A DNA stretch of 64,000 nucleotides, taken from the NCBI RefSeq assembly GCF_001999285.1, contig NZ_MLHN01000014.1, forward strand, positions 30,103-94,102, given 5' to 3'. This document shows, one piece after another, positions 1 through 64,000 of this stretch. Position 1 is the stretch's first letter. Each line of letters opens with the position of its first letter. A program made the position numbers and the translations under genes. The notes under the pieces were generated by a model. It did no database searches, was not told the origin of the DNA, and was given only the letters and a program-made list of their open reading frames with translations. The DNA comes from Rodentibacter genomosp. 1 (GTDB lineage Bacteria > Pseudomonadota > Gammaproteobacteria > Enterobacterales > Pasteurellaceae).

Positions 1-651
1 CAAGTGAATTTCTCTCTGCTAATAACTGTTGAGCTTTGGCTTCGTTTTTCTCTGTACCAATCCCTAACAAATAGAAAATTACCAATTGTTTATAAGTATC
101 TTCAAATAAAAGATTGGTATTTTTCGTAGCCGGTATGGATAAATCAACAGCTGCCACATTTAACGCTTTCGCCCGTTGATAAGTTTGTAACGACCAATCA
201 AAGGCTTTCTCCCAGTTTTGTTTTACCCCGATTCCTTCTCGATACATTCCGGATAATAAGGACATTGCATGAAAATAACCTGCTTTGGCTGATTTTTCTA
301 CCAACATTGCTGCGGTGAGTTCATCATTTTCCAAATAAGAAATTGCCAAATTATAATCAGCCTTCGCATCACCTAAGGCTGAGGCTTTTTCTAACAAGGC
401 TTTTTTATCTGATTTGTTTTCCTCAAGATTCGCCAATCCCACATAAGCACGAGTAATTTTTTGCTCTGCGGCTTTTTCATACCATTTTTTTGCTAATGTA
501 TTATTCTCACTTTCCTTATAATAATGCCCACAGGTAAACACACATAAGTGATATATACGCCAACATAGGGTAGAAAAACGATACATCCCCCTAAAATTAA
601 AAATGCCCAAAAGGCAGCCATACCCAAAAATGATGCTAACTTTTTACGCAT
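1..651 (-). pseudogene. Sel1-repeat protein, frameshifted and cut by window edge
   Basis: The reading frame from the ATG at 651 encodes a hydrophobic N-terminus (MRKKLASFLGMAAFWAFLIL...) but stops at 493 after 52 codons. A second frame, open from 586 to the window edge, carries the rest: Sel1/TPR-like text such as LAKKWYEKAAEQ and SGMYREGIGVKQNWEKAFDW. Adding one G to the GGG run near 527-529 would join the two as ...CLPVGHYYKESENN.... The start is one base after the stop of the upstream Sel1 gene, so the two are probably co-translated. It could be a real mutation or a homopolymer sequencing error. Function unknown; Sel1 repeats mediate protein-protein contacts. Confidence 0.6.
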
Positions 652-652
652 A

Positions 653-1309
653 CTATTTCCCCTCATTCAAATTACGATACATATCACAGGCACCTTGATC
701 ACCATTCTCACAACTCTTTCCCATCCACTCTTTTGCTTTTTGCATATCTTGTCTAACCCCTTCACCCAAGAAGTACATTGTCGCCAGCATACCTTGAGCC
801 TTTGCATGCCCTTGCTCAGCGGCTAAGCGGAACCACTTCACGGCTTGGTAGTCATCTTGTTTTACGCCCCGTCCGTTGTCATACATCACGCCCAAATTAA
901 ATTGAGCCTTTGCCTCCCCTTGCTCAGCGGCTAAGCGGAACCACTTCACGGCTTGGTGGTCATCTTGTTTTACGCCTTGTCCGTTCAAATATGCATTCCC
1001 CAAATTAAATTGAGCCTTTGCATGCCCTTGCTCCGCCGCTAAGCGGTACCATTTCACCGCTTGGTGGTCATCTTGTTTTACGCCTTGTCCATTGTCATAC
1101 ATCAGCGCCAAATTAAATTGAGCCTGTGCATCCCCTTGCTCTGCTAAAGGCTTCCAAAGATTGTAAGCGGTTTGAAAATCGCCTTTTTCTATAGCTTCAA
1201 CGCCCTGTTGAAATTGGCTTTCACTATCCGAAAAAGCCACTTGGCTAAGCGTAGCGGTGGAAAAAGCAAAAAGTGCGGTAAAAAATAGGGTGGTTTTGTT
1301 GAATTTCAC
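653..1309 (-). CDS. Secreted Sel1-repeat protein
   Basis: 218 residues beginning at a GTG preceded by an AGGAAA ribosome site. There is a signal peptide (residues 1-27, ending near SQVAFS) and then four Sel1 repeats of 36 residues with the pattern AKAQFNLGxxYxNGxGVKQDD.QAVKWFRLAAEQG, so it is most likely periplasmic. The repeats are nearly identical at DNA level (108-bp period, about 790-1140), which makes the copy number prone to slippage. The short C-terminal tail has two Cys (ENGDQGAC). The next Sel1 gene follows one base after its stop. Related Pasteurellaceae proteins occur in multi-gene families; no specific role can be assigned. Confidence 0.85.
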   Translation of the reverse strand: MKFNKTTLFFTALFAFSTATLSQVAFSDSESQFQQGVEAIEKGDFQTAYNLWKPLAEQGDAQAQFNLALMYDNGQGVKQDDHQAVKWYRLAAEQGHAKAQFNLGNAYLNGQGVKQDDHQAVKWFRLAAEQGEAKAQFNLGVMYDNGRGVKQDDYQAVKWFRLAAEQGHAKAQGMLATMYFLGEGVRQDMQKAKEWMGKSCENGDQGACDMYRNLNEGK

Positions 1310-1613
1310 TGGGTTTTCCTCTTTGGTTAAATCATTAAATTGGTTAAAAAATGATTATAAGTTGTTTTTTTTTTGCGCAATATTTTATACTTTGGCTTGC
1401 TTTAATTGATTGAAACTTGAACGTTATTAGAATGAAATCTGAGGGAAAGAGAATGCCGAATTTGGAATAATAAATGCTATAATGCCGACTCCCCCAAATC
1501 CTTAAAGTGCGGTCGGTTTTGGCTGATTTTTCTGAATAATGGCATGACATCAAAATATGACAAAAGCCCATTAATTGCGTTATTTTTATCCAAAAGCCGT
1601 TGGAATCATGATT

Positions 1614-2561
1614 ATGATAAGAGAACCCCGTTTTTGCCAATTTGCCTTAGTGGAATTGTTGCCTTTTTTTGAAAGTGTGCCTACCCAATATGTTGTTGGG
1701 AAAGGCAATATTCGTATTGCCTATCGCCATTTTGTTCACGAGGGAAGTGCGGTCAAAAAATTGATGGTTTTGGTGAACGGGCGGGCGGAGAATATGATGA
1801 AATGGTCGGAGCTTGCCTATGATTTTTATCATCAAGGCTATGATGTATTGCTGTTTGACCACCGTGGTCAAGGCTATTCCGAGCGGCTTTTACAAAATCC
1901 GGAAAAAGGGCATTTAGATGAATTTCGTTTTTATGTGGAGGATATGCAAAAAGTGATTGAAGAAACGACCGCACTTTTTGACTATCAAACCCAACATCTG
2001 ATTTCCCATTCTCTTGGTTCATTGATTGCTGCTTATTATTTGGCAAATTGCGATCATCACATTCACAAAGCGGTGCTTTCTTCCCCTTTCTTTGGCGTGC
2101 CGTTAAAACAGCCGATTCGTGATGAGCTGATAATTGCCACCATGAATTTACTGGGGCAGGGGACGCGTTATGTTTTCGGCAAAGGGGCTTACAAACCGGC
2201 GCATCTTGAACAAAATGAGCTGAGTTTTTGTAAAACCCGTATGAAATGGATGAATAGAATCAACCGAAAATATCCCGATCTTCACCTTGGCGGCCCGACC
2301 TTCCGCTGGGTACATTTATGCCTGAGTGCGATCAAACGCTTGCCTACCATTCTTCCCCGCATTGAAATACCGGTGCTGATTTTGCAATCGGAAAAAGAAA
2401 AAATCGTGGATAACAAAACCTTGGAAAAACTGACCGCACTTTTCCCTCACGCTCATTGCGAGCTCATTCATCAAGCAAAACACGAGATTTTATTTGAACG
2501 GGACGAACGCCGAACACAGGCAATGGAAAAAATTGCCCATTTCTTGCAAAAATCATCGTAG
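1614..2561 (+). CDS. pldB: Lysophospholipase L2-like alpha/beta hydrolase
   Basis: An alpha/beta hydrolase resembling PldB, which removes the remaining acyl chain from lysophospholipids at the inner membrane. The nucleophile elbow reads LISHSLGSL (Ser in the GxSxG-like SHSLG). The DHRGQGYSER loop is typical of monoacylglycerol-lipase-type hydrolases, and the C-terminal AKHEILFE supplies the likely catalytic His. The frame opens at 1575, but the ATG at 1614 (MIREPRFCQF...) has GGAA ten bases upstream and matches the usual start of the family. Codons contain three uptake signals. It stands alone, between the Sel1 genes and potD. Confidence 0.85.
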   Translation: MIREPRFCQFALVELLPFFESVPTQYVVGKGNIRIAYRHFVHEGSAVKKLMVLVNGRAENMMKWSELAYDFYHQGYDVLLFDHRGQGYSERLLQNPEKGHLDEFRFYVEDMQKVIEETTALFDYQTQHLISHSLGSLIAAYYLANCDHHIHKAVLSSPFFGVPLKQPIRDELIIATMNLLGQGTRYVFGKGAYKPAHLEQNELSFCKTRMKWMNRINRKYPDLHLGGPTFRWVHLCLSAIKRLPTILPRIEIPVLILQSEKEKIVDNKTLEKLTALFPHAHCELIHQAKHEILFERDERRTQAMEKIAHFLQKSS

Positions 2562-2769
2562 TTTTATGGGATTTTTGGGGCTTCAAACTCATTAGACCTC
2601 TGTTCATTTCCCCTTCCAAGGCGGTTTAAATGTTATAAAAATGTTGCAAATCCGCCTTGTTACCCTACAATGGCGGAGCCTCAAATACTAAGGTTCTTCC
2701 CTCTTTGAGTGTGGCGATCTTACTTGAAAGATCTGGTTTTATTTTCTGTATTAAGGAGAATAAAAAATT

Positions 2770-3816
2770 ATGAAAAAATTGACCGCACTTTTCACTTCAA
2801 GTGTATTTTTATTTAGCACCCACAATATCGCAATGGCGAATGACAATACGGTTTATCTCTATACTTGGAGCGAATATGTGCCGGAAGGTTTACTGGACAA
2901 CTTTACCAAGGAAACCGGGATTAAAGTGATTGTTTCCAGTTTGGAATCAAATGAGACCATGTACGCTAAACTGAAAACTCAGGGTGAAAACGGTGGCTAT
3001 GATGTGATTGCCCCCACTAGCTATTTTGTCTCCAAAATGATTCGGGAAGATATGCTAAAGGCATTAGATCACGAAAAACTGCCCGTTATCAAAGAATTAG
3101 ATCCGAATATGCTGGATAAACCTTTTGATAAAGGCAACAAATATTCCTTACCTCAATTATTTGGGGCGACCGGTATTGCTTATAACACGGATACGCAAAA
3201 TCCCGCCCAATTTCAATCTTGGGGCGATCTGTGGAAACCAGAATTTAAGGGGCGTCTGCAAATGTTGGATGATCCAAGAGAATTGTTCAATATTGCCCTG
3301 TTAAAAATGAACAAAGACCCGAATACGCAAGATCCAAAAGTCTTGGAAGAGGCTTATCAAGAATTGCTTAAATTACGTGGCAATATTTTGGCATTTAATT
3401 CGGATAACCCATCCAGCAGCTTTATTTCAGGTGAAACAGAAGTCGGTTTATTATGGAATGGCTCCGTTCGCATTGCCAAAAACGAAGGGGCAAAAATTGA
3501 TATGCAGTATCCGAAAGAAGGCACAATGCTTTGGATTGATAATTTGGCCATTCCGAAAACCGCCAAAAATGTGGAAAGCGCACACAAGCTGATTAATTAT
3601 CTATTGAGTGCGGATGTGGCAGAAAAACTGACTTTACAAATCGGCTATCCCACTTCTAATCTCAAGGCATTAAAACGTTTGCCAAAAGAATTAACGGATG
3701 ATCGTGCAACCTTTATCACTCAAGACATGATCGATAGAAGCCAATGGCAACTTGATGTGGATGATGCCATTGAGCTGTATGATAGCTATTATCAAAAATT
3801 AAAAGCCGCTCAATAA
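2770..3816 (+). CDS. potD: Spermidine/putrescine-binding periplasmic protein
   Basis: 348 residues with a signal peptide (about residues 1-23, cleavage near AMA-ND) followed by VYLYTWSEYVPEGLLDNFTKETG, the characteristic opening of PotD, the substrate-binding partner of the PotABC polyamine importer. Full family length. The polar residues of the polyamine site are plausible (ETMYAKL, APTSYFV, WNGSVRIA). No potABC genes are next to it, so it acts as an orphan binding protein with a permease encoded elsewhere. The ribosome site AAGGAG lies at 2755. An uptake signal sits inside the signal-peptide codons (KLTALF). A strong terminator follows at 3831. Confidence 0.93.
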   Translation: MKKLTALFTSSVFLFSTHNIAMANDNTVYLYTWSEYVPEGLLDNFTKETGIKVIVSSLESNETMYAKLKTQGENGGYDVIAPTSYFVSKMIREDMLKALDHEKLPVIKELDPNMLDKPFDKGNKYSLPQLFGATGIAYNTDTQNPAQFQSWGDLWKPEFKGRLQMLDDPRELFNIALLKMNKDPNTQDPKVLEEAYQELLKLRGNILAFNSDNPSSSFISGETEVGLLWNGSVRIAKNEGAKIDMQYPKEGTMLWIDNLAIPKTAKNVESAHKLINYLLSADVAEKLTLQIGYPTSNLKALKRLPKELTDDRATFITQDMIDRSQWQLDVDDAIELYDSYYQKLKAAQ

Positions 3817-3830
3817 TATTGACGACAGAA

Positions 3831-3862
3831 AAATAAACCGCATAAAAGTGCGGTTTATTTTT
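3831..3862. terminator. Terminator of potD
   Basis: A perfect 12-bp stem (AAATAAACCGCA pairing with TGCGGTTTATTT) with a short AAAAG-type loop and a T-run. It contains the core of an uptake signal and sits 15 bases after the potD stop. Confidence 0.85.
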
Positions 3863-3904
3863 TGAAATAGAAGCAAATGGCGTATTTAGGTGAAAACATA
3901 CACC

Positions 3905-4021
3905 TGTAATTAAATTGTAATTGGCTTTTTCCTCGCTCAACCTCTAAAATACCCTACATTAAAGTCTCTATTTTTCGGTCTATATTGCCGTCCATTTTCT
4001 TATCCCAAAACAGGTAACTCA
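3905..4021 (+). promoter_or_regulatory. Stranded original mutS promoter region
   Basis: The 100 bases before the leftover mutS start at 4022 hold a promoter-like pair (TTGGCT near 3921, then TAAAAT 18 bases later) and an AGGT ribosome site at 4013-4016. Because the element has been inserted after codon 8, this promoter now drives only the short stub. The perfect terminator at 4101-4138 would stop transcripts before they reached the current mutS, 8 kb away. The promoter call is by eye. Confidence 0.5.
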
Positions 4022-4072
4022 ATGATTTCAGAAGATAATTTTTCTCATGATGCAGCGGGTTATGTTTATTGA
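4022..4072 (+). pseudogene. mutS: Orphaned 5' end of mutS (left attachment junction)
   Basis: A 16-codon frame beginning MISEDNFS and ending at TGA. Codons 1-8 match the start I recall for Haemophilus MutS ([16 protein letters not shown]), while codons 9 onward (HDAAGYVY) do not. The present mutS at 12219 has an unrelated first seven codons, then Ser at codon 8 and [10 protein letters not shown]. Joining codons 1-8 here to codon 9 there rebuilds a normal MutS N-terminus. The crossover therefore lies in or next to TCTCA at 4043-4047. Confidence 0.8.
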
Positions 4073-4100
4073 TTGGCAAGGGTTGGCACGTTATTAAAAT

Positions 4101-4138
4101 AAAAAGCTACATAATAACCTACACTTATGTAGCTTTTT
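4101..4138. terminator. Bidirectional terminator at left end of the element
   Basis: A perfect 14-bp stem (AAAAAGCTACATAA with TTATGTAGCTTTTT) around a ten-base loop, with A/T runs on both sides. It ends the leftward rep transcript and blocks readthrough from the stranded mutS promoter. Confidence 0.85.
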
Positions 4139-4152
4139 ATTATTGGTATTTG

Positions 4153-5181
4153 TTATTTATAGAATGGCTCAAAACGCTTTACAATATCCTGCCATTTATC
4201 CCAATTTATATCAAGTTGAAATTTGCTTTCAGCTTTTCTTAGTTGGTCATTTAAAACAACTTGATTATGGCGAGTTGAACCATTTTGGCTTGCTAAGTAG
4301 TTCTTTATTGAAACAGGTAAGCTCCTTGCTGTTTGCAAATATGGAAGAAAACCACTAATGTTATTTTCTATCAATTCTTCATCATAAATCTTTATGAGTA
4401 AAAATGGATTGTCTAGTTTTGATAAATTATGAAGTCGATATTTTTTCCCTTTATTTTTAGGTTTTATCCTAAGCTCTAGCCTTGTTATGCGAGTTTCAAT
4501 ATCCTTTTCACTAACAGTTATTAGGTCTTCACTATAATAGCTATTAGAAGTATATAGTTTTACCTTTTCATAAACCAGTAGATAAAAACTTGAACGATTT
4601 GAACCAACAGCATAGTTGTTTTTAAGATTATCCTTATTATTTATAAACCTAATACCTGTTCTTGCTTTCGAGATAGAGAAGTAATAATTGGTAATAAATT
4701 TTTTACTATGAATATCAATAGTAAGATCTAGTCTTGTTATTCTAGCTCTTCTAAATAATTTCTCTATTATTCCTTTACCAATTCCTTTCTTCAGCCATTC
4801 CACGATATTAAAGATTGAATCTATTTCTGCATATTGTGGAGATAACTCAAAGCGAATAGTTGGAACATTTACCTTATACAAAGGGTCATAGGATATCAAT
4901 AAATAGAAACTAGGATTGTTTTTGCAACTAATTTTAAAGTTTTCCTTATATTTATTACTAAGCCCAATCTCCTTTTTGATATTATACCTTCTTGATGTTT
5001 CTTTGGACAAGAACTCTAGTTTTCTACATATTTCCTGATATTCTATTTTTGATTTTATATCACAAACAAAAGATAATTTATCAATTCCCATACATAGATT
5101 ATTGCCTCGGAATTTTCCTACTCTAATGAAGTTATTCATTTTATAAATTGCTGCCTTATTTAATAGTATAGTATTACTCAT
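4153..5181 (-). CDS. Putative rolling-circle replication initiator (Rep_trans/phage CRI-like)
   Basis: 342 residues from the ATG at 5181 (MSNTILLNKAAIYKM), chosen because GGGGGAATT directly precedes it; the open frame extends upstream into alpA. Landmarks follow the pattern of Rep_trans relaxases and filamentous-phage CRI initiators: ITRLDLTIDI in the middle, then SSFYLLVYEKVKLY (a Tyr-x-Lys segment), then ITRLELRIKPK. In those families the fold nicks an origin and stays linked through a Tyr. The gene follows alpA by 10 bases, so the two are co-transcribed. I infer it replicates or nicks the excised element. I cannot identify the active Tyr or the origin with certainty. Confidence 0.6.
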   Translation of the reverse strand: MSNTILLNKAAIYKMNNFIRVGKFRGNNLCMGIDKLSFVCDIKSKIEYQEICRKLEFLSKETSRRYNIKKEIGLSNKYKENFKISCKNNPSFYLLISYDPLYKVNVPTIRFELSPQYAEIDSIFNIVEWLKKGIGKGIIEKLFRRARITRLDLTIDIHSKKFITNYYFSISKARTGIRFINNKDNLKNNYAVGSNRSSFYLLVYEKVKLYTSNSYYSEDLITVSEKDIETRITRLELRIKPKNKGKKYRLHNLSKLDNPFLLIKIYDEELIENNISGFLPYLQTARSLPVSIKNYLASQNGSTRHNQVVLNDQLRKAESKFQLDINWDKWQDIVKRFEPFYK

Positions 5182-5191
5182 AATTCCCCCA

Positions 5192-5428
5192 TTAATTAGT
5201 ATTACTAAGTAAATATGCTTGTAGTGTGCTAATAGAATGCGAAGAAACGCACTTACAAGTGGAAGAACGCTCTTCAATCCATTCATCAATTTCTTCTTCT
5301 AACCACGCAACCGCCCTTACTGAAAGCTTTTTTGGCTGTGGAAAATCAGATGATTTGATCAAGCGATAGATTGTCGATTTTGATAACGTCGTTTTTGCCA
5401 TTACCTGGCGAAGTTTTATAAGTTGCAT
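5192..5428 (-). CDS. AlpA-family regulator (MerR-like helix-turn-helix)
   Basis: 78 residues from the ATG at 5428 (MQLIKLRQVMAKTTLSKS), which has GAGGT five bases upstream; an alternative start lies 21 bases earlier. RQVMAKTTLSKSTIYRLIKSSDFPQP, then VAWLEEEIDEWIEER, is the standard AlpA arrangement: HTH followed by a Trp-rich helix. AlpA proteins activate excision or early genes in P4-like elements and in Gram-negative phage-inducible islands. It heads a leftward operon with rep and is divergent from the gene at 5633, sharing an intergenic region with three palindromes. Confidence 0.88.
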   Translation of the reverse strand: MQLIKLRQVMAKTTLSKSTIYRLIKSSDFPQPKKLSVRAVAWLEEEIDEWIEERSSTCKCVSSHSISTLQAYLLSNTN

Positions 5429-5538
5429 AGCTACCTCGATAGTCATCAAAAGGCGGAATTACCTTTTGTCGAGATGCATTTACAAATATGGGAAAATCAG
5501 TCTGAATTAGCTGAATTTTGGCTTTTTTATGAGTTAAA

Positions 5539-5610
5539 AACTGACAGTCAGTTATAAATAACTAAAATTTGCTGATTGTCAGTTTTGATAGGTATATACT
5601 GACAGTCAGT
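5539..5610. promoter_or_regulatory. Three palindromic operator-like sites
   Basis: AACTGACAGTCAGTT (5539-5553, perfect arms around a central A), a weaker CTGATTGTCAG (5572-5582) and ACTGACAGTCAGT (5598-5610). Centre spacing is about 31 and 27 bases, close to three and two and a half helical turns. They fill the divergent region between alpA and the gene at 5633; the last overlaps a possible -10 (TATACT). They are probably operators for an element-encoded dimeric regulator, with AlpA, the XRE protein or the 5633 product as candidates. Confidence 0.65.
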
Positions 5611-5632
5611 TGAATTTAAGAGAGGTATCAAT

Positions 5633-6040
5633 ATGCATAAGAATTTAATAGGTCAGACTGCTGAGCAAAAAAGAAACTACAAAGAGCAAAGAAAGCGGAG
5701 AGAGGAGATTAAAAAGAAATTCCCTAAGACAATAACTTACTATACCTATGAACCTATCAATAAAAAGATTGAGAAAAAAGCTGAAAGATTTACTGCAATT
5801 TTTGAAAAATTAAAGATTAAATATAGAAAAAGTGAACTAAAATCACTAGCTATTACTTACTATATCCATACTTATAAAAAAGAACATTTGAGAAAGTTAT
5901 TTTTATTTATATATAAAAAATTAGTTACAGATGAAGCTAGTGTAGATGACTTAATTCGACATTTAAATCGGAAGTTCTCTGAAATAGAAAGAAAATGGAA
6001 TAAAGAGTTGATTATTAAGTATCTACTATTCAAGAATTAA
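5633..6040 (+). CDS. Small basic protein of unknown function
   Basis: 135 residues, very rich in Lys, Arg and Tyr, preceded by a good ribosome site (GAGAGG) and by three palindromes. The N-terminal third (EQKRNYKEQRKRREEIKKKF) is strongly charged. The middle, AIFEKLKIKYRKSELKSLAITYYI, could form a helical DNA-binding unit of the ribbon-helix-helix or recombination-accessory kind. No family recognised. Its place opposite alpA suggests a regulator or replication accessory. It overlaps the end of the convergent peptidase gene by 11 bases. Confidence 0.7.
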   Translation: MHKNLIGQTAEQKRNYKEQRKRREEIKKKFPKTITYYTYEPINKKIEKKAERFTAIFEKLKIKYRKSELKSLAITYYIHTYKKEHLRKLFLFIYKKLVTDEASVDDLIRHLNRKFSEIERKWNKELIIKYLLFKN

Positions 6041-6485
6041 ATGAGATAAAGAAAACTGATGTAGGTAGAATTTCTGATATATTAATGCTTTTTATTGAGC
6101 AGCTATCAAATAGTATTAATTCTTCATCAGTATAATTGTTGATTACACTCCAATGAGAATAAGTAGAGAATAAAACACCTGCGTTTGGAGATTGTAAGTG
6201 GGTAATAATGTTAGATTTTAGAGTTGAACGTCGCTTTATTTCATTAGGCTGAATTTTGATCTTTTTATATAACTTAGATATATGGTTGAGTAAATACTCC
6301 ATTTGGTAAATATCTAAACCGTTAGTGAGGAGATCATAAACTCCCCAATTATTCATATAAGCAAGTAGTAACTCATTGAATAATGGTTTACGTTTTATTT
6401 TTCTATTTGATACGAAATAAACAGCATTCACAATGCTATAAATCCCACATAAACAGTCAAGTTCACCTTGTTGCAATGCTTTCAT
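6030..6485 (-). CDS. Papain-like cysteine peptidase, element-borne
   Basis: 151 residues from the ATG at 6485; the frame also opens at a TTG 18 bases upstream. The start MKALQQGELDCLCGIYSIVNA has the Q-G-x(4)-C-x-C-G-x-Y arrangement of papain-fold peptidases (oxyanion Gln and nucleophile Cys). Later SHWSVINN supplies His, and LILFDSCS supplies the Asp of the triad, in the usual order and spacing for C39/papain-like enzymes of about this size. It lies 41 bases after the XRE repressor on the same strand. I infer a regulatory or toxin-like protease; the substrate is unknown. The triad is inferred from pattern only. Confidence 0.6.
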   Translation of the reverse strand: MKALQQGELDCLCGIYSIVNAVYFVSNRKIKRKPLFNELLLAYMNNWGVYDLLTNGLDIYQMEYLLNHISKLYKKIKIQPNEIKRRSTLKSNIITHLQSPNAGVLFSTYSHWSVINNYTDEELILFDSCSIKSINISEILPTSVFFISFNS

Positions 6486-6526
6486 ATTAAAATTATATAT
6501 CAATATGTTAGCATATTTATTGCTAT

Positions 6527-6895
6527 CTACAAAACTGTCTCTAAAAAGACTAAAAGCCCTCGTTTTTTATCTGCACTTAGACGAGCTAAGTGTGCCGCTA
6601 ATCGATTTTGCACACTATCCTCTGAAACAGGAATAAACTTCCATTTGTCATTACTTTTAATATCGGATACACAATCAATAAAGAACCACCCGATTTCAGT
6701 GTTTAAGGTGGTTGCAATTTCGACTAAGTGAGCCACATTGATTTTATTTTCTCCACGTTCGTAGCGAGAAAGCTGCTGTTGGGCGATACCTATCTGTTCC
6801 GACAACTCTGAGGCGCTAAATCCAAGTTCTTTTCTTTTTTGTTGAATCCTTTTACCTATCAATCTATCCGTCTCTGTTACTGAAAGTTTCGACAT
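6527..6895 (-). CDS. XRE-family repressor
   Basis: 122 residues. The HTH sits at about residues 14-57 (IGKRIQQKRKELGFSASELS...IAQQQLSRYERGENKIN), a typical Cro/C1-type fold, followed by a short C-terminal region (residues 60-122) of unknown structure. It is divergent from the gene at 7003 across 107 bases and is followed on the same strand by the cysteine peptidase. The arrangement fits a lysogeny-type repressor controlling the rightward FtsK operon and itself. Confidence 0.88.
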   Translation of the reverse strand: MSKLSVTETDRLIGKRIQQKRKELGFSASELSEQIGIAQQQLSRYERGENKINVAHLVEIATTLNTEIGWFFIDCVSDIKSNDKWKFIPVSEDSVQNRLAAHLARLSADKKRGLLVFLETVL

Positions 6896-7002
6896 TGCTC
6901 AAGCCCTAAATTATCATTTATTGCTATTTTGTAAGTGTTTTACTCCTTTAAAAATATCGGTTATAGTATCTTTGTTCTATTTTACTTAATTAAGGGGTTA
7001 TT
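6896..7002. promoter_or_regulatory. Divergent promoter region, repressor versus ftsK-like operon
   Basis: The gap between the XRE start (6895) and the gene at 7003. Rightward, TTTACT near 6937 and TATAGT near 6963 are a plausible promoter, with AAGGGG six bases before the ATG at 7003. AT-rich half-palindromes (AAATTATCATTT at about 6910) could bind the XRE protein. By eye only. Confidence 0.4.
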
Positions 7003-7905
7003 ATGCCGTCTCAATCACAGGTTATCGATGCTTTCTATCGTTTGTATCAGGCTTATCATAATAAGCGGTTTACAAAGACGCTCAATTTTACTGAAAAGAC
7101 AGAGCGTGAATTACTCCCGTTAGTAAGAAATTACCTATTTGGTTATTTTGATCATCTTGAACCGGAAGCTGGGGTACAGATTACTACAAATGTTCAAGGT
7201 CGCTTTGATTTCCTCATTAATAATATCGCGGTTGAATTTGCAATCAGATCGGCAAGAAAAGGAGGAAATAACCTTAAAGCTGAAAAGAATGTGGGTGAAA
7301 TTAAAAAATTAATTAGACATCCGGATCATTCTTTAATGATTTTATTTGACTTTAAAAAATCTATTACGGATGAAGAGGTCAACAAAACCCTTGAAGAATA
7401 TAGAAAAATTCCTTCTCTAGGGCGAGGAAATCCTCACAGATATCCATTTACAGTCGCTTACTTTTATCAAGATGAATCGGGGGATCTATCGTATGACACA
7501 AGGAGAATCCGAGTAAAAAGACGACCGATTAGTCTATGTGAAGATAAAGATATTATTGAGCAAATCAACGTTATTAACCAACGAGATTTGACTGCTATAG
7601 AATTTGATTTTAATACTGGAGATTATATTTGTACATACTTGGTTGAAGTGAGGCTGAAAAAAGAGGGAGAATTAACGATTGAATATCAGGATAGTGAAGG
7701 AAATTATCATCAATATAAGGGCTGTGAAACAAAGAATAATACTTATGAGTTAATCTCGGCTGAAAACTCGTTGAATAAAGCCACAGTATCTTTGTCTCTT
7801 GATGAAGAAGATAAAACGTTGACGATTGAAGGGACACTAATAGAAGATGGTTATAAAAAAGAGTGGTTTATCGAAAATAATACTGAAGTAAATAATAAAA
7901 AATAG
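7003..7905 (+). CDS. Unknown protein with possible PD-(D/E)XK-like N-terminal fold
   Basis: 300 residues after a good ribosome site (AAGGGG). Residues 1-190 look mixed alpha/beta and include GRFDFLINNIAVEFAIRS (Asp69, Glu78). That resembles the D...E core strands of restriction-type nucleases, but the catalytic Lys position is not matched (E-F-A), so it may be inactive or a different fold. KNVGEIKKLIRHPDHSLMILFDF would suit the following helix and strand. Residues 200-295 are acidic and beta-rich. It is the first gene of the rightward operon; the FtsK-like gene starts 36 bases later. No close family recognised. Confidence 0.65.
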   Translation: MPSQSQVIDAFYRLYQAYHNKRFTKTLNFTEKTERELLPLVRNYLFGYFDHLEPEAGVQITTNVQGRFDFLINNIAVEFAIRSARKGGNNLKAEKNVGEIKKLIRHPDHSLMILFDFKKSITDEEVNKTLEEYRKIPSLGRGNPHRYPFTVAYFYQDESGDLSYDTRRIRVKRRPISLCEDKDIIEQINVINQRDLTAIEFDFNTGDYICTYLVEVRLKKEGELTIEYQDSEGNYHQYKGCETKNNTYELISAENSLNKATVSLSLDEEDKTLTIEGTLIEDGYKKEWFIENNTEVNNKK

Positions 7906-7941
7906 CATGATTTTTCACTTTATTCTACTAGACAAATAGAT

Positions 7942-10080
7942 ATGATGAGTAAAACAAACGATGATAGTTCATTAAAAAATGAACAAATTATCCAAAAATT
8001 AGAAGAATTTTATAAAGAGTATAATATCAATATAAAATTTAAATCAGTAACTACTTATTTTCACTTTAATTCTTACAATTTTGAAATTAAAAAAAGTCAG
8101 GATTTTTCAACAATAAAATCCTTAGAGAAAAAATTATATAAAGCATTTCAATTACCTTCAATCTTGATTACACAACAAGAAAGTACTGATGTTTCCTTTC
8201 AAATCATTCATCAAGATAGAAAACCTTATGTATTTTTAGAGGCGGTTCAAAGTGAAGCTTTCCAAAATCCAAAAGATATGCAACTTCCTTTCTTGTTAGG
8301 AGAAAGAAATGGAGCATTCGTAGCAAATTTGGCTAAATTTCCTCATTTGTTAATTAGTGGATGTGTAGGTGCGGGAAAATCAATGTTTATTCATAATTTA
8401 ATATTAAGCCTGCTACATCATCAATCGCCAGAAAAATTAAAATTGATCTTAGTTGATCCTAAAGTAGTAGAATTAAGTATATATAATGACATTCCCCATT
8501 TGCTGACACCCGTGGTTACCGATATGAAAAAAGCGGCAAATGCCTTACGTTGGTGTGTGGATGAAATGGAACGCCGTTATCAATTACTTTCTGCTTTGCA
8601 GGTGCGTAATATTGAAGGCTTTAATGAGAAAATTGATGAATATGAAGGAATGGGAATGCCGATTCCAAATCCGATTTGGAAACAGGATGATACTTCGGAT
8701 CAAATGCCGCCGGCATTGAAAAAATTTAGCTATATCGTGGTGATTTTGGATGAATTTGCTGATCTTGTGATGGTTGCCAGCAAGCAAATTGAAGAGTTAA
8801 TCGCCCGACTTGCACAAAAAGCACGTGCGGTTGGTATTCACCTTATTTTGGCAACGCAACGCCCTTCCGGTGATGTGATTACGAAGCTGATTAAAGCCAA
8901 TATTCCAAGTCGTATTGCATTTACGGTTACTTCGGCAACTGATTCTAGAATCATTATAGATTGTAATGACGCTGAATGTTTGTGTGGTAGAGGTGATATG
9001 TTGGTTTCTCTACCTGGAAATTACGCTCCCCTTAGAGTTCAAGCACCTTTCATTAATGATGATGATATTTCACTTTTTACAGAAAGGTTACGTTTGCAAG
9101 GAAAACCGAAATATATTGATTTTCCTAAAGATTTTTCTAAAAGAATGGAAGAAAAACCGAAATATGATCCAATAATTCCCGATGTATTAAAATATATTCT
9201 TGATAGCCAAAATACCTCGATATCTGCGATTCTACGTCAATTTCATATCGGTTTTAATCGAGCTGCAAGAATTTTAGATTCTTTGGAAGATAAAGGTTTT
9301 ATTTCTCCTTCTTATAACAACAAACGGAAAATCTTAATCAATGAATTTAGTGAGGCAGACTTACCACAAGAAATACTAGAGAGTAAACTACCGGAAGTTG
9401 TAGAAAATAAGCCTAGTTTACAAATAGGATTAATTACATTTGGAAAGTTTTCAGATAGCTTAATAAATAATATTGATGAATATAACATCACTTATTATTC
9501 TTATGGCGACATTGATTATAATGCTATAGTTAATATGGATGTTTTTATATTAGTTGGTGATATAAATGAGAAAATATTAACAAATAAAAAGTTAGAAAAA
9601 ATAATAGAAAATAATACCGAATTAATTACTTTTATTATATCTTTCAATAAAGATAAGGATTTTTTAGATAAATTTAATATTCCATATTTTATAGGAGATG
9701 AAAATAATTCTGATAAGATTAATGAGTTAATAAGATCTTTATGCAATATGTCAGTTAATCCAGGGATGATTAATGTGGATATTGTTGATATTAGTTTAGC
9801 TTTTTCAGATTGTAGAAATGTGAAGTATTTATGTGTAAAAGATAGCACCAAAGAATATCGTCATAATATAAAAAATTATTTCAATAAATCAAATAAAAAG
9901 ATATTATCTTCATTAGTGAATATTGAATCTGACTTTAGTTTATCTTTTGATATTATGTGTTCGATTACGGATTGGATTGCGGAGCAAGTTAATGAAAATG
10001 CAAGGATTGTCTGTGGAACATCATTGAATTTTGCTCTTAAGGATGAATTAAAAATTCATATTTTTTATGCAGAAGAATAA
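7942..10080 (+). CDS. FtsK-type DNA translocase fused to an FtsZ-like C-terminal domain
   Basis: 712 residues with no membrane segment. Residues 1-130 resemble the FtsK alpha domain (RKPYVFLEAVQSEAFQNP). The RecA-like motor carries Walker A GCVGAGKS (140-147), Walker B IVVILDEFADL (about 264-274) and LILATQRPSGDVITKLIKAN. At 425-460 is the FtsK gamma winged helix (SAILRQFHIGFNRAARILDS), which in FtsK reads oriented DNA. From about 493 the protein departs from FtsK: GMINVDIVDI (608) and ARIVCGTSLNFALKDELKI (687) match the second domain of FtsZ (GLMNVDFADV; ATVVIGTSLDPDMNDELRV). The preceding segment (493-600) may be a shrunken GTPase half, without the tubulin GGGTGTG loop. Weak ribosome site. 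Likely a soluble dsDNA pump of the element. Confidence 0.8.
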   Translation: MMSKTNDDSSLKNEQIIQKLEEFYKEYNINIKFKSVTTYFHFNSYNFEIKKSQDFSTIKSLEKKLYKAFQLPSILITQQESTDVSFQIIHQDRKPYVFLEAVQSEAFQNPKDMQLPFLLGERNGAFVANLAKFPHLLISGCVGAGKSMFIHNLILSLLHHQSPEKLKLILVDPKVVELSIYNDIPHLLTPVVTDMKKAANALRWCVDEMERRYQLLSALQVRNIEGFNEKIDEYEGMGMPIPNPIWKQDDTSDQMPPALKKFSYIVVILDEFADLVMVASKQIEELIARLAQKARAVGIHLILATQRPSGDVITKLIKANIPSRIAFTVTSATDSRIIIDCNDAECLCGRGDMLVSLPGNYAPLRVQAPFINDDDISLFTERLRLQGKPKYIDFPKDFSKRMEEKPKYDPIIPDVLKYILDSQNTSISAILRQFHIGFNRAARILDSLEDKGFISPSYNNKRKILINEFSEADLPQEILESKLPEVVENKPSLQIGLITFGKFSDSLINNIDEYNITYYSYGDIDYNAIVNMDVFILVGDINEKILTNKKLEKIIENNTELITFIISFNKDKDFLDKFNIPYFIGDENNSDKINELIRSLCNMSVNPGMINVDIVDISLAFSDCRNVKYLCVKDSTKEYRHNIKNYFNKSNKKILSSLVNIESDFSLSFDIMCSITDWIAEQVNENARIVCGTSLNFALKDELKIHIFYAEE

Positions 10081-10237
10081 ATAATTTTTATCTGAAAATC
10101 TAAATTCTCAGTCGATCTTATTAAAAACAAGTGCATCTTCCTCTATTGGGAAGTTTGGAAGAGGGGATTCTAAAAGCGGAGCTTTCATAGACAGGTGGGG
10201 AAAGCTCACCTATTTTATTTAGACCATATAAATGATG
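10081..10237. other. Non-coding gap after the FtsK-FtsZ-like gene
   Basis: No convincing frame. It holds two hairpin-forming stretches: CCTCT...AGAGG at about 10140-10167, and GAGCTTT...AAAGCTC at about 10180-10208 followed by an AT-rich tract. The latter could end the rightward operon. Most of the integrase of element 1 appears to have been deleted here, since the relic beginning at 10308 fades out near 10238. Confidence 0.5.
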
Positions 10238-10333
10238 AGACCGGCTCTTTGAGCTTAATTATCCATCGTTTCTTATTGTTAATGGCTTTTTTCTCTTATT
10301 ACTCATAGAATAGACCCCTAAAAGGCAAGACAT
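10238..10333 (-). pseudogene. Relic of an integrase 5' end (element 1)
   Basis: On the minus strand, ATGAGTAATAAGAGAAAAAA at 10308 followed by GCCATTAACAATAAGAAACG parallels the start of the integrase at 12044 (ATGAGTAATAGTATAAAAAA, then GCCATTAACGACAAAAACTA). The likeness continues into AAGCTCAAAGAGCC versus AAGCCCAAAGATCC. Upstream, CCTTTTAGGGGTCTATTCT parallels ACTTTTAAGGAGATATTTT. Only the first 12 or so codons are readable (MSNKRKKPLTIRNDG, then stop). It shows that a second copy of the integrase once stood here. Confidence 0.75.
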
Positions 10334-10390
10334 AGTTCGGCTTTATCAATATTTAAGCATTAAAATGACTTTGAGATTAAGAGAAAGAAA

Positions 10391-10426
10391 GTGAATTTAA
10401 ATGAAACATTATCCCAACACACCTGA
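10391..10426 (+). other. Internal attachment junction with old replacement mutS start
   Basis: GTG at 10391 opens MNLNETLSQHT and then a stop. Codon by codon this parallels the present mutS start at 12219 ([11 protein letters not shown]), with synonymous third-base differences (AAT/AAC, TCC/TCA, CAC/CAT). AAGAGAAAG upstream would be its ribosome site. It marks where element 1 once abutted mutS, before element 2 came to lie between them. The Ser at codon 8 (10412) is at the same register as in the other two junctions. Confidence 0.75.
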
Positions 10427-10754
10427 TTTAACAAGAATCCACAGTGCTTTTGTCAGTGATGAAGAAATTATGGCTATCACAGATTTCCTGCGTATGTTTG
10501 GACTACCTCGATATCAAGAAGATATTTTTACTGGTGAAACATTGTCATTATTAAATGACGAACTGGATCCTTTATTTGATAAAGTACGCAAATTCGTGAT
10601 TAAAACAGAAACTACTTCAATCTCGGCAATTATACGCAAGTTTAGCATTGGTTTTAATCGTGCTGCTAATATTATGGCGCAGCTTGAAGCAGAAGGGGTT
10701 ATATCAGAACCATTAAAATCGGGAAAACGAGAGTTACTCATATCAAAAAATTAA
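10401..10754 (+). pseudogene. FtsK C-terminal fragment (end of motor plus gamma domain)
   Basis: The open frame reads 117 residues. The first six or so (MKHYPN) come from an out-of-frame reading of the attachment junction. From TPDLTRIHSAFVSDEEIM onward it matches the extreme end of the FtsK motor, and DPLFDKVRKFV...SAIIRKFSIGFNRAANIMAQ is a complete gamma winged helix. It is therefore probably the 3' end of a second ftsK-like gene whose front was deleted when element 2 collapsed. It lacks the FtsZ-like extension of the 7942 protein. If translated, it could still bind DNA as a gamma-only protein. Confidence 0.7.
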
Positions 10755-10774
10755 AGTAATAGGCAGGAAACTGC

Positions 10775-12044
10775 CTATTTCTCAATTACTAAATCATCTA
10801 AATAATCAGCCCATTTCTGTAACCAAATACGGCATTCTTTGTCATAACTATGTAAATTATAAGTTCCTTCAATTCCTTTTTTTGAATGTCCTAAAATAGC
10901 CTCTCCAACTTCATTTGGACAGCCTAAACGGGCTAAGCCGGTACGAACCGTTCTGCGTAGATCGTGTGGAGACCAATGTTCAATATCTAACATTAAGCCA
11001 TTTTTTCTTAAAGCCCACATTCTTTCTGTTAGATACTTTTGTTGTATTGGCTTTTCTTGTAATCTCATTTGAAATAGGTATCTCGTTGAATGATCAAATG
11101 TTTTTATGAGTTCTATTGCTTGTGTAGAAAGTTGGACATAGCGGGAAGTACCTGTTTTTGTTTCTCTCAAGAAAATTGTTTTCATTTCTAAATCAATATC
11201 ATCCCACTCTATTGTACAAATTTCTCCTGTTCGGCATCCGGTGAGTAATGTAAGCAAAAATACATTTTGGATTTTTTCAGTTAAGCGAGATTTTTTTATC
11301 CATTCTAAGAATATGCTAAGCTCTCTATGATCAAATGCTCGCGTTCCCCGATTATTAGTTAGCTTAACAGTACTCATTTTTAACGTTTCTTTTGCTAAAA
11401 GTGCAGGATTAACAAAATTTTCATCAAACTTGTCTAATCCTATTGCAAAACGGTAAGCTAAAGCCCACTCACGAAGAACGTTACCCGCTTGAACATTAGC
11501 TCCTCTTTCATTTACAATCTTCAAGATATGCTCGGCAATTTCTTTTCTAGTTATAGAAGACGCTAACCTATTACCAAAAGGAATGACAACATCATTATGT
11601 AATGTTCGACGAACTTCATCTGTCCTTTAGGTTTTCTTGCACCGACTATCAAACGACCATTTTCACTATAGTGATCTTCAATATACTGTGATAGATAGAG
11701 TTCAATAAGATCTTTAACATAGAACGGTTTTTTTGATTAGCTTGTTCTTTCTTGTATTTTTTTAGTTCTGATGCGGGACAGCGACCTGCAAGTCGAATAT
11801 GTTTCAATTCTTTAAGCTGCTTTCTCGCTTCTGCTAAACTGACAGCAGGAAATGAGCCAATTTTTACTTGAGTAAGTTTTTGAGTTATCGGGCTTGAATA
11901 ACGATAGAAAAAGGTTTTCAGCCCTGTCTTGCCACAGGTAACTCTTAGACCTGAGTATTCTCCAATATCAGCTTTATCGGGATCTTTGGGCTTCATCGCC
12001 TCAATAGTTTTTGTCGTTAATGGCTTTTTTATACTATTACTCAT
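10775..12044 (-). pseudogene. int: Tyrosine recombinase (integrase), two frameshifts
   Basis: The start at 12044 (MSNSIKKPLTTKTIEAMKPKD) has the N-terminal DUF4102/arm-binding domain of P4-like integrases. Frame breaks occur in an A7 run near 11728-11734 and near 11620-11628 (CCTAAAGGACAG). One added base at each restores YVKDLIELYLSQYIEDHYSE and TDEVRRTLHNDVVIPFGN. The catalytic domain (frame 10775-11524) keeps TGCRTGE (Arg), HDLRRT (His-x-x-Arg), LGHS (His) and GTYN (nucleophile Tyr). It faces away from mutS and its 5' end is next to the right junction, the usual position. Either decayed or two homopolymer sequencing errors. Confidence 0.85.
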
Positions 12045-12218
12045 AAAATATCTCCTTAAAAGTGCTTATATATTATACTATAGGTTTATAGGAGCCTACA
12101 AATAAACCTATATTTAAGTATGGGTTTTTATAAGACTTTATGAAACTTTGATAAACTTTATGAAACGATGAACTTATTTAAAATCATTTAATATCAATAA
12201 CTTAATTAATTTAATAAT
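12045..12218. promoter_or_regulatory. Right-end region: integrase operator, arm-like repeats, new mutS promoter
   Basis: From the integrase start: AAGGAGATAT ribosome site, then an inverted repeat ATAGGTTTAT/ATAAACCTAT (12080-12089 and 12102-12111), then two direct copies of ACTTTATGAAAC (12135-12146 and 12155-12166) 20 bases apart, as expected for integrase or excisionase arm sites. Any promoter for the present mutS must lie here; a weak candidate is TTTATG about 12157 with TAAAAT near 12179. No ribosome site precedes the mutS ATG at 12219. Confidence 0.55.
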
Positions 12219-14804
12219 ATGAATTTAAACGAAAAAATGTCACAACATACCCCAATGATGCAGCAATATCTCAAACTCAAAGCGGAAAATCCGGATATTT
12301 TGCTGTTTTATCGTATGGGGGATTTTTATGAGCTGTTTTATGATGATGCGAAAAAAGCGGCGGCATTATTGGATATCTCCCTAACCAAGCGGGGACAATC
12401 TGCGGGGCTGCCCATTCCGATGGCAGGGGTGCCTTATCATGCCATAGAAGGTTATTTAGCAAAATTGGTTCAGTTGGGTGAGTCTGTCGCTATTTGTGAG
12501 CAGGTGGGGGATCCGGCAACAAGCAAAGGGCCGGTAGAACGTCAAATTGTACGGATTGTAACGCCAGGCACAGTGAGTGATGAAGCCTTGTTACCGGAAC
12601 GCCAAGACAATTTAATTGCTGCTATCTATCAAGAAAAAGATCAATTTGGTTTAGCCACATTAGATATGACATCCGGCCTTTTTCAACTGTGCGAGCCTGA
12701 AAATAAAGAAACGCTACGTGCGGAATTACAACGCATTGCTCCGGTGGAGTTGCTCTATTGCGAAGATTTCAGCGAAATGGCAATCATTGAACATTGTAAA
12801 GGATTACGCCGTCGCCCCATTTGGGAATTTGAACTTGGTACGGCGATTAGCCAGCTCAACCGTCAATTCGGCACGAAAGATTTGCGTGCCTTTGGCGTAG
12901 AAAAATCACCACTTGGACTAAGTGCAGTGGGCTGTTTGTTGCAATATGCGAAAGAAACTCAACGTACCGCCTTACCGCATATTAACAGCATTAGTGTGAT
13001 TCAAAATCAAGATTATATTCAACTGGATGCCGCTACAAGACGCAATTTAGAACTCACTCAAAATCTTGCCGGTGGCACAGAGAATACGCTTGCTTCAGTG
13101 TTGGATAAATGTGTCACCCCAATGGGAAGCCGTTTGCTCAAACGTTGGATTCATCAACCTATTCGGGATACCCAAAAACTTCGCCAACGCCAACAGGCGA
13201 TTGCAGAAATTTTAAATTTTGATCTAGTAGATGAATTACAACCCTATTTAAAACAAGTGGGGGATATGGAACGTATTTTGGCTCGAGTGGCATTGCGTTC
13301 GGCACGTCCACGGGATCTCACCCGTTTGCGTACTGCATTGGAGCAACTCCCCGAATTACAAGCGATCATTCAGCAAAAAACACCGCCATTTTTGACCGCA
13401 CTTTTTACTCAGATCGCAGATTTTAGTGAACAGTGTGATCTCCTACAACGTGCCATTATTGACTTGCCACCACTTTTGATTCGTGATGGTGGGGTGATTG
13501 CACAAGGATACAATGAAGAATTGGACGAATGGCGAACCCTTTCTGATGGTGCAACTCAATATTTAGAGAATCTAGAAAAACGAGAGCGGGACAATACTGG
13601 GATCGATACCTTAAAAATCGGTTTTAATGCCGTTCACGGTTATTATATTCAAATTAGCCAAGGGCAAGCTCATAAAGCACCGATTCATTATGTTCGCCGC
13701 CAAACCTTAAAAAATGCGGAACGCTACATCATTCCGGAACTGAAGGAATATGAAGATAAAGTGCTGAAATCCAAAGGGGCAGCGTTGGCGTTGGAAAAAC
13801 AGCTTTACGAGGAATTATTCGATTTACTGCTCCCACATTTAGGCGCTTTACAACTGGCAAGCCTTGCCTTATCGGAATTAGATGTATTAGTGAATTTGGC
13901 GGAACGTGCAGACCGATTAAACTATGTGATGCCTACATTCTGTGATGAAATCAGTATGACGATTGAAAACGGCCGTCATCCGGTGGTGGAACAAGTGCTT
14001 AAAGAGCCGTTTATCGCCAATCCGGTTGAACTCAATAAAGATCGTCATTTACTCATCATTACCGGCCCTAATATGGGGGGGAAAAGTACTTATATGCGTC
14101 AAACCGCCTTGATTGCGTTAATGGCGTATATGGGAAGTTTTGTTCCGGCAGATCAGGCAAAAATTGGGCCGATTGACCGCATTTTCACCCGTATCGGTGC
14201 CTCTGATGATCTTGCCTCCGGTCGTTCAACCTTTATGGTAGAAATGACGGAAATGGCGAATATTCTCCATCAAGCCAGCGCACAAAGTTTGGTACTAATT
14301 GATGAAATTGGACGAGGCACTTCTACCTATGATGGGCTTTCCCTTGCTTGGGCATGTGCAGAATGGCTGGCGAAAAATATCCGTTCGCTCACCTTATTTG
14401 CCACCCATTATTTTGAATTAACTGCTTTGCCGGAACAATTTGCAGGCATTGTGAACGTGCATTTAGATGCCCTTGAGCATAATAACACCATTGCTTTTAT
14501 GCACAGTGTACAAGAAGGGGCGGCAAGCAAAAGTTATGGTTTAGCGGTTGCCGCCTTAGCCGGGGTACCGCAACAAGTCATTAAACTGGCGAAGCAAAAA
14601 TTGACACAATTAGAAAAAATATCGGGTCATGCTGCCGATCAACAAATTCAAGCTTTGCGAGAAGCTCATCAACACCAGGGAGAGCTTGCCTTTGAACAAG
14701 AAATGGAGGCGTTACGAACAGCAATTGAAAAACTTGATCCTGATGAATTAAGCCCTAAACAGGCATTGGCGTATTTGTATCAACTGAAAAAAATGGTGAA
14801 CTAA
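12219..14804 (+). CDS. mutS: DNA mismatch repair ATPase MutS, N-terminus supplied by the element
   Basis: 861 residues. The mismatch-probing Phe-x-Glu is present (Phe36, Glu38 in MGDFYELF). Walker [14 protein letters not shown] is near residue 616, and the signature/Walker [15 protein letters not shown] near 693. The C-terminal helix-turn-helix region is intact, so the protein looks functional. Residues 1-7 (MNLNEKM) are foreign; the native ones remain at 4022. The replacement keeps length and register exactly (Ser8, Phe36). No clear Shine-Dalgarno precedes 12219 or the second ATG at 12237, and the native promoter is cut off, so expression may be reduced or under element control. Confidence 0.95.
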
Positions 14805-14819
14805 AACGCTCATAAAAAC

Positions 14820-14868
14820 GACCGCACTTTACACAATTCGATCTGATATAAAAGTGCGGTCAATTTTT
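14820..14868. terminator. mutS terminator made from an inverted uptake-signal pair
   Basis: GACCGCACTTT and AAAGTGCGGTC (11-bp perfect arms) around a 20-base loop, followed by AATTTTT. Confidence 0.8.
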
Positions 14869-14916
14869 GAAAAGATTCTGTTGTTATGCAGGACAACACT
14901 GATTTTTTGTTTGCTT

Positions 14917-14998
14917 GCAGAGGCACGCAGTGTGTGTCCGAATTTTAACATATTGAAATGATTTGATTTTATAACGGACACACGCAGTGTGTCCCTAC
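14917..14998. repeat. BIME-like paired REP element, copy 1
   Basis: An 82-bp unit ending in GGACACACGCAGTGTGTCC-CTAC, a perfect 8-bp hairpin with the GTAG tetranucleotide (on the opposite strand) at its foot. An inverted, slightly degraded partner (GCAGAGGCACGCAGTGTGTG) lies at the other end, with a 36-base AT-rich spacer between. It is about 90% identical by eye to the inverted copy at 25090-25171. A more degraded pair may follow at 15064-15140 (GACATACATAGTGTGTCC). The 14805-15216 gap otherwise holds only the mutS terminator. Confidence 0.75.
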
Positions 14999-15216
14999 TA
15001 ACCACGTTATTTAATATTGAATAGGTAATATTAGTCTTTCACTTAACGGGATTAGCAAAATAAAACGGACGCACATTGAGTTTCCTTTATAAAAAACAAT
15101 TTCAACAAGTTATAAAAAATGACATACATAGTGTGTCCTTAAAAACAACTCAAAATGTTGTAAAAGTGCGGTTGTTTTCACTGATTTTCCCACCGTCTAT
15201 GGTGGGAGGTGTGTTG

Positions 15217-15801
15217 TTAATAGTAGGAATGTTCGCCTCGTTGATGTTCTGTCACATCTTTTGCCCCTTTCAATTCATTCGGGAATAGACCGACTAATTG
15301 TTTTTCCACTCCATCTTTTAAGGTGACATCCACCATTGAACAACCATTACAGCCCCCTCCAAATTGTAAAACGGCATAGCCGTCTTCTGTAATTTCAATG
15401 AGGGTGATTTTTCCACCATGGCCGGCTAACTGTGGATTAATTTGAGTTTGAATGACATATTCCACACGTTCAATCAAAGGCGCATCATCTGCAACCTTAC
15501 GCATTTTTGCATTTGGTGCCTTTAACGTGAGCTGCGCTCCCAATTCTTCAGTTACATAATCAATCTCGGCGTCTTCTAAAAACGGGAGGCTGATCTCATC
15601 CACAAAGGCTGAGAACGTACTATATTTCATTTCAATATCACTTTCTTCCACTGCACTCGGGGGGCAATAAGATACCCCACATTCTGCATTCGGCGTGCCA
15701 GGGTTTACTACAAAAATACGAATATTCGTGCCTTCTTCTTGTGTATCCAATAATTTACGAAAATGTGCCTGTGCCGCTTCCGAAATAGCAATTTGTTCCA
15801 T
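15217..15801 (-). CDS. nfuA: Fe-S biogenesis protein NfuA
   Basis: 194 residues. The N-terminal half is a degenerate A-type (IscA-like) scaffold domain. The C-terminal Nfu domain carries [12 protein letters not shown], whose CxxC pair bridges a 4Fe-4S cluster between two monomers. It matches E. coli NfuA in length and domain order and delivers clusters to apoproteins under oxidative stress or iron limitation. It sits downstream of comF on the same strand with an 83-base gap. This neighbourhood is conserved in Haemophilus. Confidence 0.95.
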
Positions 15802-15884
15802 AAAGCTTCCTTAATACTTGAGAAAATTTGTCAGATGATACGCCTACCTCGGTATTTTTTCCACTTTTTTGTCGCTCAATCTCA

Positions 15885-16583
15885 TTAAACACGTGCCAAT
15901 CCCCATACTTGTATTTCTTGAACACCCAATTGACGTAGTAACGTGGCTATTTCGTTAAGTGTGCTGCCTGTTGTAATCACATCATCTACAAGTGCTATCC
16001 GCTTATAAGGAAAGGGAGATGAAAGAGTAATTTTAAACGCATTGTTCAAGTTTCGGCAACGGGCTGTTGCACTTAAACCACGTTGGGTCGGTGTATTTTT
16101 TACTCGCTTAACAATATGGGATAAACAAGGAATATTAAGCCATCGACTGAGCACTTTCGCTAATAAATCAGACTGATTATAGCCCCGTTGCCATTGGCGG
16201 AGATGGTGGAGCGGTACAGGAATAATGGCTTGAGGAAAGGTTAATCCGTATATTCGCCTTGCCTCATAAAGCTCAAGTAATAATAAACGGGCTAAAGTTC
16301 GATCAAGCCAAAATTTTTTTTGAAACTTAAAATGATGAATTAAATGGGAAAGTGGCTCATCATAACGCCCGATAACCACGAGCCGATCCCAAATAAAGGC
16401 ATGACGATAGCAATTTCCACAATAACCGGCAACATATTGCAAAGGTGCGCCACAACGGCCACAGTAGGTATATCGTGGGATTTGTCGTTGGCACCTTGAA
16501 CACAAGCCATTTGCCCCCAGTTTTAACGGAGATTGGCATAGCACACAGCTAAATTGGAAAAATTCACTAAAATTTAACCGCAC
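15885..16583 (-). CDS. comF: Competence protein ComF (phosphoribosyltransferase-like)
   Basis: 232 residues. The N-terminus has zinc-finger-type Cys pairs (CVLCQ, CSRC, CGRCGAP, CGNC). The C-terminal PRTase fold carries IALVDDVITTGSTLNE, the PRPP-binding loop signature. In Haemophilus and Vibrio, ComF is needed for transformation, probably moving incoming single-stranded DNA into the cytoplasm. It is the last gene of the competence operon, two bases after comE. Confidence 0.93.
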   Translation of the reverse strand: MRLNFSEFFQFSCVLCQSPLKLGANGLCSRCQRQIPRYTYCGRCGAPLQYVAGYCGNCYRHAFIWDRLVVIGRYDEPLSHLIHHFKFQKKFWLDRTLARLLLLELYEARRIYGLTFPQAIIPVPLHHLRQWQRGYNQSDLLAKVLSRWLNIPCLSHIVKRVKNTPTQRGLSATARCRNLNNAFKITLSSPFPYKRIALVDDVITTGSTLNEIATLLRQLGVQEIQVWGLARV

Positions 16584-16585
16584 TT

Positions 16586-17959
16586 TTATTTTCCTGATTG
16601 GGTTTCTGTTTTTGGTTTTATCCCTTGTAAGCTTCCCCCTTGTTTTAGAATCCTTGGTGTAACAAAAATGACAAGCTCACGCTTCTGATGCCGCTCGGTT
16701 TCCTTACTAAATAATCGCTTGACTAACGGTATATCGCCCAATACGGGGACTTTATCAACACCTTTGGTGATCGTATCGTGAAACACACCGCCTAATACAA
16801 TGGTTTCTCCGTCTTTCGCAAAGACTTGCGTATTGATTTCTTGTTTATCAATGGACACCACTTCATTATTCTGCTGCCCATAAGATAGCCGGCTTCCCGG
16901 TGAATTCTGGCTTACCAATAAATCCAACAGAATATTATTATCTTTCGAAATATGTGGTGTGACTTCTAACCCTAATACGGCTTCACGAAACTCAACGGAT
17001 TGTGTCTCGTTTTTGCCATTTGTCACCACATAAGGAATTTCCGTACCTTGTTTAATACTGGCGCTTTTCTTATTTGTGGTCAGCAACCTTGGGCTTGCAA
17101 TAATTTCGACATTATTTTCACGCTCAAGGGCGGTCAATTCTAAATCTAATAGTCTCCCATTAATTTTTGCCACTTGTAATGCAAGCGAACCTGCCGGTGT
17201 GATATTAGTCGCAAAATTGACATTCAAGTTATCCGTTAAATTCGAAAAACCATTCGCCGCAAGGCTTCCGCTGACACGATGAGCATTTTCTGCCGGTGAA
17301 AAAATGCCCCAACGAACCCCCAACTCTTTAAGGCTTTCATCCGTGATGGTGACAATACGAGCTTCAATGGCAATTTGCTCTATGGGTTTATCCAGTTCGG
17401 CAATCAGTTTTACCAGATTTTTGACGGATTTTGCCTCATCTTGAATAATCAATACATTACTCCGATCATCAAATGCAATACTTCCCACGGTAGAGAGTAA
17501 TGAGCCGCTACCGGTCGTAAGTGATTTCATCACTTCGGAGGCTTTCGCAAAATGAAGTTTAATGGTTTTATTCACAAGGGGAGAGGAAGGTATTTTTATG
17601 TGATCCAAGACCTCTTGCCCTGTGGGTAATGATGACATTGCCGTAGAAGCCAAGGTTTTTTTTCCTAAGTAATGAATTCCATCTTCCAATCGTAAGGAAA
17701 GCCCTTTCATTTTTGCGACAGAACGCAATACCCGCTCAAAATCAACATGATCTAATTGTAATGAAAGCGAACCTTCTAATTCGTCATCAATAATTAAATT
17801 ACGTCCCTGTGCCAACGCAAGTTCTTGTAGGCTAGACACCATAGGGGCTTGCTTCAATCGAATAGAAAAAACCTGATTATCCGCGAATTCTGCCGCAAAC
17901 AAATCGGCACAATAAAAACTTAGTAAAAAGAGACCGCACTTTTTAAGCCATATCTTCAT
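16586..17959 (-). CDS. comE: Competence secretin ComE (PilQ-like)
   Basis: 457 residues with a signal peptide (1-22). A small AMIN/STN-like region (SSLQELALAQGRNLIIDDELEGSL) is followed by N-domains (DRSNVLIIQDEAKSVKNLVKLI) and the secretin core (EVTPHISKDNNILLDLLVSQNSP; VFHDTITKGVDKVPVLGDIPLVKRLF). It forms the outer-membrane ring through which the type IV competence pilus and DNA pass. It is shorter than PilQ of other genera, as expected for Haemophilus ComE. It lies between comD (8-base gap) and comF. Confidence 0.95.
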   Translation of the reverse strand: MKIWLKKCGLFLLSFYCADLFAAEFADNQVFSIRLKQAPMVSSLQELALAQGRNLIIDDELEGSLSLQLDHVDFERVLRSVAKMKGLSLRLEDGIHYLGKKTLASTAMSSLPTGQEVLDHIKIPSSPLVNKTIKLHFAKASEVMKSLTTGSGSLLSTVGSIAFDDRSNVLIIQDEAKSVKNLVKLIAELDKPIEQIAIEARIVTITDESLKELGVRWGIFSPAENAHRVSGSLAANGFSNLTDNLNVNFATNITPAGSLALQVAKINGRLLDLELTALERENNVEIIASPRLLTTNKKSASIKQGTEIPYVVTNGKNETQSVEFREAVLGLEVTPHISKDNNILLDLLVSQNSPGSRLSYGQQNNEVVSIDKQEINTQVFAKDGETIVLGGVFHDTITKGVDKVPVLGDIPLVKRLFSKETERHQKRELVIFVTPRILKQGGSLQGIKPKTETQSGK

Positions 17960-17967
17960 ATTTTCTC

Positions 17968-18360
17968 CTAAAATCTAAGTTCTAAGGGGGTAGTTTGTTC
18001 ACATTGCCCTACTTTTGAACGCAATAACGTTATGCCACTTTTTTCGATCTGCTGTACTAAATACCCTTCTTGCCCTAACCTGTAACCCTGTTTAACCATG
18101 ATCAATTGTTGTTGAGGATCTAAAAACAGCGCCTCCGGTCTATTTTTGTAAAGTATTACACCCACTAATTTCAGCTGTTCAAAAGCACTTTCTGTGGCAA
18201 AGGAGGGTTCTTTAAACGCACATTTTTCTTTTGTTATTTTAGGGAGATTCACTTTATTTTCCCCAGTTTGGCGTTGAGTGTGATCAAAGGGATCTGCGGC
18301 GACCGCATTAAGGCTGAAAAGTAGGCAGCCCAATTCTAAAAAATGACGAGCTTTCAACAT
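17968..18360 (-). CDS. comD: Competence pilus assembly protein ComD (PilP-like)
   Basis: 130 residues with a signal peptide (about 1-22, cleavage near AVAA-DP). The C-terminal half, LVGVILYKNRPEALFLDPQQQLIMVKQGYRLGQEGYLVQQI, has the pattern of PilP beta domains that link the inner-membrane PilNO complex to the secretin. The position between comC and comE fits the PilMNOPQ order. It is closely packed with its neighbours. Confidence 0.85.
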   Translation of the reverse strand: MLKARHFLELGCLLFSLNAVAADPFDHTQRQTGENKVNLPKITKEKCAFKEPSFATESAFEQLKLVGVILYKNRPEALFLDPQQQLIMVKQGYRLGQEGYLVQQIEKSGITLLRSKVGQCEQTTPLELRF

Positions 18361-18362
18361 CC

Positions 18363-18881
18363 TTATTCCTCCCTTTTAAGTTGTAAAACAATGTTGCTTT
18401 GTACCTTTCCACTTTCTGCTTTTTCCATCGCAAGTTGCACGAAAGAAAGTGAGCGTTGTTGTACTAAAAGTGCGGTAAGAAAATGATATAAATATTGAAA
18501 TTGCCCTTCTAATTGAATCTGCAAAATCGGGCGTGAGGAAAAATCCCATTGGTAAACGATCAGTTCAATGTCATTACTCATTAATTGATGAATTTGTTCA
18601 TCTAAAGCGACAATTTGCTTGGTGAGCTGAGGTGATAATTCATGCTGATTAGAATGTTTTTTCAAAGTGGAAAGTAATTTGTCTTGATGAGCTAATTCTA
18701 TTGATTGCTGTGCGATTTCCTGTGCTAACGTTTGCCGTTGCCGCTCAGTTTTCCAGCCCTCCAAAAGAATAGAAAAATTGACTGCACCTAAACAACAGAT
18801 AAAAAAGCCCCAATGATACATTTTTGGCAATATCAACCACTTTTCAATAATGGGTATTCGCTGTTTAATTAGACGTCTCAT
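18363..18881 (-). CDS. comC: Competence pilus assembly protein ComC (PilO-like)
   Basis: 172 residues: one membrane segment near residues 22-42 (YHWGFFICCLGAVNFSILLEG), a Gln-rich coiled coil (about 45-95), then a small periplasmic alpha/beta domain. Such bitopic proteins pair with PilN in type IV pilus alignment complexes. The start overlaps the comB stop by four bases (ATGA), so the two are translationally coupled. An uptake signal lies within it. Confidence 0.85.
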   Translation of the reverse strand: MRRLIKQRIPIIEKWLILPKMYHWGFFICCLGAVNFSILLEGWKTERQRQTLAQEIAQQSIELAHQDKLLSTLKKHSNQHELSPQLTKQIVALDEQIHQLMSNDIELIVYQWDFSSRPILQIQLEGQFQYLYHFLTALLVQQRSLSFVQLAMEKAESGKVQSNIVLQLKREE

Positions 18882-19396
18882 TTATCACCTCTTACTATTT
18901 CTAGGGAGAGATCAACCTGAAAAACCAAGCGTCCTTGTTCTGTTTTAAATTGTGTCAATTTAACGGTGTTGAAATGCGAACTCAGAAATTCGTGCAATAA
19001 TTCAAATTCCTGTTGTGATAAACAAAACCCATTCAGCTGAATCCGTTCTTCATTAAGACTGAATATTTCCAGCTCACCTTGTTGAAAAGGAAATTGAGGT
19101 AACAAAGACAAAACTTGTTCAACCGTATCAGATTCAATGGCTTGCCACCCTGTTAAAGAGTGTATCCTCTGTTTTATTTGGGCAATATTTTGGACAGTTT
19201 GCGTTAGATGACTTTTTTGTTGTTCAAACTGCTGTAATTGCACATTTAATGCCTCTTTTTGTTGGTGTTGAAACCAACTCAGTGCAACATATAGCAAAAA
19301 AGCAATTCCCAACACGATAAACGTTTTGAGCCAAAACAGAAACAGCAATTGCCGATATTTCTCTAGCCGCCAAGGCAGTAAATTAATGCCGTTCAT
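18878..19396 (-). CDS. comB: Competence pilus assembly protein ComB (PilN-like)
   Basis: 172 residues from the ATG at 19396. I chose MNGINLLPWRLEKYR because NLLPWR at the extreme N-terminus is the PilN signature that binds PilM; the frame also allows a start 12 bases earlier. A membrane segment follows (FLFWLKTFIVLGIAFLLYVAL), then a coiled coil (HQQKEALNVQLQQFEQQKSH) and a periplasmic fold. It overlaps the 3' end of comA and couples to comC. Confidence 0.88.
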   Translation of the reverse strand: MNGINLLPWRLEKYRQLLFLFWLKTFIVLGIAFLLYVALSWFQHQQKEALNVQLQQFEQQKSHLTQTVQNIAQIKQRIHSLTGWQAIESDTVEQVLSLLPQFPFQQGELEIFSLNEERIQLNGFCLSQQEFELLHEFLSSHFNTVKLTQFKTEQGRLVFQVDLSLEIVRGDK

Positions 19397-20216
19397 TAAG
19401 ATTCTCATTTAAAAGTGCGGTCGAAAAATCAACATTATTTTGAGGTAAATCCCTTTGCCACAACGCATTTCCTAAGGCAATAAAAGGCAAGTTTATAGTA
19501 ACCCGTTGCCAATTTTCCGGTAAATTTATTTGTTCAGTGTCGGATGTTTGATATACATAAACATGCGCAATCTCAACCTCAAAGCGTTGGCAAAATTGTG
19601 TATAAAGTGCGGTTAAGTTTTCCCTTGTTTGTAAGACCTGCAATCCTTGGGGGGCGGGACGGATAGCAAAACAATGGCATTCATCTTGGTATAAATACAA
19701 TGAATCCTCTTGTTCTTCACCTAAAAGGAAACGAAATGTACGTAAAATGGCATGATAGGCGACATCTAATACATCGAGAGATAAGCGTCCATAGATTTTT
19801 TGCGTTTCCTGAGCCACTTGTCGGCGAACGGCATAAATTTCTAAACGAAAACCTTGTTTTAACGGTGTTGAAATGTAATCAAACCACAGTTCTTCAAAAG
19901 GGATCGGCAATTCTTTTTGTAGGACAAAACGACATTGTTGCTCACATTCTTGCACATTCAATCTATGAGGTAAAAGTAAGGTTTTTGACCAAATCAAATG
20001 AGGCAAAATACAACCTACACAGCGTAATTTTAAACGGGTTTGTGGAAAATCCTGCACGAGACGTGCCATGACTTGGGCTTCAATATTCCTTTCATCGTCC
20101 GGAAGTGAAAAAGATTGGACTTGATTTTGGCTGTTCAACCAAACAAATTGAAATTGATCCCGTTGTTGATGAACGCCAATTTGTATTATTTGCCGTTTTT
20201 TATAAGGTATTGGCAT
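19383..20216 (-). CDS. comA: Competence pilus assembly protein ComA (PilM-like)
   Basis: 277 residues, the first gene of the comABCDEF operon. It corresponds to PilM, an actin-like cytoplasmic protein that binds the PilN tail, though the ATPase motifs are weak, as in other Haemophilus ComA. It is divergent from mrcA across 98 bases. In H. influenzae this promoter depends on CRP and Sxy through a CRP-S site; here I see only a partial TGTGA at 20273 and no convincing 22-bp palindrome. Confidence 0.88.
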   Translation of the reverse strand: MPIPYKKRQIIQIGVHQQRDQFQFVWLNSQNQVQSFSLPDDERNIEAQVMARLVQDFPQTRLKLRCVGCILPHLIWSKTLLLPHRLNVQECEQQCRFVLQKELPIPFEELWFDYISTPLKQGFRLEIYAVRRQVAQETQKIYGRLSLDVLDVAYHAILRTFRFLLGEEQEDSLYLYQDECHCFAIRPAPQGLQVLQTRENLTALYTQFCQRFEVEIAHVYVYQTSDTEQINLPENWQRVTINLPFIALGNALWQRDLPQNNVDFSTALLNENLNERH

Positions 20217-20314
20217 ATGCTTTTCCTATTATTTAGGCGGTGAATCTTTTATACTTATTAGCCAAATCATAATGTGATTTTATTTATTATCATCAATCAA
20301 GAGAGAATTTTACG

Positions 20315-22924
20315 ATGAGGATCGCAAAATTAATATTTAGTAGCCTCTTAACCCTATGTATTTTAGGGCTAGTCGCGGGCGGTGTATTTTATCTCCACTT
20401 AAAGTCTGAATTACCTTCAGTAGAAACGTTGAAAAATGTCGAATTGCAACAACCGATGCAGATTTACACGGCGGATGGAAAATTAATCGGAGAAGTGGGG
20501 GAACAGCGTCGTATTCCGGTGAAATTAGAAAACGTACCGCCACGTTTAATTGAAGCTTTCTTAGCCACTGAAGATAGTCGTTTTTATGATCACCATGGGA
20601 TTGATCCGATAGGTATTGCCCGAGCATTGTTTGTCGCACTCAGCAATGGTGGGGCTTCTCAAGGTGCCAGTACGATTACTCAACAATTAGCACGTAACTT
20701 TTTCCTAACACCGGAAAAGACACTTATACGTAAAGCTCGGGAAGTGGTGCTTGCCATTGAAATTGAAAACGCCTTAAACAAGCAGGAAATTCTTGAACTT
20801 TATTTGAACAAAATTTTCTTAGGCTACCGTTCTTATGGTATTGCAGCAGCGGCACAAACCTATTTTGGTAAATCCTTGGATGAGCTGACTTTGTCGGAAA
20901 TGGCAATGATTGCAGGTTTACCTAAAGCCCCTTCAACAATGAATCCTTTGTATTCTCCAAAACGTGCTGAAGAGCGTCGTAATATTGTTTTGGCACGAAT
21001 GCTTGATGAAAAATACATCACGAAAGAGGAATATAACACGGCGCTCAAAGAGCCGCTCACCGCAACCTATCATGGTGCAAAATTTGATTTCAGGGCAGAT
21101 TATGTCACGGAAATGGTACGTCAAGAAATGGTAAAACGTTTTGGTGAAGAGAATGCTTATACCCGCGGTTATAAAGTTTTCACAACCGTCCTTTCCAAAG
21201 ATCAAGCCGAAGCACAAAAAGCCGTACGTGATAATTTGATCAACTATGATATGCGTCATGGTTGGCGTGGCGGTGCACCGTTGTGGAAAAAAGGCGAGAC
21301 GGCATGGGAGCATGAACGTATCGTTGCTTTCTTGAAACAACTTCCAAATTCAGATCCTTTTATTCCTGCGGCCGTCACCGCATTAAATAAAAATGGGGCA
21401 GAATTATTGCTAGCGAATAATCAAACGATGCACCTTTCAAGCAATGCGATGCGTTGGGCAGGAAAATCACCGGTCAAAGCGGGTGAACAAATTTGGATTC
21501 GCCAACGTGATAATGGTGAATGGATTTTAGGACAAATTCCGGCAGCCAACTCTGCTCTCGTTTCTTTAAATTCCGACAATGGCGCCATTGAAGCATTAGT
21601 GGGTGGTTTTAGCTTTGAGCAAAGCAAATTTAACCGTGCAACACAATCATTGGTTCAAGTCGGTTCTTCCTTCAAACCCTTTATTTATGCGGCCGCATTG
21701 GAAAAAGGCTTAACCCTTTCCAGTGTGTTACAAGATAGCCCAATCTCGATCTCCAAACCGGGGCAAAAGGTATGGAATCCAAAAAACTCACCGGATCGCT
21801 ATGATGGGCCAATGCGTTTACGGGTAGGATTAGGACAATCAAAAAATATGATTGCGATTCGTGCCTTACAAACCGCTGGTATTGGTTTTACCGCTGATTT
21901 CTTACAACGTTTTGGCTTTAAGCGTGAACAATATTTTGCTAGTGAAGCCCTTGCTTTGGGCGCAGCCTCCTTCACTCCGCTTGAAATGGCACGGGCTTAC
22001 GCTGTATTTGATAATGGTGGCTTTTTAATTGACCCTTATATTATTGAAAAAATTCAAGACAATAATGGTAAGGATTTATTCATTGCAAATCCTAAAATTG
22101 CTTGTATCACCTGCCACGATATTCCGGTCATTTACGGTGAAACAAAAGACAAAATTGATGGCTTCCAGAATATTGCCAAACCTGATGATTTAAAAGTGGC
22201 AAAAGGTAATACTAACACGGATACGGAAGAAGATGTTCAACCTGAAAATGTGCCTGACTTACCGGAACTGCAAGCACAGAGTGGCGTGTTAAATGAGGGG
22301 GCGGTTAATCTGATGGCTGATGCAAAAGACGAAAGTGCCAGAGTGCAATATGCACCACGTGTTATCAGTGGAGAGCTAGCATTTTTAATTCGCAGTGCAT
22401 TAAATACGGCCATTTACGGAGAGCAAGGATTAAGTTGGAAAGGAACCAGCTGGCGGATGTCAAAAGAAATGAAATACCGCAGTGATATTGGCGGTAAAAC
22501 CGGAACAACAAATAGTTCAAAAGTGGCTTGGTATGCCGGTTTTGGGGCAAATCTCGTTACCACTACCTATGTCGGCTTTGATGATAATAAGCGTGTATTA
22601 GGCCGAGGTGAATCCGGAGGTAAAACAGCAATGCCTGCATGGATCGCTTATATGAAAGTTGCGCTTGCCGATACCCCTGAAAGAAACCTTAATTTACCGC
22701 CAAATATTATGGAAAAAACGATCGACAGTAACTCCGGATTACTCTCGGAATACGGTGGGCGGAAAGAATACTTTATCGTAGGTACAGAACCAAAACGAAC
22801 CTATGTGGCCGAAATGAAGGAACGTGGTTATTACGTACCACCTGAATTACAACAACGCTTAAACGGTGGAACAGGAAAAATACAAGATGCCACCCCGGTT
22901 GCACAACCGGAAGAATTATTCTAA
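20315..22924 (+). CDS. mrcA: Penicillin-binding protein 1A
   Basis: 869 residues with an N-terminal membrane anchor (residues 5-28). The glycosyltransferase domain carries EDSRFYDHHGID (catalytic Glu) and GASTITQQLARN. An OB-like insert follows, then the transpeptidase domain with SSFKPF (Ser-x-x-Lys), SKN and GGKTGTTN (KTG). It polymerises and crosslinks peptidoglycan. The order comA divergent from mrcA is the same as in H. influenzae. A partial REP-like hairpin follows the gene. Confidence 0.97.
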   Translation: MRIAKLIFSSLLTLCILGLVAGGVFYLHLKSELPSVETLKNVELQQPMQIYTADGKLIGEVGEQRRIPVKLENVPPRLIEAFLATEDSRFYDHHGIDPIGIARALFVALSNGGASQGASTITQQLARNFFLTPEKTLIRKAREVVLAIEIENALNKQEILELYLNKIFLGYRSYGIAAAAQTYFGKSLDELTLSEMAMIAGLPKAPSTMNPLYSPKRAEERRNIVLARMLDEKYITKEEYNTALKEPLTATYHGAKFDFRADYVTEMVRQEMVKRFGEENAYTRGYKVFTTVLSKDQAEAQKAVRDNLINYDMRHGWRGGAPLWKKGETAWEHERIVAFLKQLPNSDPFIPAAVTALNKNGAELLLANNQTMHLSSNAMRWAGKSPVKAGEQIWIRQRDNGEWILGQIPAANSALVSLNSDNGAIEALVGGFSFEQSKFNRATQSLVQVGSSFKPFIYAAALEKGLTLSSVLQDSPISISKPGQKVWNPKNSPDRYDGPMRLRVGLGQSKNMIAIRALQTAGIGFTADFLQRFGFKREQYFASEALALGAASFTPLEMARAYAVFDNGGFLIDPYIIEKIQDNNGKDLFIANPKIACITCHDIPVIYGETKDKIDGFQNIAKPDDLKVAKGNTNTDTEEDVQPENVPDLPELQAQSGVLNEGAVNLMADAKDESARVQYAPRVISGELAFLIRSALNTAIYGEQGLSWKGTSWRMSKEMKYRSDIGGKTGTTNSSKVAWYAGFGANLVTTTYVGFDDNKRVLGRGESGGKTAMPAWIAYMKVALADTPERNLNLPPNIMEKTIDSNSGLLSEYGGRKEYFIVGTEPKRTYVAEMKERGYYVPPELQQRLNGGTGKIQDATPVAQPEELF

Positions 22925-22962
22925 TCAGAGTATTACGTTGCTATGGGATTTGGTTTTAAAAC

Positions 22963-22983
22963 GGATACTCTCGGTGTCCCTAC
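22963..22983. repeat. Solitary REP-like hairpin
   Basis: GGATACTCTCGGTGTCC followed by CTAC: a degenerate single copy of the hairpin found in the paired repeats at 14917 and 25090, with the same foot. It lies just after mrcA. Confidence 0.5.
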
Positions 22984-23135
22984 GAATAAAACAAAAATCC
23001 GGTTTGAACAGCAATGTGACGCTATATCATCACTAAAGTGCGGTTAATTTTATTCACTCCTTTGGCGCTATTGGAAAAGCCAACATTCAAAAAACTTGTT
23101 TTTTGTAACCGCACTTTTTAACGAAAAGGACAACT

Positions 23136-23981
23136 ATGCTGAGTTATCGTCATTCCTTCCATGCAGGCAATCATGCCGATGTGTTAAAACATATTGTGCT
23201 TATGCTCATTTTGGAAAATCTGAAACTCAAAGAAAAAGGGTTTTATTATTTGGATACACACTCTGGTGTGGGACGTTATCGTTTATCCTCAGACGAATCG
23301 GAAAAAACCGGTGAATATAAAGAAGGAATTGGTCGCTTGTGGGGACAAAGCGATTTACCGGAGGAAGTGAGCCGCTATGTGGATCTAATCAAAAATCTTA
23401 ATTATGGTGGAAAAGTACTTCGTTATTATGCCGGCTCTCCGATGATTGCCGCACAATTACTACGCCCGCAAGATCGTGCATTATTCACAGAATTACACCC
23501 AAGCGATTACCCGCTCTTACGCAATAATTTTAAAGAATTTAAAAATATTACTGTAAAGTGTGACGATGGTTTTCAACAAGTTAAATCAACCTTACCTCCA
23601 AAGGAACGCCGTGGATTAGTATTGGTTGATCCGCCCTATGAGCTTAAAGAAGATTATGATTTAGTCGTCAAAGCCATAGAGGAAGGTTATAAACGTTTTG
23701 CTACCGGTACTTATGCTATCTGGTATCCCGTGGTGCTACGCCAACAAACTAAACGTATTTTTAAAGGATTGGAAGCAAGCGGTATTCGTAAAATTCTGAA
23801 AATTGAACTGGCAGTTCGCCCTGATAGCGATCAGCGGGGGATGACAGCAAGCGGTATGATTGTGATTAACCCGCCTTGGACGCTAGAAAATCAAATGAAA
23901 ATGCTCCTGCCTTATCTCTCTAAAATTTTAGTACCTGAAGGTACAGGAAGTTGGAAAGTGGAATGGATCACGCCTGAATAA
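23136..23981 (+). CDS. rlmJ: 23S rRNA (adenine-2030-N6) methyltransferase
   Basis: 281 residues. MLSYRHSFHAGNHADVLKH is the invariant RlmJ N-terminus, DTHSGVGRY is the SAM-binding region, and LVLVDPPYEL is the DPPY catalytic motif of N6-adenine methyltransferases. It methylates A2030 of 23S rRNA. The mutant phenotype in Haemophilus (poor use of DNA as nutrient) earned earlier names, and the locus next to mrcA and the com genes is conserved. Confidence 0.95.
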   Translation: MLSYRHSFHAGNHADVLKHIVLMLILENLKLKEKGFYYLDTHSGVGRYRLSSDESEKTGEYKEGIGRLWGQSDLPEEVSRYVDLIKNLNYGGKVLRYYAGSPMIAAQLLRPQDRALFTELHPSDYPLLRNNFKEFKNITVKCDDGFQQVKSTLPPKERRGLVLVDPPYELKEDYDLVVKAIEEGYKRFATGTYAIWYPVVLRQQTKRIFKGLEASGIRKILKIELAVRPDSDQRGMTASGMIVINPPWTLENQMKMLLPYLSKILVPEGTGSWKVEWITPE

Positions 23982-24015
23982 AACTCGGCAGGATTTGACC
24001 GCACTTTTGATTCAA

Positions 24016-24041
24016 AAAATCCCGATTTCTCGGGATTTTTT
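24016..24041. terminator. Bidirectional terminator between rlmJ and hslO
   Basis: AATCCCGA-TTTC-TCGGGATT with A and T runs on either side. It serves the convergent genes rlmJ and hslO. Confidence 0.85.
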
Positions 24042-24055
24042 GTTGGTTACTCTGC

Positions 24056-24922
24056 TTATGTGGCTGATTTTAACGCGGTGATAGCGTCTTTATTAAAGAA
24101 ATAATGAGTACCACAACATTCGCATTGCATATCAATACTGCCTTTGTGTTCTTCTAAAATTTCATCAATCTCCGCATCAGGAATCAATAATAATGCGGCA
24201 CCGGAACGCTCTGCCGAACAACCGCAAAAAAATTGAATGGCTTGTGGCGCATAGACTTCTACCGTTTCTTCGTGATAAAGTCGATACAGCATTTCTTCCG
24301 CCGGTAAACCGAATAATTCCTCATCTTTTGCCGTTGCCGCTAATGTGGCAAGATGTTCAAAATCCTCAGGCGAACCTTCACCATCAGGCATAATTTGTAA
24401 TAACATTCCGGCTGCCACAGGTTTACCTGCATACTCCCCAGTGCGAATAATTAACTGGGTTTGAAGCTGCTCGGAGCGGGCAAAATAATCCTCTAAACAT
24501 TCGGTAATGGTTGGCTTATCTAATCCAATGACGCCCTGATAACGCTCACCCTCTTTCGGTGCAATGGTGATCACCAATACACCTTTGCCAATCATTTCAT
24601 GCAGGGTCATTTCGGTTGATATTTCCCCTTCCACTCGAGCCAAAGCACGAATTTGTTGCTGATCATTGCCATTCACTAATGCAAGGCGAAGTGGACCGTC
24701 ACCTTGAATTTGTACGGTAATATTGCCTTCAAATTTTAATGTCGCCGTAAGCAATGTGGTTGCCACCATCATTTCACCCAATAAATTCTGTACAGATTGT
24801 GGATAATGATGAGTGTTTAAAGTATCGACAAAACTTTGATTTAAACGCACCCATTCCCCACGAACAGCACGATTTTGGAAAAGATAGCGATAAAGTTTGT
24901 CATTGTCTTGTGTGTCATTCAT
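24056..24922 (-). CDS. hslO: Redox-switched chaperonin Hsp33
   Basis: 288 residues of typical length. The C-terminal zinc switch is visible as FFCGCSAERS and MQCECCGTHYFF (four zinc-binding Cys in the CxC...CxxC arrangement; the second motif has an extra Cys). On oxidation the Cys release zinc and the protein becomes an ATP-independent holdase. It is a single gene, with convergent rlmJ sharing a terminator. Confidence 0.95.
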   Translation of the reverse strand: MNDTQDNDKLYRYLFQNRAVRGEWVRLNQSFVDTLNTHHYPQSVQNLLGEMMVATTLLTATLKFEGNITVQIQGDGPLRLALVNGNDQQQIRALARVEGEISTEMTLHEMIGKGVLVITIAPKEGERYQGVIGLDKPTITECLEDYFARSEQLQTQLIIRTGEYAGKPVAAGMLLQIMPDGEGSPEDFEHLATLAATAKDEELFGLPAEEMLYRLYHEETVEVYAPQAIQFFCGCSAERSGAALLLIPDAEIDEILEEHKGSIDMQCECCGTHYFFNKDAITALKSAT

Positions 24923-25089
24923 ATTTTGTTCCTTATTAAAGTGAACTAGAAAGTGCGGTCACTAAAAACAAAGTTTTTTAAACGTTAGCTCTGCCAACGG
25001 ATCCAAAGGAATGAATAAATCACTTAGTGATTTATGAATAATTTTCGGTATTATGTAGCAGTTGCACAAATTTGTTTTTGAGTTAGCTT

Positions 25090-25171
25090 GTAGGGACACA
25101 CTGCGTGTGTCCGTTATAAAGTTAAATCATTTCAATATGTTAAAATGCGGACACACGCAGTGTGTCCCTAC
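25090..25171. repeat. BIME-like paired REP element, copy 2
   Basis: GTAGGGACACACTGCGTGTG at the left and GGACACACGCAGTGTGTCCC-TAC at the right: two REP hairpins in opposite orientation, each with GTAG at its foot, separated by 36 AT-rich bases. The reverse complement matches 14917-14998 almost throughout. It lies in the otherwise empty 24923-25329 gap between hslO and the porin gene. Confidence 0.8.
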
Positions 25172-25283
25172 ATATCGTTGAAATTTCTATTTCTGGGCAT
25201 TTGTTACATAATACCGAGAATTTTTACCGTACTTTTAGCTTGTGCTGTATTATGGGGGCATTTTAGGCAATTGCAATCCTAAA

Positions 25284-25312
25284 GAAAAAGCGAGCCACTT
25301 CTGACTCGCTTT
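25284..25312 (-). terminator. Porin terminator
   Basis: AAAGCGAG/CTCGCTTT stem with a ten-base loop; on the minus strand it is followed by a T-rich run. Confidence 0.8.
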
Positions 25313-25329
25313 GATAGCGGTAAATTTGA

Positions 25330-26436
25330 TTACCAGTATGCCCGTAAACCGACGACAGTTTTTAAATCACGGCTACGATCAATACTGCTATTTTCATACT
25401 TCGTGCGTGTTGCCTGCCACTCTAAGAATGGTTTTAGTTTCAGCGAACCTTGTTTATAAACATAATATTCGGTTCCCACCATAAATTGGCGTTTTGTCGC
25501 TTTGTTCTCTAAACCGGAGGTCGGTTCAAATTTGTCCGTTTTATAGGCATACATCGCATAGACATTCCAATCATCATTCAAACCCTGGCGAATAACAGCA
25601 CGTACTTCATTTTTGGTTTGTTTGTTCCCAATCGATGCTTTGTTTTTTATTACTTGTTGCTCAACATCTAAACCATAGGTAGTGTGGGAAAAATTGTAAG
25701 CTAAGCCTAGTGCATAAGCATTCTGTGAAAATGAAGAGGAAATAGATTGGTTTGCAGAAATCTCACGGGTAAACCCTGTTGCAAGGGTAAAATTTTGAAT
25801 ATCATCAATTTTGTGATTAAAAATAAATGCCGTTCCCCAAACATTTTTACGTCGATTATCCAAATCTAAATTGGTATCACCCCGTTTACTTGCCCCACCG
25901 TAATACACACCAAATTTGACTTTATTATCGCCATAGTGACCTCTATAAGTGTATTGAAGTACACGGCGGGCAGCTGAATCTAATAAACCATCGGATAAGC
26001 TATAGGTGTTTGGTAAGTCGGTTTGCTTCACTTCATCCGTAATTGTCGTCATATTACCATAAACCAATTCTCCAAATTGTTTATGCCCAAAACCGGCATA
26101 AAGCTGGCGGGTATAAATATGATCAAAATCATGCTGTGACGGAGCCTCACCACGGAAACGCCATTCAACACGACCTAATGCATAAAAATCACCGCCTAGA
26201 TTTTGTTTTACCTTAAAGCCAAAACGTGAACCGTTGTTATCGACGGCGTGATTAATATGTTCTTTGGTTTCCACGCCATTCACATAATTTGTTTTATTGG
26301 AAGTGCTCTCCCACTTCACACGAAGAGAACCACTGAAATCAATATCGGTGCCGGTTTCTTTGATGTTGAATTGGTAGGCTTGTGCTGAACCGGCTACGAA
26401 TGCAGCAACAGTTAAAGCAAGAAGTGTTTTTTTCAT
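25330..26436 (-). CDS. General porin, OmpP2/OmpH-like
   Basis: 368 residues with a signal peptide (MKKTLLALTVAAFVAGSAQA). The rest is amphipathic beta strands typical of 16-strand trimeric porins: FSGSLRVKWES, FALGRVEWRF-type strands, FGHKQFGELVYGNM and a C-terminal strand ending VVGLRAYW with an aromatic terminal residue. It belongs to the Gram-negative porin_4 type found as OmpP2 in Haemophilus and OmpH in Pasteurella, and diffuses small hydrophilic solutes. It stands alone, with its own terminator. Confidence 0.88.
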   Translation of the reverse strand: MKKTLLALTVAAFVAGSAQAYQFNIKETGTDIDFSGSLRVKWESTSNKTNYVNGVETKEHINHAVDNNGSRFGFKVKQNLGGDFYALGRVEWRFRGEAPSQHDFDHIYTRQLYAGFGHKQFGELVYGNMTTITDEVKQTDLPNTYSLSDGLLDSAARRVLQYTYRGHYGDNKVKFGVYYGGASKRGDTNLDLDNRRKNVWGTAFIFNHKIDDIQNFTLATGFTREISANQSISSSFSQNAYALGLAYNFSHTTYGLDVEQQVIKNKASIGNKQTKNEVRAVIRQGLNDDWNVYAMYAYKTDKFEPTSGLENKATKRQFMVGTEYYVYKQGSLKLKPFLEWQATRTKYENSSIDRSRDLKTVVGLRAYW

Positions 26437-26557
26437 AATGCTTTCCTTATAAAAATGAAGAAAAAAATTGAACTTTTTGGAGTTTATTCTTTCCCTAAGA
26501 AGGGATCAAGCAATTTTTCATCTATGATATAGCGAAAAAACATGAGTCCATTTAATT

Positions 26558-27508
26558 TCATCTGATCAATGTATTCAGATATTCAAAAACCTGAGTCGCA
26601 GAAATTCTATCCATCGAACCTGCCGATAAATAATGCTGATTGTTTCCATAACAACCGATTAATTTAGGATCTGTTGCACCATAAAGAGTGATATTGGGTT
26701 TATCCAACGCCGCCGTTAAATGTGCTAATCCTGTATCCACAGAGACCACGGCAGTTGCATTCGCAATTTGCTTTGCCAACTCGGTGAGCGTTAGCTTTGG
26801 CAGTACTTGAACATTCGGATAATTTTTTGCTAAGCGTTCCGCCCGTTCTTTTTCTTTTTCATTCCCCCAAGGTAAACGGATTTGTATGGAAAGTGCGGTC
26901 ATTTTTTCAATTAAATTTTCCCATTCCGATTCAAGCCAATGTTTATCATCTCGGGTAGTGGAATGAAAAAAAATCACATAAGGCTCAATGGAGGTAACGG
27001 TAAAATGTTGTGCAATACCATAATCACCTTGTGAATACGGCAATTCATAATTAAGGCTTAGTGCGAATAACTGCCGAATACGTTCAACAGCGTGTTGCTG
27101 ATAGGAAATGGCGTATTTTTTATCATAAAAAAGAGAGGCTATCGGTTCTCGGATACTATGACGATCATAGCCATGCGTTGTGCCCTTTGCGAGACGGGTA
27201 GCAAAAAACGCACTTTTAAATAATCCCTGCGCATCAATCACGGCATCATAATGCTCTTTTTGGAGTAAAGTGCGGTAAGTTTTCCACTCATTTTTTGTTT
27301 GTGAGGAAAAAGGGGACTTCCGCCAACGACGGAGGGCAATAGGGATCACGCAATTCACCGCCGAATGCCATTGGGGAATTTCAGCAAAATTTTCTTCTAC
27401 TACCCAATCCACGGCTAAATTTGGGATCATTTGTTGGGCATCGGTTAATGCGGGCAATGTGTGGATAACATCGCCCATAGAGGAGGTTTTAATTAAGCAA
27501 ATTTTCAT
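26558..27508 (-). CDS. waaC: Lipopolysaccharide heptosyltransferase I
   Basis: 316 residues, GT-B fold of family 9. MKICLIKTSSMGDVIHTLPALTDAQ is the WaaC N-terminus and SVDTGLAHLTAALDKPNITLYGATDP is the ADP-heptose site. It adds the first heptose to Kdo in the inner core. Its start overlaps the stop of waaF by four bases, and the adjacent hldD makes the ADP-heptose donor, so the three form an LPS-core cluster. Confidence 0.94.
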   Translation of the reverse strand: MKICLIKTSSMGDVIHTLPALTDAQQMIPNLAVDWVVEENFAEIPQWHSAVNCVIPIALRRWRKSPFSSQTKNEWKTYRTLLQKEHYDAVIDAQGLFKSAFFATRLAKGTTHGYDRHSIREPIASLFYDKKYAISYQQHAVERIRQLFALSLNYELPYSQGDYGIAQHFTVTSIEPYVIFFHSTTRDDKHWLESEWENLIEKMTALSIQIRLPWGNEKEKERAERLAKNYPNVQVLPKLTLTELAKQIANATAVVSVDTGLAHLTAALDKPNITLYGATDPKLIGCYGNNQHYLSAGSMDRISATQVFEYLNTLIR

Positions 27509-28551
27509 GATTTTGCTAATAATGTGTTTAATTTTTCCATCACCATTTGAGGGGGAATATCAATCAAACTTTGATGATACCCCTCGGCACTATCTTTGCT
27601 TTTACGTACTTTAATTAAATCCCCCTCAATTAATCGAATAATCACCGCTTTATCGGAAAGAGGTGGCGTGTAAGTCGGGCTGGTCGGGCCGTAAAGGGCA
27701 ACTAACGGGCGATTGGTTGCGGCAGCAATGTGCATTAAACCGCTATCGTTGCTCACCACTGCCGTACAATTTGCGATAAGATCGACCGCTTGATTTAGAT
27801 TCGTTTGCCCCGCTAAATTCACACAAAAGCGTTGCTGCTCTTGAGGCAAGGTATGACGGATTTGCTCACCCGCCTCAATATCTTTTGGCGAACCGAAGAT
27901 TTCGACTGCGTAGCCTTGCTCAATGAGCATTCCCGCCAGTTCAGCATAATGATAATGAGGCCAACGTTTTGCCGGCCCAAATTCCGCTCCCGGACAAAAA
28001 CCGATAATCGGGCGTTCGTCTAAAAGTGCGGTCTGTTTTTCAAATTTTTTTAAGATTTCTGTCTGTTGCTTTTCATTTACGCTTAAATAAGGGGTTAATA
28101 CAGGAATATTTGCCGCCTCGGGAACATTATTTTTTTCAAATGCGAGCGCAACATAGCGCTGTACCATCATCGGATAATCCCGCTTGTTGTTGCGTAAATC
28201 ATTCAATAAAAAATAGCGACTTTCTCCCTTCCAACCACGTCGTACAGCAATTTTCGCAAAGAGCGGAATCAGTGCGGATTTCAATGAATTCGGCAACACA
28301 ATCGCCATTTCATATCTCCCACGCAATGCTTTTCCCAGACGATAACGCTCACCAAGAGCAAAAGTGCCATGCCCTAAAGGCATTTCAATGGCATTGCGTA
28401 CTTCAGGCATACGGGCAAGTAAAGGTTTACACCAATTCGGCGCCATGACATCAATGTTGCAATGAGGATACTGAATTTTGAGTTGTTGATATAAACTGTG
28501 CGACATCATCATGTCGCCAACCCAGGAAGGACCAATAACGAGAATATTCAT
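27505..28551 (-). CDS. waaF: Lipopolysaccharide heptosyltransferase II
   Basis: 348 residues. MNILVIGPSWVGDMMMSHSLYQQLK is the WaaF signature, later GFCPGAEFGPAKRWPHYHYAEL and SNDSGLMHIAAATNRPLVALYGPTSP (donor site). It adds the second heptose. It is upstream of waaC, with which it is translationally coupled. An inverted uptake-signal pair separates it from hldD. Confidence 0.95.
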   Translation of the reverse strand: MNILVIGPSWVGDMMMSHSLYQQLKIQYPHCNIDVMAPNWCKPLLARMPEVRNAIEMPLGHGTFALGERYRLGKALRGRYEMAIVLPNSLKSALIPLFAKIAVRRGWKGESRYFLLNDLRNNKRDYPMMVQRYVALAFEKNNVPEAANIPVLTPYLSVNEKQQTEILKKFEKQTALLDERPIIGFCPGAEFGPAKRWPHYHYAELAGMLIEQGYAVEIFGSPKDIEAGEQIRHTLPQEQQRFCVNLAGQTNLNQAVDLIANCTAVVSNDSGLMHIAAATNRPLVALYGPTSPTYTPPLSDKAVIIRLIEGDLIKVRKSKDSAEGYHQSLIDIPPQMVMEKLNTLLAKS

Positions 28552-28564
28552 TTTTCACCTTGTA

Positions 28565-28605
28565 AAAAGTGCGGTAAAAAACAAATGAATTTTTGACCGC
28601 ACTTT
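28565..28605. terminator. Inverted uptake-signal pair between hldD and waaF
   Basis: AAAGTGCGGT (28566-28575) and ACCGCACTTT (28596-28605) with a 20-base loop. It probably ends or attenuates the hldD transcript, though the T-run on the minus strand is short. Confidence 0.6.
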
Positions 28606-28645
28606 GCTTTTTAAATGTCGCAGATAAACTCAATCCAATGAGCGA

Positions 28646-29575
28646 TTAATTTTTATTGAGCCATGCCATATAGGCCGTTGTCCCTTCGGCGACAGATTTA
28701 AATTCACCTTTATAACCTGCCGCACGTAATGCAGTTAAATCCGCTTGAGTAAAGGTTTGGTAGCGGGATTTGAGATGGTCGGGGAATGGGATTGTTTCAA
28801 TTTTTCCTTTACCGTGGAATTTAATCACCGCTTCCGCAACAGCTTGGAAGGATTCCGCATTGCCGGTGCCGAGATTGTAAATGCCGGAAATACGATTTTG
28901 CCACGCCCAAATATTGACTTTCGCGACATCTTCCACATAAACAAAATCACGGAGAAACGTTTCCGAACCGGCAAATAATTTTGGATTTTCCCCTTTCAAC
29001 ATTTGATTATTTAAATGGAATGCCACACTTGCCATCGAGCCTTTGTGTTGTTCTCTCGGGCCATAAACATTGAAATATTTGAACCCGCAAACCGGCGATT
29101 CTACCGTTGGTAAAATTTTTCTCACATATTCATCAAATAAGAATTTTGAGTAGCCATAGGCGTTGAGCGGACTTTCAAATTCCCGTTTTTCAATAAAATT
29201 ATCGGTACGTCCCCCATAAGTTGCCGCACTTGAAGCATAGAAAAAGGGAATTTGGCGATCTAAGCAATAATGCAACAATTCTTTGGAATATTCATAATTG
29301 TTCTGCATTAAATATTTGCCGTCCCATTCTGTGGTGGCAGAACACGCCCCTTCGTGGAATACGGCATCAATATCGCCAAAATCATCACCGGCAATAATGG
29401 AAGCGATAAAATCTTCTTTGTCACAATAATCGGCAATATCTAAATCCACCAAATTAATAAATTTAGTTCCATCTTTTAAGTTATCGACGACTAAAATATC
29501 TTTACGTCCTATTTCATTTAATGCTTTGACAATGTTGCTGCCAATCATACCAGCGCCACCGGTTACAATAATCAT
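28646..29575 (-). CDS. hldD: ADP-L-glycero-D-manno-heptose 6-epimerase
   Basis: 309 residues from the ATG at 29575 ([14 protein letters not shown]), which has AAGGACAG upstream; the frame is open further but without support. It is a Rossmann-fold short-chain epimerase with GGAGMIGSN (NADP site), SSAATYGG and [11 protein letters not shown] (Tyr-x-x-x-Lys). It makes the heptose donor used by WaaF and WaaC next door. The order with the thioredoxin-like gene and deoC is that of H. influenzae. Confidence 0.96.
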
Positions 29576-29651
29576 AATGCTGTCCTTTATCATCGTATAA
29601 AATTGTTGCCATTGTAATTGATTTTCAAGTGAAGGTAAAAGCAACCATCTT

Positions 29652-30155
29652 TTAACCTAAAAACTCGGTGAAAAACAACCGCACTTTTAACCCACAGTAA
29701 CTTGTCCATCCTGTGGTGGCAAGATCCATTTTCCCTTTATTCAAAATAATGATCGTTGGCGTGACATTGGCTTGCCATTTTTGTGCGATTTCCCCTTGAG
29801 GATCATTGACTGTGGTGAAAATATAATTGTGTTCGCTTAAATACGCTTTCACCTCACTTGCATTCCCTGAACGTAGGGCAATAGAAATCACCGGATAACC
29901 TTCTTTTGCCAAATCATTAATTGCCGGGGAGGTATATTGACAATAACCGCACCAAGTTCCCCAAAAATAAATCAATGTAGGCTTATCTTGAGCAATTTGT
30001 GGGAGAAAGAAGGCATTACCCTGCAAATCATATAAGGCTGTGGTATTAATTTCCGGTGGAATCTCAGGCTTACGGATAAAATCCAAAATACTACTGACGA
30101 TAATGAACGTAAGCACAAGGGAAATGCTATTTTTGAGTAATTTTGCTAATTTCAT
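29652..30155 (-). CDS. Membrane-anchored thioredoxin-like protein
   Basis: 167 residues: an N-terminal membrane segment (about 8-26), then a periplasmic thioredoxin fold with [14 protein letters not shown] (redox CxxC) and the cis-Pro loop NVTPTIIIL. It resembles the TlpA/ScsD group; the equivalent H. influenzae gene next to rfaD is annotated as thiol-disulfide interchange protein. The partner is unknown. It is 76 bases upstream of hldD on the same strand and divergent from deoC. Confidence 0.85.
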
Positions 30156-30267
30156 AAAATGTTCAATAAAAAAGAATGGCGATAATTTATCATAAAAGTG
30201 CGGTCAAATTTCACAATATTTTGCTATCATAGCCAGGCAAATTTTTACTGTATAAAGGAGAACCAAA

Positions 30268-30939
30268 ATGGACAACAAAACCCTTGCAAAATATATTGAT
30301 CATACCGCGCTTACCGCTGATAAAAATGAGCAGGATATTTTAATGCTCTGTGATGAAGCGGTGAAATACGGTTTTTACTCTGTTTGTATCAATTCGGGTT
30401 ATATCCCCTTAGCAAAAGAGAAATTAGCAGGATCTGATGTGAAGATTTGTACCGTTGTCGGTTTTCCGCTTGGCGCTAATTTAACATCAGTGAAAGCCTT
30501 TGAAACGCAAGAAGCCATCAAAGCCGGTGCAAATGAAATTGATATGGTCATCAATGTGGGTTGGATTAAATCAAATAAATGGCAAGCGGTAAAAGACGAT
30601 ATTCAAGCTGTATTAAATGCCTGTAATGGAATACCGCTGAAAGTGATTTTAGAAACCTGTTTATTATCTAAAGAAGAAATCATTAAAGCCTGTGAAATTT
30701 GTCTGGAATTAGGTGTGGCGTTCGTCAAAACTTCTACTGGATTCAGCAAAGGCGGAGCTACCGTTGAAGATGTCGCATTAATGAAAAAAATCGTGGGTAA
30801 TATTGGTGTAAAAGCCTCGGGCGGGGTACGTGATACGAAAACGGCATTAGCCATGATTGAAGCCGGTGCAACACGTATTGGCGCCAGTGCAAGTGTTTCA
30901 ATTATTGGCTGCACTAATGAAGCACAAAGTGATTATTAA
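30268..30939 (+). CDS. deoC: Deoxyribose-phosphate aldolase
   Basis: 223 residues, class I TIM-barrel aldolase. FVKTSTGFSKGGAT carries the Schiff-base Lys, and VKASGGVRDTKTA the second active-site Lys. It splits 2-deoxyribose-5-phosphate to glyceraldehyde-3-phosphate and acetaldehyde, letting the cell use deoxynucleosides, including those from imported DNA. Strong ribosome site (AAAGGAG). A monocistronic unit with a terminator at 30942. Confidence 0.96.
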   Translation: MDNKTLAKYIDHTALTADKNEQDILMLCDEAVKYGFYSVCINSGYIPLAKEKLAGSDVKICTVVGFPLGANLTSVKAFETQEAIKAGANEIDMVINVGWIKSNKWQAVKDDIQAVLNACNGIPLKVILETCLLSKEEIIKACEICLELGVAFVKTSTGFSKGGATVEDVALMKKIVGNIGVKASGGVRDTKTALAMIEAGATRIGASASVSIIGCTNEAQSDY

Positions 30940-30941
30940 AC

Positions 30942-30972
30942 AAAAATCCGCACATATTATGTGCGGATTTTT
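30942..30972 (+). terminator. deoC terminator
   Basis: AAAAATCCGCACATA/TATGTGCGGATTTTT: long stem, tiny loop and T-run. Confidence 0.88.
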
Positions 30973-31071
30973 GTTTCTATATTTTTGAAAATCTTCTATA
31001 TAAGAAATGAAACCTTTTTAGAATTTGAGGCATGTTATTTTCAATATTGATAATCTTCAATCTATAAAGTT

Positions 31072-31551
31072 TTAGGTAGTTTCATACCAAATTCGGTTAA
31101 CGTAGTATGTTATACGCCCTGAAGGTGTTTTCACATTCACCTCATCATCAATGCTTTTACCAATTAAAGCACGTGCTACAGGGGAGTCAATAGAAATCCA
31201 GTTTTTTGCCGGATCAAACTCATCGCAGCCGACCAGACGATATTGCTTTATCTCTCCTGCGTCATCTTCTAATTCCACCCATGCGCCAAAAAAGACTTTA
31301 CCTTCTTGTTTAGGGTTGTAATCCACAATTTGTAAAACTTCTAGGCGTTTGGTGAGAAAACGCACACGGCGATCAATTTCCCGCAATCGGCGTTTACCAT
31401 AAATATACTCGGCATTTTCACTGCGATCCCCTAACGCTGCCGCATCAGACACCGCTTGAGTGACTTTGGGGCGTTCCTCTTTCCACAAAAATTTGAGTTC
31501 TTTGTCCAAAGCGTTCCAGCCTTGGCGTGTGATGTAGTTTGATTTTGCCAT
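31072..31551 (-). CDS. greB: Transcript cleavage factor GreB
   Basis: 159 residues, the length of GreB. An N-terminal coiled coil (about 1-75) has the acidic tip at SDAAALGDRSENAEYIYGK (the Asp-Glu pair that activates cleavage in backtracked RNA polymerase). The C-terminal FKBP-like domain includes YRLVGCDEFDP and ISIDSPVARALIGK. It is divergent from tex, as in Haemophilus and E. coli. Confidence 0.95.
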   Translation of the reverse strand: MAKSNYITRQGWNALDKELKFLWKEERPKVTQAVSDAAALGDRSENAEYIYGKRRLREIDRRVRFLTKRLEVLQIVDYNPKQEGKVFFGAWVELEDDAGEIKQYRLVGCDEFDPAKNWISIDSPVARALIGKSIDDEVNVKTPSGRITYYVNRIWYETT

Positions 31552-31662
31552 TTATTTTATAAAGGTCGGAAAATTTATTGAATTATATTTGAGCCAAGGT
31601 ATCAAAACCAGTATTCTATGCCCGATTTTCATTAACTTTATTTTCAACAAAGACGTATTCCG

Positions 31663-33975
31663 ATGTTAAATCAACAAATCAGTCAAATTATCGCAACAGA
31701 GCTTAATGTTGCACCTAATCAAATTCTCTCTGCCATTCAACTTGTCGATGACGGCAATACTATTCCATTTATTGCACGTTATCGTAAAGAGGCTACCGGT
31801 GGTTTAGATGATACTCAACTACGCCATTTTGAAACCCGTTTAGGCTATTTACGTGAGCTTGAAGAACGCCGTCAAAGTATTTTGAAATCTATTGATGAAC
31901 AAGGCAAACTCACCGATGAATTACGTGCCCAAATTGAAGCGACACAAAGCAAAACTGAACTTGAAGACCTCTATTTACCTTATAAACCTAAACGTCGTAC
32001 AAAGGGGCAAATTGCTATTGAGGCAGGGCTTGAGCCTCTTGCCGAGTTACTTTGGAACGAGCCAAAAAATGAGCCGGAAACGACCGCTCTTTCTTTCGTT
32101 GATACTGAAAAAGGTGTCGCTGACACGAAAGCTGCGTTAGATGGGGCACGCTATATTTTAATGGAACGTTTTGCCGAAGATGCACAATTATTGGCAAAAG
32201 TACGTCAATATTTGCAGCAAAATGCACAAATTGAATCGAAAGTAGCAGAAGGAAAAGAACAAGAAGGGACAAAATTCCAAGATTATTTTGACCATCAGGA
32301 ATTATTGAAAAATGTGCCTTCTCACCGTGCTTTGGCGATGTTCAGAGGGCGTAATGAAGGCATTTTACAGATTACCTTAAATGCAGATCCTGATGCAGAA
32401 GAAGGAACACGCCACAGTTATTGTGAAGACATTATTCGAGAACACTTGGGCGTGCGTTTCAGCGCTCTGCCGGCGGATAAATGGCGTGAACAAGTCATTG
32501 CTTGGACGTGGAAAATTAAAGTCTCTCTGCATTTAGAGACGGAATTAATGAGCGCCTTGCGTGAAAAAGCGGAGGAAGAAGCCATTGATGTTTTCGCCCG
32601 AAATCTGACCGCTCTTTTAATGGCGGCACCAGCCGGGTCAAAAAATACTATGGGGCTTGACCCGGGGTTACGCACCGGGGTGAAAGTTGCCGTGGTGGAT
32701 AACACAGGGAAATTATTGGATACAGCGACCATTTATCCTCACACCGGTCGTGAGAGTGAAGCGCGAATGACCTTATTCAGCTTGATTTGTCAGCATAATG
32801 TGGAACTTATTGCCATTGGTAATGGCACAGCCTCTCGTGAAACGGAACGTTTTGCGAAAGAGGTGATTAAAGAAATTAAAGACAATAAACCGCAAACTGT
32901 AGTGGTGAGCGAAGCGGGCGCTTCAGTTTATTCCGCTTCCGAATTTGCCGCCAATGAATTTCCAAATTTAGATGTTTCCTTGCGTGGGGCGGTATCCATT
33001 GCCCGCCGATTACAGGATCCTTTGGCAGAGCTGGTGAAAATCGAACCCAAGGCGATTGGCGTGGGGCAATATCAACATGATGTCAATCAATCTCAATTAG
33101 CCCGTAAATTAGATGCGGTCGTTGAGGATTGTGTGAATGCAGTAGGCGTTGATTTAAATACGGCTTCCGCACCATTACTTGCCCGAGTAGCAGGCATGAC
33201 AAAAACCTTGGCGCAAAATATTGTGGCTTATCGTGATGAAAACGGTCGCTTTGACAGCCGTGAGCAACTAAAGAAAGTGCCTCGTTTAGGACCAAAAGCC
33301 TTTGAACAATGTGCCGGTTTTATGCGTATTGCAGACGGAAAAAATCCACTGGATGCATCAGGGGTTCATCCGGAGGCTTATTCATTGGTAGAAAAAATCT
33401 TACAAGCGACTCAACAATCCATTCAAGAATTAATGGGAAGCCATACGGTGCGTCAGCTTAACGCCGCACAATTTACCGATGAACGTTTTGGGTTACCAAC
33501 GGTACAAGATATTTTCAAAGAATTGGAAAAACCGGGACGTGATCCTCGTGGTGAATTTAAAACCGCCACCTTTATTGAAGGTGTGGAAGACATCACCGAT
33601 TTAAAAGCCGGAATGATTTTAGAAGGCACAATCACGAATGTCACCAATTTTGGCGCATTTGTAGATATTGGGGTACACCAAGACGGGCTGGTACATATTT
33701 CATCACTCAGTGATAAATTTGTAGAAGATCCACATCAAGTGGTGAAAACCGGTGATATTGTGAAAGTCAAAGTGTTAGAGGTGGATATTCCTCGTAAACG
33801 CATTGCACTGACCATGCGATTAGATGAAAGTGCGGTAAAAAATACCGATAAATCTGACCGCACTTCATCGGCTAAACCAAAGGCGAATATATCACGTCAA
33901 GATCGAAGCTCACGCCCAAATAATAGTGCAATAGGCAATGCCTTTGCGGATGCCTTGAAGAACTGGAAAAAATAG
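31663..33975 (+). CDS. tex: RNA-binding transcription accessory protein Tex
   Basis: 770 residues. The N-terminal Tex domain has [17 protein letters not shown]. The YqgF-like domain ([15 protein letters not shown]), helix-hairpin-helix repeats ([30 protein letters not shown]) and an S1 domain ([23 protein letters not shown]) follow in the normal order. A basic, Ser-rich tail ends it. It affects transcription and stress tolerance in several genera. A hairpin (ATCTTCCGA/TTCGGAAGAT) follows the stop, without a strong T-run. Confidence 0.95.
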
Positions 33976-34067
33976 TATGTTTATCTTCCGAGGGATTTAT
34001 TCTTCGGAAGATTGACTTTAAGGGAGATGGACGTTTTATTTGTTGCTACATTGGAAAGAGTTGTTTA

Positions 34068-35597
34068 TCACATATTTGCTAATTTTTGTAATAACCTATC
34101 CATTGCCCGATATCCTAACGCTTCGGCTAAATGAAGCTGGGAAATGTGTTTTTCTTCATTCAGATCGGCAATGGTACGGGAGACTTTGAGAATACGGTGA
34201 TAGGCACGCACTGAAAGTCCGAGTTTATTCAATGCATTTTCAAGAAATAATGCGTCTTTTTCGCTCAATCTACAATCACGTTCAATTTCTTTACCGGTTA
34301 AATAGGCGTTGATTTTGCCGGCTCGAGCTAATTGAATTTCTCGTACTTTTAATACTTTTTCCCGCACTTGTGCACTGGTTTCACCTCGATCGCCTGAATG
34401 TTGTAAACTCCCTTGTGGTAATAGCGGCACTTCAATGGATAAGTCAAACCGATCTAAAAATGGGCCGGATAATCGGTTTAAGTAGCGTATAATTTGCTGC
34501 GGTGATGTGCGATTATGTGTGCCGGTGTAATGTCCCGTGGGGCTAGGGTTCATTGCGGCAACCAATTGGAAACGTGCAGGAAATTGAATTTTTGCATTGG
34601 CTCGTGAGATGACAATTTCGCCACTTTCCAAGGGTTGGCGTAAAGCATCAAGGACTTTTCGCTCAAATTCCGGTAGTTCATCTAAAAAAAGCACACCATT
34701 ATGCGCCAAGGAAATTTCTCCTGGTTTAGGGATCGTACCACCGCCCACGAGTGCGGGTAGTGAGGCACTATGATGTGGAGAACGGAAGGGACGTTGTTTC
34801 CAATTGTGGAGATTGAGTTCATTTTGCACAAGGCTTGTCACAGAGGCGGTTTCAATGGCTTCTTGATCACTCATTTCTGGTAATAGTGCTGTTAGACGGC
34901 TTGCTAGCATAGTTTTCCCCGTTCCCGGAGGGCCAAGCAAAAGTAAATTGTGTTGTCCTGCAGCGGCAATAGTGAGTGCCCGTTTAGCATGTTGTTGCCC
35001 AATAATATCTGTTAAGTCTAAGTGATTTTTATACTGAAAACTTACCGCTCTTTCTCTCGTTAATTCCGTGGCAGTCGGCAATTTTTCCTGATTATTAAGA
35101 AACTGCACAACATCAAGTAGGGTTTGAGCGAAGTAGGTGTTTTGTTCTGAGACTAATGAGGCTTCATTAGCATTTTGCTTGGCAATAATAAGTTCTCGTT
35201 TGGATTTTTGTGCAGAAAGAATGGCCGGAATGACTCCATGAACACCTCTTAAATGCCCAGTGAGCGCAAGTTCACCTAAAAATTCAAATTGTTTTAAACG
35301 ACCGACATCTAATTGATCGGATGCCGCGAGAATTCCGATAGCAATAGGTAAATCAAACCGTCCCCCTTCTTTGGGTAAATCTGCCGGTGCAAGGTTTACG
35401 GTAATACGCTTTGCCGGATATTTAAATTGTGCGTTCATTAATGCACTACGTACGCGATCTTGCGCTTCTTTGACTGTTTTTTCAGGTAATCCTACGAGCG
35501 TAAATCCTGGTTTCCCGTTGCTCAAATGGACTTCAATGGTAACAAGTGGGGCCTGCACGCCCATAGAGGCTCGGCTATAAACGATGGCTAGGGACAT
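34068..35597 (-). CDS. comM: Competence helicase ComM (Mg-chelatase-like AAA+)
   Basis: 509 residues: an N-terminal Lon-protease-like fold (LAIVYSRASMGVQAPLVTIEVHL), AAA+ core with GPPGTGKTMLASR (Walker A) and GVLFLDELPEF (Walker B), and the C-terminal Mg-chelatase domain (LSVRAYHRILKVSRTIADL). ComM is a hexameric branch-migration helicase that widens recombination during natural transformation. It lies downstream of engB with its own uptake signal upstream; in H. influenzae these two genes are also neighbours. Confidence 0.95.
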   Translation of the reverse strand: MSLAIVYSRASMGVQAPLVTIEVHLSNGKPGFTLVGLPEKTVKEAQDRVRSALMNAQFKYPAKRITVNLAPADLPKEGGRFDLPIAIGILAASDQLDVGRLKQFEFLGELALTGHLRGVHGVIPAILSAQKSKRELIIAKQNANEASLVSEQNTYFAQTLLDVVQFLNNQEKLPTATELTRERAVSFQYKNHLDLTDIIGQQHAKRALTIAAAGQHNLLLLGPPGTGKTMLASRLTALLPEMSDQEAIETASVTSLVQNELNLHNWKQRPFRSPHHSASLPALVGGGTIPKPGEISLAHNGVLFLDELPEFERKVLDALRQPLESGEIVISRANAKIQFPARFQLVAAMNPSPTGHYTGTHNRTSPQQIIRYLNRLSGPFLDRFDLSIEVPLLPQGSLQHSGDRGETSAQVREKVLKVREIQLARAGKINAYLTGKEIERDCRLSEKDALFLENALNKLGLSVRAYHRILKVSRTIADLNEEKHISQLHLAEALGYRAMDRLLQKLANM

Positions 35598-35643
35598 AGG
35601 AATCCTAAAAGTGCGGTTAAAATTTAAAAAGTTTTCGTACTAT

Positions 35644-35687
35644 AAAAAAAGCCAGTGGTGAAATCACTCATCACTGGCTTTTTTTGC
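35644..35687 (-). terminator. engB terminator
   Basis: AAAAAAAGCCAGTGGTGA and TCACTGGCTTTTTTT: a strong stem with A/T runs on both sides, between engB and comM. Confidence 0.88.
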
Positions 35688-35711
35688 GATCTTACTCGCA
35701 AAATTTAGATT

Positions 35712-36329
35712 TTATTCAGCGAAAACCGGCGAGAACCAACTATCTAATTTTGTTGCAAGTTTATCAATACCAATTTTATTTTGTGCTGAAAAGGCTTCCA
35801 CTTGTATATCGCCTTGGAAAGGAAGAATAGCTTCCCGCACCATTTTCACTTGTTTACTCCGAGCGCTTTGGCTTAATTTATCTGCTTTGGTGAGCAGGAG
35901 TAAAATCGGTAAATCTGCGGAAACCGCCCATTCAATCATTTGTTGATCGAGATCTTTTAGGGGGTGACGAATATCCATCAATACGACTAAACCAGCTAAA
36001 CATTCCCGTTTTTGCAAATATTCTCCTAAGGATTTTTGCCACTGAATTTTCATTTGCTCCGGTACGGCAGCATAACCGTAGCCCGGTAAATCCACAAGTT
36101 TACAATTCGGTTCGACTTCAAATAAGTTGATAAGCTGAGTTCGCCCCGGGGTTTTAGAGGTGCGAGCCAGGTTTTTTTGATTTGTTAACGCATTGAGTGC
36201 GGTAGATTTTCCCGCATTTGATCGACCGGCAAAGGCGATTTCAATACCGCTATCTTCCGGAATTGAGCGGATATTCGGGGAGCTAGTGAGAAAATGGGTT
36301 TTGTGATAATTCAGTTTAATTTCAGACAT
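35712..36329 (-). CDS. engB: Ribosome-biogenesis GTPase EngB/YsxC
   Basis: 205 residues. G1 is [13 protein letters not shown]3 is DLPGYGYA and G4 is LLTKADKL, all in the normal places for this essential circularly unremarkable TRAFAC GTPase needed for 50S subunit assembly. It is separated from comM by a terminator and divergent from the DUF535 gene. Confidence 0.95.
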
Positions 36330-36433
36330 AATTTTTCCTTTGATATTGTGGCGTAAAGCATACCATAGATCGTAATTTTGCTGAAATTGTGTAAAATAGT
36401 TTTGCTTAAGAATCTATTCACATAACAATAAAA

Positions 36434-37300
36434 ATGACGACAAAACAGCAATATACTTGGGTAAAAGCGAATGTTATTCATCCCGACCGCCCCGGTCGTT
36501 CTGATTATTTAAAACGTTTTCGCTATAATTTACGCAGCCTTTTGCATTGGTATTGGATCAAACGATTTGAGGGCTTTATTAAGCGGCATCCTGCCCTTAT
36601 TCCGATATTGAATGAGCGTGTAAATTATGCCTATCCATTGGTGTCTCGTTTTTTAGATAAACGCTTTAGCGCATCTAAACGCTTTCAATGTATGTGTGAT
36701 AACCTTCTGTTTTTATCTGAAAAACTAACCGCACTTTCTAAAGCATTATGGGAACAACCATTAAGTTTTGGTGAGGTTATCCCCGACTTTGAAATTACAT
36801 TAAGTATGACGACACATCAACCGATGGAGGGGTATTGGGTGCTCGAACTGTGGCACAAACCTCAAAATGAATTGGTGTATTTGCTCACCTTCGCCAAACT
36901 TGAAAATGCCTTGCTTATTGCTGTTGTACAAGGGTCGAATTTTGAAGGCTCAAAAGAAATGGTGAAACACCTGACTAAATCTTGCCATGGTTTACGTCCG
37001 GCTTACTTGATGGTAGAAACGATGAAAGCCCTCACTAAGATTTTAGGTTTTAAAACATTACTTGGCATTCCTCAAAAATATCAAAATAAATCTCGCTTTA
37101 TTCAATCGAAAAGCTATACCGTGAATTATGATGCCATTTTTTCAGAATCAGGCGGACAACGAAAAGATTATTGGGTTTTACCTTTGGAAGAGAATAGAAA
37201 TCTTGATGATGTGCCAAGTAAAAAACGTTCTATGTATCGGAAACGCTATGCTATGTTGGATAATTTGGCAAAATCTATGACGAAAAAATTAGGACTTTAA
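36434..37300 (+). CDS. DUF535 (VirK/YbjX-like) protein
   Basis: 288 residues with no signal peptide or membrane segment. The sequence fits the VirK/YbjX family: an N-terminal basic helical part, then WVLELWHKPQNELVYLLTFA, LLIAVVQGSNFEGSKEMVKHLTKSCHGLRP and LGIPQKYQNKSRF. Family members in enteric bacteria are linked to envelope stress and antimicrobial-peptide resistance, but the biochemical role is unknown. It is followed by a terminator made of two inverted uptake signals. Confidence 0.85.
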   Translation: MTTKQQYTWVKANVIHPDRPGRSDYLKRFRYNLRSLLHWYWIKRFEGFIKRHPALIPILNERVNYAYPLVSRFLDKRFSASKRFQCMCDNLLFLSEKLTALSKALWEQPLSFGEVIPDFEITLSMTTHQPMEGYWVLELWHKPQNELVYLLTFAKLENALLIAVVQGSNFEGSKEMVKHLTKSCHGLRPAYLMVETMKALTKILGFKTLLGIPQKYQNKSRFIQSKSYTVNYDAIFSESGGQRKDYWVLPLEENRNLDDVPSKKRSMYRKRYAMLDNLAKSMTKKLGL

Positions 37301-37306
37301 GAATAA

Positions 37307-37336
37307 AAAAGTGCGGTGAAATTTGACCGCACTTTT
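37307..37336. terminator. Inverted uptake-signal terminator between DUF535 gene and glpK
   Basis: AAAAGTGCGGT (37307-37317) and ACCGCACTTTT (37326-37336) around an eight-base loop; it serves both convergent genes. Confidence 0.85.
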
Positions 37337-37366
37337 GCTTTTACACTCTTTAAGGATTATTTCCCC

Positions 37367-38878
37367 TTATTCCGAATCTTCCTTCGCCCATTCTAATGAG
37401 CGTTTTACTGCTTTTTTCCAGCCTTTGTAGCGGCGTTCGCGTTTTTCATTGTCGTTATCCGGTGTGAAAGTACGCTCTACCCGTGCTTTATCACGAAGTT
37501 CGTCTAAGTCTTTCCAAAAACCGGTAGCAAGACCCGCCAAATAGGCAGCCCCTAGTGCGGTCACTTCTTTCACCACAGGGCGTTCTACATTCACATCCAA
37601 AATATCTGCTTGGAATTGCATTAAGAAATTATTGTTCGTTGCACCGCCATCGACACGGAGATATTGTAGGCGTTCGCCTGAATCGGATTGCATGGCTTCC
37701 AATACGTCACGAGTTTGATAGGCGATAGATTCAAGGGTTGCACGTACAATATGATTACGGTTTGCACCACGGGATAGTCCAAAAATTGCTCCACGAGCAT
37801 AAGGATCCCAATAAGGTGCGCCTAGACCGGTGAAGGCAGGGACAACGTAAACACCGTTGCTGTCCGATACTTTTTGGGCAAAGTATTCGGAATCAAAACT
37901 ATCGTGAACAATTTTAAGTTCATCCCGTAGCCATTGAATAGAAGCACCGGCAATAAATACAGAACCTTCCAAGGCATATTCCGGTTCGCCTTTCGCATTA
38001 CAGGCGATGGTGGTAAGCAAGCCGTTTTTTGAGGTGATCGCTTTATCACCGGTGTGGAGCAACATAAAACAGCCTGTGCCGTAAGTATTTTTAGCCTGTC
38101 CGGCATGTACGCATAAATGACCATAAAGTGCGGCTTGTTGGTCACCGGCAATACCTGCTACCGGAATACGTACACCGCCTTTACCGCCAATGTTGGTTTG
38201 ACCGTAAATTTCAGAAGAATTACGCACTTCCGGCAACATGGAACGTGGAATATTCAAGATTTCAAGCATCTTGTCATCCCACTGTTTAGTGTGAATATTA
38301 AATAACATAGTGCGTGAGGCATTGGTGTAATCGGTGACGTGAACACGACCTTGAGTCAGTTTCCACACAAGCCAAGTATCCACTGTACCAAATAATAATT
38401 CGCCACGCTCTGCTTTTTCTCGTGCCCCTTCCACGTTGTCCAAAATCCATTTCACTTTTGTTCCGGAAAAATAAGGATCTACCACTAATCCTGTGGTGTG
38501 GCGAATATAATCTTCATAACCGTCAGCTTTGAGTTTATCGGTAATATCAGCGGTACGGCGACATTGCCAAACAATAGCGTTATAAACGGGTACGCCAGTC
38601 GCTTTTTCCCACACAATCGTGGTTTCACGTTGGTTAGTGATACCAATCGCAGCGATTTCATCAGAAGTGATGCCTGCTTTGGCAACGACTTCATTGAGAG
38701 TGGAGCTTTGCGTCGCCCAAATTTCCATTGGGTTATGTTCGACCCAACCTGCACGCGGGTAAATTTGAGTAAATTCGCGTTGGGCAATTTCAACAATGTT
38801 GGCGTTATGATCCAATAATACGGCTCGAGAGCTAGTTGTACCCTGATCTAGAGCGATAATATATTTTTTGTCGGACAT
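37367..38878 (-). CDS. glpK: Glycerol kinase
   Basis: 503 residues, FGGY family. [14 protein letters not shown] is the ATP phosphate loop, GITNQRET the substrate region, and [15 protein letters not shown] and [16 protein letters not shown] complete the signatures. It phosphorylates glycerol to glycerol-3-phosphate. Unlike the E. coli glpFK operon, glpK is here divergent from glpF, and the shared 340-base gap holds CRP-like sites. Confidence 0.97.
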
Positions 38879-38996
38879 GGTGAACTCCTTGGAATACGTT
38901 CTTTAATGATAAACGAGTAGTTTGAGCTAAAACGAACAAATTGCGCTCGTAACCTAATTGAATTTTTATTAAATTTAAATACCCATTTTGTTATTT

Positions 38997-39124
38997 TATG
39001 ACGGTGATCACAAAAATTTTTTCTTTTACGATAAATTATGTGATCAAGTTCTCATTTCTAAAATTTAGTTCAAATACCTACTTGATATGTAGGGCTTTTA
39101 TCAGATAATGAGCGCGCTCACATT
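38997..39124. promoter_or_regulatory. CRP-like sites between glpK and glpF
   Basis: Three matches to TGTGA-N6-TCACA: TATGA-CGGTGA-TCACA (38997-39012), TGTGA-TCAAGT-TCTCA (39039-39054) and AATGA-GCGCGC-TCACA (ending about 39122). The first two miss the consensus at one base each, the third at two. They suggest catabolite control of both divergent genes. The rest of the 38879-39218 gap shows nothing else. Confidence 0.6.
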
Positions 39125-39218
39125 GAGTTTCTTACATTTGATCGAATAACGAACACAATTGCCTATCTGCGTTTCTTTTTAGGAATGCCTTCTTCAATCA
39201 TTGTATGGAGATTCTCTT

Positions 39219-39962
39219 ATGAACATTTATTTTGCTGAATTTTTCGGCACCGCACTTATGATTCTCTTAGGGAACGGCGTGGTTGCCAATGTTTGTCTTG
39301 ATAAAACGAAAGGACAAAGTTCAGGTTGGATTGTGATTACGACTGCATGGGCGTTTGCGGTATATGTGGCAGTTGTCGTTGTTGGACCTTATAGTGGGGC
39401 GCATTTGAATCCTGCCGTTACTTTAGGACTTGCCGCAAAAGGTGCATTCGATTGGAGCTTAGTACCGGGTTACGTGATTGCTCAAGTTTTTGGTGGTATG
39501 GTGGGGGCATTGTTGGTTTATGTGATGTATCGTAGTCATTTTCTCGCCACAGAAAATGAAGGTTTAAAACGTGCTTGTTTCTGTACGGAACCTGCAATTC
39601 GTCATTATCCAAGCAACCTTGTGAGTGAAATTATCGGCACATTTGTCTTGATCTTTGTGATTTTCTACATCGTTGGGGCTGATATTACCTTGCCGGGGAC
39701 AACAGAAGCGACGCCTATTGGCTTAGGCTCTATCGGCGCATTACCTGTGGCGATTCTCGTTTGGGCGATTGGTTTGAGTTTAGGGGGAACAACCGGCTAT
39801 GCCATCAACCCGGCACGGGATTTCGGACCGCGTTTAACCTTAGGGCTTTTCCTCAGTCGCCAATTAAACACCAAACCGGATTGGGCATATTGTTGGGTAC
39901 CGATTGTAGGGCCGATCATCGGGTCATTATTGGCAGCGGCTGTTTATGCAGTGGTGATGTAG
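39219..39962 (+). CDS. glpF: Glycerol facilitator (aquaglyceroporin)
   Basis: 247 residues from the ATG at 39219 (MNIYFAEFFGTALMI), which follows a GGAG at 39207. Six membrane segments and two half-helices with the NPA motifs: GAHLNPAVTLG and GYAINPARDFGPRL (the Asp after NPAR is diagnostic of glycerol channels). It admits glycerol for GlpK. Shared bidirectional terminator with glpQ at 40014. Confidence 0.96.
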   Translation: MNIYFAEFFGTALMILLGNGVVANVCLDKTKGQSSGWIVITTAWAFAVYVAVVVVGPYSGAHLNPAVTLGLAAKGAFDWSLVPGYVIAQVFGGMVGALLVYVMYRSHFLATENEGLKRACFCTEPAIRHYPSNLVSEIIGTFVLIFVIFYIVGADITLPGTTEATPIGLGSIGALPVAILVWAIGLSLGGTTGYAINPARDFGPRLTLGLFLSRQLNTKPDWAYCWVPIVGPIIGSLLAAAVYAVVM

Positions 39963-40013
39963 CTAAGTCGAAAAACAGGTTGTAAAACAACCGCACTGTT
40001 CAAGCATAAAAAA

Positions 40014-40040
40014 GAACCCAATCTATAAAAGATTGGGTTC
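40014..40040. terminator. Bidirectional terminator between glpF and glpQ
   Basis: GAACCCAATCT-ATAAA-AGATTGGGTTC, with A-rich and T-rich flanks. Confidence 0.88.
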
Positions 40041-40059
40041 GTTCTTTTGTGCAGAAAAA

Positions 40060-41151
40060 TTATTGTTTACCTTTCAAAAATTCAACGCCGGTATCAGGGA
40101 AATCTGTAAACACGCCTGTTGCACCGGCCTTATTCAGCAAGGCGTCATACATTTGATTCACATCGGTAAAAAATTCCGGTAGGGCATCTTTACGCACGGT
40201 ATAAGGATGTAACTCCACATTATATTGTGCTAACTCTTTCACTAATGGCGTGTATTGAATATTACCGACTTTTGATTTTTCTTTATCAACTAACATATAC
40301 CAACCCGGCCCTACGCCATCTGCATATTTCACTACTTCCGCCATTGCGCCCGGTTTGAACATCCAATCATAATCATAGTTCACCCATTTGCCTTGTGCAT
40401 TTTTTTCTTCTGTTTCATGCCAATCGGTGTATGCCACTAATTGAACTAATTTCAAATCCATTCCCATTTTCGGCAGTAATTCGGTTTTGATGCGTTTTAA
40501 CTCGTTGAAATCAAAGGTTTGTAAATAAACTCTACCGGTTTTTTTGTCATAACCATATTTTTTCAATACCTTGAGTGTTTCGGTAGCAATATCTTTACCG
40601 TTTTGGTGATGGAACCAAGGCGCTTTAATTTCAGGGTAAATACCCACTTTTTTACCGGTGGATTTTTCTAAACCTTGAATAAATTCAATTTCATCTTCAA
40701 AAGTATGGATTTTGAAATGGGATTTCCAAAGTGGGAAACGGTTCGGATAAACGGCAACTTGCTTACCATCTTTGGTTTCAAAGTTTTCCGTCATATTCAA
40801 ACTTTGAATTTCTTTTAAGGTGAAGTCAATCACATAATAACGACCGTCTTTACGATGACGGTTCGGGAATTTTTTTGCCACATCGGTTAAACCGTCTAAA
40901 AAGTGGTCATGAATGACAATAAGACGACCATCTTTTGTCATGGCTAAATCTTGTTCTAAATAATCCGCTTGTTGACCGAAAGCGAGGGCTTTGGATTCCA
41001 GCGTATGCTCCGGTAAGTAGCCGCTTGCACCACGGTGAGCGATAATGATTTTTTCTGATTTCATATTATTTACCATCATTGAAGTTTGGCTGCTACAAGC
41101 GGCTAATACGCTAGTGGCCAGTAAAGAAAAGACTAATGTTTTAAGTTTCAT
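40060..41151 (-). CDS. glpQ: Glycerophosphodiester phosphodiesterase lipoprotein (protein D type)
   Basis: 363 residues with a lipoprotein signal (LAAC, Cys19). The GDPD fold has AHRGASGYLPEHTLESK (catalytic His and substrate loop), EQDLAMTKDGRLIVIHDHFLDGLTD and a second His, and YPEIKAPWF. It hydrolyses glycerophosphodiesters to glycerol-3-phosphate in the periplasm or at the surface. In H. influenzae the ortholog is the surface antigen protein D and helps move host choline onto LPS. It lies just downstream of glpT, which imports the product. Confidence 0.95.
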   Translation of the reverse strand: MKLKTLVFSLLATSVLAACSSQTSMMVNNMKSEKIIIAHRGASGYLPEHTLESKALAFGQQADYLEQDLAMTKDGRLIVIHDHFLDGLTDVAKKFPNRHRKDGRYYVIDFTLKEIQSLNMTENFETKDGKQVAVYPNRFPLWKSHFKIHTFEDEIEFIQGLEKSTGKKVGIYPEIKAPWFHHQNGKDIATETLKVLKKYGYDKKTGRVYLQTFDFNELKRIKTELLPKMGMDLKLVQLVAYTDWHETEEKNAQGKWVNYDYDWMFKPGAMAEVVKYADGVGPGWYMLVDKEKSKVGNIQYTPLVKELAQYNVELHPYTVRKDALPEFFTDVNQMYDALLNKAGATGVFTDFPDTGVEFLKGKQ

Positions 41152-41252
41152 AACTATTTCTCCTTGAAGAAGTGCGGTTAATTTTAAGACTGTTTTCGTG
41201 AATGAATAACATTGAATTAATATAATCTACTGATGTTAAAGATTTATTAAAT

Positions 41253-41290
41253 AAAAAAGGCGACTTTAGCATTTGCTTGTCGCCTTTTTT
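41253..41290 (-). terminator. Terminator after glpT
   Basis: AAAAAAGGCGAC/GTCGCCTTTTTT with a 14-base loop, between glpT and glpQ. glpQ therefore needs its own promoter or readthrough. Confidence 0.85.
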
Positions 41291-41297
41291 ACACGAA

Positions 41298-42740
41298 TTA
41301 TTTCGTGCCGTAGGTATCACCTAATTTTGCTTTGTGTTTGCCTTCTTCAATCATTACATTGAGAAGTAATAACACCGCTAAGATACCGCCGGCAATCATC
41401 ACGTAGAAACCGCCATCCCAGCCGTAGTATTCAGCTGCCCAACCAACTACCGCAGAGGCTGATACTGTACCGCCTAAATAACCGAATAATCCGGTGAAAC
41501 CGGCTGCCGTACCTGCGGCTTTTTTCGGTGCGAGCTCAAGGGCGTGTAAACCGATTAACATCACAGGACCATAAATTAAGAAGCCGATGGTTGTCATTAA
41601 AATGAAGTCGGTTAGTTGATATGGGTTTTGATACCATGCACTGTAGCTGGCAATCTCTGCTTCAGGCGTAGCCGGGTTTTTCCATAAAGCGACAACGGCA
41701 ATAGTGGTTAATATCATAAAGATGAAACCGGTTAATCCGCGTTTGCCTTTGAAGACCTTATCCGATACCCAACCGCATAATAATGTACCCGGAATTGCCG
41801 CCAATTCATAAATGGTGTATGCCCATGCTGTGCCTTTAATGTTGAAGTGTTTGACTTCACCTAAGTAAACAGGCGACCATTTCAACACACCGTAGCGGAT
41901 TAAGTAAACGAACACGTTAGCAATAGCGATGTACCATAATAGTTTGTTTTTCAACACATAAGTCATAAAGATTTCTTTGGTAGAAAGCTCATGCTCGTAA
42001 GTTTTTTCGTTATAGTCGTCTGGATAGTCATTACGCCATTTTTCAACTGGCGGTAAGCCGCAAGATTGTGGGGTATCTTTCATCACAAGATAAATTGGAA
42101 TGGCGATGATCATTGCGGCAATACCCGGATAGTAAAGCGCTTGTTGCCATACATCTTTTGCCGTTGCTTCAACACCATGTGTGCTGAAATAAATTGCACC
42201 GGCTAGAAGTACCATCGCACCCGGCACCATGCCGCCGAGATTGTGTGCGGTATTCCAAATAGAAACGATAGTTCCACGTTCAGATTTAGACCACCAGTGA
42301 ACCATAGTACGTCCGCATGGCGGCCAGCCCATTCCTTGGAACCAACCGTTTAAAAAGATCATAATCCACATGATCACGATGCCGGAGGTTGCCCACGGGA
42401 ATAAACCCATCATGGTCATACATAAACCGGATAGCAATAAACCGAAGGGTAAAAAGACTTTCGGGTTAGAACGATCCGAAAGCATTGCCATAAAGAATTT
42501 TGACAAACCGTAGGCTAAACCGGCAGCCGTGCCGACAAGTCCCAACTCAGCTTTGTTATACATACCGGCTTCAATTAAACCTTTTTGAGCCAAGTCAAAG
42601 TTTGCACGCACAAAATAGTAAGCAGCATAACCAAAGAAGATCCCAGCAAATACCTGCCAGCGTAAGCGTTTGTAAGTAGAATCAATTTTTTCCGCCGGAA
42701 GTTCCGCAATATGCGGTGCGGGTTTAAATGGTCCAAACAT
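41298..42740 (-). CDS. glpT: Glycerol-3-phosphate:phosphate antiporter
   Basis: 480 residues from the ATG at 42740 ([16 protein letters not shown]), with GGAG just upstream. A 12-helix MFS transporter of the organophosphate family: [22 protein letters not shown] (Arg-rich N-terminal helix), [19 protein letters not shown] and [14 protein letters not shown]. It exchanges glycerol-3-phosphate for phosphate. It is divergent from glpA across a gap with two perfect CRP sites. Confidence 0.97.
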
Positions 42741-42848
42741 AATTTTCTCCAACATTTATAATTATGGTTTTCCCTTCCAAATAAAGAGGAAAGGGCTGGG
42801 TGCATAATAATGAAAAATAAAAAATAAGAAAGTTTGATAACTAAAAAA

Positions 42849-42916
42849 TGTGAACCAGTTCACAAAAAATTTATTTAACATGAGCGAATGAGAAAATAAT
42901 TGTGATCTATCTCACA
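42849..42916. promoter_or_regulatory. Two perfect CRP sites in the glpT-glpA divergent promoter
   Basis: TGTGA-ACCAGT-TCACA (42849-42864) and TGTGA-TCTATC-TCACA (42901-42916), centres 52 bases apart (five helical turns). One is probably an activator site for each direction. Both are exact matches to the CRP core. Confidence 0.85.
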
Positions 42917-43022
42917 TATTTATTTTCTTTTTCGCTCAAAATGTTGTTTATTTAGGCATTATTCTCTACAATCCATTTAGTTTTGTATTTTCTATAGTTT
43001 TTTGTGGGCTTTGGGGGTAAAC

Positions 43023-44714
43023 ATGGGATTATCGCCTAATTTATATCGAGATGTTGGAGAGTTTTCTTCCTTATCAACAGATGTGATTATCATTGGTGGC
43101 GGAGCCACAGGCGCAGGCATTGCACGTGACTGTGCATTACGTGGTATTAATTGCATTTTATTAGAACGCCGTGATATTGCCACGGGGGCAACAGGACGTA
43201 ATCACGGGCTTTTGCATAGTGGCGCACGTTATGCGGTGAACGATCAGGAATCGGCGGAAGAATGTATTAAAGAAAACCGTATTTTGCGCAAAATTGCTCG
43301 TCATTGCGTAGATGAAACGGAAGGGTTATTTATCACTCTGCCTGAAGATTCCCTCGACTATCAAAAAACCTTCATTGAAAGCTGTACAAAATCCGGTATT
43401 GAGGCGGTTGCCATCGATCCCGAGCTCGCCAAAATTATGGAACCTTCCGTTAATCCAAATTTAGTGGGCGCAGTGGTGGTGCCGGACGGCTCCATTGACC
43501 CTTTTCGTTTAACTGCCTCTAATATGATGGATGCCGTGGAAAACGGTGCCAAAGTATTTACCTATTGTGAAGTGAAAAATCTCATTCGGGAAGGTGGGAA
43601 AGTCATTGGTGTGGATGTTTATGATCATAAAAATAAAATTAAACGCCAATTTTTTGCGCCTGTGGTAGTAAATGCCAGTGGAATCTGGGGACAGGGCATT
43701 GCGGAATATGCCGATCTCAAAATAAAAATGTTCCCAGCAAAAGGGGCATTATTAGTGATGGGGCATCGCATTAATAAAATGGTGATTAACCGCTGCCGTA
43801 AACCTGCTGATGCGGATATTCTTGTACCGGGTGATACCATTTGTGTGATTGGCACAACATCCAGCCGTATTCCTTATGATCAAATCGACAATATGGAAGT
43901 TACCCCCGAAGAAGTGGATATTCTTTTCCGTGAAGGCGAAAAACTGGCACCAAGTTTGCGTCATACCCGTGTGCTTCGTGCTTATGCGGGGGTGCGTCCA
44001 TTGGTGGCGACCGATGACGATCCGTCCGGTCGAAATGTCAGCCGTGGTATTGTCTTGTTGGATCACGCAGAGCGTGACGGTTTAGAAGGATTTATCACGA
44101 TCACCGGCGGTAAATTGATGACTTATCGTTTAATGGCGGAATGGGCAACGGATTTGGTGTGCAAAAAACTGAACAAAAATACACCTTGTGTCACCGCAGA
44201 ACGCCCTTTACCGGGCTCGACAGAAAGCCGCCAAGAAACCAATCAGAAAGTGATTTCATTGCCAAGCACTATTCGTTATTCCGCTGTATATCGTCATGGT
44301 GCAAGGGCAAGCCGATTGCTGCAAACAGACCGTTTGGATCGTTCCATGGTGTGCGAATGTGAAGCGGTGACAGCAGGTGAAGTGCGTTATGCCATTGATG
44401 AACTTGACGTGAATAATCTGGTGGATTTACGCCGCCGTACCCGTGTAGGCATGGGAACCTGCCAAGCGGAACTTTGTGCTTGCCGTGCAGCCGGTTTGAT
44501 GAATCGTTTTGAGGTTGCCACCCCTCGTCAATCCACCACACAACTGAATGCTTTTATGGAAGAACGTTGGCGTGGTATTCAACCTATCGCTTGGGGCGAG
44601 GCGATTCGTGAAGCGGAATTTACTGCTTGGATGTATGGCAGCGTATTGGGGCTGAATGATGTGAAACCGCTTGAGGAAAAAGCACAACAGGGGACGGATA
44701 GCAATGAATTTTGA
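43023..44714 (+). CDS. glpA: Anaerobic glycerol-3-phosphate dehydrogenase, subunit A
   Basis: 563 residues from the ATG at 43023 ([14 protein letters not shown]), with GGGGG five bases upstream. FAD site [16 protein letters not shown] at the N-terminus, [15 protein letters not shown] in the catalytic domain and a C-terminal Fer2_BFD-type Cys cluster (CECEAV...[14 protein letters not shown]). It oxidises glycerol-3-phosphate to dihydroxyacetone phosphate with GlpB and GlpC, feeding menaquinone during anaerobic growth. First gene of glpABC. Confidence 0.96.
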
Positions 44715-45987
44715 TGTAGCAATTATTGGCGGAGGGTTGGCAGGATTAACTTGCGGCATCGCCCTTCAACAGCGTGGTAAACATTGTGTGATTATCAATA
44801 ACGGACAAGCCGCCATGGATTTTGCTTCCGGTTCTTTTGATTTATTAAGCCGTCTGCCGGACGGAAGTGCGGTGGAAAATTTAAAAGAAAATTTGACCGC
44901 ACTTCGCACCGCATTACCGACTCATCCTTACAGTTTGTTGGGCGAAGAACAAGTGATGAGTAAGGCTCAGGCGTTTGAAAACCTAGCCCAATCCCTCAAC
45001 CTTCATTTAGTGGGGGAGAGTGAAAAAAATCACTGGCGTATTACCGGACTGGGGAGTTTGCGTGGCACATGGCTCTCCCCGAATAGTGTTCCGACCGTGG
45101 AAGGAAACGAGCCTTTCCCCCACAAACGCATTGCGGTGTTGGGGATTGAAGGTTATCACGATTTCCAACCGCAACTATTAGCGGCAAATTTAGTGCTTAA
45201 TGCACAATTCGCCCATTGTGAGATAACTAGCGGTTTCTTGAATATTCCTCAGTTGGACGAACTTCGCCAAAATGCCCGAGAGTTCCGCAGTGTGAATATC
45301 GCACAGCTTTTAGAACATAAATTGGCTTTTGATGATTTGATGAAAGAAATTGTGGACTCGGCGAAAGGTGCGGAAGCCGTATTTTTACCGGCGTGTTTTG
45401 GGCTAGAAAATCAAGAATTTATGGCCGCACTTCGCAAAGCCACAAAACTCGCTTTATTTGAATTACCGACTTTGCCACCATCATTACTGGGAATGCGCCA
45501 ACGTATTCAATTACGCCGCCAATTTGAATCTCTAGGGGGCTTAATGATGAATGGTGACAGTGCCGTGAAAGCCCATTTTGATGGTGATCGTGTGCGTTGC
45601 ATTATGACACGCTTGCACAATAAGGAAGAAATCATTGCCGATAATTTTGTGCTTGCTTCAGGTAGTTTTTTCAGTAAAGGGTTGATGTCCGAATTTGATC
45701 GAATTTTCGAGCCGGTATTTGATGCTGACATCACGGGCGTACAAGGTTTTAATGCAAAAGATCGTTTCACTTGGACGGATAATCGTTTCTCTAATCCGCA
45801 ACCTTATCAATCTGCCGGCGTGGTGATTAACGAGCATTGCCAAGTACAAAAGAGCGGTGAATTTTTAACGAATTTATACGCGGTGGGGAATGTCATCGGC
45901 GGTTTTAATGCGTTAGAACTGGGTTGCGGTTCCGGGGTAGCCGTGGTCACGGCACTGACTGTAGCAGATGAAATTTTGGCGAAATAG
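44704..45987 (+). CDS. glpB: Anaerobic glycerol-3-phosphate dehydrogenase, subunit B
   Basis: 427 residues from the ATG at 44704 ([18 protein letters not shown]), overlapping the end of glpA by 11 bases. Flavoprotein with an N-terminal dinucleotide site and a C-terminal [17 protein letters not shown] motif. It connects the GlpA dehydrogenase to the membrane-bound GlpC. It contains two uptake signals. Confidence 0.95.
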
Positions 45988-45993
45988 GGGGCG

Positions 45994-47277
45994 ATGATGG
46001 ATACGAACATTCAACGATTAATTGACAGTGCAAAGCAATCGCTCAATTCACCGGCAAGCCATCAGTATATTGATGAAAGTTTTGAAAGCTGCATTAAATG
46101 CACCGCTTGTACTGCCGTTTGTCCGGTTTCCCGTAATAATCCCCTTTACCCAGGCCCGAAACAGTCCGGTCCTGATGGTGAGCGTTTGCGTTTAAAATCT
46201 GCCGAACTTTATGATGAAGCCCTCAAATATTGTACGAACTGTAAACGTTGTGAAGTGGCTTGTCCGTCCGATGTCAAAATCGGCGATCTGATTGTTCGGG
46301 CGCGTAATAATCATCTGGCACAACAGAAAAAACCGATGATGCACAAATTGCGTGATGCCATTTTAAGTAACACCGACATCATGGGGAAACTCAACACGCC
46401 TCTTGCACCTATTGTGAATACTGTCACCGGATTAAGTGCTACCAAATTTGTGCTTGAGAAAACCCTTAATATCAGTAAAAAAAGAACCTTACCAAAATAT
46501 GCTTTTGGCACGTTCCGCAGTTGGTATATGAAAAATGCCTTAGAAGAGCAGAAAAACTTTGAACGTCAAGTGGCGTATTATCACGGCTGTTATGTGAACT
46601 ATAATAATCCCCAACTGGGCAAAGAATTTTTGAAAGTATTCAATGCCATGGGGATAGGCGTAATGTTGTTGGAAAAAGAAAAATGCTGCGGTTTGCCTTT
46701 AACCGTGAACGGCTTTCCTGAACGCGCCCGTAGCATTGCCCGATTCAATACTGACTACATTGGCAAAATGGTGGATGAAAAGGGCTTAGAGGTAATTAGC
46801 GAAGCCTCAAGTTGTGCCCTAAATTTACGGGATGAATATCATCATATTTTAGGTATCGATAATGCCAAAGTACGCCCGCACATTCATATGGTGACCCCTT
46901 TCCTATATCAGCTTTTTAAAGAAGGAAAAACCTTACCGCTTAAGTCGCTGAAATTAAGAGTGGCGTACCACACAGCCTGTCATGTGGAAAAAGCCGGCTG
47001 GGCGCCTTACACATTAGAAGTATTAAAACAAATTCCTGGCTTGGAAATCATTATGTTGCCGTCACAATGCTGCGGCATTGCCGGTACCTACGGTTTTAAA
47101 GCGGAAAACTACGACACCGCCCAATCTATCGGCAAAACCTTGTTTGATAATATCAATGAGGGCGGATTTGATTATGTCATTTCCGAATGCCAAACCTGTA
47201 AATGGCAAATTGATATGTCCTCCAATGTCACCTGCATTCACCCATTGACCTTACTTTGTATGTCGATGGAGGGGTAG
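45994..47277 (+). CDS. glpC: Anaerobic glycerol-3-phosphate dehydrogenase, subunit C
   Basis: 427 residues. Two 4Fe-4S ferredoxin motifs near the N-terminus (CIKCTACTAVCPV; CTNCKRCEVACPS) and two CCG domains (KCCGLPLTVNG; QCCGIAGTYGF) like those of heterodisulfide reductase. It anchors GlpAB to the membrane and passes electrons to menaquinone. Starts six bases after glpB; a terminator follows at 47301. Confidence 0.96.
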   Translation: MMDTNIQRLIDSAKQSLNSPASHQYIDESFESCIKCTACTAVCPVSRNNPLYPGPKQSGPDGERLRLKSAELYDEALKYCTNCKRCEVACPSDVKIGDLIVRARNNHLAQQKKPMMHKLRDAILSNTDIMGKLNTPLAPIVNTVTGLSATKFVLEKTLNISKKRTLPKYAFGTFRSWYMKNALEEQKNFERQVAYYHGCYVNYNNPQLGKEFLKVFNAMGIGVMLLEKEKCCGLPLTVNGFPERARSIARFNTDYIGKMVDEKGLEVISEASSCALNLRDEYHHILGIDNAKVRPHIHMVTPFLYQLFKEGKTLPLKSLKLRVAYHTACHVEKAGWAPYTLEVLKQIPGLEIIMLPSQCCGIAGTYGFKAENYDTAQSIGKTLFDNINEGGFDYVISECQTCKWQIDMSSNVTCIHPLTLLCMSMEG

Positions 47278-47300
47278 GAAGTAAAAGTGTGGTTAAATTG

Positions 47301-47355
47301 ATCTGCATCTAATAAGGTTGGGTTACAATCCTGCTGAGTAAGGTGCAGATTTTTT
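47301..47355 (+). terminator. glpABC terminator and repeat-family copy 1
   Basis: ATCTGCA (47301-47307) and TGCAGAT (47344-47350) plus a T-run. The inside (CTAATAAGGTTGG...AATCC) resembles the hairpin at 49535-49583 (CTTAATAAGTTGG...GGATT), so both look like members of one repeat family that also serves as terminators. Confidence 0.65.
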
Positions 47356-47499
47356 ACAACTAATCCAGCCCATTATTCAGATTGAAACTCATTGAAATTT
47401 ATTCTTTAAATAGAAAAATTATTCAAATATCTTCTATTTCATCTCCATTTTATAAATAGTGTATTTTTTCGAACTGTTGTATTTCTCACAAATATTCCC

Positions 47500-47530
47500 T
47501 TGACTCCGTACCCACTACAGGCTTTACACT
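47500..47530 (+). promoter_or_regulatory. MerR-type metal-responsive promoter
   Basis: TTGACT (47500-47505) and TACACT (47525-47530) are separated by 19 bases, longer than the normal 17. Between them lies the dyad-like CCGTACCCACTACAGG. This over-long spacer with an internal dyad is the hallmark of promoters untwisted by MerR-family activators; it drives the CDF gene, and a MerR regulator is encoded just downstream. Confidence 0.75.
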
Positions 47531-47571
47531 GATGTTCACTTAATCAACTTGCTCCTAAAAAGGAAAGATAA

Positions 47572-48222
47572 ATGAAAAATGTACATCAAGAACACGGGCA
47601 TTCCCACCCTCACTCTCATACCCCAAAGAACAAAAGGATTTTAGGGATCAGTTTTATGATTATCACTGGTTATATGATGGTGGAGTTTTTAGGGGGATAC
47701 TTTTTTAATAGCCTTACTTTAATGGCTGATGCCGGGCATATGGCAAACGATAGCCTATCGCTTTTTTTATCCCTAGTTGCGTTATTTTTAAGCCTGAAAT
47801 GGCAAAAAGTATTTGCTTTAGTCAATGGTATATCATTAATAGGTGTTGCAGTTTGGGTTTTATTTGAGGCGCGAGAGCGTTGGCAAATGGCGACTGAAAT
47901 GTTGGTATTACCCATGTTGGGCGTGGCCGTTATGGGATTGCTTGTAAATCTTTTAGTTGCTTGGATGATGTTCAAAAGCGATCAAAATAACCTAAATATT
48001 CGTGCTGCTTATTTACATGTTTTAGCCGATTTATTTGGTTCTGTCGTAGCGATTTTGGCGGGGTTGAGTGTGTGGTGGTTTAATTGGCAGTGGGTTGATG
48101 TGGTCGCAAGCGGTATCTTGAGTGTGTTAGTACTACGCAGTGGTGTGTTAGTCACGTTGCAGGCGATTAGGGCGTTACAAGATCCCACAGGGTCTATTTC
48201 AATGACACCTCATTCTCATTAA
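47572..48222 (+). CDS. CDF-family metal efflux protein lacking the C-terminal domain
   Basis: 216 residues with a His-rich N-terminus (HGHSHPHSHT). The membrane metal site of cation diffusion facilitators is present in both helices: HMAND (second segment) and HVLAD (fifth). The protein stops after the sixth segment, so it lacks the cytoplasmic dimerisation domain of ZitB/CzcD (usually about 300 residues). Such short CDFs exist. Zinc or a similar divalent ion is the likely cargo. Good ribosome site; MerR-type promoter upstream. Confidence 0.88.
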   Translation: MKNVHQEHGHSHPHSHTPKNKRILGISFMIITGYMMVEFLGGYFFNSLTLMADAGHMANDSLSLFLSLVALFLSLKWQKVFALVNGISLIGVAVWVLFEARERWQMATEMLVLPMLGVAVMGLLVNLLVAWMMFKSDQNNLNIRAAYLHVLADLFGSVVAILAGLSVWWFNWQWVDVVASGILSVLVLRSGVLVTLQAIRALQDPTGSISMTPHSH

Positions 48223-48272
48223 TGAGGGGATTTTGGTAAAATCTTGCAAGAATTAATCGTTTGGGGAGTATG

Positions 48273-48665
48273 ATGAAAATCAATGAATTGAGCAAGTGTA
48301 CGGGGATTAATCTTGAAACGATTCGTTACTATGAAAAACAAGGTATTTTACCCGAACCTAAACGGTTAGCGAATGGTTACCGTCAGTATCATGAAGAAAG
48401 TGTTAAGCAGCTAAATTTTGTTAAAAATTGCCGGGCATTAGGGTTTTCACTTGAAGATATTCGTGAACTTAATCGTTTGAAGTTCGGCAATGCTGATCAT
48501 TATTATGCAGATCAGATGGTTTTAAAGCAGCTTGCTCGGGTGGAAGAAAAAATTGCTCAACTTCTAGACATTAAAATGTTTCTGCAATCGATCGCAACAG
48601 AAGAACCGCACTGTGAATCGGAATGTAAAGCCATGTTGGGATTAAAAGAAGGCAAGTGCGGTTAA
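48273..48665 (+). CDS. MerR-family metal sensor, ZntR-like
   Basis: 131 residues from the ATG at 48273, four bases after GGGGAG; ATG 48270 and TTG 48261 are alternatives. The winged HTH reads MKINELSKCTGINLETIRYYEKQGILPEPKR, a dimerisation helix follows, and the C-terminal CESECKAMLGLKEGKC supplies metal-ligand Cys. It probably activates the long-spacer promoter of the adjacent CDF gene in response to zinc, cadmium or lead. I would not fix the metal. Confidence 0.88.
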   Translation: MKINELSKCTGINLETIRYYEKQGILPEPKRLANGYRQYHEESVKQLNFVKNCRALGFSLEDIRELNRLKFGNADHYYADQMVLKQLARVEEKIAQLLDIKMFLQSIATEEPHCESECKAMLGLKEGKCG

Positions 48666-48735
48666 ATTTGCAGAATTTTTTTCAATCAATACAATACCCT
48701 CTCAATTTTATTGGTAAAAAATGAGGTCGTTGTAT

Positions 48736-49053
48736 ATGGCGTGGATTTATCTAGTGGTCGCAGGATTGATGGAGATTGGTTGGCCGCTCGGCTTGAAGTT
48801 GGCACAACAAGCGGGTTGGCGTTGGCAAGGCGTTGTTATAGCGATTTTATTTATGGCAGGCAGTGGCACATTACTTTTTTTAGCACAAAGAAATATTCCA
48901 ATGGGAACCGCTTATGCGGTGTGGACCGGCATTGGTGCATTAGGTGCTTTCGTTGTGGGCGTGATGTTCTTAGGTGATGCATCTACAATGGGAAGGTGGG
49001 TTGGCGCTTTACTTATCGTTTCCGGTGTGATTGTGATGAAATTATCCAGTTAA
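48736..49053 (+). CDS. SMR-family exporter, Gdx/SugE-like
   Basis: 105 residues from the ATG at 48736 (MAWIYLVVAGLMEIGWPLGLK); an upstream ATG at 48721 is possible. Four membrane helices with the central Glu in helix 1 (LMEIGWPLGLK) and the signature IPMGTAYAVWTGIGALGAFVVG. The Gly-Trp-Pro around the Glu and the TAYAVWTGIGA motif fit the guanidinium-exporter (Gdx) branch better than the EmrE branch. I see no guanidine riboswitch upstream. Confidence 0.85.
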   Translation: MAWIYLVVAGLMEIGWPLGLKLAQQAGWRWQGVVIAILFMAGSGTLLFLAQRNIPMGTAYAVWTGIGALGAFVVGVMFLGDASTMGRWVGALLIVSGVIVMKLSS

Positions 49054-49110
49054 AAGTTAGATATTGAAAATTAGTCCCAAAAATGACCGCACTTTTGATG
49101 ATCGCCGTCA

Positions 49111-49497
49111 TCATGTGATGTAACGAACACATTGTGATGGCGATTTTTTCATTGTTAGCGTAAAGCTCTCATCCAGCAATTCAAACAACAATCCTTCATC
49201 AATTTCCGCAAGATTTAAGCTGATCCAATGCTCTTTATTCATATGGTAAGCGGGATAAATGCCTTTTATCATCCGAAGAGAGCCAATTTCTTCTGGCTTG
49301 GCTTTTACATTCATGATTGAAACTTTCCCTTCCCTTAATATCCCTATTTTACTCGCTTCCACGACCATTAAAATGGCGAACCACTTACGATGACTTTGAT
49401 GGCGGAAGACGGCATAATCAGGAAACTTTGCCCATGGATATTCCGCTTGGATGTGATAACGTTGTTCGATTTGAACTAAAAGCGTAGAAAGATTCAT
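49111..49497 (-). CDS. MmcQ/YjbR-like protein (DUF419)
   Basis: 128 residues from the ATG at 49497 (MNLSTLLVQIEQRYH). The sequence fits the CyaY-like YjbR fold: AEYPWAKFPDYAVFRHQSHRKWFAILMVV, then IKGIYPAYHMNKEHWISLNL and LLFELLDESFTLT. It probably binds DNA or a small ligand, but no function is established. It is convergent with the Gdx-like gene, and downstream of the adhE terminator on the same strand. Confidence 0.8.
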   Translation of the reverse strand: MNLSTLLVQIEQRYHIQAEYPWAKFPDYAVFRHQSHRKWFAILMVVEASKIGILREGKVSIMNVKAKPEEIGSLRMIKGIYPAYHMNKEHWISLNLAEIDEGLLFELLDESFTLTMKKSPSQCVRYIT

Positions 49498-49534
49498 TTT
49501 ACTCTTTGTGTTGCAAAAATTTTGTTTGATAAAA

Positions 49535-49583
49535 AATCTGCCCCTTAATAAGTTGGAGAGGATTTCCAACATTGGGGCAGATT
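49535..49583 (-). terminator. adhE terminator with nested hairpin, repeat-family copy 2
   Basis: Outer arms AATCTGCCCC/GGGGCAGATT (10 bp, perfect) enclose an inner stem GTTGGA/TCCAAC. On the minus strand a T-run follows. The two halves mirror each other like the two ends of an insertion-sequence remnant. It resembles 47301-47355. Confidence 0.75.
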
Positions 49584-49617
49584 AAAGTGCGGTTGATATA
49601 CCTTATTTTTTTAATGC

Positions 49618-52242
49618 TTAGTAATCTTCAGCATTATAGCCATGGTAGGCGCGCGTTAAAATGTTTTCCATATCTGCTACTAACGGCAAGCGAGGGTTTG
49701 CCGGAGAACATTGGTCTTCAAAGGCGAGCAATGCAATATCACGGCGTGCATCTAACCAATCTTTTTCATCCAAGCCTTGCGCTTTGAAAGACATTTTGAT
49801 ACCGCAACGTTCTGCTAAGTTATAGCAGGCTTGGGCAAAGGATTTTACTCCCTCTTCCGGTGTCGCACAAGGTAAGCCGAGCATACGGGCGATTTCTTGG
49901 TATTTCACATCCGCCTTGTAGTAGTTGTATTTTGGCCAAGTTGATGTTTTTTCCGGTCTGGTACCGTTATAACGAATGACATGTGGCATTAAAATAGCAT
50001 TAGTACGTCCGTGTGGTGTATGAAAACGACCGCCAATTTTATGTGCCAAGGAATGGTTCATGCCTAAGAATGCATTAGCAAATGCCATACCTGCTATGGT
50101 GGAGGCATTGTGCATTTTCTCGCGTGCTTCAGGATCTTTTTCTTTCACAGAGCGCTCTAAGTTTTCAAATACCAATTTGATGGCTTGCAATGCTAAACCG
50201 TCAGTAAAATCGTTGGCAAGTACAGAGACATAGGCTTCAGTTGCATGAGTTAGCACATCCAGGCCTGTGTCAGCGGCAACGTGAGCCGGTACGGTCATCA
50301 CCAATGCCGGATCAACTATTGCCACGGTTGGCGTTAAGGAATAGTCGGCAATCGGATATTTTTTGTCGCCTTCGGTAATAACGGCAAATGGTGTCACTTC
50401 AGAACCGGTACCGGAAGTGGTTGGAATACCGATAAAGCGAGCTTTACGCCCTAATTGTGGGAATTTAAAGGCACGTTTGCGAATGTCCATAAATTTTTGC
50501 ACAAGATCACGGAAATCTACTTCAGGTTGTTCGTAGAATAACCACATCACTTTTGCCGCATCCATTGCTGAGCCACCACCAAGGGCAATGATGGTATCAG
50601 GTTGATAGCTGCGTAATAATTCTGTACCACGACGCACGGTTTCGATTGATGGATCCGGTTCAACATCAGCAAAAAGTTGGTAGGTGACGTGGTTACCGCG
50701 AGCGGTAATTTGTTTCGCAATTTTTTCAACAAAGCCTAAATCTACCATGGTACGGTCGGTTACGATCACCACACGTTCCATACCTTTCATTGATTGTAAA
50801 TACTGAATTGAATCACGCTCAAAGTAGATTTTTGAAGGCACTTTAAACCATTGCATATTATTTCTCCGTCTTCCCACGCGTTTTATGTTAATTAAATTGA
50901 CCGCACTTACATTGTTGCCGACCGAGTTTTTCCCGTAAGAGCCACAACCGAGCGTTAACGATGGAAGGAAAGAGTTATACACATCACCAATTCCACCGAA
51001 AGTAGAAGGGGAATTCCAAATCACACGAATGGCTTTAACACGTTCGCCAAATTCTTTGGCCAATTCGGCATTATTGGTATGGATTGCCGCAGAGTGACCC
51101 AAGCCATGAAATTCCACCATTTGCTCCGCTTTATTTAAGCCATCTTCCGTTGAGGTGGCTTTCACTAAGGCAAGTACAGGTGATAATTTTTCACGGGTAA
51201 GAGGTTCTTTTTCGCCCACTTCTTTACATTCGGCCAATAAAATATTGGTGCGTGGCGGCACTTTAAAGCCCGCTTGTTCCGCAATCCAAGTGGCAGGTTT
51301 ACCCACAACATTGGCATTAAGTTTTGCACCGGAACAATTTTTACTGTCTGCTTTCACACCAAACATCAATTCTTCCAGCATTGCTTTTTCTTTTTTGTTC
51401 ACCAGATAGACACCGTAAGATTGCATTTCTTTCACAAAATCAGCGTAAATTTCTTCATCGACAATGGCTGCTTGTTCGGAAGCACAGACCATCCCGTTAT
51501 CAAAGGATTTTGACATCACAATATCGTGAACGGCTTGTTTTAAGTTGGCGGATTTTTCCACATAAGCCGGGACATTACCTGCTCCAACACCAAGTGCCGG
51601 TTTTCCGCAAGAATAGGCTGCTTCCACCATGGCATTACCGCCTGTGGCTAAAATGGTCGCAATGCCGGGATGTTTCATTAGGGCAGAGGTACCTTCTATG
51701 GACGGATGTTCGATCCATTGGATACAATCTTTTGGTGCACCGGCTGCTACGGCTGCTTCATAGACAATACGTGCAGCGTGAGCAGAAGACTGTTGAGCAG
51801 ACGGGTGGAATGCAAACACGATAGGGTTGCGGGTTTTTAAGGCAATTAATGATTTGAAAATAGCGGTTGATGTTGGGTTAGTGGTTGGAGTTATCCCACA
51901 AATCACACCGACCGGATCCGCAATTTCCGTGATACCCGTTACGTCATCTTCGCTAATCACGCCAACGGTTTTTAAGTTGCGCATATTGTTCACCACATAC
52001 TCACAGGCAAACAGGTTTTTGGTGGCTTTATCCTCAAATACACCACGACCGGTTTCTTCGTAGGCGTGCATTGCCAGTACACCGTGCTGATCGAGGGCGG
52101 CAACGGAGGCTTTTGCCACAATATAATTGATCTGTTCTTGATCAAGTTGGCGGAATGCTTCAAGTGCAACTAAGCCTTTTTCTACCAAGGCATTGACTTC
52201 TGCTTGAGCCGGGGTGATGGCATTTTCAACTGCATTACTCAT
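49618..52242 (-). CDS. adhE: Bifunctional acetaldehyde/alcohol dehydrogenase
   Basis: 874 residues. The N-terminal CoA-dependent aldehyde dehydrogenase has its catalytic Cys in DNGMVCASEQAAIV. A linker (VGRRRNNMQWFKVPSKIYFE) joins the C-terminal iron-dependent alcohol dehydrogenase (DTGLDVLTHATEAYVS; GMNHSLAHKIGGRFHTPHG, iron-binding His). It converts acetyl-CoA to ethanol while regenerating NAD+ in fermentation and assembles into spirosomes. Length and domain order are normal. CRP-like and FNR-like sites lie upstream. Confidence 0.97.
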   Translation of the reverse strand: MSNAVENAITPAQAEVNALVEKGLVALEAFRQLDQEQINYIVAKASVAALDQHGVLAMHAYEETGRGVFEDKATKNLFACEYVVNNMRNLKTVGVISEDDVTGITEIADPVGVICGITPTTNPTSTAIFKSLIALKTRNPIVFAFHPSAQQSSAHAARIVYEAAVAAGAPKDCIQWIEHPSIEGTSALMKHPGIATILATGGNAMVEAAYSCGKPALGVGAGNVPAYVEKSANLKQAVHDIVMSKSFDNGMVCASEQAAIVDEEIYADFVKEMQSYGVYLVNKKEKAMLEELMFGVKADSKNCSGAKLNANVVGKPATWIAEQAGFKVPPRTNILLAECKEVGEKEPLTREKLSPVLALVKATSTEDGLNKAEQMVEFHGLGHSAAIHTNNAELAKEFGERVKAIRVIWNSPSTFGGIGDVYNSFLPSLTLGCGSYGKNSVGNNVSAVNLINIKRVGRRRNNMQWFKVPSKIYFERDSIQYLQSMKGMERVVIVTDRTMVDLGFVEKIAKQITARGNHVTYQLFADVEPDPSIETVRRGTELLRSYQPDTIIALGGGSAMDAAKVMWLFYEQPEVDFRDLVQKFMDIRKRAFKFPQLGRKARFIGIPTTSGTGSEVTPFAVITEGDKKYPIADYSLTPTVAIVDPALVMTVPAHVAADTGLDVLTHATEAYVSVLANDFTDGLALQAIKLVFENLERSVKEKDPEAREKMHNASTIAGMAFANAFLGMNHSLAHKIGGRFHTPHGRTNAILMPHVIRYNGTRPEKTSTWPKYNYYKADVKYQEIARMLGLPCATPEEGVKSFAQACYNLAERCGIKMSFKAQGLDEKDWLDARRDIALLAFEDQCSPANPRLPLVADMENILTRAYHGYNAEDY

Positions 52243-52297
52243 TGTTTTCTCCTAAAAGTTTAAAATCTAACTAAAAAGGATTATACGCCTTCATTTC

Positions 52298-52356
52298 TGT
52301 GATCTCGATCACATAAAAGACCTATTTAATGAAAAGCTGATCTTGATCAAGTTCAA
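52298..52356. promoter_or_regulatory. CRP and FNR-like sites between adhE and satP
   Basis: TGTGA-TCTCGA-TCACA (52298-52313), exact for CRP and palindromic, and TTGAT-CAAG-TTCAA (52343-52356), one mismatch from the FNR consensus. They fit anaerobic and catabolite control of the divergent fermentation genes. Confidence 0.7.
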
Positions 52357-52454
52357 TAACGTAGCGTAGATTTTTTTCTGTTTTACTCTTTATTTTCTGA
52401 CCGGATTTCGCCATAATGCGCAACTTTCATACTCAAAATTATTAAGGAAAATTT

Positions 52455-53018
52455 ATGTCAGCGAAAGATGGTTTGGCTAATCCGGGTCCTCTAGGGTTAT
52501 GTGGTTTTGCTTTAACAACTTGGTTATTATGTTTAGTCAATGCCGGTATTTTTGATGGTTCAAACCTAGGTTTGGTATTGGGAATGGCATTCGCTTTTGG
52601 TGGAACTGCACAAATGGTCGCCGGGATGTTCGAATTTAAAAAAGGGAATACTTTCGGCTTTACTGCATTTATCAGTTATGGTGCATTCTGGTGGTCTTGG
52701 GCGCTATTTGTTGCTTTCTTTAAGGGGGAGACTTCCGCACAGTTTGTGGCTTGGTATTTAGCATGCTGGGGAACATTCACCTTAATGATGTTTTTAGCGA
52801 CTTTCCCAAAACCGCGTGCATTACAAGCGATTTTCTTCTTTTTAACCTTAACGTTTTATGCATTAGCCATTGGTGATGCAACAGGCAACCATGCCATTGT
52901 GAATATCGGGGGATATTTAGGGTTAGTCACCGCACTTTGTGCATTCTATTTAGCTGCGGCTGAAGTGTTAAATGAATCCTATGGCAGAACAGTATTGCCA
53001 ATTGGTGAGAAAAAATAA
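52455..53018 (+). CDS. satP: Acetate/succinate transporter SatP
   Basis: 187 residues with six membrane helices, GPR1/FUN34/YaaH family. NPGPLGLCGFALTTWLL near the N-terminus is the family motif, and FGGTAQMVAGMFEFKKGNTFG the second signature. It moves acetate and succinate with protons, consistent with its place beside adhE. Terminator after it at 53042. Confidence 0.95.
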   Translation: MSAKDGLANPGPLGLCGFALTTWLLCLVNAGIFDGSNLGLVLGMAFAFGGTAQMVAGMFEFKKGNTFGFTAFISYGAFWWSWALFVAFFKGETSAQFVAWYLACWGTFTLMMFLATFPKPRALQAIFFFLTLTFYALAIGDATGNHAIVNIGGYLGLVTALCAFYLAAAEVLNESYGRTVLPIGEKK

Positions 53019-53041
53019 TTTTTAACGATTGGTTTGAATAA

Positions 53042-53086
53042 AAGTGCGGTCATATTTTCGAGAGAATTTATGGCCGCATTTTTTAT
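53042..53086. terminator. Terminator between satP and oadB
   Basis: AAAGTGCGGTCATA and TATGGCCGCATTTT pair across a 14-base loop with T-rich flank. It uses an intact uptake signal on one arm and a mutated one (GGCCGCA) on the other. Confidence 0.75.
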
Positions 53087-53095
53087 TTTTAACTA

Positions 53096-54397
53096 TCACA
53101 TTCCGGCAATATATTTCAACATCACACCTGCTGCAATAGCCGAACCAATCACGCCAGCAACGTTTGGCCCCATGGCGTGCATCAGTAAGAAGTTTTGATG
53201 ATCTGCTTCTAACCCGACTTTATTTGATACTCTTGCTGCCATAGGCACGGCTGAAACCCCGGCGGACCCAATAAGCGGGTTGATTTTGTTTTTGCTGAAT
53301 TTATTCATCAATTTTGCCATCAATACGCCACTTGCCGTGCCAATACTAAAGGCGACAACACCGAGTAACAAAATCCCTAGCGTTTGAGGTTGGAGGAATT
53401 TATCCGCGACCAATTTCGCCCCGACCGATAATCCCAATACAATCGTGGTAATGTTGATTAAGGCATTTTGGGTGGTATCGCTTAACCGTTCTACTACACC
53501 GCTGACGCGCATTAAGTTACCAAAACAGAACATCCCCAATAATGGCGCCGCATCCGGTAAAATTAAGGCAACCAGTAGTAATAAGATGATAGGAAATAAT
53601 ACCTTCTCACGTTGGCTCACTGGACGAAGTTGTACCATACGGATTTTCCGTTCTTCTTCTGTTGTTAAGGCTTTCATAATCGGTGGTTGAATCAATGGTA
53701 CAAGCGCCATGTAAGAATAAGCCGCCACCGCAATCGCACCAAGTAACTCAGGGGCGAGTTTACTGGTGAGATAAATTGCTGTTGGGCCGTCTGCCCCACC
53801 AATAATCCCAATTGCTGCTGCCTGTGGAAGGCTGAAGGAAATCACTCCCAGCCAGTTTAATGCTAATGCACCTAGCACAGTGGTGAAAATGCCAAATTGA
53901 GCCGCTGCACCTAACAACAGGGTTCTTGGGTTGGCAAGAAGCGGGCCGAAGTCCGTCATTGCTCCCACGCCCATAAATATGACAAGCGGTGCAACACCAT
54001 AGCCAATGGCCACTTTATAGAATAAGGCGAGAATACCTGCGCTATATCCCATATCACCGGCTAAGGTTTCCAACTCTGCAATCTGCGATGGTAATGCGCT
54101 ATTCAGTGCATTCTTAATTGCAACCGGATCGGCTACAGTATTAAGTTTTGCCGCAATAATGGCAAGTTGGTGCGCCGCGCCGGAATGGATAAGATTATCC
54201 AATGCGGTCATCGCAATTCCGGCTTCGGGAATGTTGGACAGCAGCCCGCCAAACCCTATAGGCAATAATAACAACGGTTCAAATTTTCGGGAGATCGCCA
54301 ACCAAAGTAGGAGCAAGCTCACACCGATCATTACGGCTTGCCCCCATTCCAGATGCATGATCCCCATGCCTTTAAATAATGCAATAATACTGTCCAT
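53096..54397 (-). CDS. oadB: Oxaloacetate decarboxylase, beta (Na+ pump) subunit
   Basis: 433 residues with about nine membrane helices. [21 protein letters not shown] carries the conserved Asp for Na+ and decarboxylation, and [18 protein letters not shown] the C-terminal motif. It decarboxylates carboxybiotin and exports sodium. Last gene of oadGAB. Confidence 0.96.
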
Positions 54398-54413
54398 ACT
54401 TCCTACCTACCAC

Positions 54414-56240
54414 TTATGCGATGGTCATTAAGGTATCACCAACGGTGACGCTATCGCCCGCTTTAATGGTGATATTTTGAACGATACCACCTTTGGAGGC
54501 TCGGATTTCAGTTTCCATTTTCATGGCTTCCAGTACGAGTAATACATCGCCTTCTGCGACGGTCTGCCCTTCGCTGGCAACCACTTTCCAAATATTACCC
54601 GACATCGGTGCGGTAACCGGTTCGGCTGTGGCGGATTGTGCCTGTGCAGAAGGTGTTGGAGAAGGGGCAGAGGTTGATTGGGCTGAAGGTGCGGTTGGGG
54701 TGATATTTGTCACATCTCCGCCCTCGCTAACTTTTACCACAAAGGCTTTGCCTTCTAATTCCACAGTATAAACTGCGGCACCACTAGCTTTTTTGTTTGA
54801 AAGTGCGGTTGGTTTTTCTGAAGTTTTTTCCGTTGCTTGATCTGCCTCTGGAGCAGGTTCAAAGGCGTCAGGATTGCCACGATTTTCTAAGAATTTTAAG
54901 CCGACCTGTGGGAATAAGGCGACAATCAGCACATCATCAATTTCATTTGAAGCCAAGCTAATGCCTTTCTCCTTCGCAAGTTGTTTCACTTCTGCAGTGA
55001 GTTTATCCATTTCAGGTGCAAGATGATCGGCCGGGCGATCGGTGATAGGTTGAGCCCCTTCTAAGACACGAGCCTGCAACTCGCTATTTACCGCAGCCGG
55101 CGTACGACCATACTCACCTTTTAAAATACCGGCGGTTTCTTTGGCGATAGTTTTGTAACGTTCTCCCATCAACACGTTAATTACCGCCTGTGTGCCGACA
55201 ATTTGCGAAGTTGGTGTAACAAGCGGGATGAAACCGAGATCTTCACGGACTCGCGGGATTTCTTGTAACACTTGGTCGAGTTTGTCTGAAGCATTTTGTT
55301 GTTTGAGCTGGCTTTCAAGGTTGGTGAGCATTCCGCCCGGCACTTGCGCGACTAAAATGCGACTATCAACGCCTTTTAATTGACCTTCAAATTTCGCATA
55401 CTTTTTACGAACGGTACGGAAATAATCCGCAATTTTTTCCAGTTTAAGAATATCTAAACCTGTGTCATAGCCTGTACCTTGTAAGGTTGCAACCAATGCT
55501 TCAGTGGCTGGGTGTCCGTAAGTACCGCTCATAGAGGAAATTGAAGTATCAACACCGTCAGCTCCCGCTTCCACACCTTTTAGCAGTGCCATTTCAGCCA
55601 TACCGGTCGTGGAGTGGCAATGTAGATGGAGACGAATATCGTAGCGTTTTTTGATTTCACTGACTAATTCATAGGCGGACATCGGCGTTAAAATGCCTGA
55701 CATATCTTTAATCACAAGAGAATCAATACCGATTTCTAATAATTGTTCTGTGGTATCCAACCAAGTCTCTAAAGTATGAACTGGACTGGTGGTATAACTT
55801 AGCGTTCCTTGTGCATGACCGCCTTGTTTACGGACGGCTTTCAATGCCTGTTGCATATTGCGTGGGTCATTCATTGCATCAAATACACGGAATACACTCA
55901 TTCCATTGGTGACTGCACGTTCGACAAAACGGTCAACCACATCATCGGCATAATGACGGTAACCCAACAGATTTTGCCCGCGTAAAAGCATTTGTAATGG
56001 GGTTTTTGGCAAGGCTTTTTTCAATTCACGCAAACGAACCCAAGGATCTTCACCTAAAAAACGAATGCAACTATCAAAGGTTGCGCCACCCCATGCCTCT
56101 AATGACCAATAGCCAATGTCATCTAGCGCCGATGCAATAGGGAGCATATCCTCAAGGCGCATACGGGTAGCAAAAAGCGATTGATGTGCATCACGTAATA
56201 CCACATCGGTGATAGCAATTTTTTTATGTTGAGCAGTCAT
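54414..56240 (-). CDS. oadA: Oxaloacetate decarboxylase, alpha (biotin) subunit
   Basis: 608 residues. The N-terminal carboxyltransferase TIM barrel has [15 protein letters not shown] and metal ligands in [12 protein letters not shown] conserved association domain follows, then an Ala/Pro/Ser-rich linker (about residues 495-535) and a C-terminal biotinyl domain with EAMKMETE (biotinylated Lys). It transfers carboxylate from oxaloacetate to biotin. The linker is low-complexity and likely variable. Confidence 0.97.
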
Positions 56241-56275
56241 AAAATACCTCTTCCTTAGCCTATTAAATGAAAATG

Positions 56276-56536
56276 TTATTTTAGATCTTGTTGGCGACGG
56301 TGGTGTGCAATCGCTGCAACAATAACCGGACGCAGCCGAGCGATATCATCACTACTAGACACGGCTGCCGATTGATTCGATTGTGAGGCGGGAACCTCGT
56401 TTTCGGGAAAGAATCGATTAATGATTTTTGATGCAAATTCAATAGCATAGATAAGTAGGAAGAGAAAAAAGATGACGAATCCCATTCCTGCAAACATTAA
56501 ATTGATCCCTTCAAGCATGAGCTCTGAACTTGTCAT
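56276..56536 (-). CDS. oadG: Oxaloacetate decarboxylase, gamma subunit
   Basis: 86 residues with one N-terminal membrane helix (about 12-32). The cytoplasmic tail ends [21 protein letters not shown], where the C-terminal His residues bind the zinc that helps carboxytransfer. It assembles the alpha and beta subunits. First gene of the operon, 35 bases before oadA. Confidence 0.93.
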
Positions 56537-56665
56537 AATTACCTCAAAAAATTGAAAACGTAGTGAATATACTAGCTTTTTTCTATAAAGAAAACTTTGA
56601 CATAGTTCACAAAATCATAAATGGGGGGAAAACATAGGAAAATGGGAGGGATTTTTGAGAGGGGT

Positions 56666-56760
56666 TGGCGGAAGGTCATGGGAGTCGAACCCACCCGAGA
56701 ACGCTGGCGTCCTCAACAGGATTTGAAGTCCTGCCACCTCACCGGAGATGACGACCTTCC
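56666..56760 (-). tRNA. selC: tRNA-Sec (anticodon UCA), CCA encoded
   Basis: 95 nucleotides beginning GGAAGGTCGTCATCTCCGGT and ending with GACCTTCC-G-CCA, so the acceptor stem is the elongated eight pairs typical of selenocysteine tRNA. The anticodon loop reads CTTCAAA with TCA at 56724-56726. It has a long variable arm (GAGGACGCCAGCGTTCTC) and GGTTCGACTCC in the T arm. It sits next to selA and selB on the opposite strand. Confidence 0.97.
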
Positions 56761-56830
56761 GTGGTTGAAATTGGCGGTACTTTAGCGTAAATTATTTGCC
56801 AATTCAACGTTATTTTAAACGGATTCAAAA

Positions 56831-58216
56831 ATGACCGATCTTTTTCAACAGCTGCCTGCCGTTGATAAACTTCTCAAAATGCCACAAGGTGAACAGCTTA
56901 CCGCAGAGTTTGGACATTCAGCCGTGGTGGCTATATGTCGGGAATTACTGACGCAGGCACGTCAATATATTCAAAAAAATCATCAACTGCCTGAATATTT
57001 CTCTGATTTTGACCGCATTTTTTTCGAACTTCGATCATATTTAAATCAGCAAAATACCGTGCAAATTAAAACCGTGCATAATCTTACCGGCACGATATTA
57101 CACACTAACTTGGGTCGTGCAATATGGGCGAAAGCCGCTCAGCAAGCGGCATTGTCTGCGATGCAAGGCAATGTTGCACTAGAGTATGATTTAGAGGAAG
57201 GCAAACGGAGTCATCGTGATAATTATATCAGCGAGCTTTTATGTAGATTAACCGGCGCAGAGGCGGCTTGTGTGGTGAATAACAATGCAGCGGCAGTATT
57301 TTTGATGTTAGCAACGGTTGCACCGGGAAAAGAGGTGGTCATTTCTCGTGGTGAACTCATTGAAATCGGTGGGGCGTTCCGTATTCCTGATATTATGACA
57401 CAGGCTGGTTGTCGCTTGGTTGAGGTGGGCACGACCAACCGCACGCATTTAAAGGATTATCGTGATGTGATTGGTGAAAATACGGCCTTATTAATGAAAG
57501 TTCATAGCAGCAATTATCAAATTTGCGGTTTTACCTCATCAGTTTCGGAACAAGAATTGGTTGAATTAGGGCGAGAAGTGAACGTCCCCGTAGTGACTGA
57601 TCTCGGCAGTGGCGCTCTCATTGATTTAACCCAATACGGCTTACCCAAAGAACCAACAGTACAAGAAAAAGTGGCTCAGGGTGTGGATTTAATCACCTTC
57701 TCCGGTGACAAATTATTGGGTGGTGTGCAGGCCGGTATTATCGTGGGAAAAAAAGAATGGATTGCCAGACTGCAGGCTCATCCACTAAAACGGGTATTGC
57801 GTTGTGATAAAGTGACCCTGGCCGGTTTAGAAGCGACATTACGCTTGTATTTAAATCCTGAAAAATTAACGGAACATTTACCCACATTACATCTGCTTAC
57901 ACAATCACTCGAAGCATTACAGAATAAAGCAGAACAGCTTAAAGTGCGGTTGGAAAAACGGTTAGATTCACAGTTTGACATTCAAATTGAAGAAAGCCTT
58001 GCACAAATTGGTAGTGGCTCACAACCGATGGCGCGTATCCCTTCCCTTGCAGTTACGATTGCCGAAAAAACAAATGGTAAATTAACCACACTTTCCGAGC
58101 GTTTCAAACAACTCTCTCAGCCCATTATCGGACGTATGGAAAACGGCAAATTATGGTTGGATGTTCGCAGTGTTGCGACAATGGAAAGGTTATTACAAGT
58201 GGTGGATGAACTATGA
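56831..58216 (+). CDS. selA: L-seryl-tRNA(Sec) selenium transferase
   Basis: 461 residues, fold-type I PLP enzyme. [15 protein letters not shown] has the Schiff-base Lys, and the N-terminal domain begins [12 protein letters not shown] as in other SelA proteins. It converts Ser-tRNA(Sec) to Sec-tRNA(Sec) using selenophosphate. The stop overlaps the selB start (ATGA), giving tight coupling. selD is not in the window. Confidence 0.96.
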
Positions 58217-60078
58217 TTATTGTCACCTCAGGACACGTTGATCACGGCAAAACGGCGTTACTTAAAGCGCTAACCGGCACTAATACCGCTCATTTGCCGG
58301 AAGAAAAAAAGCGCGGAATGACGATCGATCTTGGCTATGCCTATTTACCTCTCGGTGAGAGCAAGAAAACCCTCGGTTTTATTGATGTACCGGGACATGA
58401 AAAATTCCTTTCAAATATGCTGGCAGGATTAGGCGGTGTTCATTATGCCATGCTGATTGTCGCGGCAGATGAGGGCATTGCGGCACAAACCAAAGAACAT
58501 TTGGCGATTTTACGTCAGTTACAATTCCGTGAAATTATGGTGGTGCTTACCAAAGCGGATCGTGCAGATTCGGTGCAAATCGACACATTAATCCACAAAA
58601 TTAAGCGGGATTACCCGTTTTTATGTCAGGCAAAATATTTCATTACTTCTGCAGAAAACGGTCAGGGTATTGAGGAATTGCGTAATTATTTACATCAACT
58701 GCCGGAATTGGCGGAAACACAAAAGCCATTTCGTTATGCCATTGATCGGGTTTTTAGCGTCAAGGGGGCGGGTACGGTCGTGACCGGCACTGCTTTTGCA
58801 GGAAGAGTACAAGTGGAAGATGAACTTTATCTCTCCACTGGGCAAAAAGTGCGGGTGAAAGCGATTCATGCGCAAAATACGCCGAGTGAACAAGGTTTGG
58901 CAGGGCAGCGTTTAGCATTAAATCTCAATGTGGATTTAGATCGTACATTGATAAAACGCGGTGATTGGTTATTGCAGGGCATTCCCCCTTTGCCCACGAC
59001 ACGCATCAGTGTGCAAATTTGGGTGGAAACACCACTAAATGAAAGCCAACCGATACATATTTATCATGCTGCCAGTCGTACGACAGGTCAGCTTGTTTTG
59101 TTACAAAGTAAAAATGTCGCCCAAAATGACCGCACTTTGGCAGAGATTATTTTGGATTCCCCCTTGTTTTTAGCCTTTGGCGATAAGCTTATTTTGCGCA
59201 GTGGTGATGCGAAAACACTTGTGGCAGGCGCTAGGGTGTTGGAAATTAACTCGCCAAAACGCCATAAGCGGACAGCGGAACGGTTGAGTTTCTTGGCAAA
59301 TTTAGCTTTAGCGAAAAATGCTCCACAACGTATTGGATTAGCCCTTCAACATAATGCAATTGAAGCTAACCAAGTCATGTGGGGAGAACAGCTCAGTGTT
59401 ATATCGCTAGACGAGGCACTGGCACAATGTGGTGCGATGCGCTATCAGGATTGGTGCTTTAATGCGGATTATCAAGCTGAAAAAACACAGCAAATTTTGA
59501 CCGCACTTGCTACCTATCATGAGCAACATAATGATCAGTTAGGGGTGAGCAAAGCCCGTTTGTATCGTATAGCGCTGCTTAATCAGCCGGAACATTTGAT
59601 TTATCACTTGATCGATGAGATGTTGGATAACGGTAAACTTCAACAAACCCGAGGTTGGTTGCATTTGCCCGAACATAAAATTCGTTTCGATGAGGAAGAA
59701 CAGCATCGTTGGCAATGGGTATTAAAGGAATTTGAAAAGGCTAATGGGCAAGCGATTTGGGTGCGTGATATGGCAAATGCCTTAGTCATGGATGAAAACA
59801 AAATGCGTAATTTTATGTATAAAGCCGGGAAACTAGGTTATCTTACGCCGATTGTAAAAGATCGTTTCTTTTTAACTGAAACGATTTATGCTTATGCGCG
59901 TCTTATTAAGCAAATCGCTGAGGAAAAAGGGAAGGTTTCCGTTAATGAGGTGCGTGACCGCTTGAATTTTGGTCGCAAGCTCACCGTGCAACTTATGGAA
60001 TATTTTGATCGTATCGGTTTTTTACGTCGTAAAGGCAATAATCACATTTTGCGTGATAAGAATATCTTTGATTTATAA
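58213..60078 (+). CDS. selB: Selenocysteine-specific elongation factor SelB
   Basis: 621 residues. GTPase motifs are [17 protein letters not shown] (G1), DVPGHEKF (G3) and TKAD (G4). EF-Tu-like barrels follow, then four C-terminal winged helices (for example [48 protein letters not shown]) that bind the SECIS hairpin. It delivers Sec-tRNA at in-frame UGA codons. The lipoprotein gene starts nine bases later. Confidence 0.96.
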
Positions 60079-60087
60079 GGAGAAAAT

Positions 60088-60984
60088 ATGAAAAGAACAT
60101 TAATTCCAGCCGTAATTTTTACCGCACTTTTAACCACCGGTTGCCAAGATAAAGACGCTCAGACCAAAATTGAGCAGCTTAATCAAACGGTGGCCCAACT
60201 CACGGCAGAAAATACGCAATTAAAAGCAGAAAAATCGCTGGTGGAGAACGTGATCCCGGCGATTTTTGCTGAAGAAGATGTTGTGTTTAAAAAGTCGGAA
60301 ACCATTCAATACCCGAAACCTAAGTCGGAAGAAGATTATTCGTCGGAAGAAGGAAAAATTGAGTATTCCATTTCGATGTTGAAAACTAATATTGATTGGT
60401 TAAATACCCTATTATGGGAAGAATTAACACGTGATGAAGATAATAAAGGCAAGGTACTCACACGTGAACAGCTTGTGGCGGAGTTACAAGAAAATTTTAA
60501 TGAAACCTATGAGGGAATGAAAGAAGAAAAAACAATGGGCGTAGAACGCCGTCTTTGGGTAGATTTTATTGGGCAAAAAGAAAAATTAGCGACATTTTCG
60601 GTCGGAACTTATGAATATGAGGGCGGGGCACATGGTATGGGAGGTAATCTTTATTTGACCATTGATCTCACCTCTCATAAAATCTTGAAGCTCAATGATT
60701 TATTTGATGAGAAAGTGTTGCCGAAGGTGAAGGAATTACTGTGGGCGAATTATACACAAGATGGTGCGGTAAAAGATGACGAAACTTTTACGAAAAAAGC
60801 CGATTTTAATGTATCAGATAATATTTATTTAGATTCGGAAGGGGTGCATTTTATTTATAGTGCCTATGAAATCGCGCCTTATGTGGCAGGTGAACCTGAT
60901 CTCACACTGAATTGGTGGCAATTAAAGGATTTGTTAAAACCGGATTTTAAACAACAAAGCTATGTGAAATTTAGGGAAGAATAA
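60088..60984 (+). CDS. Lipoprotein with coiled coil and DUF3298 (RsiV-like) domain
   Basis: 298 residues. The signal has a lipobox (LLTTGC, Cys19). A short leucine-rich coiled coil follows (TKIEQLNQTVAQLTAENTQLKAEK, of the Lpp kind), then a beta-rich domain with YEYEGGAHGMGGNLYLTIDL, the signature of DUF3298/RsiV-type proteins. The fold binds peptidoglycan or lysozyme in some homologs. It lies nine bases after selB with AAGGAG before it, so it is co-transcribed with selAB, though no functional link is apparent. A terminator follows. Confidence 0.82.
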   Translation: MKRTLIPAVIFTALLTTGCQDKDAQTKIEQLNQTVAQLTAENTQLKAEKSLVENVIPAIFAEEDVVFKKSETIQYPKPKSEEDYSSEEGKIEYSISMLKTNIDWLNTLLWEELTRDEDNKGKVLTREQLVAELQENFNETYEGMKEEKTMGVERRLWVDFIGQKEKLATFSVGTYEYEGGAHGMGGNLYLTIDLTSHKILKLNDLFDEKVLPKVKELLWANYTQDGAVKDDETFTKKADFNVSDNIYLDSEGVHFIYSAYEIAPYVAGEPDLTLNWWQLKDLLKPDFKQQSYVKFREE

Positions 60985-60991
60985 ATGAGAG

Positions 60992-61023
60992 AAAGTGCGG
61001 TGAGTTTTCACCGCATTTTTTTA
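60992..61023. terminator. Terminator between the DUF3298 gene and tusA
   Basis: TGCGGTGA/TCACCGCA with T-run; one arm belongs to an uptake signal. It serves two convergent genes. Confidence 0.8.
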
Positions 61024-61260
61024 TTTGCCTTTCTTTACCCAGTATTTAAAGGGGGGAGTGTCCATTTCGCTTTGTATTAGGGTATGTTCCATAAATTGAC
61101 AAAAACTCGGAATATCGCGTGTAGTGGCGGGATCATCGGCTAGGATCAACAATATATCCCCATCGTTTAAATGACGGATGGTTTTACGCACTAACATCAC
61201 AGGTTCAGGGCAACGCAAACCCAAGGTGTCAAGCGTTTGGGTAATCGTAATTTCAGACAT
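61021..61260 (-). CDS. tusA: Sulfur carrier protein TusA
   Basis: 79 residues. [19 protein letters not shown] holds the active Cys in the CPxP motif. It accepts persulfide from IscS and passes it along the Tus relay for 2-thiouridine in tRNA. The remaining fold ([25 protein letters not shown]) is typical. Divergent from yigZ. Confidence 0.95.
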
Positions 61261-61371
61261 TGCTTTCTCTTTCTACAAAATAATGCGCATAATACCACTT
61301 GTTTGGAAATTTCGACAAATCCCTATCATCAGTGATAGACTAGCACGATTGAAATTACTTAAAGAAATATC

Positions 61372-61992
61372 ATGGCGGAATATCTTATTCCTAAAAGTGC
61401 GGTTATTTTTGAAGAAGAAATTAAAAAAAGCCGCTTTATCACCTATTTGCAGCACACAGAAGGTTTAGCTGAAGCGAGGACTTTTTGGGCGAAGATTAAG
61501 CAGGCGCACCCCCATGCACGGCATCATTGCTGGGCAACGGTTGCTGGCAATCCGGAGGATGCCCTGCAATTTGGTTTTTCTGATGATGGTGAGCCGGCAG
61601 GTACAGCGGGAAAACCGATGTTAAGTGCGTTACAAGGAAGTGGCGTTGGAGAAGTGAGTGTGGTCGTTGTACGCTATTTTGGAGGAATATTGCTAGGAAC
61701 CGGAGGGCTTGTACGCGCTTATAATAGTGGTGTTCAACAAGCGTTAAAACTTTTAGAGACTGAAATTAAAGTGGAACGTAGCCCTTTTCGTTTGGATTGT
61801 GATTATGGACAATGGGGTTGGCTACAGCTGCTTTGCGAAAAATATCAGATAGTGATTTTATCACAGGATTTTCAGGCTCAGATTCACTTGATCTTAGGCA
61901 TTAGTGAAAAAATGGTTGAATCTTTTGTCTCTGAATTAACCGAAAAATCAGCCGGTAAATTGATTATCCAACCTTTAGACACAGGCGAATAA
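61372..61992 (+). CDS. yigZ: YigZ/IMPACT-family protein
   Basis: 206 residues. [14 protein letters not shown] and HARHHCWA, then [14 protein letters not shown] and [18 protein letters not shown], are the UPF0029/IMPACT signatures, with a ferredoxin-like C-terminal domain. Homologs regulate translation-factor or proline-peptidase activity, but the bacterial role is unclear. It is followed two bases later by trkH, as in many gammaproteobacteria. Confidence 0.94.
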
Positions 61993-61994
61993 TT

Positions 61995-63458
61995 GTGCAT
62001 ATTTTATCTATCATTCGAATTATTGGCATTTTGGTTATGTGTTTTTCCGGTACGATGTTAATTCCTGCATTCGTCGCGTTGATTTATGGTGATGGTGGCG
62101 GAAAAGCATTTATGCAGGCTTTCGTTTTAAGCTTAACTGTTGGCTCGTTACTATGGTGGCCTTGCCATCATCACAAGCAGGAATTGCGTTCACGTGACGG
62201 TTTTTTGATCGTCGTCGCTTTTTGGTTTGTATTAGGCGGCTTGGCAACACTGCCACTTTTGTTATTTGATGCGCCTCATTTAACCTTGGCGTCCGCTGTA
62301 TTTGAAGCGTTTTCTGGGTTAACGACAACGGGTGCAACGGTAATGACGGGATTGGATAATTTACCTAAAGCGATTTTATTTTATCGCCAATTTTTACAAT
62401 GGCTAGGCGGTATGGGAATTATTGTATTGGCAATCGCGATTATTCCGTTATTAGGGATTGGTGGGATGCAACTTTATCGTGCGGAAATGTCTGGTCCGAT
62501 GAAAGAGCAAAAAATTCGCCCAAGGATTGCTGAAACGGCCAAAATATTGTGGATAATTTATCTTTCACTGACAATTTCTTGTATGCTGGCTTATTGGTTG
62601 GCGGGAATGGATCCTTTTGATGCGTTGACCCATAGTTTCTCAACCGTCTCCATTGGTGGTTTCTCGACACATGATGCGAGTATCGGCTATTTTAATAGCC
62701 CGTTGATTAATGGGATTACCGTCTTGTTTTTATTGATTTCTGCCTGTAATTTTGGCTTGCATTTCCGTGCGTTTTCAACAATTGGGCGTGAAAATTTTGC
62801 CAAAATTTATTGGCGGGATCCCGAATTCCGTTTTTTTATTCGCTCTCAGATCATTTTGGTGGCGATATGTACTTTTGTTATGTGGAGCCATAGTTATTTT
62901 TCATCCTCCTGGCAAGATTTTGAACAAGTCCTGTTTCAAGCCGTATCAATTTCTACTACGACGGGCTATACGACATCCGATTTTACTGTATGGCCCTCTT
63001 TTGTACCGGTATTACTAATTCTCGCCTCTTTCATGGGGGGCTGTGCTGGCTCTGTCGGGGGAGGGCTACGTGTAGCACGAGTGTTAGTACTTTATTTACA
63101 AGGAAAACGGGAACTAAAACGTGTTGTTCATCCGAATTTAGTTTATCCCATTAAATGGGGTAAAACGGTACTTGATGAGAGAGTCATTGGGAGTATTTGG
63201 GCGTTTTTTTCTGCATACCTTTTAGTCTTTTTAGCTTGTTTACTCGGGGTGATTGCCTGTGGTGTTGAACCTTTTGATGCATTTAATGCGGTTTTAGCTT
63301 GTTTGAATAATCTAGGGCCTGCGCTAGGCTCTGTCAGCGGCAATATGATGGCGATCCCAGATAGTGCAAAATGGATTTTAACCGTAGCCATGGTATGTGG
63401 ACGCTTGGAAATTTTTACCCTGTTAGCTTTATTTACCCCTGCATTTTGGAAAGCCTAA
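61995..63458 (+). CDS. trkH: Trk potassium uptake channel TrkH
   Basis: 487 residues from a GTG start. Four pore-loop repeats are seen, with [45 protein letters not shown] and [12 protein letters not shown] as selectivity filters. It imports K+ with TrkA. It overlaps hemG by one base (TAATG). Confidence 0.96.
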
Positions 63459-63988
63459 TGAAAACATTAATTCTTTATTCAAGCCATGATGGACAAACAA
63501 AAAAAATTGCTGAATTTTTAACCGCACTTTTAGAAGGTGAGGTAATCGTTGATGCGTTACGAGAAGATTATAATATCGAAGCTTTTGATCGTGTGATTAT
63601 TGGAGCTTCCATACGTTATGGGCATTTTAGTAAAATGCTTGACCGTTTTGTTATGAGTAACCATAAGCATTTGTCACAAAAAAGTGCGGTATTTTTTGGC
63701 GTTAATTTAACGGCGCGCAAAGAGGGAAAAGATAACCCGGAAACTAACGTATATGTACGTAAATTTTTGCAACGTACAAAATGGCAACCCAAATTATCGG
63801 CGGTGTTTGCTGGCGCATTATTATATCCACGTTATAAATGGTTTGATCGTGTGATGATCCAATTCATTATGAAGATCACAGGTGGGGAGACAGATACAAG
63901 CAAAGAAATTGAATATACGGACTGGGAAAAAGTTAAGGTATTTGCTCAACGAATTAATAAGTTGGATAAATCATCAAAATTCAGCTAA
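63458..63988 (+). CDS. hemG: Menaquinone-dependent protoporphyrinogen IX dehydrogenase
   Basis: 176 residues from the ATG at 63458, coupled to trkH. Flavodoxin fold: [18 protein letters not shown] binds the FMN phosphate, and VIIGASIRYGHFSKML and FFGVNLTARKEGKDNPETN complete the pattern, including the long HemG insert loop (ALLYPRYKWFDRVMIQFIMKITGG). It oxidises protoporphyrinogen IX in haem synthesis. The trkH-hemG order is conserved in Haemophilus, where an rRNA operon often follows; that would be beyond the window. Confidence 0.94.
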   Translation: MKTLILYSSHDGQTKKIAEFLTALLEGEVIVDALREDYNIEAFDRVIIGASIRYGHFSKMLDRFVMSNHKHLSQKSAVFFGVNLTARKEGKDNPETNVYVRKFLQRTKWQPKLSAVFAGALLYPRYKWFDRVMIQFIMKITGGETDTSKEIEYTDWEKVKVFAQRINKLDKSSKFS

Positions 63989-64000
63989 ATTTCATTCAAA

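What the first reader, a model, noticed from the sequence alone, without database searches (positions are those of the whole stretch)
7942..10080. FtsK-type translocase fused to an FtsZ-like domain
Residues 1-490 form a soluble FtsK motor with gamma winged helix. Residues 493-712 end with blocks that fit the second (C-terminal) domain of FtsZ: GMINVDIVDI against GLMNVDFADV, and ARIVCGTSLNFALKDELKI against ATVVIGTSLDPDMNDELRV, in the right order and spacing and with LVNIESDFSLSFD between them. The GTP-binding half is shortened and lacks GGGTGTG. A DNA pump that carries a piece of the division ring protein could dock to the divisome, block Z-ring assembly, or time transfer to septation. I do not recognise a described family with this architecture.
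Basis: partly seen in the sequence, partly recalled or inferred. Interest (0 to 1): 0.96.

Follow-up and report, generated by a model that had tools for sequence, protein, structure and literature searches.

The report
FtsK DNA motor fused to half-FtsZ
A gene on what looks like a decayed mobile element in a Pasteurellaceae bacterium encodes a DNA-motor protein (FtsK type) fused to the half of the division-ring protein FtsZ that normally completes a neighbouring FtsZ's GTP-cutting site, and it likely grips the host's division ring from DNA and holds ring assembly back there; related genes that join or swap the same two parts in other genomes suggest an undescribed group of division regulators.

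Summary
ORF 7942-10080 (712 aa) has an FtsK motor and gamma winged helix (Pfam E 2.5e-67, 8.8e-17) without FtsK's membrane part. Residues 490-712 match the second half of FtsZ (TIGR00065 E 1.5e-6; host FtsZ 25.9 bits against 5.2 for the best of 2000 shuffles). GGGTGTG is gone, but the T7 loop, which completes the next subunit's GTPase site, is kept (N611, D613, D616). No second copy of the full fusion was found. Smaller relatives were: FtsK-gamma joined to an FtsZ half in Lonepinella koalarum and three database clusters, and stand-alone FtsZ halves in other Pasteurellaceae. Across 15 GTPase-less members the only invariant columns are the two T7-loop aspartates. Gamma-only, gamma-LRR, motor-gamma and FtsZ-half genes occur in one kind of PP2C/sirtuin/WYL cluster, though many such clusters hold none. 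Most likely the FtsZ half docks on GTP-bound FtsZ and the FtsK part puts it on DNA: a DNA-tethered division brake. This function is inferred; the structure model is of low confidence (pLDDT 46) and no experiment exists. The gene sits before mutS beside a broken integrase.

The parts
7942..10080 (+). FtsK-gamma-FtsZ-half fusion gene, 712 aa
   Evidence: single open frame; domains
7957..8175 (+). residues 6-78, weak FtsK alpha-domain similarity; no N-terminal membrane part of FtsK
   Evidence: PF17854 16.9 bits, under its cut-off of 22.9
8239..8868 (+). FtsK/SpoIIIE motor, residues 100-309; Walker A GCVGAGKS at 140-147, Walker B VVILDEFAD at 266-274
   Evidence: PF01580 E 2.5e-67; motif positions
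8453..8927 (+). segment 80% identical in DNA to the host's chromosomal ftsK; 60-base blocks outside it are 30-68% identical (mosaic gene)
9163..9339 (+). FtsK gamma winged helix, residues 408-466; by spacing, KOPS-reading positions N439, R443, D446 (host FtsK also has Asp at the third)
   Evidence: PF09397 E 8.8e-17; positions; KOPS residues after PMC2533119 passages
9409..10077 (+). FtsZ-like half, residues 490-712: shortened first domain without GGGTGTG, then FtsZ second domain
   Evidence: TIGR00065 E 1.5e-6, FtsZ_C E 6.8e-5, shuffle control
9772..9789 (+). T7 (synergy) loop N611-V-D613-I-V-D616
   Evidence: alignment with 10 FtsZ and 15 family rows
9907..10065 (+). FtsZ_C core, residues 656-708
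   Evidence: PF12327
7003..7905 (+). upstream gene, 300 aa, possibly PD-(D/E)XK nuclease-like; followed by a soluble FtsK gene in two other genomes
   Evidence: DpnII-MboI E 0.046 only; homologues in L009, L010, L011
6527..6895 (-). HTH regulator of the same module
   Evidence: HTH_3 E 1.1e-14; homologues in L009, L011, L046
6030..6503 (-). element gene, cysteine-peptidase-like by eye (no family match); homologues in related elements
   Evidence: 26-32% identity to L045-L047 proteins
5192..5449 (-). AlpA-type regulator of the element
   Evidence: PF05930 E 1.3e-21
10401..10754 (+). second, truncated FtsK C-terminus with gamma, 117 aa, whose start lies in an imperfect copy of the mutS start
   Evidence: PF09397 E 5.5e-21; repeats
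10385..10423 (+). 39-bp imperfect copy of the mutS 5' end (12213-12251): likely attachment remnant
   Evidence: 77% identity
10270..10324 (-). 55-bp imperfect copy of the integrase start: likely remnant of an earlier insertion
   Evidence: 80% identity to 12008-12062
10775..12044 (-). tyrosine integrase broken into two frames (11649-12044 and 10775-11524)
   Evidence: PF13356 and PF00589 on separate frames; three frames read apart; 61-63% identity to the 437-aa integrase beside mutS in L046
12219..14804 (+). mutS, whose 5' end is the likely insertion site

Best explanation
This gene encodes an FtsK-type motor domain with a gamma winged helix, without FtsK's membrane part, fused to the T7-loop half of FtsZ that has lost the GTP-binding motif, and the protein is predicted to dock through that loop on the GTP-bound face of the host's own FtsZ, so that it likely acts as a DNA-tethered brake on Z-ring assembly. 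Shown: the fusion, the FtsZ similarity, the missing GTP motif, the T7-loop residues, and relatives with gamma alone fused to an FtsZ half. Inferred: (1) the FtsZ half binds FtsZ, because the only invariant columns in the family are the two aspartates that in FtsZ enter the neighbour's GTPase site; (2) it lacks the surface needed to pass the filament on, so it would sequester or cap GTP-FtsZ and may speed its hydrolysis; (3) the FtsK part supplies DNA binding (gamma) and movement (motor), so the block would fall over DNA still lying at the septum or over the element, much as SlmA does by other means; (4) the gamma-only, motor-gamma and FtsZ-half proteins found in one kind of gene cluster in other Pasteurellaceae would be versions of the same control.
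For: FtsZ similarity above controls. T7-loop Asp/Asp kept in 15 of 15 GTPase-less rows and in 10 of 10 FtsZ, the only columns invariant in the family; Asn kept in 8 of 15. N208, D210 and D213 of S. aureus FtsZ at this loop are needed for assembly, and D210 positions the catalytic water (PMC8936486 passages). Gamma fused to an FtsZ half in L. koalarum and three database clusters of 5, 8 and 49 sequences (FtsZ_C is precomputed for the first cluster only, the others follow by 83% and 49% identity). The KOPS-reading N and R are kept in the window's gamma. In the PP2C/sirtuin/WYL cluster, gamma-mini (L057-L064, L066), gamma-LRR (L056), motor-gamma (L080) and FtsZ-half genes (L025, L026, L041, L043, L044, L069, L070) were found. 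PP2C occurs in 37 of 140 genomes but in 15 of 16 genomes with gamma-mini or gamma-LRR genes listed, the window's own left out. Purifying selection: gamma-mini dN/dS 0.08-0.33 in 10 pairs; FtsZ-half in one genus 0.28-0.48 in 3 pairs on few changes. The four VIA-align rows of 50 with more than 180 aligned residues are all FtsZ.
Against: No binding or phenotype data. AF2 mean pLDDT is 46, below 50 over the second domain; its alignment held one FtsZ (P0004), and the run without an alignment gave 39.8. Foldseek's top rows are Rag and flavodoxin folds, with FtsZ only at rank 50, E 0.034. A profile comparison of the L. koalarum-type set with the window aligned only gamma (72 columns), not the FtsZ halves. 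The window's half is nearer to FtsZ and to stand-alone halves than to the L. koalarum type, so the two fusions may be independent; tree support is weak. The T7-loop count is partly by selection, since members were found by FtsZ-like profiles, and the 15 rows fall into about 8 groups. L042, a longer FtsZ-like protein that keeps part of the GTPase half, has lost the first Asp. Of the 10 FtsZ-half carriers listed, six have PP2C, but only in four (two lineages) is it beside the half. The window's own genome, with its extra gamma at 10401-10754, has no PP2C match. Of 20 loci taken for their PP2C gene, 13 hold none of the parts.
Confidence: 0.4

Rival explanations
1. Integrated decoy: the FtsZ half and gamma are mimics of host division targets, kept as bait for phage proteins that attack FtsZ or FtsK; binding of such a protein would switch on the motor or the partner gene 7003-7905.
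For: Sporadic distribution and mobile-element setting; WYL-type regulators and genes that match IetA and SspE/HEC-06 defence models beside some FtsZ halves; fast divergence with the T7 aspartates kept.
Against: In PADLOC the window protein matches motor-type models, with only a weak Cas9-model match (E 0.03) inside the FtsZ half and a weak CARF one (E 0.026) at gamma; gamma-mini, the L039 fusion and the L026 GTPase half match none. No toxin-like effector was identified; the 7003-7905 nuclease reading rests on E 0.046.
Confidence: 0.2
2. Divisome targeting: the FtsZ half replaces FtsK's membrane N-terminus and only brings the motor to the septum, where it sorts the element or helps Xer recombination.
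For: The motor has intact Walker motifs and gamma keeps KOPS positions. Gamma fused to XerC or XerD is enough to activate Xer recombination in E. coli (PMC5052618 passages).
Against: The gamma-FtsZ-half relatives have no motor, so motor delivery cannot be their role. The element has its own, broken, tyrosine integrase.
Confidence: 0.2
3. Decay product: a soluble FtsK fused by chance to a degenerate FtsZ remnant that does nothing.
For: The integrase beside it is broken, L010's sister FtsK has lost Walker A and B residues, the G069 FtsZ half aligns through a TAA, and the FtsZ-half DNA is only 23% G+C.
Against: 712 codons stay open; the T7 aspartates are kept while every other column varies; gamma-FtsZ-half clusters stand for 62 database sequences.
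Confidence: 0.12
4. Split-FtsZ partner: the half pairs not with FtsZ but with a separate GTPase-half protein, as in the two-gene pair L026:8825-9613 and 7953-8807.
For: These neighbouring genes match FtsZ positions 13-204 (E 3.2e-27) and 203-320 (E 2.1e-17).
Against: In the window's own genome the only other match to the FtsZ half is host FtsZ; a GTPase-half-only protein was not searched for separately.
Confidence: 0.08

Closest known systems
FtsK/SpoIIIE DNA translocases
   Same: Motor, Walker motifs and gamma winged helix; 53-55% identity to the host FtsK C-terminal part.
   Different: No membrane N-terminus, diverged alpha domain, FtsZ half added after gamma.
FtsZ
   Same: Second domain with T7 loop and GTSL...DEL block.
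   Different: No GTP-binding motif, shortened first domain, no C-terminal linker or tail, fused to a motor.
FtsZl1/FtsZl2 families (PMC2875224)
   Same: Derived members of the FtsZ superfamily.
   Different: [quoted passage not shown] here it is the reverse (passages).
SlmA, DNA-activated FtsZ antagonist (PMC4117426)
   Same: Proposed logic: a DNA-binding protein that antagonises FtsZ assembly.
   Different: SlmA binds the FtsZ C-terminal tail and its own DNA sites (abstract); its fold was not compared here.
MciZ-type FtsZ filament cap (PMC8936486)
   Same: Would act at the longitudinal FtsZ interface.
   Different: MciZ covers the bottom (T7) face of FtsZ (passage); this protein would offer a T7 face of its own and so cover the opposite, GTP face.
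FtsK_gamma-bearing small terminases of Bacillus phages Sam46/Sam112 (PMC8190038)
   Same: FtsK gamma moved into another protein.
   Different: Fused to a terminase domain; no FtsZ part mentioned (passages).

Membership tests
FtsK/SpoIIIE translocase | FtsK_SpoIIIE motor with Walker A and B | tested here: met
   PF01580 227 bits, cut-off 24; motifs at 140 and 266
FtsK/SpoIIIE translocase | gamma winged helix with KOPS-reading residues | tested here: met
   PF09397 61 bits, cut-off 30.6; N439, R443 kept, third position Asp as in host FtsK
FtsK/SpoIIIE translocase | N-terminal membrane domain that joins the divisome | tested here: not met
   the ORF starts in the alpha-like region; the host FtsK frame has about 467 more residues before it
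FtsZ | GTPase domain with GGGTGTG | tested here: not met
   no match to the Tubulin Pfam model at E up to 1; motif absent from the translation
FtsZ | T7 loop NxDxxD and second domain | tested here: met
   N611, D613, D616; TIGR00065 193-320; FtsZ_C is 3.5 bits under Pfam's cut-off
FtsZ | C-terminal linker and conserved tail peptide | tested here: not met
   the protein ends 4 residues after the FtsZ_C match
FtsZl1/FtsZl2 | N-terminal FtsZ-like GTPase domain | tested here: not met
   GTP motif absent; family description from passages
Known anti-phage systems (PADLOC) | match to a system model beyond the generic motor | tested here: inconclusive
   strong matches only to FtsK-like motor models (SspH, mad8); E 0.03 to a Cas9 model within the FtsZ half
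DNA-bound FtsZ antagonist (SlmA/Noc-like in action) | DNA binding plus inhibition of FtsZ polymerisation | not testable with these tools
   needs purified protein

The most novel reading that the evidence does not exclude
Pasteurellaceae carry an undescribed class of division regulators built from captured divisome parts: FtsK motors or gamma DNA readers and GTPase-less FtsZ halves, fused or swapped, in which the FtsZ half offers a T7 loop to GTP-bound FtsZ and so acts as a GTPase-activating, filament-ending cap delivered by a DNA-reading motor.
Probability: 0.35. Interest if true: 0.93.

Novelty: categorically new. Interest (0 to 1): 0.82.

Why it matters
I found no described protein that joins a DNA translocase to a piece of the division ring (full-text searches). 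If the FtsZ half works as proposed, it is a natural 'GTP-face' cap of FtsZ, the mirror of MciZ-type inhibitors, aimed by a chromosome-reading domain; that would be a direct molecular link between DNA position and Z-ring assembly. It also gives ready tools: a 66-aa gamma protein, FtsZ halves of 170-286 aa and natural fusions of the two, which make the question 'can a T7 loop alone trigger FtsZ hydrolysis?' directly testable.

Tried and rejected
Artefact of reading or assembly: rejected as the simple case, because the frame is open throughout and gamma-FtsZ-half fusions recur elsewhere. The full motor fusion itself is known from one assembly only. A scan of viral contigs with the whole protein found nothing; nor did a scan of GTDB r220 contigs with the half (both scans reach close relatives only) or a region search of 5.8 billion proteins. 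In plasmids 689 records match the whole protein, none over 80% of it. The half alone finds nothing in plasmids or phages.

Coincidental FtsZ resemblance: rejected by the shuffle control and profiles.

Structure: the single-sequence job gave pLDDT 39.8, and the job with P0001-P0004 gave 46.3. Handing in the single-sequence job in the same turn as the alignment spent one of the two jobs. Foldseek's first rows are unrelated common folds, so the fold search supports the reading only weakly.

Profile comparison of the L. koalarum-type set with the window's gamma-plus-half: only gamma aligned.

Wider spread of FtsZ halves: 394 genomes of the order searched with the L041 half and 369 of the class with the window's half gave, among the listed rows and apart from G069 and the window itself, only hits in frames of 367-457 aa, which I read as FtsZ; the list was cut. 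The profile A4 against 5.8 billion proteins found only P0001-P0004. It did not return the Pasteurellaceae halves it was built from, so that search is insensitive. In one search the list was also cut: G041, G084, G087 and G123 had a second match that I did not see there.

Viral origin of the gamma-FtsZ half or of the 7003 protein: no viral contig found.

The Fisher test for FtsZ-half carriers (8 of 12) includes two genomes, G030 and G041, whose halves I found by looking beside PP2C; I do not use it. Without them it is 6 of 10 (carriers listed, PP2C).
Full report
WHAT IS THERE. ORF 7942-10080 on the + strand encodes 712 residues without interruption. Residues 100-309 are an FtsK/SpoIIIE motor (E 2.5e-67), residues 408-466 an FtsK gamma winged helix (E 8.8e-17), and residues 656-708 match FtsZ_C (E 6.8e-5, 23.5 bits, under Pfam's cut-off of 27). 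TIGR00065 (ftsZ) positions 193-320 match the last 226 residues with E 1.5e-6. All 15 PDB sequences that match at E up to 10 are FtsZ, the best with E 6e-4. In the window's own genome the protein finds the host's FtsZ at E 2e-5 through this segment, and the host's FtsK at 55% identity through the motor. As a control, host FtsZ scores 25.9 bits against the real segment and 5.2 against the best of 2000 shuffles. The certain FtsZ similarity starts at about residue 590; residues 490-590 stand where the GTPase half would be, have no GGGTGTG and no Tubulin match, and are predicted only with low confidence to be a small Rossmann-like domain.

THE T7 LOOP IS KEPT. Host FtsZ N-V-D-F-A-D aligns with window N611-V-D613-I-V-D616. 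In S. aureus FtsZ the equivalents N208, D210 and D213 belong to the T7 loop of the upper subunit. D210 positions the catalytic water for the lower subunit's GTP, and the changes N208L, D210N and D213N each suppress assembly (passages of PMC8936486). The protein has kept the part that acts on a neighbour's GTP and lost its own GTP site.

RELATIVES. No other copy of the whole fusion turned up. A search of 140 genomes of the family with the FtsZ-like segment gave FtsZ genes and also short frames that are not FtsZ; a profile gave more. They are stand-alone FtsZ halves of 209-286 aa (L024, L025, L026, L027, L040, L041, L043, L044); L069 and L070, of 170 and 186 aa, were found later beside PP2C genes. 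One more, L039:6804-7676, is a 290-aa protein with an FtsK gamma domain (E 1.3e-6, 28.4 bits, cut-off 30.6) in front of an FtsZ_C match (E 2.3e-5, 25 bits, cut-off 27). Three protein clusters of 5, 8 and 49 sequences are 96%, 83% and 49% identical to it over 99-100% of its length. The genome is a Lonepinella koalarum assembly (the contig length equals that of G086:C7), so the family is Pasteurellaceae. In an alignment of 15 GTPase-less rows with 10 FtsZ sequences, the only columns invariant in the family are the two T7-loop aspartates, 15 of 15; the asparagine is kept in 8 of 15. The 15 rows fall into about eight groups of near relatives, and all were found by FtsZ-like profiles, so the count overstates independence. 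A sixteenth protein, L042, keeps part of a GTPase half and has lost the first aspartate. In one genus an FtsZ-like protein is split into two neighbouring genes: L026:8825-9613 matches FtsZ positions 13-204 and L026:7953-8807 matches 203-320.

SHARED NEIGHBOURHOOD OF GAMMA AND FtsZ HALVES. A search with the L. koalarum-type protein found many small frames that are FtsK gamma alone. I fetched 11 such loci out of 16 genomes listed. Nine hold an intact gamma mini-gene of 63-97 aa, L056 holds gamma fused to leucine-rich-repeat-like sequence, and in L065 the gamma frame is interrupted. The mini-gene overlaps a sirtuin-type (SirTM-like, name recalled) gene by 4 bases in L057, L059, L060, L061, L062 and L066. 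In most of the loci a PP2C phosphatase, a second sirtuin, a nucleotidase-like gene and a WYL-type regulator (names partly recalled) lie close by. The same kinds of genes surround the FtsZ halves in L025, L026, L041, L043 and, without PP2C, L044. Twenty further loci were taken for their PP2C gene: L069 and L070 have FtsZ halves, L080 has a 388-aa FtsK motor plus gamma, four have gamma mini-genes (L084-L087), and 13 hold none of these parts within the stretch fetched. PP2C relatives are present in 37 of 140 genomes. They are in 15 of the 16 genomes with gamma-mini or gamma-LRR genes listed (one-sided Fisher p 2e-9, not corrected for relatedness); the window's own genome, left out of this count, has none. 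They are in 6 of the 10 FtsZ-half genomes listed, but beside the half only in G005, G006, G007 and G056 (two lineages). Gamma mini-genes evolve under purifying selection (dN/dS 0.08-0.33 in 10 pairs); FtsZ halves of one genus give 0.28-0.48 in 3 pairs on few changes. So gamma, motor-gamma and FtsZ-half genes turn up in one kind of cluster, and gamma and the half are fused in two lineages. The tree puts the window's half apart from the L. koalarum type, with weak support, and a profile comparison of the two aligns gamma only, so the fusions may be independent.

THE ELEMENT. The gene lies between a potD-like gene (name recalled; 2770-3816, 95% identical in a congener) and mutS. Upstream of it are a 300-aa protein (7003-7905; DpnII-MboI at E 0.046 only) and an HTH gene. 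Relatives of the 300-aa protein were found in 3 other genomes of 140 in the family. There the gene is followed by a soluble FtsK without an FtsZ half in L009 (456 aa) and in L010 (388 aa as listed, with Walker A and B residues lost), and stands without FtsK in L011, each time in front of mutS. In another family of the order, L046, a 437-aa integrase 61-63% identical to the window's two integrase pieces sits beside mutS, on an element with HTH, peptidase-like, AlpA and 7003-type genes. The window's integrase is broken into two frames. Imperfect copies of the integrase start (10270-10324) and of the mutS start (10385-10423) point to an earlier insertion at the same site, and a truncated FtsK C-terminus with gamma follows (10401-10754). 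The FtsK part of the fusion is a mosaic: 475 bases are 80% identical to the host's ftsK, while 60-base blocks outside are 30-68% identical.

HOW IT MOST LIKELY WORKS. The T7 loop of FtsZ lies on one face of the subunit, the GTP site on the other. A protein with only the T7 face can join the GTP face of FtsZ but cannot be joined in turn through a GTP face of its own. It would therefore sequester GTP-FtsZ or end filaments, and with both aspartates it might speed hydrolysis. The gamma domain reads polar chromosome sequences in FtsK; N1296, R1300 and E1303 of E. coli FtsK are implicated (passages of PMC2533119). By spacing, the window has N439, R443 and D446, and its host FtsK has Asp at the third place too. 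Together this would make a division brake placed on DNA. SlmA is a known DNA-activated FtsZ antagonist (abstract of PMC4117426). All functional steps are inference. The main rivals are a decoy for phage proteins, mere septum targeting of a motor, and decay.

NOVELTY. Full-text searches listed no description of an FtsK-FtsZ fusion or of GTPase-less FtsZ halves. Those searches cover open-licence PMC papers only, and I saw passages of six papers and the abstract of one. The nearest reported things are FtsZl1, which keeps the other half (passages), and an FtsK_gamma domain in phage terminases (passages). 'Categorically new' refers to the architecture and family; the function is not shown.

Noticed in passing
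L057, L060, L061, L062, L066, L084-L087: 66-75-aa FtsK-gamma mini-proteins, each overlapping a sirtuin-type gene by 4 bases, inside a PP2C/sirtuin/WYL/AAA gene cluster of Pasteurellaceae.
   Followed up: partly
L056:4050-4805: FtsK gamma fused to leucine-rich-repeat-like sequence, beside sirtuin and PP2C genes.
   Followed up: no
L026:7953-9613 and L043:6446-8142: FtsZ-like protein split into two neighbouring genes at the T7 boundary; the GTPase half keeps GGGNGTG.
   Followed up: partly
L042:7661-8551: Longer degenerate FtsZ paralogue (296 aa) with GMGGQFGS in place of the GTP motif and one T7 aspartate lost.
   Followed up: no
L010:8149-9315: Soluble FtsK whose Walker A and Walker B Asp are lost, a likely dead motor that keeps gamma.
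   Followed up: no
window 10270-12251: Two imperfect repeats suggest two successive insertions at the mutS 5' end.
   Followed up: partly
window 8453-8927: FtsK segment 80% identical to host ftsK inside a much more diverged gene: mosaic or gene conversion.
   Followed up: partly
L011:6897-10787: Genes downstream of mutS that look like a type I-F CRISPR set (recalled by eye, not searched).
   Followed up: no
G163, G235, G297 and other genomes of one genus in another family (g67): Two FtsZ-type matches per genome at E 1e-3, possible second FtsZ.
   Followed up: no
window 56666-56760: tRNA-SeC gene.
   Followed up: no
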